Shown here one piece after another: positions 1 through 33,998 of a stretch of 33,998 nucleotides of DNA; within the stretch, counting starts at the first letter, position 1; each line of letters starts with the position of its first letter. A program made the position numbers and the translations under genes. Source of the stretch: Coriobacteriales bacterium (GTDB taxonomy: Bacteria; Actinomycetota; Coriobacteriia; Anaerosomatales; JACRBU01). Location of the stretch: NCBI GenBank assembly GCA_016213085.1, contig JACRBU010000101.1, positions 1 to 33,998 of the forward strand, read 5' to 3'. Below the pieces are notes generated by a model. The model had not been told where the DNA came from, searched no databases, and saw only the letters and a list, made by a program, of their open reading frames with translations.

Positions 1-1
1 C

Positions 2-613
2 CCACAACTCGCGATCACGCCCTCCGACACCACGCCGGCGTACGGCACGAACACCCGCATCTACACGGACTTCGCCGAGCCGGGCGGCGGTCCGGTCGTC
101 GGTGAGCAGATGGCGCTCCTGCGGTGGGACTCATCCGCCGGTGGATGGGAGGAGATCGCGACGGCCCCGACCGGTGCTGACGGTGTGGCCACGTTCACGG
201 TCTCTCCGACGAGCAAGGCGACCTATACGGTGGGGGTCGATGTCGGCTCTGACCCAACGGTCCCGCTCGACGATGCCGGGCGCACGATCACGCCGCACGT
301 CTATCTGAGCGCGCCGTGGACATCGTCGAGCACGCTCAAGCGAACGACCACCTACACCTGCTACGCGACCCTTCGCCCGGAGCACCCCGCCGGTCAGAAG
401 ACCGTGCTGTTCAAGACGTATCGCCTGGTCAACGGCTCCTACCGCTACTACAAGACCTTCTACGGCACCAATGCCGACTACCTGACGTACACGCGCTCTT
501 CGGCAAGGATCAGGCTGCCGTACTCGGGCAAGTGGAAGGTCCTCGGCTGGACGGCGAGCGACGCCGGCCACGCGCAGACCACCGGGCCCGCGAGGTACGT
601 GACGGTCAAGTAA
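2..613 (+). CDS. Secreted/surface protein, C-terminal part (cut by window start)
   Basis: The reading frame is open to the left edge, so only the last 203 residues are visible and no start or signal peptide can be assigned. The first roughly 95 residues form an Ig-like beta domain (motif PAYGTNTRIY near its start, then DGVATFTVSP). From 296 on comes the C-terminal module shared by four other proteins in this window. It contains the LRPEHPAG and GKWKVLGW motifs, many Tyr/Thr/Lys residues, and ends exactly at YVTVK followed by TAA. There is no LPXTG motif and no hydrophobic tail. The N-terminal function is unknown. By analogy with the complete relatives it is very likely exported, but this is inference because the signal peptide lies outside the window. 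Confidence 0.85.
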   Translation, partial: PQLAITPSDTTPAYGTNTRIYTDFAEPGGGPVVGEQMALLRWDSSAGGWEEIATAPTGADGVATFTVSPTSKATYTVGVDVGSDPTVPLDDAGRTITPHVYLSAPWTSSSTLKRTTTYTCYATLRPEHPAGQKTVLFKTYRLVNGSYRYYKTFYGTNADYLTYTRSSARIRLPYSGKWKVLGWTASDAGHAQTTGPARYVTVK

Positions 614-674
614 CGCCGAAAGTCCCACGTGCCGAGTGTCACAGCCAGGTGCTACCATCCCGACTGGAGGGTAA

Positions 675-699
675 CGAGGGGCCTTGGGGACGGCCCTCG
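675..699 (+). terminator. Imperfect GC-rich hairpin, possible terminator
   Basis: CGAGGGGCC (675-683) can pair with GGCCCTCG (692-699) if one G is bulged, with an 8-base loop. It lies 62 bases after the stop of the first gene and about 100 bases before the next start. There is no T-run, as is usual in this window. It could instead be part of the 5' leader of the next gene. Confidence 0.35.
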
Positions 700-797
700 C
701 GACGTGCACGGGTGTGCAGTCGATTCCCGCCGTTTCCATGAGGTGCGTGTTCTGTGCTGCGCGCGCGGCCGGACTCGCAAGAGGGAGAGGTACCTGC

Positions 798-2009
798 ATG
801 AGACGCATGACCGCGCTCGTTCTCGCCGCCGTGCTCGTGGTAGCGATGACGGCAACACCCGCCGCAGCGGCAACACTCGGATCGCTGCGTGCATTCACCG
901 CCGCCCCCATGGGCATGTCGGCTCTCGCCGAGGGCGCCAAGCAGGGCCCTGCGGGACACTCCGGCACGATCGGCGCCGAGGACACCGAGGGCAACGACGA
1001 CATCGACGTCGCCAACGACCTCAACCTGAATCCGATGACCGGCACGCTGGACGTCGCCACCGACGAGATCGACGTCTACAAGATCACGCTTGCCGAGGGC
1101 GAGACGTTCTGGGCGTCGCTCGACGGACAGGCAGGCACGGACTTCGACCTCTACCTGTACGGTCCCGATGCGAGCAGCGTGGAGACCGCCACCCCGGCTT
1201 CGTACAACGCCGTTTCGGAGTACCCGAACGGCCTTGTCCATGAGGCAACGGTCGCCGGCGACTACTACGTGGTCGCGTACTCCGACACGTGGGACGGCGG
1301 TGACGGTGGCGCCGGTACCTACACGATCCGCTGGGCGACCGACGTCGGCTTCGCTGGAGACCAGTCCGCATCCGTCGTGAACTACCAGAAGCCGGCGTTC
1401 CTGCTGGCCGCGTTCCTTCAAGATCAGGTCGCCCAGAACCCGATCGCTGGCGAGTGGATCCGACTCTACGTGAGGCGCTCGACCGGCAACTTCGCGGTCA
1501 TCAGCTCGCAGCCCGCGCTGCTGACCGACGCCGAGGGTATCGGCATGGATGCTGAGGACCTCCCCGGCTGGGTGGTCACGCCATACAACAAGACGAGCTA
1601 CTACGTGTCGGTCGACCAGTGGTGCGGCAATCCCGAGCACACCGAGTCGGACGTGCCGAACGCCTTCTGGGGTCCGTTCACGGTGACTCCGCGGGTCTAC
1701 ATCTCGACGCCGTATCCTCTGTCGTCGGTCAAGCGGAACACCTACGTCAGCTGGCGCGGAACGCTCAAGCCGCGTCACACCTCAGGTGCGAAGACCGTGA
1801 CGCTCAAGGCCGAGCACTACGAGAGCGGCAAGTGGGTGCTGCGCGCGACCGGCGCAGCCACGAACAAGAACGGCGCGACCGGTGCCTCGACCATCACCGG
1901 GCGGCTCAAGCTGACCCGCACCGGACGCTGGCGCATCTACGGCTACGCGCCGAGCGACACCTACCATGCGTCGACCAAGGGCGGCTACAAGTACCTCACC
2001 GTCAAGTAG
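798..2009 (+). CDS. Secreted PPC-like protein with shared C-terminal module
   Basis: The protein is 403 residues. ATG 798 is preferred over an upstream in-frame ATG at 684 because it has a purine-rich ribosome site (GAGGGAGAGG, 781-790) and starts a clean signal peptide (Met-Arg-Arg, a hydrophobic core, then Ala-rich cleavage region near residue 23). Residues about 72-181 resemble a bacterial pre-peptidase C-terminal (PPC) domain: a GTLDVATDEIDVYKI motif followed by DFDLYLYGPDA, and a Gly-rich GAGTYTIRW end. About 185-297 is an Ig-like region. Residues 299-403 are the shared terminal module, with LKPRHTSG, GRWRIYGY and a final YLTVK. No catalytic domain is visible, so it is probably a binding or structural surface protein. 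It probably belongs with the partial gene upstream, whose tail is very similar. Confidence 0.88.
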   Translation: MRRMTALVLAAVLVVAMTATPAAAATLGSLRAFTAAPMGMSALAEGAKQGPAGHSGTIGAEDTEGNDDIDVANDLNLNPMTGTLDVATDEIDVYKITLAEGETFWASLDGQAGTDFDLYLYGPDASSVETATPASYNAVSEYPNGLVHEATVAGDYYVVAYSDTWDGGDGGAGTYTIRWATDVGFAGDQSASVVNYQKPAFLLAAFLQDQVAQNPIAGEWIRLYVRRSTGNFAVISSQPALLTDAEGIGMDAEDLPGWVVTPYNKTSYYVSVDQWCGNPEHTESDVPNAFWGPFTVTPRVYISTPYPLSSVKRNTYVSWRGTLKPRHTSGAKTVTLKAEHYESGKWVLRATGAATNKNGATGASTITGRLKLTRTGRWRIYGYAPSDTYHASTKGGYKYLTVK

Positions 2010-2022
2010 TCATCCGCGTAGA

Positions 2023-2172
2023 GTGCTCTCGAGGGGGCGGCCCGTCGGGTCGCCCCCTCGTCGTCTCCAGCCGCAGCGCGATGAAGCGGTCGCCATCGCT
2101 CGCAAGCGGCTGGCCAGCGGAGAGATCGCGCCCGAGCAGTTCGACGAGACTGCGCGCACCCTCTCGGGGTAG
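2023..2172 (+). pseudogene. SHOCT-domain remnant or very short SHOCT ORF
   Basis: An open frame ending at TAG 2170-2172 translates near its end to RDEAVAIARKRLASGEIAP followed by EQFDETARTL. This fits the SHOCT (short C-terminal) domain pattern of a helix, Gly-Glu-Ile, then a Phe/Tyr-containing helix. The domain normally sits at the end of a larger, often membrane, protein. Here the frame upstream is Arg/Pro-rich, has no ribosome site, and runs through the terminator hairpin at 2031-2059. The only start inside this region is GTG 2023. I read it as the tail of a decayed gene, but a 49-residue product cannot be excluded. Confidence 0.5.
2031..2059 (+). terminator. Strong hairpin terminator
   Basis: GAGGGGGCG (2031-2039) pairs perfectly with CGCCCCCTC (2051-2059) over 9 bp with an 11-base loop, 21 bases after the stop of the preceding gene. 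There is no U-tract. The same stem sequence recurs at 24841-24875 behind another surface-protein gene. Confidence 0.75.
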
Positions 2173-2243
2173 GCTTATGGACGGAGGAGCGCGACGCGGG
2201 GCCGAAAAGCGTAAGGTGCAGCTTCCGCGCGCGACATACGAGC

Positions 2244-3635
2244 ATGGCCGAAAGAACCTCTGAGCTTCGGAGTATCCTCGCGCGCACGCGTTCGGACGCG
2301 AGCCTCTTCTCACGCGCGCTCCGCGGCGACCCGATCGCCTTCTCCGAGATCTACCGGCGCTACCACCCGCGCGTCTACGCGTTCTGTCTCTCGCGGCTTC
2401 TCGACCCCGCGCTCGCCGAGGATGCGGCGCAAGAGACGTTCGTCCGATTCCTTCACGCCGACCCGGCCACCGTCGACAACGCTCGCTCGTGGCTCTTCGG
2501 CGTCGCCCGTAACGTCAGCATCGACATCATCCGGCAGCGCAAGCGTGTGCTGACCACCGACGTCGATGACGACTCGATGACCGAGACCGCCGCCGATTCC
2601 GGCGAGGAGCTGCTCCGACGCGAGCAGGGCCGTTCCATCATGCTCGCGATGCGGCGGCTCCGTCCTCGCTACCGCACTGCGCTCGTCCTGCGCGAACTGC
2701 ACGGCATGTCATCGGCGGAGATCGCGGTCGCGCTCGAGACCACGCCGGGCGCGGTGGACACGCTCGTCAACCGCGCGCGCGACGCCTTCGGCCGGATGTA
2801 CGCGGAGGTCTGCGACCTGCCCGAGGAATGCCGAAGGGCGTTTCCGCTCATCTACAAGCGGCTGGGGACCGGGCTCGATGAGCCCGAGGAAGCCAGACTG
2901 CAGGCGCACGTCGAGACATGCGAACGATGCCGCGCCGAGGCCCGTCGTGCGTCGTCGCCGTCGAGGCTCACCGGCGCGGTGCCGCTCCTGATGCCGCTTG
3001 GCGCTGCGAAGCGTGGCGCGATCGGGCAGCTGCTTGCGTCGCTCGATCCGCAGCTGCTGACCATCCCGACCGTATCGACCCCGATCATGCAGAGCGCCGG
3101 CGTGAAGATGGCGGCGGCGGCGTTCGCCGTGACGGCCGTGATCGCTGCTCCGGTCACCAAGGGCGTCGTCGACCAGCAGAAGGCGACTCAGCAGTCTCGC
3201 GTCGAGAGCGCGCTGGTTCGGCCGCTTCCCGATGTCGACGCGAAGACCGGCGTGCCGACGTCCCACGGGACAGGAGGATCCGAGTCGCACGGCTCCGCGA
3301 AGGGTGCGGCGTCGCGTGGGTCGAAGCCGAGCCTCGGAGCTGCGAGCGAGCACGCGCAAGGACGCAGGGCTGACGCCGGTTCGCACGGCAAGCATTCGTC
3401 GGGCTCGGGCTCTTCGGCCGGCCATTCATCGGCGGGGAAGGGCGGCGCCGATTCGAGCCACAAGTCGTCGAGTTCCGGCGGCCATTCGAGCGACGGATCG
3501 TCGAAGAAGGGGTCGTCGGCAGGCGGTTCCGATCACGGCAAGTCCGACCTGAAGCCGTCCAAGTCCTCGAAAGGGGGCTCGTCGAAGTCGCACTCGAATG
3601 GCAGCTCCGGCGAGCACGGAGACCAGCGGCACTGA
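2244..3635 (+). CDS. ECF-type sigma factor fused to anti-sigma-like zinc motif and membrane segment
   Basis: The protein is 463 residues, far longer than the usual 170-220 of an ECF sigma factor. Region 2 lies at about 36-95 (RYHPRVYAFCLSRL, then EDAAQETFVRFLH and ARSWLFGVARN). Region 4 lies at about 130-185 (RPRYRTALVLRELHGMSSAE, then a helix-turn-helix ending NRARDAFGRMY). After this comes H222-x3-C226-x2-C229, the zinc-binding signature of ZAS anti-sigma domains. A hydrophobic, Ala-rich segment at about 287-305 is a probable membrane span. The last roughly 130 residues are a low-complexity Ser/Gly/Lys/His tail, presumably outside the cell. This suggests a self-contained membrane-tethered sigma/anti-sigma protein. 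ATG 2244 is used although its ribosome site is weak. Its targets are not visible, though neighbouring surface-protein genes are candidates. Confidence 0.85.
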   Translation: MAERTSELRSILARTRSDASLFSRALRGDPIAFSEIYRRYHPRVYAFCLSRLLDPALAEDAAQETFVRFLHADPATVDNARSWLFGVARNVSIDIIRQRKRVLTTDVDDDSMTETAADSGEELLRREQGRSIMLAMRRLRPRYRTALVLRELHGMSSAEIAVALETTPGAVDTLVNRARDAFGRMYAEVCDLPEECRRAFPLIYKRLGTGLDEPEEARLQAHVETCERCRAEARRASSPSRLTGAVPLLMPLGAAKRGAIGQLLASLDPQLLTIPTVSTPIMQSAGVKMAAAAFAVTAVIAAPVTKGVVDQQKATQQSRVESALVRPLPDVDAKTGVPTSHGTGGSESHGSAKGAASRGSKPSLGAASEHAQGRRADAGSHGKHSSGSGSSAGHSSAGKGGADSSHKSSSSGGHSSDGSSKKGSSAGGSDHGKSDLKPSKSSKGGSSKSHSNGSSGEHGDQRH

Positions 3636-3651
3636 TGTGACGAGAATCACG
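3636..3651 (+). promoter_or_regulatory. CRP/FNR-like palindromic site
   Basis: TGTGA-N6-TCACG begins immediately after the stop of the sigma-factor gene. One base in the right half differs from the TGTGA-N6-TCACA consensus. Its centre (about 3643.5) is roughly 43 bases before the transcription start expected from the promoter proposed at 3653-3680, the usual position of a class II activator site. No CRP-family gene is in the window. Confidence 0.45.
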
Positions 3652-3652
3652 C

Positions 3653-3680
3653 CTAACAATTCGCGTGTGGGGTGTAAGGT
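3653..3680 (+). promoter_or_regulatory. Candidate promoter for the Cys/Pro-tailed secreted protein
   Basis: CTAACA (3653-3658, four of six matches to TTGACA) and TAAGGT (3675-3680, three of six matches to TATAAT) are separated by 16 bases. They lie in the least GC-rich part of the intergenic region. The match is weak and depends partly on the neighbouring CRP-like site. Confidence 0.3.
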
Positions 3681-3761
3681 TCATCGCCTTCGCCCGACGT
3701 ACCGATGAGTCAGGCGTCACAGCTCGCAACGCGGGCACAGGAACGCATAGGGGGCCAGTCC

Positions 3762-4313
3762 ATGAGGAATCGGAAGTTCGTATCCCTGCTTGGCGTCGCG
3801 CTCGTCGCGATGCTGGTGCTCGGGGGCGTGAGCGCCGCCGTCGCTAAGCCGAAGCGCGCGCCCAAGCCCGACTTGGCGGCGAAAGCCGTTGCTCAACACG
3901 TCTCCACCGGCAGCCTCGTGCGCAATCTCGCGACGCTGGCGGACGTCTCACCCTCCGAGATCAACGCGCAGCGTCGGCTCGGAAGGTCGCTCAGCTCGAT
4001 CGCCACGAGCTACAGCGTCGAGCCCACTGCGGTCGTCGACATGACGCTCGCCAAGCTCAAGGCCCGCCTGACCTGGCTTGCGAAGAAGAAGAAGTGCTCA
4101 AAGGCGAAGGCGCACAAGCTGGTCGCCAAGGCCGAAGCTCGCCTCTGGCGCCTGATGAACGCCGTGCCCCCCTGCATCGTGCCGGCACCGTCGACCCCTC
4201 CGACAGCCTGTCCGGATCCGTGTACGCCCCCCACCGGGTGCCCGGATCCCGGGACGGAGCCGACATCATGTCCGCGTCCGGGGAAACCCGGTTGGGGATT
4301 CGGCAAGGGGTAG
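3762..4313 (+). CDS. Small secreted protein with Cys/Pro-rich tail
   Basis: The protein is 183 residues. ATG 3762 follows a GGGGG ribosome site and opens a signal peptide (MRNRKFVSLL then a hydrophobic core ending SAAVA). An upstream in-frame ATG at 3705 would bury this signal. Residues about 40-125 are helical and resemble the secreted helical repeats in which SPSEI-, GRSLSSIA- and long Ala/Lys helices alternate (LysM-like spacing but not LysM). This is fold-level resemblance only. From about residue 145 the chain becomes Pro/Thr/Cys-rich with three short repeats of the type Pro-Thr-x-Cys-Pro-x-Pro, then a Gly-rich end. The cysteines could form disulfides or bind metal. No enzymatic function is recognised. 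It stands alone between a CRP-like site and a strong terminator. Confidence 0.8.
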   Translation: MRNRKFVSLLGVALVAMLVLGGVSAAVAKPKRAPKPDLAAKAVAQHVSTGSLVRNLATLADVSPSEINAQRRLGRSLSSIATSYSVEPTAVVDMTLAKLKARLTWLAKKKKCSKAKAHKLVAKAEARLWRLMNAVPPCIVPAPSTPPTACPDPCTPPTGCPDPGTEPTSCPRPGKPGWGFGKG

Positions 4314-4340
4314 CACCCGTTCAACAGACGTTTTGGGATG

Positions 4341-4372
4341 AAGGGCGGCCGCCGCGGGTCGCCCTTCGTTTT
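4341..4372 (+). terminator. Rho-independent terminator
   Basis: AAGGGCG (4341-4347) pairs with CGCCCTT (4360-4366), followed by CGTTTT. It lies 28 bases after the stop of the secreted-protein gene. This is one of the few hairpins here with a T-run. Confidence 0.8.
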
Positions 4373-4435
4373 GCGCCGCGGGCAGGTCGGCGCAACGTCC
4401 GCCTCCGCTGCGAGGCTCAGTCTCGCTGATCGCGC

Positions 4436-4464
4436 TTGCGCTCTCCGCAGACCTCAGCTATCGT
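4436..4464 (+). promoter_or_regulatory. Candidate ars operon promoter
   Basis: TTGCGC (4436-4441) and TATCGT (4459-4464) are spaced by 17 bases, 42 bases before the arsR start. The -10 box overlaps the left end of the symmetric operator candidate at 4460-4482, which fits repression by ArsR. Confidence 0.45.
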
Positions 4465-4482
4465 TTATCGGCGATGGACGAT
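4460..4482 (+). promoter_or_regulatory. Candidate ArsR operator: 23-bp symmetric dyad
   Basis: The sequence has the form ATCG-N3-ATCG-N-CGAT-N3-CGAT, exactly symmetric in all sixteen specified bases about position 4471. It lies over and just downstream of the -10 box and 24 bases before the arsR start codon. A winged-helix dimer of the ArsR/SmtB type is the natural candidate to bind it. Confidence 0.6.
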
Positions 4483-4505
4483 GAAGCCCTGAATGGAGGC
4501 AGCCC

Positions 4506-4808
4506 GTGACGGACGCTCGGATCGCTGAAGTCGCTCGCGCCCTGGCCAATCCCTCCCGCGTCAGGCTCCTTCGGCTGCTCGCATCGCAAACCGAATGCAA
4601 GGGGGCCGAGATCTTCAGCGAACTTCCGCTGGCTCAGTCGACCGTATCGGAGCATCTGAAGGTGTTGCGTGACGCGGGACTCGTGAACTCGACTCCCGCC
4701 GGTACGGGGACGGCGTACTGCTTGGCGCCGGGCGCGATCTCCGAGCTGTCCGCCGCGCTCTCCGATCTCCTAGCCGAATGCCGGTCCTGCCGAAGCTCAG
4801 CCTGCTGA
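4506..4808 (+). CDS. arsR: ArsR/SmtB-family arsenic-responsive repressor
   Basis: A 100-residue winged-helix protein, typical size for the family. It starts at GTG 4506 behind a GGAGGC ribosome site. The N-terminal half carries ANPSRVRLLRLL, and the recognition helix is LAQSTVSEHLKVLRDAGLV. The classical ELCVCDL metal site on the DNA-binding helix is absent (the region reads ECKGAEI). Instead three cysteines cluster at the extreme C-terminus: C92, C95 and C100. This resembles ArsR variants that bind arsenite through C-terminal cysteines. The gene sits directly upstream of the ACR3 pump, so repression of this operon, relieved by As(III), is the expected role. Metal choice is inferred from context. 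Confidence 0.9.
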   Translation: MTDARIAEVARALANPSRVRLLRLLASQTECKGAEIFSELPLAQSTVSEHLKVLRDAGLVNSTPAGTGTAYCLAPGAISELSAALSDLLAECRSCRSSAC

Positions 4809-4860
4809 GCCTTCCGGTGCCTGACCACTCCCTGACCCGCACCCACGAAAGGCGTCTACC

Positions 4861-5970
4861 ATGGCCCGAGGCGTGTCCGCCCGACTGAGTTTCCTCGACC
4901 GCTATCTGACGGTCTGGATCTTCCTCGCGATGGCGGCGGGTGTGGCGCTCGGTGCGCTCGTCCCGGCCGTGGCGAGCGGGATCCAGAGCCTGAGTATCGG
5001 AACCACGAACATCCCGATCGCTATCGGGCTGATCCTGATGATGTATCCGCCGCTCGCAAAGGTGAAGTACGAAGAACTCGGCGACGTGTTTCGAAACACA
5101 AGGGCTTTCAGCCTCGCGATGGCCCTCAACTGGATCGTCGCGCCGGCGCTCATGTTCGGGTTGGCCGTGCTGTTCATGCGCGACGCCCCCGAGTACTTCG
5201 CGGGCCTGATCCTCATCGGAATCGCCCCGTGTATCGCGATGGTCATCGTCTGGAACGATCTCGCTCAAGGGGACTGCGAATTCGCGGCGAGCCTCGTGGC
5301 CGTGAACGCCGTGATGCAGGTGCTGTTCTACAGTTTCTACGCGTGGCTCCTGCTCACGGTGCTGCCACCTCTCTTCGGCGTGCAGAGCCAGGCTGTGCAC
5401 GTCACCATCGGCCAGATTGCGACGAGCGTGTTCATCTACCTGGGCATCCCGTTCATCGCGGGTGTTGCGACCCGCTTCGCGCTGGTGCGCTTGAAGGGAC
5501 GCCGCTGGTACGATTCGGTATTCGTTCCGCGCATATCGCCGATCACTCTCGTCGCGCTTCTCACGACCATCGTGGTGATGTTCTCGCTCAAAGGCGGGCT
5601 CATCGTGCAGATCCCGCTCGACGTGATCCGTGTGGCGATACCGCTGCTCGTCTTCTTCCTCGTGATGTTCTTCCTGACGTTCTGGCTGGCGAAGCGCACC
5701 GGCCAGACGTACCCGACATCCACGACCCTGTCATTCACCGCCTCGAGCAACAACTTCGAGCTTGCCATCGCGGTTGCGGTCGGCGTCTTCGGGCTGCAGA
5801 GCGGGGCCGCGTTTGCCGCGGTCATCGGGCCACTGGTCGAGGTCCCTGTGCTCATCGGACTCGTGAATGTCGCGCTCTGGTTGCAGCGACGTTGGTACCC
5901 GGGCGTCAGTCCCGCAGAGGCCGAGCTGCTCGCCGCCGCAGATGCGACCTGCTCGCTGCGTGAGGACTGA
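4861..5970 (+). CDS. acr3: ACR3-family arsenite efflux permease
   Basis: The 369-residue polytopic membrane protein has about ten hydrophobic segments, the usual length and shape of the ACR3 branch of the BART superfamily. It exports arsenite (and in some members antimonite) using the proton motive force. The conserved cysteine lies in [16 protein letters not shown] at residue 124, and the conserved acidic residue is in [14 protein letters not shown]. The N-terminal segment [15 protein letters not shown] and the [11 protein letters not shown] loop are family hallmarks. ATG 4861 is 52 bases after the arsR stop. The next gene begins 2 bases after this stop, so the three genes are probably one operon. 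No separate arsenate reductase is visible in the window. Confidence 0.95.
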
Positions 5971-5972
5971 CG

Positions 5973-6767
5973 ATGCGTCGCATCGCGCTCTTCAGCGACA
6001 TCCACGCCAACGCCGCCGCGCTCGACGCTGTGCTCGCCGACATCGAGGCCAGTGGGATCGAGGAGGTCTACTGCCTCGGTGACCTGGTGGGTTACGGCCC
6101 TCGGCCGGGCGACGTGATCGCGCGCATCCGCGAGAGCGGCACTCCGACGATCACCGGCAACTACGACGATGGCGTCGGCTACCGCCGAGGGCAGTGCGGC
6201 TGCTATTACGGCACGCCCGAGGCCAGGGCCGACGGTGACGCGAGCTACGCATTCACCGACGCCTCCCTCGACGACGAGGAGCACGCGTTCCTCACGACGC
6301 TCCTCCACGAGATCCGCTTTGAGATCGACGGAGCCCGCGTGCTGCTCTGCCACGGCAGCCCCCGGCGGATCAACGAATACCTGATGCCGGACCGAACCGA
6401 CGCGCACCTCGCGAAGCTCGCCGACGCCGCCGACGCCGACGTCGTGTGCGTCGGCCACGTCCACATCCCGTACCATCGCGCTCTCGAAGGCGGGGACGGC
6501 CGTCGCGTGCACTACGTGAGCGACGGCTCCGTCGGCAAGCCGAAGGACGGCGACCCTCGCGGGTGCTGGGCGGAGCTCGTCTTCGGTGGTGAGTCCGAGG
6601 CGCGCGCCGCAGACCCGGGGGACTCGGCCATCGGGCCTGTCGGCACGAGCGACGTTTGGCTCGCGGTGCGCTTCCACCGCGCGGCCTACGACATCGAAAC
6701 GGTTGCGTCCGAGATGGTCGGCGCGGGGCTCCCGCCGAGGCTTGCCGAGGCGCTTCGGCAAGCCTGA
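5973..6767 (+). CDS. Calcineurin-like metallophosphoesterase in ars operon
   Basis: The protein has 264 residues with all metallophosphoesterase blocks in order: FSDIHANAAAL near residue 7, CLGDLVGYGP near 34, GNYDD near 61, CHGSPRRINEY near 128, and GHVHIPYHR near 165. The DxH, GDxxGYG, GNxD and GHxH metal ligands are intact, so it should be an active two-metal phosphoesterase. Its substrate is unknown. A Cys-containing insert (QCGCYYG, about residues 74-80) follows the GNYDD block. Start ATG 5973 is 2 bases after the acr3 stop, implying coupled translation and a role linked to arsenic resistance or to phosphate/arsenate metabolism. That role is inferred from position only. The C-terminal 45 residues are poorly conserved in appearance. 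Confidence 0.88.
   Translation: MRRIALFSDIHANAAALDAVLADIEASGIEEVYCLGDLVGYGPRPGDVIARIRESGTPTITGNYDDGVGYRRGQCGCYYGTPEARADGDASYAFTDASLDDEEHAFLTTLLHEIRFEIDGARVLLCHGSPRRINEYLMPDRTDAHLAKLADAADADVVCVGHVHIPYHRALEGGDGRRVHYVSDGSVGKPKDGDPRGCWAELVFGGESEARAADPGDSAIGPVGTSDVWLAVRFHRAAYDIETVASEMVGAGLPPRLAEALRQA
6738..6765 (+). terminator. Perfect 11-bp hairpin overlapping a stop codon
   Basis: AGGCTTGCCGA (6738-6748) pairs perfectly with TCGGCAAGCCT (6755-6765) with a 6-base loop. The stem runs through the last codons of the phosphoesterase gene and includes the first base of its TGA. There is no T-run after it. It probably ends the ars transcript or protects its 3' end. Confidence 0.55.
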
Positions 6768-6775
6768 CGGACTAG

Positions 6776-6804
6776 TTGCAGGCAGACCCTTCCAAGCGCA
6801 TCAT
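6776..6804 (+). promoter_or_regulatory. Candidate promoter for the protease gene
   Basis: TTGCAG (6776-6781) and CATCAT (6799-6804) are separated by 17 bases. They precede the subtilase gene by about 100 bases, placing the hairpin at 6824-6857 inside its 5' leader. Confidence 0.3.
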
Positions 6805-6823
6805 TCGAGACACCTTTTAGCTG

Positions 6824-6857
6824 CGAGCGGTCGCTCCTACGAGGAGACGGCCGCTCG
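6824..6857 (+). other. Long imperfect hairpin in the 5' leader of the protease gene
   Basis: CGAGCGG (6824-6830) pairs with CCGCTCG (6851-6857). Inside this, T-G, C-G and G-C pairs lead, after one bulged A, to CTCC (6834-6837) pairing with GGAG (6843-6846). The total is about 14 bp around a 5-base loop. It lies 46 bases before the start codon. It may be a second terminator for the ars operon or a regulatory leader. Confidence 0.4.
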
Positions 6858-6902
6858 TGACGCATCCTGCCTTCTGCGTCGCCTCACGGAGAGGGGTCCC
6901 GA

Positions 6903-9900
6903 GTGAGATCCATCAAGTTGGCCCTGGCTGCATGCCTGGGCCTAGCCTTAGCGATGCCATCGGCGGTTCCCGCCGCCACCGCATCGCAGCCGAGGGAGGC
7001 CGTCCGCGGGTCGCACGCCACCTCACGCCGCGCTCCATACAGCGATCTCGCTCGAAAGCGCGACGAGCTCCGCGCCAAGTACCGGCGCACGAAGCCGTCT
7101 CGCCAGTCCCCGCTCATGCCGAAGGACTACGCCGTCGAGCGTCTCGACAAGTGGGTCGTCGAGGTCGCCGAGGGAGAGCGTGCCTCGGCACAGCGCGCTG
7201 TCGCGGCCGTCGGCGGCGACGTGCTTCGCGTCGCTCGTCGCAGCGATCGGATGCTCGTGTCGCTACCCGGTGGCACAGAGCAGCTCGCGGCCTCTCGGCT
7301 GAAGTCGACCGACGCCGTCCTGGACGTGCGCCGCGCCGCGCTCGTTCGCGCGAGCGAGACCCGTTCTGATTCTGTAGGCCGCTCAGGCGTGTCTGCCAGC
7401 GCGGCGCTGACGAGCGATCCGGCGCTGCCGAGGCAGTGGGGCCTCGATCGCATCGGCATGAACTCGGTGTGGCCGATCGAGATAGGCTCGAGCGAGGTCA
7501 CGGTCGCCGTGATCGACACCGGTGTCGACCTGACGCACCCGGATCTGATCGACAACATAGATACCGACAACGACTTCGACTTCGTCAACAACGACACCTC
7601 CGCCCGCGACGACCACGGGCACGGAACGCACGTCGCGGGAACGGTCGCCGCGGCGACCAACGACATCGACGGCGTCGGCGTTGCGCCGGGATGCACGATC
7701 CTCCCCGTGAAGGTCCTCGATTCTCGAGGACGGGGGAGCGATTTCGATGTCGCCGAAGGCATCGTGTGGGCCACCGATCACGGGGCGAGCGTCATCAGCA
7801 TGAGCCTCGGGACCTGGGCCCCTACGCAGGCGCTCGTCGATGCGGTCGAATACGCACAGGCCCGCGACGTGGTGATCGTGGCCGCCGCAGGTAACAGCGG
7901 TTGGTACATGTACGACGATGGCGCGGCGAGTATCGAGTACCCCGGCGCGTTGCCGGGCGTCCTGACGGTGGGGGCCTCCACGCTCAACGACACCGTCGTA
8001 AGTTGGTCGTCAAAGGGACCAGAGCTCGACCTCGTGGCGCCGGGATGCGGCATCCTGTCGAGCAGGCGCGGTGGCGGCATGATGGAGATGACGGGCACGT
8101 CGATGGCGACGCCGTTCGCCGCCGGGGCTGTCGCGCTCGTGCGCTCCGCACACCCCGAATACACCGCTCAGCAGGCCATGAGCGCGCTCACTACGACCGC
8201 CAAGGATGTCGGTCGTGCCGGGCGCGACATCGAGAGCGGCTACGGTCGGCTCAATGTCGCCGCTGCCCTCGGCCAGCCTGGCGGGACGGACAGCGAGCCG
8301 TCCGTCCCCACCGATGATGACATCCGCGGCGTGCCGCTTCCGGCCTCCACGACCACGGGGACCCTCGACATCGACCTCGACAGCGTGGACGTCTACCGTG
8401 TCCATCTCGCTGCCGGACAGAAGCTGAAGGCGAACCTGAGATCGGACCCTGGGACCTCGTACCGCGTGGCTCTCTTCGACCCGACCGTCAAGAGCGTCTA
8501 CTCCGGGTATCCGATCGAGAGCGACTGGTTTGACTACTACTACTACGACAGCTCCGCCTCGATGGAGTACACCGCCCCGCGCGAGGCGGACTTCTACCTT
8601 GCCGCCATCGCTTCACGGGGGAAGGGCGGCTACACGCTGACGTCTTCGGTGACCACGCCCACTCCGTCGGACAACGACTTCCCGGGTGTGCCCCTGACGT
8701 CCTCGCCGATGCGCGGGTCCGTTGACTCGCGTCGGGATGACTCCGACATGTACCGTGTCACGCTCCAGAAGGGCGACCGCCTCGCAGTGAAGCTGATCGG
8801 GCCCAAGCCCAAGCGCGGCGAGGTGTACTTCTACTGCGACCTGTATCCGATGGACGCCTGGTCCTGGTGGGACACCACCGAGGAAGCCGAGTGGTACTGG
8901 TACCCCGGACTGTCCGCCAAGTACGAGAGCTACTTCTCACAAGGATTCCAGTATGTCGCGCCGGAGACGGGCGAGTACTTCCTCAACGTCGGCTCCTACT
9001 GGGGCGCCGGGCCGTACGCGCTGGACTGGCGAATCCTCAACGACGCCGAAGACGACCAGATCCCTGGCATACGCTTGGGCTCGTCGCCGGCGACGGGGAC
9101 CCTGAATGCACCCTTCGACATGGACGACGTCTACAAGATCCACGCCGACGAGGGGCAGCGGATCAACGTCAAGATCCAGACCAAGGGCTGGATGGATTGC
9201 GAGGTCGGCTTGTACGGGGCCAATGCCACCGACATGGATAGCTGGTGGGTGGCCGGGGACTGGCAGATGTTCAGCTACGTCGTGCCAACGGACGGTGCCT
9301 ACTACGTAGACGTGTGGGCACCAGCGGGTTCCGGTTCGTACACCCTGACATGGTCGCTCACCGATCACGAGCCAGCTCGCGTGGAAGCATCCGTCGATAC
9401 CACGAGACCCGCGTACGGAAAGGTGCCGACCATCGACGTGAACCTCACAAGCCAGGAATCGACCGCCCCGGTGGCCGATCAGGTCGTCGCGCTGCAGGAG
9501 TGGTGGTGGGGCTGGGAGACCGTCGAGTCCGCGATGTCCGACTCGGCTGGCCACGTTCGGTTCAAGCCGGAGCTGACCTCGGCAACAGCGTTCCGCGTCG
9601 TGACGACCGACGGGTTCGACGAGGCGGAGATAGGTCCGGACTTCGCGGTGAAGCCCGGGGTGTTCCTGTCTCGCCCGGTCCCGTCGTCCACGGTGACCTC
9701 CGACAAGACCGTGAAGTGGTCGGGCGTCCTGAGGCCACGTCACTACAGGGGCGGCAAGACCGTGAAGCTCCTGTTCTCCAAGCTTGTCAACAACAAGTGG
9801 GAGTTCAGGAAGAGGGTAGTCGCCACGAACGTGGCGAACGTCGGCGCCAGTTCGGCCGGTTCGTCCATCGGTGCGATCAGCGGCACGCGCTACTCCGCTC

Positions 9901-10007
9901 CATACAAGATCCCGTCCCGCGGCAGGTGGCGCGTGGTCGCGATCACCTATGAGGACGAGGACCACCTCGCCGGGCAGTCGAGCGCGACGTACGTGACGGT
10001 GAAGTAG
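6903..10007 (+). CDS. Secreted subtilisin-like protease (S8) with PPC-like repeats and shared C-terminal module
   Basis: The protein is 1034 residues. GTG 6903 follows a GAGAGGGG ribosome site and starts a signal peptide (MRSIKLALAACLGL, Ala-rich cleavage near 26). Residues about 75-155 look like an I9-type propeptide. The catalytic domain spans about 170-455 with Asp205 in VAVIDTGVD, His240 in DDHGHGTHVAG, and Ser400 in GTSMATPFAAG; the oxyanion region AAAGNSG is present. All are intact, so it should be active. Three PPC-like beta domains follow (starting near 470, 590 and 717, each with a D-D/N-x-x-x-G-(V/I) opening). An Ig-like domain begins near 825 and the shared module occupies 919-1034 (LRPRHYRG, GRWRVVAI, final YVTVK). 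It is probably displayed at the cell surface for peptide scavenging or protein processing. It is transcribed after the ars operon but likely independently. Confidence 0.95.
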   Translation: MRSIKLALAACLGLALAMPSAVPAATASQPREAVRGSHATSRRAPYSDLARKRDELRAKYRRTKPSRQSPLMPKDYAVERLDKWVVEVAEGERASAQRAVAAVGGDVLRVARRSDRMLVSLPGGTEQLAASRLKSTDAVLDVRRAALVRASETRSDSVGRSGVSASAALTSDPALPRQWGLDRIGMNSVWPIEIGSSEVTVAVIDTGVDLTHPDLIDNIDTDNDFDFVNNDTSARDDHGHGTHVAGTVAAATNDIDGVGVAPGCTILPVKVLDSRGRGSDFDVAEGIVWATDHGASVISMSLGTWAPTQALVDAVEYAQARDVVIVAAAGNSGWYMYDDGAASIEYPGALPGVLTVGASTLNDTVVSWSSKGPELDLVAPGCGILSSRRGGGMMEMTGTSMATPFAAGAVALVRSAHPEYTAQQAMSALTTTAKDVGRAGRDIESGYGRLNVAAALGQPGGTDSEPSVPTDDDIRGVPLPASTTTGTLDIDLDSVDVYRVHLAAGQKLKANLRSDPGTSYRVALFDPTVKSVYSGYPIESDWFDYYYYDSSASMEYTAPREADFYLAAIASRGKGGYTLTSSVTTPTPSDNDFPGVPLTSSPMRGSVDSRRDDSDMYRVTLQKGDRLAVKLIGPKPKRGEVYFYCDLYPMDAWSWWDTTEEAEWYWYPGLSAKYESYFSQGFQYVAPETGEYFLNVGSYWGAGPYALDWRILNDAEDDQIPGIRLGSSPATGTLNAPFDMDDVYKIHADEGQRINVKIQTKGWMDCEVGLYGANATDMDSWWVAGDWQMFSYVVPTDGAYYVDVWAPAGSGSYTLTWSLTDHEPARVEASVDTTRPAYGKVPTIDVNLTSQESTAPVADQVVALQEWWWGWETVESAMSDSAGHVRFKPELTSATAFRVVTTDGFDEAEIGPDFAVKPGVFLSRPVPSSTVTSDKTVKWSGVLRPRHYRGGKTVKLLFSKLVNNKWEFRKRVVATNVANVGASSAGSSIGAISGTRYSAPYKIPSRGRWRVVAITYEDEDHLAGQSSATYVTVK

Positions 10008-10029
10008 CAGGTAGCCAGCTCCATGTGAA

Positions 10030-10057
10030 AGGGCCGGGCGCATCAGCGTCCGGCCCT
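10030..10057 (+). terminator. Hairpin terminator after the protease gene
   Basis: AGGGCCGG (10030-10037) pairs with CCGGCCCT (10050-10057), an 8-bp stem located 22 bases after the stop. The facing gene on the minus strand ends at 10089, so it may serve both directions. Confidence 0.65.
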
Positions 10058-10088
10058 CCTGCTGGGTTTGGCGCTGCCGCGTGTTCGC

Positions 10089-10379
10089 CTACAGCGCCTG
10101 CGCTCTGCTCTCGAGGAACTTCGCGAGGATGCTCGCCAAGTACGGCGCGAGGACGAACGTCATCCCGATGAGCAGCCACGGCGACTCGAAGAGCCGCATC
10201 GGCATGACGCGAGCCACCTCGATGATCTGCGTGTTGGACGTCGTGCCTTCAAGTGAGAGAAGGTTGCCGACGCTGGCCGAGATGGCCGCGCCGACCGGCA
10301 GAGTGCGCCAAGCGGTGAATGCCGCGACGAGGATGCAGGCGATTCCCGCCAGTTGCGATGTGTTCTTGAGCTTCCTCAC
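10089..10379 (-). CDS. Small hypothetical membrane protein
   Basis: A 96-residue protein with two predicted membrane spans, about residues 10-35 (LAGIACILVAAFTAW) and about 68-88 (WLLIGMTFVLAPYLASIL). The start is GTG with a strong GGAGGGG ribosome site 6 bases upstream, and GC-biased codon use supports a real gene. I do not recognise a family. It is convergent with the protease gene. Upstream at 10462-10477 is a perfect CRP-type palindrome, and no other gene start lies near that site, so this gene is its probable target. Confidence 0.7.
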   Translation of the reverse strand: MRKLKNTSQLAGIACILVAAFTAWRTLPVGAAISASVGNLLSLEGTTSNTQIIEVARVMPMRLFESPWLLIGMTFVLAPYLASILAKFLESRAQAL

Positions 10380-10461
10380 GGCGCCCCTCCGTGCGACGGT
10401 ATCTCCACTACGTCATATCGGAACCGCGGGCACCCCGCATGAGCACTGAGAACGGCCAGGT

Positions 10462-10477
10462 TGTGATGGCGGTCACA
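10462..10477. promoter_or_regulatory. Perfect CRP-type palindrome
   Basis: TGTGA-N6-TCACA matches the CRP half-site consensus in all ten bases. It lies 82 bases upstream of the start of the small membrane-protein gene on the minus strand, in the 199-base gene-free region 10380-10578. The rest of that region shows no other clear feature. The position suggests activation at a distance (class I-like). The regulator is not in the window. Confidence 0.55.
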
Positions 10478-10578
10478 GCGAACCGCGGAGGAATGTGGTA
10501 GCGCGCCGGCGCGGCGGGTGCGAGCCGAATCGGACTGTGCGCCAACGGCGTGCGCTAGGGCCGCGTCGGCGTCCCGAG

Positions 10579-10803
10579 TTACGGCCCGGGGGTCGGCGGC
10601 GTCGGCACCGTGCCGATCACGATCTTCACCGTCGAACCCGGTTTGACCGCAGTGCCGGGCGTGGGGCTCACCTCGATGACTTTGCCCTCGTTGGCCGGGG
10701 TGTCGTCGCGAGTCGAGACCTCGAACACGAGCCCGCGGTCCTCGATCTTCTTGCGGGCCGTGGCTTCCGTGTCGCCCATCACGTCCGGGACGCTCACGAG
10801 GAT
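10579..10803 (-). pseudogene. Fourth PASTA domain, cut off from the kinase by an in-frame TAG
   Basis: Reading on past the TAG at 10804-10806 in the same frame gives about 74 more residues up to TAA 10579-10581. They form a complete PASTA domain (SVPDVMGDTEATARKKIED near the start, then PTPGTAVKPGSTVKIVIG) and a short Pro/Thr tail. The register and linker length match the junctions between the first three PASTA domains exactly, so the kinase gene evidently once continued, or still continues, through this codon. Internal GTG 10797 lacks a convincing ribosome site, and a lone cytoplasmic PASTA domain would be unusual. Possible explanations are a recent point nonsense mutation, an assembly error, or stop-codon readthrough. 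Confidence 0.8.
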
Positions 10804-12426
10804 CTAGCCCTTCGACACGACGATCGTGACGGTCTTGCCCTTCACGATGAGGACGCCGGCCGGCGGATTCTGGGAGATGACGACACCCTTGCTCACGGTG
10901 TCCGAGAACTCGGTCGAGATGTCCACGCTGAATCCTGCGTCCTCGAGGATCGCCGTTGCGTTCGACTGGCCCTTGCCCTCGACGTTCGGGACCTCGATGA
11001 GCTGCTGCCCCTTCGAGACGGTCAGCGTGATGCTCGAGCCCTTCGGCTGACTGCTGCCGCCCTCGGGGTCCTGCGAGAGCACGGTGCCCTCAGGTTTGCC
11101 GCTGAACTCGCGTTTCGGCAACGTGAGGGCGAAGCCGGCGTCCTGCAGGATCTGCGCGGCCTCGCTGTCGGTCTTGCCGACGACGTCTGGGACTTCGACC
11201 TTCTCGACGCCCCGGCTGATGACGAGGTTCACCTTCGCGCCCGATTCGACCTGCGTACCCGGGGTGGGGTCTTGCTCGAGTACACGCCCTGCCTCGACGT
11301 TCGCGTCGAACTGCGATCTCGTGGTTCCGATCGCCAAGCCCTCTGCCTTCAGCGCGTCGGCGGCCTGGGCGACGGTCTTACCCCTGAGGTTGGGCACGGA
11401 GATCGAGGGCTCGAAGGCGCCCATGGCCCACGCAGCCGCCAGGCCTCCTGCGAGCAGCGCGAGAACGAGCAGCGTCCAAAGCCACCAGCGGCTCTTCTTC
11501 TTCGGCGGTGCTTGGCGCGCGGCACCGCGGCCGGTTGGAGCGGTGGGCACCGCTGTCATGACCGCCGTCTGGTCCATCTTCGGCACCGTGGCCGCGACGG
11601 GGCGTCCGGCGCTCACGGCGAGCAGGTCGCGGCGCATGGAGTCGGCCGACGCGTAGCGTTGCGCGGGGTCCTTCGCCATCGCTTTGAGGATCACCGTCTC
11701 GAGCGCCACGGGGATGGCGGGGCTCAACTTGCGTGGCGGTACCGGCTGCTCGTTGACCTGCTTGAGAGCTACGGCGACCGGCGTGTCCGCGTCGAACGGC
11801 ATCTTGCCGGTGGCGGCTTCGTAGAGCGAGACGCCGAGCGAGTAGATGTCGCTCGCGGGCGTGAGTTGCTTGCCCTGAGCCTGCTCGGGCGACACGTAGT
11901 GTGCCGTGCCGAGCACCGAGCCGGTCTGCGTCATCGTGGTGTTGCCCGCACGGGCGATGCCGAAGTCCATGACCTTCACCGTGCCGTCGGGCTGCACCAT
12001 GATGTTGTGCGGCTTGACGTCGCGGTGGATGACATCGGCGCGGTGCGCGACTTCGAGCGCGGAAGCGACCTGGGCGCCGATGTCGGCGACCCTTGTGGGG
12101 GCGAGCGGGCCCTCGGCGGCGATGATGTCCTTCAGGTCCTTGCCGTCGACGAACTCCATGACGATGTAGTACGTGTCGCCGGTCTTGCCCCAGTCGTAGA
12201 TGCTGACGATGTTGGGGCTGGAGAGGTTCGCGGCAGCCTGTGCTTCCTGCCGAAAGCGGGCAGCGAACGTCGCGTCCGCGGCAAGCCGCGCATGCAGGAC
12301 CTTGACGGCCACGGTGCGCCCGAGGACATTGTCGACGCCCTTGTAGACGTCGGCCATTCCTCCGGCCCCGATCTTCTCGGTGACCCGATATCGTGAACCG
12401 TAGTCCTTCTCGGTCACTGGCCTCAC
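10804..12426 (-). CDS. pknB: PknB-type Ser/Thr protein kinase with PASTA domains
   Basis: The 540-residue protein has an intracellular kinase domain at about 13-275: glycine loop IGAGGMADVYKG, Lys42 in VAVK, HRD at 134-136 and DFG at 154-156, all intact, with activation loop TMTQTGSVLGTAHYVSPEQ. A cytoplasmic linker leads to a membrane span at about 314-335 (WWLWTLLVLALLAGG). Outside are three PASTA domains at about 341-410, 411-478 and 479-540 (SVPNLRG, EVPDVVG, EVPNVEG). The family senses muropeptides or lipid II and controls wall growth and division. The start is GTG 12426. The gene ends at TAG 10804-10806, just before a fourth in-frame PASTA domain. It is last in the signalling cluster, 104 bases after the SEDS-PBP gene, and may have its own promoter at 12460-12465. 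Confidence 0.93.
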   Translation of the reverse strand: MRPVTEKDYGSRYRVTEKIGAGGMADVYKGVDNVLGRTVAVKVLHARLAADATFAARFRQEAQAAANLSSPNIVSIYDWGKTGDTYYIVMEFVDGKDLKDIIAAEGPLAPTRVADIGAQVASALEVAHRADVIHRDVKPHNIMVQPDGTVKVMDFGIARAGNTTMTQTGSVLGTAHYVSPEQAQGKQLTPASDIYSLGVSLYEAATGKMPFDADTPVAVALKQVNEQPVPPRKLSPAIPVALETVILKAMAKDPAQRYASADSMRRDLLAVSAGRPVAATVPKMDQTAVMTAVPTAPTGRGAARQAPPKKKSRWWLWTLLVLALLAGGLAAAWAMGAFEPSISVPNLRGKTVAQAADALKAEGLAIGTTRSQFDANVEAGRVLEQDPTPGTQVESGAKVNLVISRGVEKVEVPDVVGKTDSEAAQILQDAGFALTLPKREFSGKPEGTVLSQDPEGGSSQPKGSSITLTVSKGQQLIEVPNVEGKGQSNATAILEDAGFSVDISTEFSDTVSKGVVISQNPPAGVLIVKGKTVTIVVSKG

Positions 12427-12459
12427 TCGCTTCCCATGCTGCCCCTGCGGGGCTGGCCC

Positions 12460-12465
12460 ATTCTA
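12460..12465 (-). promoter_or_regulatory. Candidate -10 box upstream of pknB
   Basis: On the minus strand this reads GCTAGAATGGG, containing TAGAAT (five of six matches to TATAAT), 34 bases before the pknB start. The same string GCTAGAATGGG occurs upstream of the other kinase gene (19740-19745). A possible -35 TTGCGG (minus strand, 12485-12490) is 19 bases away. Confidence 0.4.
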
Positions 12466-12472
12466 GCGCGTT

Positions 12473-12494
12473 GGTTGCGGACTTCGCCGCAACC
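12473..12494 (-). terminator. Perfect 8-bp hairpin between the SEDS-PBP gene and pknB
   Basis: GGTTGCGG and CCGCAACC pair perfectly around a 6-base loop, 36 bases after the SEDS-PBP stop and just upstream of the candidate pknB -10 box. It may terminate or attenuate the upstream transcript. There is no T-run. Confidence 0.5.
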
Positions 12495-12530
12495 GTTCGC
12501 ACCCCAGACGCTCTCTTGTCGGCATCGGAC

Positions 12531-15302
12531 TCACCGTGCCTGCGCCTGTGAGGCGAGTGCCGCCTCGAGTACGGGCTTCGCGCGCGGGGCCGCTCGCCGT
12601 CCGCCGACCCCGCCCTGCTCGAGCATGATCGCCATGGCGACCGTGGGGTCCTCGGCGGGCGCGAACGCGATGAACCACGCATTCGTCTCGAGTCCCTTGC
12701 CGACTTCTGCGGTGCCGGTCTTGCCGCCGACCTCCACGCCGTCGATCTGCGCGGCGGCCCCCGAGCCGTTGCTTACGGTGTAGACCATCACGTCGCGCAC
12801 CTCCGCAGCGGTGGTCGGGTCGGTCGCGGTCGTCCACAGCCGAGGACGCGTCGTCGCGAGCGTTCGGCCCGCCGGGTCGGCGATCTTCTCGACGACGTGG
12901 GGGCGCATGACGCGGCCGTTGTTCGCGATGCCGGAGGCGACCTCGGCCATCTGAAGCACGGTGGACTGCGGTCCGGGCGGGCTCTCGTGCTCGCCGACGG
13001 GCTGTCCCACGCCCGCCCACGCGGTCTCCCACGTCGTCATCTCGGCGGGGTTCGGCATGAGCGACGTTCGCGCTGGCAGCTCGTAAGGGACGCGCTTGTT
13101 GAAGCCGAAGCCTTCGGCCTGAGAGACGAGCTTCTCGGCGCCGAGCTCGACCGCTGCCTGCGCAAAGACGGTGTTGACCGATCGCGCCGTGGCGTCCCTA
13201 AGCGAGATGCGGTCGTAGCTGCCACCTTCGAAGTTCGTCACGGGCGCGTTGCCGATCTCCATGCGTCCGGGCCCCCGGTACTCGCGTTCGAGGCTCGACG
13301 TCCCCGACCCGAGGACCCCCGTGAGCGTCACGACCTTGAAGGTCGAACCGGGAGGGTATCGCGCCGAGCGAGAGCGGTCCACAAGCGGGGCGGGGCCCGT
13401 GTCCGACGAGAGCTGCTCCCAACCCTCGTCCACGTTGTTCGGATCGAAGCCGGGGTTGGAAGCCGAGGCGAGCACGGCGCCGGTCTTGGGGTCGAGTACG
13501 ACGCATGCGCCCCGGTAGCCTTCGATCGAGTCGATCGCCGCCTGCTGCACGTCGTCGCGGATCGTCAGCACGACATCGTTGCCCTTCACCGGTCTGCCGA
13601 GCCACGCGTCCATCGCGTCGCCGACGCTGCGGAACTCCCGCCGGCCGGCGAGCGCGTCGTTCTCGGCGGCCTCGGTTCCCGCGCGCCCGTAGCGTGCCGA
13701 GTAGTAGCCGACGGTGTGCGAAGCGAACTCGCCTTCGGGGTAGCGGCGCTCGAATGAGTCGCCGCTCGGCACCGATTCGGCCAGGATCGTTCCGTCCGAC
13801 GTGAGGATCGAGCCGCGGTCCTGCCGAAGCTGGTCGGCGAGGTTCCGCGTGTTGTTGGGGTTGGCGGCCAGGGCCGGCGCCTGCACGACCTGCACGAACG
13901 TGAGGTTGACCACAAGCGCGGCGATCATGATCGACACCGCCTGCGCCGTCCGGACGAGTCGCCGCTTGAGGGCGAGCCGGCCGAGCACGCCTCCGTCGCC
14001 GAAGCCGCTCGTGCTCGTGAGCTGCATCGCGACGGCCTCTCCGGTGCCGTCGTCGCCGGCGCGCAGAAGCAGGCCGAGGATGATGAAGCTCGAGAGCAGC
14101 GAGGAGCCGCCGTAGCTCACGAAGGGGAGCGTCACGCCGGTGAGCGGGATCAGCCGTGTCACGCCGCCGACGATGACGAACGTCTGCAGGACGACCGCCG
14201 CCACGAGTCCCGCGGCGGTGAAGGCCGCCATGTCCGAACGCGCGCGCGAGGCGGTCGCGAGACCGCGAAGCGAGAAGACCAGGTAGCCGACGAGCAGCGC
14301 GGCAGCGCCAAGCAGCCCGATCTCCTCGCCGATCGCCGAGAAGATGAAGTCGGTCTCGACGAACGGGATGCGAGTCGGAAGCCCGCGCCCGATGCCGGCG
14401 CCGGTGAACCCTCCGGCGGCCAGCGAGAACAGCGATTGCACGAGCTGGTAGCCGCGTCCGGCGGCGTCTTCGAACGGGTGCAGCCAGATGTCGACGCGCA
14501 CCTTGACGTGGTCGAAGAGCCGCCAGGCGAGCGTCGCCCCGCCCGCGAACAGCAGGAGGCCGGTGGCCACGTATTCGGCGCGCCCCGTGGCGACGTAGAT
14601 CATCACGAGGAAGATGCCGAAGAGCAGCAGTGAGCTGCCCAGGTCGCGCTCGAAGACGAGCACGAACAGCGATGCCATCCACATGAGCAGCACGGGGCCG
14701 AGCGCCCGAGCTGGCGGCACCCAGACGCCGAGGACCCGCTTGGTCGACACGCTCAGCATCTCGCGCTTCTCGGCGAGGTACGCCGCGAGGAAGATGACGA
14801 TGAGGACCTTCGCGATCTCACCCGGCTGGAACGAGAACGGGCCGAGGTTCAGCCACAAGCGCGCACCGTTGATCTCGCGTCCGATGCCGGGAAGCACCGG
14901 CAGCACGAGCAGCGCGATGCTGAGGAGCATGATCGAGTATTTGTAGCGCGCGAGGGCTTCGAGCGAGCGCACGGCGATGAGCGTGACGACGAGCGCGGCC
15001 ACGCCGGCGAACAGCCAGACCACCTGGCTCGCGGCAAGTTCGGGGTCGAGCCGTGTCACGAACGCGAGGCCGATCCCGGACAGCGCGAACGTGATGGGCA
15101 GGAGGCCCGGGTCGGCAGCGGGCGCGAACACGCGGACCGCGAGGTGGGCGGCCGCGAACGCCGCGAGAAGCAGCAAGGGGACGATGAAGCTCGCCCAGGC
15201 CAGGGTCTCGCTTTGAGAGGCATCGACGAGCCCGAACGCGATGAGCACCGGCGGCGCCGCCGCCAGCAGGAGCGCGAGCTCGATGTTGCGCGGGTTGCGC
15301 AC
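12531..15302 (-). CDS. SEDS glycosyltransferase (FtsW/RodA type) fused to class B penicillin-binding protein
   Basis: One uninterrupted 923-residue frame. Residues about 1-425 form a polytopic SEDS domain with hallmarks FSFQPGEIAKVLIV, FERDLGSSLLLFG, FIFSAIGEEIGLLG and PFVSYGGSSLL. It should polymerise lipid II. After a linker, a new membrane segment near 460-480 leads to a class B PBP dimerisation region. The transpeptidase follows, with Ser653 in STFK, SVN at 708-710 and KTG at 861-863, all intact. It therefore should both polymerise and crosslink peptidoglycan. In most actinobacteria these are two adjacent genes (rodA-pbpA). The start is GTG 15302, and its ribosome site TAGGAG overlaps the stop of the phosphatase gene, implying coupling. 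No frameshift signs are seen. Confidence 0.95.
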   Translation of the reverse strand: MRNPRNIELALLLAAAPPVLIAFGLVDASQSETLAWASFIVPLLLLAAFAAAHLAVRVFAPAADPGLLPITFALSGIGLAFVTRLDPELAASQVVWLFAGVAALVVTLIAVRSLEALARYKYSIMLLSIALLVLPVLPGIGREINGARLWLNLGPFSFQPGEIAKVLIVIFLAAYLAEKREMLSVSTKRVLGVWVPPARALGPVLLMWMASLFVLVFERDLGSSLLLFGIFLVMIYVATGRAEYVATGLLLFAGGATLAWRLFDHVKVRVDIWLHPFEDAAGRGYQLVQSLFSLAAGGFTGAGIGRGLPTRIPFVETDFIFSAIGEEIGLLGAAALLVGYLVFSLRGLATASRARSDMAAFTAAGLVAAVVLQTFVIVGGVTRLIPLTGVTLPFVSYGGSSLLSSFIILGLLLRAGDDGTGEAVAMQLTSTSGFGDGGVLGRLALKRRLVRTAQAVSIMIAALVVNLTFVQVVQAPALAANPNNTRNLADQLRQDRGSILTSDGTILAESVPSGDSFERRYPEGEFASHTVGYYSARYGRAGTEAAENDALAGRREFRSVGDAMDAWLGRPVKGNDVVLTIRDDVQQAAIDSIEGYRGACVVLDPKTGAVLASASNPGFDPNNVDEGWEQLSSDTGPAPLVDRSRSARYPPGSTFKVVTLTGVLGSGTSSLEREYRGPGRMEIGNAPVTNFEGGSYDRISLRDATARSVNTVFAQAAVELGAEKLVSQAEGFGFNKRVPYELPARTSLMPNPAEMTTWETAWAGVGQPVGEHESPPGPQSTVLQMAEVASGIANNGRVMRPHVVEKIADPAGRTLATTRPRLWTTATDPTTAAEVRDVMVYTVSNGSGAAAQIDGVEVGGKTGTAEVGKGLETNAWFIAFAPAEDPTVAMAIMLEQGGVGGRRAAPRAKPVLEAALASQAQAR

Positions 15303-15311
15303 GGGCGGCTC

Positions 15312-16454
15312 CTAGGGCTGGTTGGGGACGCTCCGCGGATCGGGCACGACCGGCGGGTTGAGCGGCGTGTCGGTCTGGACCTCAGACCGGTACTGCTCGA
15401 TGAGGGCGAGCGCCTCCTCGGCGCTGCCGACACGCAGCGTCTCCTGAATGCGGGCGCCGGTCGCCATCGGCAGTTCCGAGACTTGGATGTCGGTGGTCTC
15501 GAGCGGCCACGAAAGAGTGATGCCCGCGAACGAGCCCGGTACGCCACGGTACGCCACGATGACGCCGTTCTCGGCGGTGAGATACGCCTGCGAGTACGCG
15601 TAGCGGTAGGTCGCATAGCCGATGCCGGCGACGATGAGCGCGAAGGCGAGCAGCCAGCCGAACACCGCGAGCACGGTGCGCCCGGAGGGGAGCGACGCAC
15701 TCTTCTTGGCGGGGGCGACGGAGTTCTTGCCGGGCGTGCCGGAGATGCGGGCGAGCACGACGGAGATGTTGTCGTGGCCACCCGCTGCGTTCGCCGCCTC
15801 GGCGAGAGCCTTGGCCGCGACCTGCAGGTCGTCAGAAGTGCGCGCGACGATCGCCGCGATGTCGGGATCCTCGACCATCCCGGTCAGACCGTCGCTCGCC
15901 AGAAGGAGGATGTCGCCGGGCTCGGCGTCGACCTCGTAGGTATCGGCCACCATGTTCGCGTCGGTGCCGAGCGCTCGCGTGATCACGGAGCGGTTCGGGT
16001 GGTAGCGCGACTCCTCTTCGGTGATCGTCCCTCGCCGAACCATGTCGGCGACCATCGAGTGGTCCTCGGTCAGGCGGCGGATCGTGCCGTCGCGCAGCAG
16101 GTAGGCGCGTGAGTCGCCGACATGCGCGATCGCGATGCGGCTGCCTTCGACGATCGCGGCGGTCATCGTCGTGCCCATGCCTTGGCGGCCGATGCCCTCG
16201 CGCGCGGCGCGGATGACCTCGCGATTCGCGGCGCGCACCGCTCGGGCGAGCGCCTTCGCGTCGGGACGGCGCGGCGCGTGGTCGCGAAGCGTGGCGACGG
16301 CGAGCGAACTCGCTACCTCCCCGGCCTCATGACCGCCGAGGCCGTCAGCGACCACGAACAGCGGAGGCTCGGCGAGAACCGCGTCCTCGTTGTGGTCGCG
16401 AACGCGCCCGATCTCCGAATGCGTCGCGTACCATGTCGCCCCGCGCGGACTCAT
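15312..16454 (-). CDS. pstP: PP2C-family Ser/Thr phosphatase (PstP/Stp)
   Basis: The protein is 380 residues. PP2C motifs run in order: VRDHNEDA, VADGLGGHEAGEVAS, GMGTTM, AHVGDSRAYLL, LLLASDGLTGMV and GGHDNISVVLA. These supply the metal-binding Asp residues of an active phosphatase. A Pro/Ser/Lys linker leads to one membrane span near 265-290 (VFGWLLAFALIVAGIGYA) and a roughly 90-residue extracytoplasmic tail. It dephosphorylates targets of the kinases encoded in the same cluster. ATG 16452-16454 overlaps the fhaB stop as ATGA. The frame stays open far upstream, but that region is fhaB and fhaA in another frame. Confidence 0.94.
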   Translation of the reverse strand: MSPRGATWYATHSEIGRVRDHNEDAVLAEPPLFVVADGLGGHEAGEVASSLAVATLRDHAPRRPDAKALARAVRAANREVIRAAREGIGRQGMGTTMTAAIVEGSRIAIAHVGDSRAYLLRDGTIRRLTEDHSMVADMVRRGTITEEESRYHPNRSVITRALGTDANMVADTYEVDAEPGDILLLASDGLTGMVEDPDIAAIVARTSDDLQVAAKALAEAANAAGGHDNISVVLARISGTPGKNSVAPAKKSASLPSGRTVLAVFGWLLAFALIVAGIGYATYRYAYSQAYLTAENGVIVAYRGVPGSFAGITLSWPLETTDIQVSELPMATGARIQETLRVGSAEEALALIEQYRSEVQTDTPLNPPVVPDPRSVPNQP

Positions 16455-16870
16455 GCCTTCTCCACGCGCAGCTTGACCTTGCCGATGGTGATGACGTCGC
16501 CCGCCTTGATCTTGGTCGGCCCGTACACGCGCTGGGAGCCGAGGACGGTCCCATTGGTGGACTGGAGGTCCTCGAGCGTCGCGCCATCGCCGCCGCTGGG
16601 AGCGACTCGCGCGTGGCTGCCTGAGACGAAGTCGTCGGCGATCACGATGTCCGCGCCGGGCGAGCGGCCGATGACGACCGGGCCGCTGATCGGGACCTTC
16701 GTCCCCTGGATCTCCTTGGGGCCCTGAACCACGGCCAGAGCGAGTCCATGGGAGACCGAAACGCCGCGACCGCGCACGAGCCCGATGCCCGCGCGGATGG
16801 CGGCGAAGAGGAACAGGTAGAGGAGCGCGAGGAGGAGCAGTCTGCCGGCGAGCAGGACGACGTCGACCAT
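16451..16870 (-). CDS. fhaB: FHA-domain membrane protein FhaB
   Basis: The 139-residue protein has one N-terminal membrane helix (about 4-26, LLAGRLLLLALLYLFLFAA) and a C-terminal forkhead-associated domain (about 60-139). The phosphothreonine-binding signatures VIGRSPGADIVI, SGSHARV, and DLQSTNGTVLG are present. FhaB proteins are phosphorylated by PknB-type kinases and link them to division and wall synthesis. It starts 3 bases after the fhaA stop and overlaps the phosphatase start, so it is translationally coupled on both sides. Confidence 0.93.
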   Translation of the reverse strand: MVDVVLLAGRLLLLALLYLFLFAAIRAGIGLVRGRGVSVSHGLALAVVQGPKEIQGTKVPISGPVVIGRSPGADIVIADDFVSGSHARVAPSGGDGATLEDLQSTNGTVLGSQRVYGPTKIKAGDVITIGKVKLRVEKA

Positions 16871-16873
16871 GCG

Positions 16874-17935
16874 CTACGCCTCCGGCCCGTGATACACGAG
16901 CTCGGTGACGCCGACGGTCACGACGTCGCCGTCCTTGAGGGGTATGCGGCGGTCGACCTGCTGTCCGTTCAGCCACGTGCCGTTCGTCGAGTCGAGGTCC
17001 TCGATGGCCCAGCCGCTCGCGACAGGGACGAAGGCCGCGTGCGTACGCGACGAGTTGGCGTCCTGCAGGGCGATGTCGCAACTCGCAAGGCGCCCCACGG
17101 TGACGCGGTCCCCACGCAAAACGACGTCGTGCTCGATACCCGTGACCGTCACGGTCGCGATCGCACCGCCGGGTGTCGCGCCGAGAACGGTCGTCACCTG
17201 GTCGGCGGGGCCGGGAGGCGCGGGCGTCGGTTCGGAATCGAGACTGAGCTCGGAAGGCTCGAACGGCGCTTCCGCCTCCGCCGCGGGCTCGGAAGGCACG
17301 ACGCCCGGTGCAGGAGGAGCGATCGGCCCGCCCGCTTCGCTCGGCACGAACGGCTCGAAGTCGATGTCCTCGGCTTCCTCGTGGTTGTAGAAGACCGGAC
17401 CTCGAGGCTCGGGCTCGGGGGGCTCCGGCATCGGCTGCGCCTCGGGTTCCGCCGCCTCAGGCTCCACGGGCTCGGGGGCGGAGGGCTCGAAGTCGACGTC
17501 CTCGCGTGGCGTCTGGGGCGCGGCCGGAGAGTGCATCATCTCGGCCGCGATCCGACCGAGTTCCTCGGAGGAGACCAGCTCGGCGTAGGCTTCGAAGCGC
17601 CCCAGCTTCAGGTCGGGATCGACGAGGAATCGCACCATCGGTCGACTCGGGAGCTCGTAGTTGCGCTGCGCCGCGTAGCCGATGAGGTAGGTCGCGAGCT
17701 CGCCGGAGAGCGTGTCCGCGAAGGCGCCCATCTTCTCCTCGTCGGCGGGCGATATGAGCACCGTGTAGAGCGTCGGGGCGTAGATCTTGCCGACGCCCAC
17801 GCTGCGCTCGCGGTCCATCTGCTTCGCGAGCGCTTTGGCGAGCTCGGCGGGCTGCACGGGCGACCGGAAGACGCCGGCGAACACGCCTTCTACGGCGCGA
17901 CCGACGCGATCTTCGAAGTCGGAGAGGAGACTCAA
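16874..17935 (-). CDS. fhaA: FhaA: DUF3662 plus FHA domain protein
   Basis: The 353-residue cytoplasmic protein opens with the DUF3662/FhaA N-terminal domain (about 1-130: SLLSDFEDRVGRAVEGVFAG, then QPAELAKALAKQMD). A long acidic, Pro/Glu-rich linker follows (about 145-255). The C-terminal FHA domain covers about 262-350, with VTVGRLASCDIAL, SSRTHAAF and DLDSTNGTWLNG. The start is TTG 17935 with ribosome site AAGGA that overlaps the kinase stop codon. In mycobacteria FhaA binds phosphorylated MurJ/MviN and slows lipid II flux. A similar role here is inference. Confidence 0.93.
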   Translation of the reverse strand: MSLLSDFEDRVGRAVEGVFAGVFRSPVQPAELAKALAKQMDRERSVGVGKIYAPTLYTVLISPADEEKMGAFADTLSGELATYLIGYAAQRNYELPSRPMVRFLVDPDLKLGRFEAYAELVSSEELGRIAAEMMHSPAAPQTPREDVDFEPSAPEPVEPEAAEPEAQPMPEPPEPEPRGPVFYNHEEAEDIDFEPFVPSEAGGPIAPPAPGVVPSEPAAEAEAPFEPSELSLDSEPTPAPPGPADQVTTVLGATPGGAIATVTVTGIEHDVVLRGDRVTVGRLASCDIALQDANSSRTHAAFVPVASGWAIEDLDSTNGTWLNGQQVDRRIPLKDGDVVTVGVTELVYHGPEA

Positions 17936-17939
17936 GCGG

Positions 17940-19700
17940 CTATCCTTCGTCCAGGCCGGCTGCGCGGAGTTCGTCGGGCTCGGGGCGGACCGGTGCTCCG
18001 AGCATCGCGACCGCGAACATCAGTATAAGAGAGAGGGCCAGAGGCCCGACGAGCGGCAACCATAGCGTTGACGGAGCGTGCGGGAGCCCCTGGGCGAGGC
18101 CCACGAGCAGCGTTCCGCCCGCCAGAACCGCTCCTCCCAGTGCGATACCCACTATCCCGCCGACGCGCGTCGCGTTGCGCGCGGGCCACGAGGCCACCGC
18201 GGCAGCGAGCGCCCAGACGACGGCAAGCAGCCAGGTCGACGGCACGACAGCGACATCGGCAACCGACGCGCCGATGAGACGCGCCGTGTAGCCGCCGGTC
18301 GGAGTCGCGCCAGCGAGCGGCACGATCGTGGCGACGGTCTTGCCGATCCCTTCAGCCGTGAGCGCCCCGACGATCGAGACCGACCATGCCGAGAGAAAGC
18401 CCGAGAGCGCGGCCGCCACCGGTGCGAGCGCGAAACCCGCGATGAGCGGTGCGGCGGGGCCGAGCCACGCCAGGCTGAGCATCGGCGCGGAGAATGGAAC
18501 GACGCTCGCCGCCCACGACCTGCGGGCGAAGAACCACCAGTACGCGATTCCCACGATCGCGAGCACGATGCCCGGCAGCCACGCGCCGGCGGTGATCATG
18601 CCGAGCGCAAGCGCGAGAGCGCCCAGCCCGATGCCGAGCGGCGGAGCGAGCACGCCCGCCAGCCCGACGAGCGCAGCCGCGCCGGCGGCCGGCAGCGGGC
18701 CGACCCAAAACGCCGAGATGCCGAAGAACGCGAGCGCAGCGGCCTCGACGCCAGCAACGGCGCGCACGGCCCACAGCCCGATCTGCCCCGCGCGGTCCCA
18801 CAAGCCGAGTCCACGGACCGCGCGATCGATGTCGACGCCCTCATCTGAGGCGAGCGCGTCGGCGACCTCGGCGAGCGATTCGCGGCCTGCGGTAGCGTCG
18901 CCGAGGAAGGGCAGGAGCGCGTCGGCGAACTCGCGTGCAGTCGGCCAGCGGTCCGCGGCAGCGGTGGCCGTCGCGCGTTCGATTGCGTCGTCGACCTCGG
19001 CGGGCACTCGGACGTAGTTGGAAGGGGGCGGCTGCTCGGACTCGAGCCGGTAGATCGCGTCGTCGACGGTCTCCGCGCTCCAGGGATTCGCGTCGGCGAG
19101 CGATTCGTACGCGAGCGCGCCGAGCGCCCAGATGTCCGTCTTCGGTGTCACGCGCCCGCCCTCGAGCTGCTCGACCGGCATGAAGCCGAGCGTCCCGCCC
19201 TCGGCAGGGGAGTGACCGGCCGCGGTCGAGAGCGCCGACACCCCGAAGTCGGCGACCTTCACACGCCCGTCGCGCGCGACCAGGACGTTCTCGGGCTTCA
19301 GATCGAGGTGCACGACGCCGTTCTCGTGCGCGAACGCGATCGCGTCGAACACGGGCCCGAAGACCGCCGCGGCCTCGTCCTCGTCGAGCGGTCCGCCCAT
19401 CTCGTCGAGGACCTCCGCGAGCGACGCTCCGTCGACGTACTCCATGATGAGGAACGCCTCGTCGGCATCGGTGTCGAAGTCGTAGACCGTGACGATGCCG
19501 GAGTGATTGAGCATGGCCGCCGTGCGCGCTTCGGACAGCCCCGGAGCCTCGGCTCGAAGCCCGGGTGTTGGCAGCGGCATCCGCTTGATCGCGACGCGCC
19601 GCTGCATTCGGGTGTCGTACGCGAGCACGACCTCGCCGAACCCTCCGCTCCCCAAGAGCTCGAGTGGCCGGTATCTGCCGAGGATGAGCTGGAGTTCCAC
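17940..19700 (-). CDS. Ser/Thr protein kinase with polytopic membrane C-terminus
   Basis: The 586-residue protein has a kinase domain at about 9-270: glycine loop LGSGGFGEVVLAY, Lys39 in VAIK, Glu57, and DFG at 151-153. The catalytic loop reads HLDLKPEN at 131-138, so the Arg of the usual HRD is Leu. The catalytic Asp and Asn remain, so activity is likely, but the activation-loop contact made by that Arg is lost. The APE-type motif is also altered (GTLGFMPVEQL). From about 305 to 570 there are roughly nine hydrophobic, Ala/Gly-rich segments in place of the usual single span and PASTA domains. The start is GTG 19700 with AAGGGAG 5 bases upstream. It heads the FhaA-FhaB-phosphatase-SEDS/PBP cluster and should feed phosphorylation into it. 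What the membrane part senses is unknown. Confidence 0.9.
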   Translation of the reverse strand: MELQLILGRYRPLELLGSGGFGEVVLAYDTRMQRRVAIKRMPLPTPGLRAEAPGLSEARTAAMLNHSGIVTVYDFDTDADEAFLIMEYVDGASLAEVLDEMGGPLDEDEAAAVFGPVFDAIAFAHENGVVHLDLKPENVLVARDGRVKVADFGVSALSTAAGHSPAEGGTLGFMPVEQLEGGRVTPKTDIWALGALAYESLADANPWSAETVDDAIYRLESEQPPPSNYVRVPAEVDDAIERATATAAADRWPTAREFADALLPFLGDATAGRESLAEVADALASDEGVDIDRAVRGLGLWDRAGQIGLWAVRAVAGVEAAALAFFGISAFWVGPLPAAGAAALVGLAGVLAPPLGIGLGALALALGMITAGAWLPGIVLAIVGIAYWWFFARRSWAASVVPFSAPMLSLAWLGPAAPLIAGFALAPVAAALSGFLSAWSVSIVGALTAEGIGKTVATIVPLAGATPTGGYTARLIGASVADVAVVPSTWLLAVVWALAAAVASWPARNATRVGGIVGIALGGAVLAGGTLLVGLAQGLPHAPSTLWLPLVGPLALSLILMFAVAMLGAPVRPEPDELRAAGLDEG

Positions 19701-19739
19701 GTTCTCCCTTGGGCCCGCGGTGAAGGCTAGTCCGCACCC

Positions 19740-19745
19740 ATTCTA
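19740..19745 (-). promoter_or_regulatory. Candidate -10 box of the signalling operon
   Basis: On the minus strand this is GCTAGAATGGG containing TAGAAT, 40 bases before the kinase start. It has no clear -35 box at normal spacing. It shares the 11-base string with the region upstream of pknB. Confidence 0.4.
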
Positions 19746-19831
19746 GCCGTCGGCAACGACACGTGACGGGCGCGTGCACGGTCGATGCGACCGCGAGTGG
19801 CCCTATGGCTACACAGAGAGTTAATCATCGG

Positions 19832-19903
19832 CCCGTCTCGAAGACGGGACCCAGCGGTACATAACCTAAGCGTCTTCTTAGCCCGAAACGGCTCCAACGG
19901 GAG
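19832..19903 (+). other. Structured leader with three consecutive hairpins
   Basis: Three short perfect stems follow each other before the start at 19914. CCCGTCT/AGACGGG (19832-19838 with 19842-19848) has a 3-base loop, CTAAG/CTTAG lies at 19866-19870 with 19877-19881, and CTCC/GGAG lies at 19892-19895 with 19900-19903. The last one contains the ribosome site. The segment is less GC-rich than its surroundings. It does not match a riboswitch class I can name. Confidence 0.4.
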
Positions 19904-19913
19904 TACCCAGCAC

Positions 19914-20309
19914 ATGTCGCGAGGCCGGTCCGGACAGATCCCTGGTTCTCGTCACCGTCGTTCGCTTTGGCGCACACTCGCCGCCTTCGCGGTGATCGCC
20001 GCGGCGGGCGCGCATCTCTCGGTGCACATCATCCTGGCGGTCATAGACTCCGCCGAAGTAGGCGGAGTCGGGTGGCCGCTGGCCCACCTGCGGCTCGCGG
20101 GATCGACCGGCGAGAGCCTGCGGGGCAATGACTATCCCGCTACGAGGGTGCACCTCGCGAAGATCCACCATCATGACGATGCGACCCTCGTAGGATTCCT
20201 TCTCCTGCTCATCGGGGCCGCAGTCATCGCCTCGCTGCAGCCTTCGGGTCGGGCTGCGGCAGTCTCGATTCCGCCCTGCATCGGCAGGGCTCCTCCGGCT
20301 CGCGCCTGA
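19914..20309 (+). CDS. Small hypothetical membrane protein
   Basis: A 131-residue protein. ATG 19914 has a GGGAG site about 9 bases upstream. A longer in-frame version from 19785 would run through the hairpin-rich leader and is rejected. After an Arg-rich basic N-terminus there are two hydrophobic helices, about 22-42 (LAAFAVIAAAGAHLSVHIIL) and about 90-108 (LVGFLLLLIGAAVIASL). Between them is a segment with a His cluster (AKIHHHDD), which could bind metal. GC-rich third positions support coding. The last 25 residues are encoded across two hairpins. No family is recognised. It is divergent from the kinase operon and lies 140 bases upstream of the di-heme protein gene. Confidence 0.65.
   Translation: MSRGRSGQIPGSRHRRSLWRTLAAFAVIAAAGAHLSVHIILAVIDSAEVGGVGWPLAHLRLAGSTGESLRGNDYPATRVHLAKIHHHDDATLVGFLLLLIGAAVIASLQPSGRAAAVSIPPCIGRAPPARA
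20273..20290 (+). terminator. 7-bp hairpin at the end of the small membrane-protein gene
   Basis: GCCCTGC and GCAGGGC pair around a 4-base loop, within the last codons of the gene. A second stem, GCAGCC/GGCTGC at 20237-20257, lies just before it. There is no T-run. Confidence 0.35.
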
Positions 20310-20355
20310 CGCACCTGCAGGACTTCGGCGAGTCACGTCCCTTCAGAGCACACAG

Positions 20356-20371
20356 CGTCAGCGCGCTGACG
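20356..20371. promoter_or_regulatory. Perfect 16-bp palindrome upstream of the di-heme gene
   Basis: CGTCAGCG is followed directly by CGCTGACG, giving uninterrupted dyad symmetry 79 bases before the start codon. It may be an operator for a dimeric regulator. In RNA it could not form a stable loop without unpairing its centre, so a DNA site is more likely. Confidence 0.4.
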
Positions 20372-20449
20372 GCTGCGCTCGCGCGACTCGTCGACCGAGA
20401 AGGGCTCGAGACGCGCGCTTCAACGTGAGCGCGGAGGAGGATCACCGCA

Positions 20450-23400
20450 ATGCACAAGGAGAGATTCAGACTGCTTCGGGGCGTTATGGCGGCGCTGATG
20501 GCACTGGGCATGACGTTCCAGGCGGCGCCGATCATGGCCGCCCCGGGAGATACGATCACGACGCTCGACACGCCTTCCGAGCTGCCGGTCGAGGTCGAGA
20601 CAGAACTCGCACCCGCAGGCTCGCTCAAGCAGGCCCCGCTCTGGAAAGAGCTCGTTCAGATGCTCGAAGACCCGTACGAGCCGGTTGAAAGGCGACCGGG
20701 CTTCGGCAGCACCATGCCGGACTTGAACGTCTGGGAGTTCGAGCGCAACGTCTTCACGGACGAGCCGCTCAGGCTTCGCACGACCGACGGCGAGATCAGC
20801 TGGGACAAGCCCGGCTTCCTGTTCGACCCCGACCAGTATGACGAGGACGGTAGCCCGTCGGCCGATGTCGACACGGTCAACGACCCGAACGCGCCGAATG
20901 TGCCCGACGAATTGCGCACGGTCATCGGCTCGCTCGTCGCAACCGATGCGGTCGTCGAGATCGACGGCGATGATTTCACGATTCCCGATGGCAACCTCGT
21001 CGTCGATAATCCCGACAGCGATCTCCGCATACCGCCGGACGGGACCGTCGTCGCGGTGCCGGCCTACATCAACGGCGCGTTCTACGAGTACGACCCCGAG
21101 ACCGGCGATCGCGAAGAGGTCGCCGAGTTCGAGACCCCCGTCAACGAGGTCGACTTCCTGCGTCCGACGACCGACACGGCGGGCGTCCCCGTGTCGCAGC
21201 AGTCCTACATCGGCCGTCCGGCCGGAGAAGTGCTCGGCAAGGCGCTCTTCTGGGACATGCAGGTCGGCAGCGACAGCGTGCAGGCATGCGGTACGTGCCA
21301 CTTCGCGGCCGGCGCCGACACGCGCACGCAGAACCAGCTCAACCCGAACCACCTTGGCGGAGACTCGACGCTACAAGTGGCTGATCCTAACGGGACTGTC
21401 ACGAACAGCGACTTCCCCTTCCGCAAGCTCGGCGATCCCGAGTTGCCGAGCGAGGGTGACACGGACCAGGACGTGCTTGCGGACTCGAACGACGTCATGT
21501 CCTCGATGGGCGTGCGCTTCCGCGAGTTCGTCGACATTCCGGCTCCCGGGCCGTCCGCGTTCGCCTCTCCTGTCAACGGCGTGCGTCCGCTCAAGCCGGA
21601 CCTCGGCAATGAGGTCGAGGACCCGATCGCCGATGCGTTCGTGGACCCGGACACCGGCGAGAACCTGCGCCGCGTGGAACCGCGCAACACGCCGACCATG
21701 CACTCGGCCGCATTCAACTTCGTGAGCTTCTGGGACGGCCGCGCTCGCCAGGACTTCAACGGCGGTAGCGTCTTCGGCGCCTCCGATCCGGCATTCCACG
21801 TCTTCCACGACCCCGGTGCCGCCGGTGCCGCAGGCGGCCCGCTTCAGGGGCTCGCCGACCCGTCCGATCCCAACGTGCCGACGCGAATCCGCTTCTCGAG
21901 CCTCGGCTCCCAGGCCGTGGGCCCGCCTCTGAGCGACTTCGAGATGTCGTTCGCTGGCCGCAACTGGGCCAAGATCGGCAAGAAGCTCCTTCAGGACCGC
22001 ACCGTGGGAGGCGTCAACTTCAAGGTGACGCCGCTCGCCAACCAGGTCGTCGACCCGAACGACAGCGTGCTCGGGCCGTTCTCCAACCAGCGCTCGTCGG
22101 TCGGCGGTCCCGTGACCAATGCCGGTCGGCCGGGTCTGCTCATCGACTACGACGACCTGATCAAGCTCACGTTCAAGCGGGAGCTCTGGCAGAACACGAG
22201 CGATCACTTCAACGGCGCATCAGCCGCTGACCCGTTCGATGGTTACGAGCTCACGCAGGCTGCGGGAGCGGCGAGCCCGACGAATACGAACCAGTTCTCC
22301 CAGATGGAGGCGAACTTCAGCCTCTTCTTCGGCCTGTCGGTTCAGCTCTACGAGGAACTGCTCATCCCGGACGACAGTCCGTTCGACAAGTTCATGGATG
22401 CCAACCCCGATGCCGCAAATGGCGTCGGACAGCCGGGCGAGCGCGGCACCCTCGATCCGTGGCAGGTCGACAACCTCGTCGGCCCGCTGACGATGATCCC
22501 GGACGATCCGGACACGCCGTGGTACGACGGATTCGGACCCGAGGAGCTCTTCGGCTTCGACATCTTCGCCGGCGCGAACCTGACCGCCGCGCTGCCCGAG
22601 GGCACCACGCGCAACCCGATCCAGACGAACGGTTCGAACGAGACGACGGCGGTCGGCTCCAACCCGTTCCTGCGCACCGCGCGCTGCATGCTGTGCCACC
22701 TCGGCCCGGAGCAGACCGATGCAAGCCTGAACGTCTCCACGGGCTCGCTCTCGAGCAACACCGAGTACGAGTTCCCGACCCCGCCGACGCTGCCTGAGGC
22801 AACCGGCGAGTTCAGAGCTCTCAACCCGATGATGCTCGCCGATGAGTTCGAGGGTAACGCCCCGGACGGCATCGAGGTCGAGCCTCGCGACATGCAGATG
22901 CTCGACGACCCCGGCACACCCTACGACGACCGCATCGTCTCGGTCCCGAGCGCCTTCGCATTCGGCGACCAGGGCATCTACAACATCGGCGTTCGTCCGA
23001 CCGACGAGGACCTCAGCCGCGGCGGTGACGACCCGTTCGGGTGGCCGCTCTCCAACGCTGCGACCGCTCTCAAGAACATCGGCGGGGCCGACTTCGAGCC
23101 CCAGGACACGCCGACCGACCCGACCCCGGGCGCTGGCGATCCGATGCAGAACTTCGATCCGGACCTCGGTACCGGTGGCGGCCTGTTCGAGGAGGTCGGC
23201 GAGGGCTTCGACTTCCCGGGTGCTCCGGGCTACGAGCTCGAGTCGATCAACCCCGGTCTCGAGACCGAGCCGGCCGTCGGTCAGCTGCCCGACTACCTGA
23301 GCCCGTGGGTCCTCCCACTGGGCGGTGGCGAGCTGCACCCCGAGCTCGATGAGCTCCATGCGGCACCGAACACGATCACCGAGGCCAACGGCGGCCCGGC

Positions 23401-24811
23401 CATCGAGTTCCCGGAAATCCTCTTCGGCGCCGATCTTCACTCCGGCACCTACAATCCGGGCCTCTTCGGCACAGGCGCTCCGAACTTCGGTTGGGGACCG
23501 CTGGCTCCCAACTCGCAGTCCGGTGTCCCGAACAACTTCGAAGGTCCTAACCAGGGCACGTGGCCGTTTGCGAACCGTGTCGGGCGCGACGGGGCGTTCA
23601 AGGCTCCGCAGCTCCGCAACGTCGAGCTGACGGGTCCGTACTTCCACACCGGCAGCTACCTGACCCTGCGCCAGGTCGTTGACTTCAACATGCGTGGTGG
23701 CGACTTCCCCGTCACGAACGCGGAGGTTCGCGACCAGCACATGGTCGACATCGACAAGCAGGCGTTCGGCTTCGGTACCACGCGCACGGAGAGCAACGGC
23801 GGTCCGATCCCGGACGTTCCGTTCGCCGACGCGCTGCCTGACGCCGCAACGCAGTATGACGAGATGCCGGACACCAATCACGATCAGACTCCCGAACCTG
23901 CCAATACCACCCCCGAGCAGGCCAAGGAAGCGCTGGTCAAGTTCCTTCTCTCGCTGACGGACTCGCGAGTGAAGTGCGAGAAGGCCCCGTTCGACCGGCC
24001 CGAGATCTTCGTGCCGATCGACGGTTCCGCTCCGGACAACGTGTCCGGCCGCACGGCGCTCCTGGCCGACGCGAGATTCCGGCATCTCCCCGCCGTCGGT
24101 GAGGACGGACGTGCCGAAGATGACTGCCTGCCGAGCTTCCTGAGCGTCTCGCGCACTCCAGTCGCAGGTGACGGCAACGACCACTTCGACTCGGCGTTCG
24201 CGCAGGCTGCGACAACGCTGACGCTCCAGAGCTCGACTCCGATCACCGTCGACTACGGCGTCAACTCCGGCATGTCGGCCAGGCTCACGGACGACAACGG
24301 CGACCCGATCGTCGGCGCGCCCATCACGCTCCAGCGTTCGACCAACGGAACGACGTGGACGAACGTGACCAACCTGACCACGGATGGAAACGGCGTGGCG
24401 TCCTACTTCAGCTTCCTCATGGAGCGCAACATGCGCTTCCGGATGACGTACGCGGGCACGGAGCTGCTGGCTCCGGCCACGTCGGCGACGAGGGTTGTGA
24501 ACTGCAGGGCGTTCGTGACGGTTCCGACGATTCCGGGTTGGAACGGAAGGACGTACCGCTTCAGAGGTGACCTCAAGCCGCGACATACGGCCGGCACGAA
24601 CGTCGTGCGGCTCTATCTCGAACGGTTCCAGGGAGGCCAGTGGGTGACGCGCTCAGTCGTCTGGGCCTCCGCGTCGAACTTCAGCACATACTCCCGCTAC
24701 AGCGGTTCGACTACGCTACCTGCGGGAGGTTCGTGGAGAGTCAAGGCACGTCATACGGACGGCGACCACGCCGACACGTGGACGGGCTACCGCACCTTCA
24801 CGGTGAACTAG
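20450..24811 (+). CDS. Secreted di-heme cytochrome c peroxidase/MauG-like protein with shared C-terminal module
   Basis: The protein is 1453 residues. ATG 20450 follows a GGAGGAGG ribosome site and begins a signal peptide (RFRLLRGVMAALMALGM, cleavage after an Ala-rich site near 31). Two c-type heme motifs are present: CGTCH at 280-284 within LFWDMQVGSDSVQACGTCH, and CMLCH at 746-750. Family context includes NTPTMHSAAFNFVSFWDGRA and, late in the chain, LRNVELTGPYFHTGSY. The hemes are 466 residues apart, much wider than in classical CcpA, so the inter-heme part carries large insertions. Heme attachment outside the membrane implies a cytochrome c maturation system elsewhere. An Ig-like domain starts near 1257 and the shared module covers 1353-1453 (LKPRHTAG, GSWRVKAR, final FTVN). 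Reduction of peroxide, substrate oxidation or extracellular electron transfer are all possible. Confidence 0.92.
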   Translation: MHKERFRLLRGVMAALMALGMTFQAAPIMAAPGDTITTLDTPSELPVEVETELAPAGSLKQAPLWKELVQMLEDPYEPVERRPGFGSTMPDLNVWEFERNVFTDEPLRLRTTDGEISWDKPGFLFDPDQYDEDGSPSADVDTVNDPNAPNVPDELRTVIGSLVATDAVVEIDGDDFTIPDGNLVVDNPDSDLRIPPDGTVVAVPAYINGAFYEYDPETGDREEVAEFETPVNEVDFLRPTTDTAGVPVSQQSYIGRPAGEVLGKALFWDMQVGSDSVQACGTCHFAAGADTRTQNQLNPNHLGGDSTLQVADPNGTVTNSDFPFRKLGDPELPSEGDTDQDVLADSNDVMSSMGVRFREFVDIPAPGPSAFASPVNGVRPLKPDLGNEVEDPIADAFVDPDTGENLRRVEPRNTPTMHSAAFNFVSFWDGRARQDFNGGSVFGASDPAFHVFHDPGAAGAAGGPLQGLADPSDPNVPTRIRFSSLGSQAVGPPLSDFEMSFAGRNWAKIGKKLLQDRTVGGVNFKVTPLANQVVDPNDSVLGPFSNQRSSVGGPVTNAGRPGLLIDYDDLIKLTFKRELWQNTSDHFNGASAADPFDGYELTQAAGAASPTNTNQFSQMEANFSLFFGLSVQLYEELLIPDDSPFDKFMDANPDAANGVGQPGERGTLDPWQVDNLVGPLTMIPDDPDTPWYDGFGPEELFGFDIFAGANLTAALPEGTTRNPIQTNGSNETTAVGSNPFLRTARCMLCHLGPEQTDASLNVSTGSLSSNTEYEFPTPPTLPEATGEFRALNPMMLADEFEGNAPDGIEVEPRDMQMLDDPGTPYDDRIVSVPSAFAFGDQGIYNIGVRPTDEDLSRGGDDPFGWPLSNAATALKNIGGADFEPQDTPTDPTPGAGDPMQNFDPDLGTGGGLFEEVGEGFDFPGAPGYELESINPGLETEPAVGQLPDYLSPWVLPLGGGELHPELDELHAAPNTITEANGGPAIEFPEILFGADLHSGTYNPGLFGTGAPNFGWGPLAPNSQSGVPNNFEGPNQGTWPFANRVGRDGAFKAPQLRNVELTGPYFHTGSYLTLRQVVDFNMRGGDFPVTNAEVRDQHMVDIDKQAFGFGTTRTESNGGPIPDVPFADALPDAATQYDEMPDTNHDQTPEPANTTPEQAKEALVKFLLSLTDSRVKCEKAPFDRPEIFVPIDGSAPDNVSGRTALLADARFRHLPAVGEDGRAEDDCLPSFLSVSRTPVAGDGNDHFDSAFAQAATTLTLQSSTPITVDYGVNSGMSARLTDDNGDPIVGAPITLQRSTNGTTWTNVTNLTTDGNGVASYFSFLMERNMRFRMTYAGTELLAPATSATRVVNCRAFVTVPTIPGWNGRTYRFRGDLKPRHTAGTNVVRLYLERFQGGQWVTRSVVWASASNFSTYSRYSGSTTLPAGGSWRVKARHTDGDHADTWTGYRTFTVN

Positions 24812-24840
24812 ACGGCGGGTTGCTGACGCCGCGTTAGTTG

Positions 24841-24875
24841 TGAGGGGGCGTCGTGTCCGACACGGCGCCCCCTCA
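24841..24875 (+). terminator. Very strong hairpin terminator
   Basis: TGAGGGGGCG (24841-24850) pairs with CGCCCCCTCA (24866-24875). Inside are a T-G pair and CGTGT/ACACG around a 3-base loop, about 16 bp in all. It lies 29 bases after the di-heme gene. Its core stem GAGGGGGCG is identical to that at 2031-2059. Confidence 0.8.
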
Positions 24876-24918
24876 CTTCGAGTACGGAATCCTCGCGATC
24901 CGCGATGAAAGGACACAG

Positions 24919-25365
24919 GTGAAACTCGCAAGGACCGCTATCGCGGCACTCCTGATGACTTCTCTCCTGATGGTCCCGATCGGCTGTTCCCCCGAGCCCC
25001 GCGCCGACGGCCTCAGGATTTCCTTCAAGCTCGACCCTCGACTCACCAAGAGCCTGTACATGGGCGAGCGGTGGGTCTCGGGTCCCAAGTTCACGCCGCC
25101 TTCGAGGCAGGGCGAGGTTCTCGTCGAGGCGCGCGCCGAGGCGACTGCGAAGGCAGGCAACCCGCCTGACATCGAGGCGACGTGGGAGTCGGCTGACGCG
25201 GACGTTCTCGACGTGAGCCCGCCGAAGGGGCGCCAGATCAAGCTGCGAATCAAGGCGCCGGGGAGCACGACGCTCACGGTACGCGGCGGCGGCGTCGAAA
25301 AGGCGATCGGGGTGCGGTGCACCGAGACCGCGCGTGGCACACTCAAGGTCGTGATCACGCAGTAG
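24919..25365 (+). CDS. Putative lipoprotein with Ig-like (BIG2-type) fold
   Basis: A 148-residue protein. GTG 24919 is chosen over an upstream in-frame ATG at 24853. It has a ribosome site AAAGGA 5 bases upstream, gives a clean signal peptide, and leaves the terminator hairpin at 24841-24875 outside the gene. The lipobox is VPIGC, so the mature protein should start at Cys near residue 23 and be lipid-anchored. The rest is beta-rich, with a BIG2-like pattern (ATWESADADVLDVSPPKGR, then APGSTTLTVRGGG). No catalytic motif is seen. It may be a binding or assembly partner for surface proteins encoded next door, but this rests on position alone. Confidence 0.8.
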   Translation: MKLARTAIAALLMTSLLMVPIGCSPEPRADGLRISFKLDPRLTKSLYMGERWVSGPKFTPPSRQGEVLVEARAEATAKAGNPPDIEATWESADADVLDVSPPKGRQIKLRIKAPGSTTLTVRGGGVEKAIGVRCTETARGTLKVVITQ

Positions 25366-25416
25366 CCGAAGTGCGTGAGAGCGACTCAGTCCAAGCCGCG
25401 CTGAGGTGGGTTCGCT

Positions 25417-26433
25417 TCAGCCCCGCCCGTTGTCGCTGAGCCGCATCCAGATGGCTTCGCGCAGCTCGCGCATCTTGCCGAAGGCGAGCGGCGGCATTCG
25501 TCGCGCCACCGCGAGACGCCGGCGCAGGTAGCGGTCGAGCGCTTTCACGTCGTCGAGCGGAAGCCTCTCCAGAACCTCCTCGAACGTCGGCGGGGCGAGA
25601 TCGACCGATCCGAGCCGGGAGAGCGCGTCTCGAGTATCGGCCGAGAGCGTGGCGACGGTACCGGCTACCTTGCCGAGGCTCGATCGCAGGGACGCGACGT
25701 CGACGAGCGCGACCTCGCGCTCGCTCGGTGCGAATGCGCCGAACTCATACTCGAAGGGCACGTGCCTTATGGGAGTCCCCGTCATGGCGAACAGCTCGCA
25801 GTAGACGTACTTGAACGCGATCCTCACGAGCCCTTCCTTGTCGATCCGGCGCATCGAGACCGGGATGAGTGCCGAACGCAGAACGCGGAACTTGCCCTGG
25901 CCTGATGCGCGTTGCACGTAGTCGTGGTCTTCGGCGAGCACGACCGTCTCGTCGAAGCCGTTGATGGCTTCGTGCACGTCGCGGCGGACCAGGATGCAGA
26001 AGCCGGGAGCGTGGGGCGCGACGTATTGCATGACGTCGAGGTACACGTTGACGATCTCGCAGGCCATGAGGTTCTGCGGCGTCCGCTCGAGGGGGTCGAC
26101 GAGCGCGGTTGCGCAGCCAAGCTCTCGCTCCGCGAACTCGGCGGAGGCGAGCTCGATGAAGTCAGGTTCGGGCTCGACGTCAGCGTCGAGGAAGAGCAGC
26201 AGCTCGGTTGTCGCCGCACGTGCCCCGGCGTTGCGCCCGGCAGCCGGAAGCCCTCCCTCCACGACGAGCGCACCCACGGCTTCGGCGATGCGTCGCGTGT
26301 CGTCGGCCGACCCTGCGTCGGCGACGATGATGGCGTCGGGCCGCCTGGACTGCGAGGCCAGGGCATCGAGCAGCTTCGGCAATCGCTCCGCTTCGTTGAG
26401 CGCGGGGATCACGACGGTGAGTGTATGGGGCAT
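25417..26433 (-). CDS. Family 2 glycosyltransferase
   Basis: The 338-residue protein has a GT-A fold domain at about 4-215. VVIPALNEAERLPKLLDAL opens the domain, ADAGSADDT is the nucleotide-binding loop, and LLFLDADVEPEPDF holds the DxD metal motif. The acceptor-side AEDHDYVQRA carries the ED acidic residues of inverting GT2 enzymes. The C-terminal 120 residues have one amphipathic/hydrophobic stretch but no clear membrane spans. It probably adds a sugar to a lipid-linked or surface polysaccharide; the sugar cannot be told. It follows the SpoIIE-type phosphatase gene by 6 bases, so the two are one operon. Confidence 0.9.
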   Translation of the reverse strand: MPHTLTVVIPALNEAERLPKLLDALASQSRRPDAIIVADAGSADDTRRIAEAVGALVVEGGLPAAGRNAGARAATTELLLFLDADVEPEPDFIELASAEFAERELGCATALVDPLERTPQNLMACEIVNVYLDVMQYVAPHAPGFCILVRRDVHEAINGFDETVVLAEDHDYVQRASGQGKFRVLRSALIPVSMRRIDKEGLVRIAFKYVYCELFAMTGTPIRHVPFEYEFGAFAPSEREVALVDVASLRSSLGKVAGTVATLSADTRDALSRLGSVDLAPPTFEEVLERLPLDDVKALDRYLRRRLAVARRMPPLAFGKMRELREAIWMRLSDNGRG

Positions 26434-26439
26434 GCGCGT

Positions 26440-28995
26440 CTAGACTCCTGGGTCGGCGCTACGGGCCACACACAGGATAATCGTGTCGTCGCGCAGACGG
26501 CCCCCGCTGAACTCGAGCACCGCGTCCATGAGTCTCTGAGGCAGGTCGGCGGCGGGCGTGCCGCGCAGGCGCGCGGCGGCCTCGACCATGCGCGTCTCGC
26601 CGAAGAACTCGCCTGCGGCGTTGCGGGCTTCGGGCACGCCGTCGGTGTAGAGGATCAGCACGTCGCCGACGCCAAAGCCCGTTTCCGCGCAGGCGAACGC
26701 GGCTTCATCGAAGGCTCCCAGGATCGGGGAAGATGGCGAAAGCAGGTCGAGCCGGTCGGAGCGCAGCATCATCGCCGCCGGATGTCCCGCGCCGCAGAAC
26801 TCCAGCTTCGGCTCGCTCATGCTGACGGTGCCGACGAAGACGGTGGCGAACGAATCGACGCTCGTAGAGGCATACACGAGCATGTTCAGCAGCGACATCG
26901 CCTTGCCTGTATCGCGCCGCTCGAGCATGTAGGCCTTCGCGCCGTCCCGCAGAAGCGTCGTCAGTCTCGCGGCGCGTAGTCCCTTGCCCGACACATCGCC
27001 GATGAGTACGGCTACATGCTCGTCGTCGACCGTGAAGACGTCGTAGAAGTCACCGCCGATGCTCGCGACCGACGATGCGGCCTGATAGACGTACCCCATC
27101 TCGATGCCGACGATCGGGGACGGCGGTGCGAGGATCGCCTCCTGAAGCGCTTCGGCGATCCGGTGCTCGCGCTGGTACGTCCGGGCGCTCTCGACCGACA
27201 CCGTTGCGACGTTCATGAGCTTCGTTGCGAATTCCAGCTGGCCAGCGGTGAAGCGCCGAGCCTCGCCGACGTGGCTGTACACCGCAGTGCCGAACACTTC
27301 TCCACCAGCGATGAGGGGGACCGACAGCAGCGACTTGACCCCGTACGAGGCGATCACGTCTCCGAGCTTGCCTTGGCTCGGCTCGATGTCCTCGAGCGCG
27401 ATGGGATGGCTCTCGGCGACGAGCGGGCCGACGATGCCGAGCCGCTCGTCGGTGAACACCGCGCCGAGCTCGACCGGGACCGCACCTTCGCACGTCTTGA
27501 GCACCCAGCTGTCATGCTGGCGCAGGACTACCGCCGACGAGTCGACCGCGAGAGCCTTGCCGCCGAGGTGCGTGAGGATGCCCAGGATCTCGTTCTCGTC
27601 GAACGTCGAGGTCGCGGCGGCCGTGATCTCGTTGAGCGCCTCGTTCAGCGACAACCGCTCGTGGCGCTCGGCGGCCGTGCGGTCGCGCTCCTCTTCGCGC
27701 AGGCGGCGCTGCACCCACGCGTAGAGCACGGGGGCGATTCGGCATGCGACCCCTTCGACGAACAAGCGCTCGTCCTCTGAGTAGCCGCCGCCGGTGTCGG
27801 CCAGGTTTATCAGGCCGATCGGCCCGTCGTTGAAGACGATGGCGGCCGAGAGGTTGTTGTGAATCGGCACGTGACCGCTGGGAACGGCGGCTTCGTCGTT
27901 GCATACGAGTGTGGCCCGCTCATGCAAAGCGCGACCCCAAAGACCCGACCACTTGTGCTGTTTGTAGACGATGCACTTGTCTGACTCGTCCATCTCGCAC
28001 TCCTCCATCATGCGCGACATGGTGGGGCAGACGAGATCGCCTTCCTCATCGATGTAGCCGAAGACGCCGAACTCGCTGCCGGTGGCCGCGAGGAGGATGT
28101 CGAGCGCCTTGTCGAACAGCGCGTCGCCGCGCTCCGACAAGAAGAGCTCCAGCAGTTCGTTCGCCGTCTCTATCTCGCGGTTGCGCTTCTCAAGCTCGAT
28201 CTCGGCGAGTCGGCGGCGGGTGATGTCCGCCACGATGCCGAACCCGCCAAGGAGTTCGCCCGCGTCATCGAACTCGAGGATCGCGTGCTCTCGGACCCAC
28301 TTGACGGAGCCGTCGACCACGATGCGGTGCTCGATGTCGTATCCATCGCCGTTGAGAGCGGCCGACCACCGGTCGTTCACGAAATCCCGGTCCTCGGGAT
28401 GGACGGTCGCAAGGAAGGACCCATAGCTCAGCGCCTCACCGAGCGGTATGCCGAACATCCGATACGTCTCGTCCGACCACACGAGCTCGTTGGTGCGAGT
28501 GTTGAGAGTCCAGCTGCCGACATGCGCCAGCTCCTGTGCCCGGGCGAGGTCGTGGCGGCTTTCCCGCAAGGCGTCTTCGGCTTCCTTGCGCTGAGTCACA
28601 TCGGTGAACAGGACCGCGATGCCTTCCGACGTGGGGAAGGCGTGGACCTCGAGCCACGCGTCGAGGACGGGCGACCAGATCTCGAACTCGACGGGCCTTC
28701 TTGTCTCTGCAACCTGATGGTAGTAGGGCCAGGCCGGCAAGTCGGGGAGGACATCCTCCAGCGATCGGCCGAGAAGCTCGCTTGCGGGACGTCCCATCAT
28801 CGTCTCGGCGCGCCGGTTCACGAGGGTGAAACGCCACTCGCGGTCGAGCGACACGAAGCCGTCGGTCATGCTTTCCAGCACGATGGCGGCCTTCTGCGCC
28901 TCGATCTGGCCGAGCGCATCGTCCGACCTGCCGCGATGAGCGACCTGGTCGATCGGCTCGGGCTGCTGGGCGTCCCTGGGCGCTGGCTGCTGCAT
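26440..28995 (-). CDS. PAS-PAS-GAF-GAF-SpoIIE-type PP2C phosphatase
   Basis: The protein is 851 residues from ATG 28995, chosen because TTGGGGGA lies 7-14 bases upstream and the DNA just before it is promoter-like and AT-richer. Longer in-frame starts back to 29190 would overlap the divergent gene and add only low-complexity sequence. Two PAS domains (about 35-155 and 165-275) and two GAF domains (about 295-435 and 465-605) are followed by a SpoIIE/RsbU-type phosphatase (about 640-850). The phosphatase motifs are ASIGGDFYDVF, VLIGDVSGKGLRAA, GHPAAMM and LYTDGVPEARN. The first GAF is Cys-rich. Such proteins relay stress signals to anti-sigma antagonists, but no partner is in the window. Pairing with a glycosyltransferase suggests control of envelope polysaccharide, which is inference. 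Confidence 0.92.
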   Translation of the reverse strand: MQQPAPRDAQQPEPIDQVAHRGRSDDALGQIEAQKAAIVLESMTDGFVSLDREWRFTLVNRRAETMMGRPASELLGRSLEDVLPDLPAWPYYHQVAETRRPVEFEIWSPVLDAWLEVHAFPTSEGIAVLFTDVTQRKEAEDALRESRHDLARAQELAHVGSWTLNTRTNELVWSDETYRMFGIPLGEALSYGSFLATVHPEDRDFVNDRWSAALNGDGYDIEHRIVVDGSVKWVREHAILEFDDAGELLGGFGIVADITRRRLAEIELEKRNREIETANELLELFLSERGDALFDKALDILLAATGSEFGVFGYIDEEGDLVCPTMSRMMEECEMDESDKCIVYKQHKWSGLWGRALHERATLVCNDEAAVPSGHVPIHNNLSAAIVFNDGPIGLINLADTGGGYSEDERLFVEGVACRIAPVLYAWVQRRLREEERDRTAAERHERLSLNEALNEITAAATSTFDENEILGILTHLGGKALAVDSSAVVLRQHDSWVLKTCEGAVPVELGAVFTDERLGIVGPLVAESHPIALEDIEPSQGKLGDVIASYGVKSLLSVPLIAGGEVFGTAVYSHVGEARRFTAGQLEFATKLMNVATVSVESARTYQREHRIAEALQEAILAPPSPIVGIEMGYVYQAASSVASIGGDFYDVFTVDDEHVAVLIGDVSGKGLRAARLTTLLRDGAKAYMLERRDTGKAMSLLNMLVYASTSVDSFATVFVGTVSMSEPKLEFCGAGHPAAMMLRSDRLDLLSPSSPILGAFDEAAFACAETGFGVGDVLILYTDGVPEARNAAGEFFGETRMVEAAARLRGTPAADLPQRLMDAVLEFSGGRLRDDTIILCVARSADPGV

Positions 28996-29157
28996 TGCCG
29001 CGTCCCCCAAGAAGTGCTGCGGGCTAGAAGCATATGTTACATCGCTCGCGCGGGGGCGGTCACTCATGGAGCGAGATCTCGAGCTTGTCCCGCTCCCACC
29101 AGCGGTGGATGATGGGACCGAATCCACCATGTGCTCCCCTTGGGAGGTCGCACGACT

Positions 29158-30291
29158 GTGTCCTCGTCGGACTTGAGCATCACCACGCACCGAGGCCGCA
29201 ACGGACTCGCGGGACTCGAGGGAACGTGGAGGTCGATCACCGGCTCCATGCCCTCATGCCGAGCACACCACACGTTCGCGGCCCATCGCGCGTACCTTGA
29301 CCATCTCGCCGAGAACCCCGACGGCATGCTCTACCTGCTCGTCGAGGACGCCCGAGGACCACGTGCGATCTGCCCGCTCGAGTCTCGTCGGGACGCCGCC
29401 CTCGGCATGCCGCTCAGCGTTCAGGCGCCGCCCTGGGGCAAGGAGTGGCCGCTCGGCGACTTCGTCTGTGCCGAAGACGACCTGAGAGCGCACCTCGTGC
29501 CGCTCGTGCTCGACCACCTGCGCCACGCGAGCGAGCGCGGCACGATGCTCGTCCTGGGTCCGCTCCCGAGCGCTTCCCGGCTCTGGGAGGGAGTCGGCGC
29601 GCTGGCCCCGGCAGGGTACTGCGCGTATCCGCAGAGCGCGTGGAACGCGGTCGACTGCAGCCAGCCGTACGACCAGCACCTTGCGGCCCTATCGAAGAAC
29701 TTCCGCGGCAATCTCCGAAAAGCACGCAACAAGCTCGCTGCCCTCGACGGAGTCGAGTTCGTCCGAGCCACGGACGAGAGCTCGCTCGCCGAGGAGCTGG
29801 AGCGTTTCTTCGACGTCGAGGCGTCGGGCTGGAAGGGCGAGCAGGGCACGGGGACCGCGATCAGGTGCAAGCCGCGACACGCCGCTTTCTACCGGGACCT
29901 CGTGCCCGCTCTCGGCAGGGAAGGGCTCTGCGAGATCGAGTCGCTCTACGCCGAAGGCGAATGCATCGGCTCCCAGCTCGGGGTGCGAATCGGCGGCGAG
30001 TACGAGATGTTCAAGATCGCATACGTCGAGGGGTACTCGCGGGTGTCACCCGGCCAGATGCTCGTCGAGTCGGCGCTGAAGCGCTGCTGTGCCGACCCGA
30101 AGATCGAGCGGCTCAACCTCATGAGCGATTCGGCGTGGCAGAGGCCGTGGATGGCCAGCCCCATCGAGACGCGCATGGCGCGAATCGGTATCGGCGCGAC
30201 GGGGCGGGCACTCGTACCGCTCGCCCGGTTCAGGTTCGGCCCGATGCGCCGCCTCGTCCGACGATTCCGGGCGAATGAGGGCGAACGCTAG
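29158..30291 (+). CDS. CelD/BcsL-family GNAT acyltransferase
   Basis: The 377-residue protein starts at GTG 29158, 10 bases after the ribosome site TGGGAGG. GTG 29131 is in frame but has no good site. The C-terminal half matches the Acetyltransf_6/CelD-BcsL group, with LSKNFRGNLRKARNKL near 185, FFDVEASGWKGEQGTGTAI near 220, and the YEMFKIAYVEGYSRVSPGQM acyl-CoA-binding stretch near 282. The N-terminal half follows the paired-GNAT fold of the same family. Members modify or help export of surface polysaccharides, or transfer aminoacyl groups as in FemAB. It is divergent from the SpoIIE/GT2 operon and directly precedes the RCC1 surface protein. Confidence 0.88.
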   Translation: MSSSDLSITTHRGRNGLAGLEGTWRSITGSMPSCRAHHTFAAHRAYLDHLAENPDGMLYLLVEDARGPRAICPLESRRDAALGMPLSVQAPPWGKEWPLGDFVCAEDDLRAHLVPLVLDHLRHASERGTMLVLGPLPSASRLWEGVGALAPAGYCAYPQSAWNAVDCSQPYDQHLAALSKNFRGNLRKARNKLAALDGVEFVRATDESSLAEELERFFDVEASGWKGEQGTGTAIRCKPRHAAFYRDLVPALGREGLCEIESLYAEGECIGSQLGVRIGGEYEMFKIAYVEGYSRVSPGQMLVESALKRCCADPKIERLNLMSDSAWQRPWMASPIETRMARIGIGATGRALVPLARFRFGPMRRLVRRFRANEGER

Positions 30292-30331
30292 ACTGACGGG
30301 TGCAATGGCCGATCGGTTGAGGGGGTTCACC

Positions 30332-33300
30332 GTGCGAAAGCGTGCTGCATCGATCGGCTTGCTCGCACTCATGGTACTGGCGCTCGTGGTTATCGCCGTC
30401 CCGGCGTCGGCGATCGTGCTGCCACCGTCCTTCCCGATCGGCAACATCGCGATCGAGTCCGGAGGCCCGTACACGACGAGTCCGACGGTGACGGCCGACG
30501 CGGACGTCATCAACGCGAACCAGATGCGCTTCGGCACCCGATTCAAGAAGATCGAGGCGTGGCACTACCATGCGGTCGGCCTCACCGCGGACGGCAGGCT
30601 CCTCGGCTGGGGTGACGGCAGATACGGGCAGTTCGGGGGCCATTCCGAGGTCTGCACCGAACCGGTAGAGATCGGCGAGGGGCAGCGGTGGACCGACTTC
30701 GCCGTGGGGCTCCAGCACACGCTGGCCATCAGGTCGGACGGGACGCTGTGGGCATGCGGATCCAACGAATACGGGGAGCTCGGCCAGGGTCATCAGGGCG
30801 GCGGGACCGTCGTGCTGACGCCCGTCATGCCCGAGAAGCGCTGGCGGAGCGTCTCGGCAGGCTACGCCTTCTCGGTTGCCGTCGCAGATGACGGGACCGC
30901 CTGGGCCTGGGGTGACAACTCATACGGCCAGCTCGGCATAGGGAAGCTGGCGGGTCTGGAGCCGACTCCGACGCCGGTCGAGGCCGACGGCAAGACCTGG
31001 CGTTCGCTCGATGCCGGCCAGAACCACACCCTGGGAATCGCCGAGGACGGGTCGCTGTGGGCCTGGGGTGGCGACGGGGAAGGTCAGCTCGGCGATGCTG
31101 GAGCGAGCCAGGCTATGGGCGCCCCGGTCCGGATCGGCGGCGACACCGACTGGAAGAGCGTTTCAGCGAACGAGTCGTACAGCCTCGGGCTGAAGAACGA
31201 CGGCAGCTTGCTGTCGTGGGGTCATAACGGCGCGGGACAGCTTGGCGACGGAACGCAGCAGAACCGGTCGGCGCCGGTTGCGGTGGGCGGCGGCAAGACA
31301 TGGAAGGCGGTTTCCGCGGGCAGCCAGCACGTCTTGGCGGTCGCATCCGACGCGACACTGTGGGGCTGGGGCTACGGTACTGCCGGGCAGCTCGGCCGCG
31401 GCGTCGAGTTGCTCTCGACCGATCCCATCTCGGTGTCCGGCGACCCGATCTGGAAGTCCGTGGCCGCCGGCTGGGAGCAGTCCTTCGCCATCCGTGAGGA
31501 CGGGCCGTTGCGCGCGTGGGGCGCGGCGACCGACGGTCGGCTGGGCAACGGCTGGTGGCAGTACGTACCGACTCCCAACGAGATCGCCGGCACGTGGCTC
31601 TCCGTTGACGCCGGTCCTCGCCACTCCGCGGGAGTAGCCGATGACGGTCGGCTGTACGTGTGGGGCGACGGATCGCTCGGGCAGCTCGGCGGAGGTCTTC
31701 GGTTCGATGTCGCGCCACGGCCTGAGCAGCTCGGCACGGACAGCGATTGGTCGAAGGCCGCAGCCGGCTACCGCACCACCTACGGGATCAAGTCCGATCG
31801 CACGCTGTGGGTCGTCGGCTCCGGGACCCATGGCGAGCTGGGTCTCGGCCAGGGTGTCGAGTCGGCGGTAGCGCCGACTCAGATCGGTTCGGCCTCCAAT
31901 TGGTACGAAGTGATGGCCGGCTACGACATCCTCGCCAGGAACATGGACGGCAAGCTCTACGGCTGGGGGCCGAACGAGACCGGCGGCGCGGGCGTCGCAA
32001 CGACGACCCCTGTCTACTCGCCGACCCCGATCGGCGACGCGATCTGGCTGAAGGCGGTTTCCGGTGGCGGCACGTGCGCCGGGATCCAGTCCGACGGAAG
32101 CCTCTGGACGTGGGGCTACAACCAACACGGGATGCTGGGTAACGGCTCGCTCGACTCGACGTCATCACCGCAGAAGGTGGGGGACGGCTGGTACGACATC
32201 GCGGTCGGCGGGTCGTTCATGGTCGGCATCAAGGACGATGGGTCGCTGTGGTCCTGGGGTTGGGGAGGTCCGTGGCTCGGTCTCGGACCAGGTCCGCAGA
32301 CGAATCACCCGAACCCCGAGCGCGTCAGTCTGTACAACTCGTGGGAGAGGGTCTGGGCGGGGCCTACGGGCCAGGTCTATGCGCGCGATTACGATGGTTC
32401 GATCTGGTGCTGGGGCACCAATACCGATCACATGCTCGGCCTGGGAGTCGGCTGGAACCACGACACGCCCACTCTGTTCGCGGCACCCGGCTCGACTTGG
32501 TCCGATTTCAGCGGGGGGTACAACCACTGGCTCGCTCTGAAGACCGACGGCTCGCTGTCGGGGTGGGGTCATGACCAGTACGGACAGCTTGGCCGCGGCT
32601 ACATCAGGAATAACTGGGACGCCATCCAGACCTGTTGGCAGCCGTGGGAGGACTTCGCCCCTACGAGAGAACTGGCGCTCGGGAGCGGCGACGGCACGAA
32701 GACCGTCGACGCGGAGTTCCGCAACGCTCAGGCATCCATCTACCGGTGGGACTCCATAGTGCTCGACACGACCCCCCCGACGACCGAGGCAAGCATCGAT
32801 CCCGCCTACGACGGCCCCGCTACCATCGCGCTGAGTGCGGGCGATTCGAGCTCGGGGATAGAGGAGACGTGCTACCTGCTCGATGGGGCGGCCGAAGCGA
32901 CGGGAACCTCCCTGTTCACCAGCGTCCCCGGCGAGCACACGGTCGAGTACTGGTCTCAGGACCGCGCGGGCAACATCGAGGGCTCGCACATGGCGTCATT
33001 CCGAGTCGACCCCAACTGCGCGTTCACGGCGTTCTCGTGCAGCCCGGCGATCCCCGACTACAACGTGCCCGCGAAGATCACGGCTACGTTGAAGTCCGGA
33101 GCGTCCGGTGTGACGGGCCGTTCCGTCGCTTTGCAGAAGTACTCGGGCGGTGCATGGGTCGCGGTCGGACCGATGGCGGATGCCGGCGGCGGTCGCTACG
33201 AGAGAAGCGTCCCGATGCCGTACGCGACGCGATTCCGGGCGGTGTTCGCGGGGGACGCGGCCTACACGTCCGCGACGACCGTAGAGTCCGAGATCAAGCC

Positions 33301-33625
33301 TCGCGCGAAGCTGCAGGGCCCCTACGGCGTCCCGACTTCGACCCGCCGCACGTCCTACTTCACGGTCACCGGCCGCCTCTACCCTCGCCATACGTCGGTC
33401 TATCCGGCCAAGTTGTACTGCTACCGGCTCGAGCGCGGCGCGTGGAAGCTGAAGCTCACGGCCTCTGCAAAGGAATCGAACCCGAGCGGGGCTTCATACA
33501 CCTCGCTCTCCCGACGGCTCAGGCTCTCGAGCGCCGGCAAGTGGAAGGTCAGACTCTACGCGCCTGCCGATTCGGGCCACGTCGGAACGTGGGCCTCGAG
33601 TACTCGGTACGTGAGCGTGCGCTGA
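30332..33625 (+). CDS. Secreted protein with 14 RCC1 repeats and shared C-terminal module
   Basis: The protein has 1097 residues. GTG 30332 is preferred because GAGGGGG lies 6 bases upstream and the signal peptide follows at once (VRKRAASIGLLALMVL, cleavage after ASA near 27). ATG 30305 is a possible alternative. Residues 71-756 hold fourteen RCC1 repeats of about 50 residues. Each has W-x-x-V/D-x-A-G, a D-G-x-L-x-x-W-G turn and a G-Q-L-G end, enough for two seven-bladed propellers. About 813-893 is a chitobiase/OmpL47-like Ig domain (Cys pair not conserved), 896-989 another Ig-like domain, and 990-1097 the shared module (LYPRHTSV, GKWKVRLY, final YVSVR). Bacterial RCC1 proteins are mostly binding scaffolds; its ligand is unknown. 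It probably shares a transcript with the GNAT gene 40 bases upstream. Confidence 0.93.
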   Translation: MRKRAASIGLLALMVLALVVIAVPASAIVLPPSFPIGNIAIESGGPYTTSPTVTADADVINANQMRFGTRFKKIEAWHYHAVGLTADGRLLGWGDGRYGQFGGHSEVCTEPVEIGEGQRWTDFAVGLQHTLAIRSDGTLWACGSNEYGELGQGHQGGGTVVLTPVMPEKRWRSVSAGYAFSVAVADDGTAWAWGDNSYGQLGIGKLAGLEPTPTPVEADGKTWRSLDAGQNHTLGIAEDGSLWAWGGDGEGQLGDAGASQAMGAPVRIGGDTDWKSVSANESYSLGLKNDGSLLSWGHNGAGQLGDGTQQNRSAPVAVGGGKTWKAVSAGSQHVLAVASDATLWGWGYGTAGQLGRGVELLSTDPISVSGDPIWKSVAAGWEQSFAIREDGPLRAWGAATDGRLGNGWWQYVPTPNEIAGTWLSVDAGPRHSAGVADDGRLYVWGDGSLGQLGGGLRFDVAPRPEQLGTDSDWSKAAAGYRTTYGIKSDRTLWVVGSGTHGELGLGQGVESAVAPTQIGSASNWYEVMAGYDILARNMDGKLYGWGPNETGGAGVATTTPVYSPTPIGDAIWLKAVSGGGTCAGIQSDGSLWTWGYNQHGMLGNGSLDSTSSPQKVGDGWYDIAVGGSFMVGIKDDGSLWSWGWGGPWLGLGPGPQTNHPNPERVSLYNSWERVWAGPTGQVYARDYDGSIWCWGTNTDHMLGLGVGWNHDTPTLFAAPGSTWSDFSGGYNHWLALKTDGSLSGWGHDQYGQLGRGYIRNNWDAIQTCWQPWEDFAPTRELALGSGDGTKTVDAEFRNAQASIYRWDSIVLDTTPPTTEASIDPAYDGPATIALSAGDSSSGIEETCYLLDGAAEATGTSLFTSVPGEHTVEYWSQDRAGNIEGSHMASFRVDPNCAFTAFSCSPAIPDYNVPAKITATLKSGASGVTGRSVALQKYSGGAWVAVGPMADAGGGRYERSVPMPYATRFRAVFAGDAAYTSATTVESEIKPRAKLQGPYGVPTSTRRTSYFTVTGRLYPRHTSVYPAKLYCYRLERGAWKLKLTASAKESNPSGASYTSLSRRLRLSSAGKWKVRLYAPADSGHVGTWASSTRYVSVR
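30542..32599 (+). repeat. Fourteen degenerate RCC1-coding repeats
   Basis: Units of about 150 bp encode W-x-x-V-x-A-G ... D-G-x-L-x-x-W-G ... G-Q-L-G. Repeats 9, 10 and 12 are the most divergent (for example GWGGPWLGLG in the twelfth). The DNA is too diverged for recent tandem duplication, and the repetition is seen mainly in protein. Confidence 0.85.
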
Positions 33626-33637
33626 GGCGTGCTACCC

Positions 33638-33667
33638 GCCTACGGGAGCGGACCAGCTCCCGTAGGC
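33638..33667 (+). terminator. Perfect 12-bp hairpin terminator
   Basis: GCCTACGGGAGC (33638-33649) pairs with GCTCCCGTAGGC (33656-33667) around a 6-base loop, 12 bases after the RCC1 gene stop, then TGCTTTC. Confidence 0.8.
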
Positions 33668-33671
33668 TGCT

Positions 33672-33700
33672 TTCGCCTGGTCGCGCCCCTGTGCTAGTAT
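33672..33700 (+). promoter_or_regulatory. Candidate promoter of tRNA-Leu
   Basis: TTCGCC (33672-33677) and TAGTAT (33695-33700) are spaced by 17 bases, with an extended -10 TG one base before the -10 box. The expected start is about 7 bases before the mature tRNA. Confidence 0.5.
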
Positions 33701-33713
33701 CTGTGCTCGCTAC

Positions 33714-33799
33714 GCGGGTGTGGCGGAATGGCAGACGCGCATGGTTCAGGTCCATGTGGGCTTCGGCCCGTGGAGGTTCAACTCCTCTCACCCGCACCA
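33714..33799 (+). tRNA. tRNA-Leu(CAG)
   Basis: The 86-nt cloverleaf has acceptor arm GCGGGTG/CACCCGC, anticodon arm CATGG-TTCAGGT-CCATG with anticodon CAG at 33747-33749, and a long variable arm (GGGC-TTCG-GCCC) as in class II leucine tRNAs. The T-arm is GGAGG-TTCAACT-CCTCT. Discriminator A and an encoded CCA end it (33796-33799). It reads CUG codons. Confidence 0.97.
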
Positions 33800-33811
33800 A
33801 ACGAATGCGAC

Positions 33812-33834
33812 AGGCGGCTCGATCCGAGCCGCCT
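33812..33834 (+). terminator. Hairpin terminator after tRNA-Leu
   Basis: AGGCGGCTC (33812-33820) pairs perfectly with GAGCCGCCT (33826-33834), 9 bp with a 5-base loop, followed by TCCTATTGTT. Confidence 0.75.
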
Positions 33835-33861
33835 TCCTATTGTTCGGATAGCATGACCTCA

Positions 33862-33998
33862 TGAGCAGCGAGGCCAGCGAAAGCGCAGTCGACCGTCCCG
33901 AAGGCGAATCCCCGGGGCGCAAACGCACCTCCCTGACGCGCGGCAGCACGCTCATGACCGCGAGTCGCGCGATTACCATCCTCCTGGGTTACGTTCTC
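33862..33998 (+). CDS. Start of a probable membrane protein (cut by window end)
   Basis: Only 45 codons are visible and the frame is open at the right edge. ATG 33862 is used because ATG 33853 is out of this frame and stops after three codons. A hydrophilic, Ser/Glu-rich then basic N-terminus is followed by LTRGSTLMTASRAITILLGY, the beginning of a membrane helix. The Arg-Gly-Ser ... Ala-Ser-Arg spacing before the first helix resembles polysaccharide flippases (MATE/Wzx or MurJ type), which would fit the nearby glycosyltransferase. This is a weak guess from 45 residues. Confidence 0.55.

Follow-up and report, generated by a model that had tools for sequence, protein, structure and literature searches.

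A private amber codon between the third and fourth PASTA domains of a PknB-type kinase frame in a Coriobacteriales genome

The closest described counterparts of the gene analyzed here are PknB of Mycobacterium tuberculosis and its relatives, which are encoded in the pknA-pknB-pbpA-rodA-pstP-fha cluster and consist of a kinase domain, one membrane span and external PASTA domains. The PknB-type frame on contig JACRBU010000101.1 of a Coriobacteriales bacterium, studied in a window of 33,998 nucleotides (the whole stretch of DNA that was analyzed), shares this layout and also its surroundings, because genes for FtsW/RodA, a PBP, a PP2C phosphatase, an FHA protein and a second kinase are all present nearby, as expected for a PknB-type PASTA kinase. 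It differs from the mycobacterial system in that FtsW/RodA and the PBP form one fused protein, and in that the kinase as encoded has three PASTA domains, whereas M. tuberculosis PknB has four. In domain number the truncated product resembles the three-PASTA kinases of Clostridia (Mogibacterium and others). However, the three-PASTA form is ancestral or fixed in Clostridia, whereas in the present gene the stop codon is still followed by an intact fourth domain.

The pknB frame and its orthologues

The coordinates of the frame, its domains and the neighboring genes of the cluster are collected in Table 1. The frame encodes a Hanks-type kinase domain, whose closest solved structure is M. tuberculosis PknB (1mru), and PASTA repeats beyond a single span recognized by eye, which places it among the PknB-type PASTA kinases. 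A sequence-only reading of this DNA had stated that the kinase frame ends at TAG 10804-10806 and that the same frame goes on into a complete PASTA domain, and it was correct in both coordinates and description. From the TAG (10806-10804), 74 codons continue in the same frame to a TAA (10581-10579) with no further stop between, and the PASTA domain that they encode is matched by Pfam with 58.5 bits (E 6.5e-16) over profile positions 1-63 of 64, far beyond chance level. The linkers between domains 1 and 2, 2 and 3, and 3 and 4 each have five residues from VS(K/R)G to VP. The equal linker length noted in the earlier reading is thus real, but its comparison with three other linkers is not, since just two other inter-domain linkers exist.

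Table 1. Features of the pknB frame and of the adjoining cell-wall genes, in positions of the window
Feature	Coordinates	Strand	Details and basis
PknB-type Ser/Thr kinase frame	10804..12426	-	540 aa as encoded, GTG start, TAG end
Protein kinase domain, residues 13-263	11638..12390	-	Pfam PF00069, 184 bits, E 3.9e-54
Putative single transmembrane segment, residues 314-338	11413..11487	-	Hydrophobic stretch WWLWTLLVLALLAGGLAAAWAMGAF, by eye
PASTA domain 1, residues 342-408	11203..11403	-	Pfam and order-specific PASTA profile
PASTA domain 2, residues 409-474	11005..11202	-	Pfam and order-specific PASTA profile
PASTA domain 3, residues 477-540	10807..10998	-	Whole before TAG; Pfam and order-specific profile
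In-frame amber TAG, linker PASTA 3/PASTA 4	10804..10806 (10806-10804)	-	Sense codon in 29/29 orthologues
PASTA domain 4, residues 543-607 of read-through frame	10606..10800	-	Undecayed; Pfam and order-specific profile
TAA where orthologues end	10579..10581 (10581-10579)	-	Orthologue alignment
FtsW/RodA-PBP transpeptidase fusion, 923 aa	12531..15302	-	Upstream gene, same cell-wall cluster
PP2C phosphatase frame, start uncertain	15312..17081	-	Same cell-wall cluster
FhaA-type FHA-domain protein, start uncertain	16874..17935	-	Same cell-wall cluster
Second Ser/Thr kinase	17940..19700	-	Same cell-wall cluster

Forty genomes of the same order, none of them of the same family, were searched for orthologues, and 29 full-length orthologues were aligned. 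All 29 have four PASTA domains and a sense codon in the TAG column, which makes the stop a private feature of this genome. The sense codon predicted by the earlier reading was thus found throughout, its counter-case, a stop shared by every orthologue, is not what the alignment shows (0 of 29), and the shortening from four to three PASTA domains that it described is borne out in the sequence. The residues in the TAG column vary: proline is the commonest, Arg, Ser, Thr, Lys, Ile and Glu also occur, and Gln is found once. Many of the orthologue matches appeared to contain one TAG or TAA, suggesting a conserved in-frame stop. Mapping revealed that these were the normal C-terminal stops of the orthologues, crossed by the end of the alignment, and conserved read-through was rejected for this reason. 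A scan of public genome contigs gave no relative closer than about 54% identity.

The number of PASTA domains differs by lineage. Three domains are present in 75 of the 80 relatives fetched from outside the order, mostly Clostridia, and four in the 29 orthologues inside it. The pknB terminator in this order is usually TAG (26 of 31 frames). A second PASTA kinase with four intact PASTA domains is encoded in the same genome (L002, G000:C170:10908-12674; 38% identical).

The domain beyond the stop had been described as free of visible decay, and this description holds by HMM score, GC3 and identity to orthologues. With a PASTA profile derived from the orthologue sequences, PASTA 4 scores 60-66 bits against 70-79 bits for domains 1-3; in L040, a close orthologue, this domain has 59 bits with the same profile. 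Its GC3 of 0.90 is similar to that of the remainder of pknB. Its mean identity to the orthologues falls ~0.9 SD short of what the rest of the protein predicts, and by a simpler measure, the identity difference, it is the fourth lowest of 30, which is within the normal range. Because PASTA 4 shows no decay, the stop is either recent or a consensus error absent from the cells. Intact relatives combined with an undecayed downstream frame, both observed here, are the features of a recent nonsense lesion.

The reading of TAG in this genome

The assembly consists of 201 contigs, is ~90% complete and encodes RF1, whose score of 527 bits exceeds the cut-off of 423. An Rfam search of this ~90% complete assembly gave 39 tRNA genes, all typed, and none of them has a CUA anticodon. 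In profile searches of the assembly, PylS reached 21.2 bits against a cut-off of 178.15, which one control genome exceeds, and PylC reached 27.5 bits against 248.3. The search for amber-suppressor or pyrrolysine genes suggested by the earlier reading was therefore negative, although missing suppressor machinery is no proof of absence, because the genome is just ~90% complete.

The use of stop codons was analyzed in an internal-stop screen of 797 kb of the 2.19 Mb, which comprised 217 frames conserved with a complete relative and 78,204 aligned residues. A codon-position GC filter served to remove antisense shadow frames, which abound in a genome of such high GC content, and the leftovers were inspected. 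TAG is the stop at the orthologous end in 101 of 195 conserved frames, making it the commonest terminator. In E. coli TAG is rare as a terminator (8%), and the usage in the conserved frames of this genome contrasts with that (PMC11126739). No second clear nonsense codon was found in the ~200 conserved frames screened; the PknB TAG alone sits within clear homology and is followed by an entire domain. The other internal stops, when inspected, belonged to shadow frames (antisense or in another frame), lay 5' of the true start, or were near the frame end. In the L193 match (17832-19064) the stop is 36 residues short of the alignment end.

TAG reassignment is marked by loss of RF1 and by few TAG-ended genes, and neither was observed; general recoding of TAG can for practical purposes be ruled out. 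The features of conserved programmed read-through are likewise missing, as the stop is present in none of the 29 orthologues and the RNA 3' of the TAG shows no stimulatory structure, folding no better than shuffles (z +0.49, +0.61, +0.82). A terminator scan found nothing.

It is very unlikely, then, that this TAG is read through or recoded by a suppressor tRNA, by pyrrolysine or in a programmed manner, yielding a mix of three- and four-PASTA kinases. In favor of such a mechanism, PASTA 4 is in frame and undecayed, the base after the TAG is A and not U, and stressed E. coli can show considerable stop read-through in certain contexts (PMC11126739). However, TAG is less leaky than TGA in E. coli (PMC11126739), and the tRNA set, the PylS and PylC scores far under their cut-offs, the presence of RF1, the routine use of TAG as a terminator, the unstructured downstream RNA and the absence of the stop from all relatives argue against it. 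A leaky TAG that in this species fixes the ratio of three- to four-PASTA PknB, as a translational switch on cell-wall sensing, is highly improbable. A further proposal, translation of PASTA 4 as a separate short protein from GTG 10797, is extremely unlikely. This GTG, three codons past the TAG, does open a frame of 72 aa, but the frame has no signal peptide or transmembrane segment for export and is preceded by no strong Shine-Dalgarno sequence as judged by eye, and such an arrangement was seen in no relative.

Origin of the stop codon

Whichever its origin, a real substitution or an error, the TAG is very probably a private nonsense codon, and the case has the look of a commonplace recent mutation or sequencing slip and not of a new reading of the genetic code. 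It resembles an ordinary premature stop, such as a young pseudogene-type lesion, in being private, in having an undecayed downstream region and in the lack of any recoding apparatus found. It differs from such a lesion in that the last domain alone is lost, while the kinase and three sensor domains are intact. The sequence-only reading had offered a recent change, an assembly error or read-through. The first two remain and are not separable here, whereas the third finds no support in RF1, the tRNA genes, PylS/PylC or TAG use.

We lean slightly towards a real private nonsense substitution that truncates PknB in this genome, because the stop lies in a linker, leaves three PASTA domains intact and produces a form common among the kinases of Clostridia. 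Located in the PASTA 3/PASTA 4 linker, such a substitution would end PknB early: RF1 would terminate at the TAG, giving a membrane kinase with three instead of four external PASTA domains, and the last 74 codons would be an untranslated relic too young for decay. Sensing is predicted to be weaker or altered, and the four-PASTA paralogue may act as a back-up. We infer both that living cells carry this base and that they tolerate a three-domain kinase. A single step can create a stop in this frame by 154 routes; residues 537-543 account for just 3 of them and residues 537-615 for 15. A random error would thus usually strike elsewhere, whereas cells would tolerate a late stop only, and a stop limited to the last domain is better explained by a truncation that is tolerated. 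The intact paralogue in the same genome (G000:C170) also counts for a real truncation. On the other hand, deletion of PASTA4 compromises PknB function in M. tuberculosis (PMC6428115), and for this reason the truncation may not be neutral. The presence of four domains in 29 of 29 orthologues suggests selection to retain the fourth, which counts against a tolerated truncation.

It is possible, though short of probable, that the cells keep a sense codon and make the full four-PASTA PknB, the TAG being a consensus or assembly error. Such an error is fully possible in an assembly of 201 contigs with 90% completeness. The undecayed domain beyond the TAG, the sense codon kept by all relatives and the fragmentation of the genome are consistent with this explanation, as is the finding of a sole clear mid-gene nonsense codon in ~78,000 aligned residues, the rate expected from a few consensus errors per genome. 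However, the site shows by eye no homopolymer or repeat that would favor a slip, a linker is rarely struck at random (3 of 154 routes), and the assembly contains no second, differing copy.

The finding has little significance beyond this genome. If the truncation towards which we lean is real, it would represent a natural change from four to three PASTA domains in a PknB orthologue and would bear on whether bacteria other than mycobacteria can dispense with the last domain, the deletion of which impairs function in the latter (PMC6428115). If the TAG is an error, it is a warning against taking single stops in metagenome assemblies for recoding.

Neighboring genes

The second kinase, FhaA, the PP2C phosphatase, the FtsW/RodA-PBP fusion and PknB constitute a typical actinobacterial cell-wall set. 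The fusion was considered as a possible second lesion, caused by a lost stop between two genes. It has nearly full-length matches in 13 other genomes of the order with 59-68% identity, of which 11 have no internal stop and two have one TGA each, whose position was unchecked. Since the two parts are fused in most genomes of the order that were searched, the fusion is not a second lesion, and judging from these sequences the joining of polymerase and transpeptidase looks like an order-wide trait.

Elsewhere in the window, a 1034-aa secreted subtilase with a PPC domain (6903-10007, + strand) is convergent with pknB. A frame of 1453 aa (20450-24811, + strand) contains two MauG-type di-haem peroxidase stretches together with a weak Ig-like match, and is unusually long for a MauG protein.
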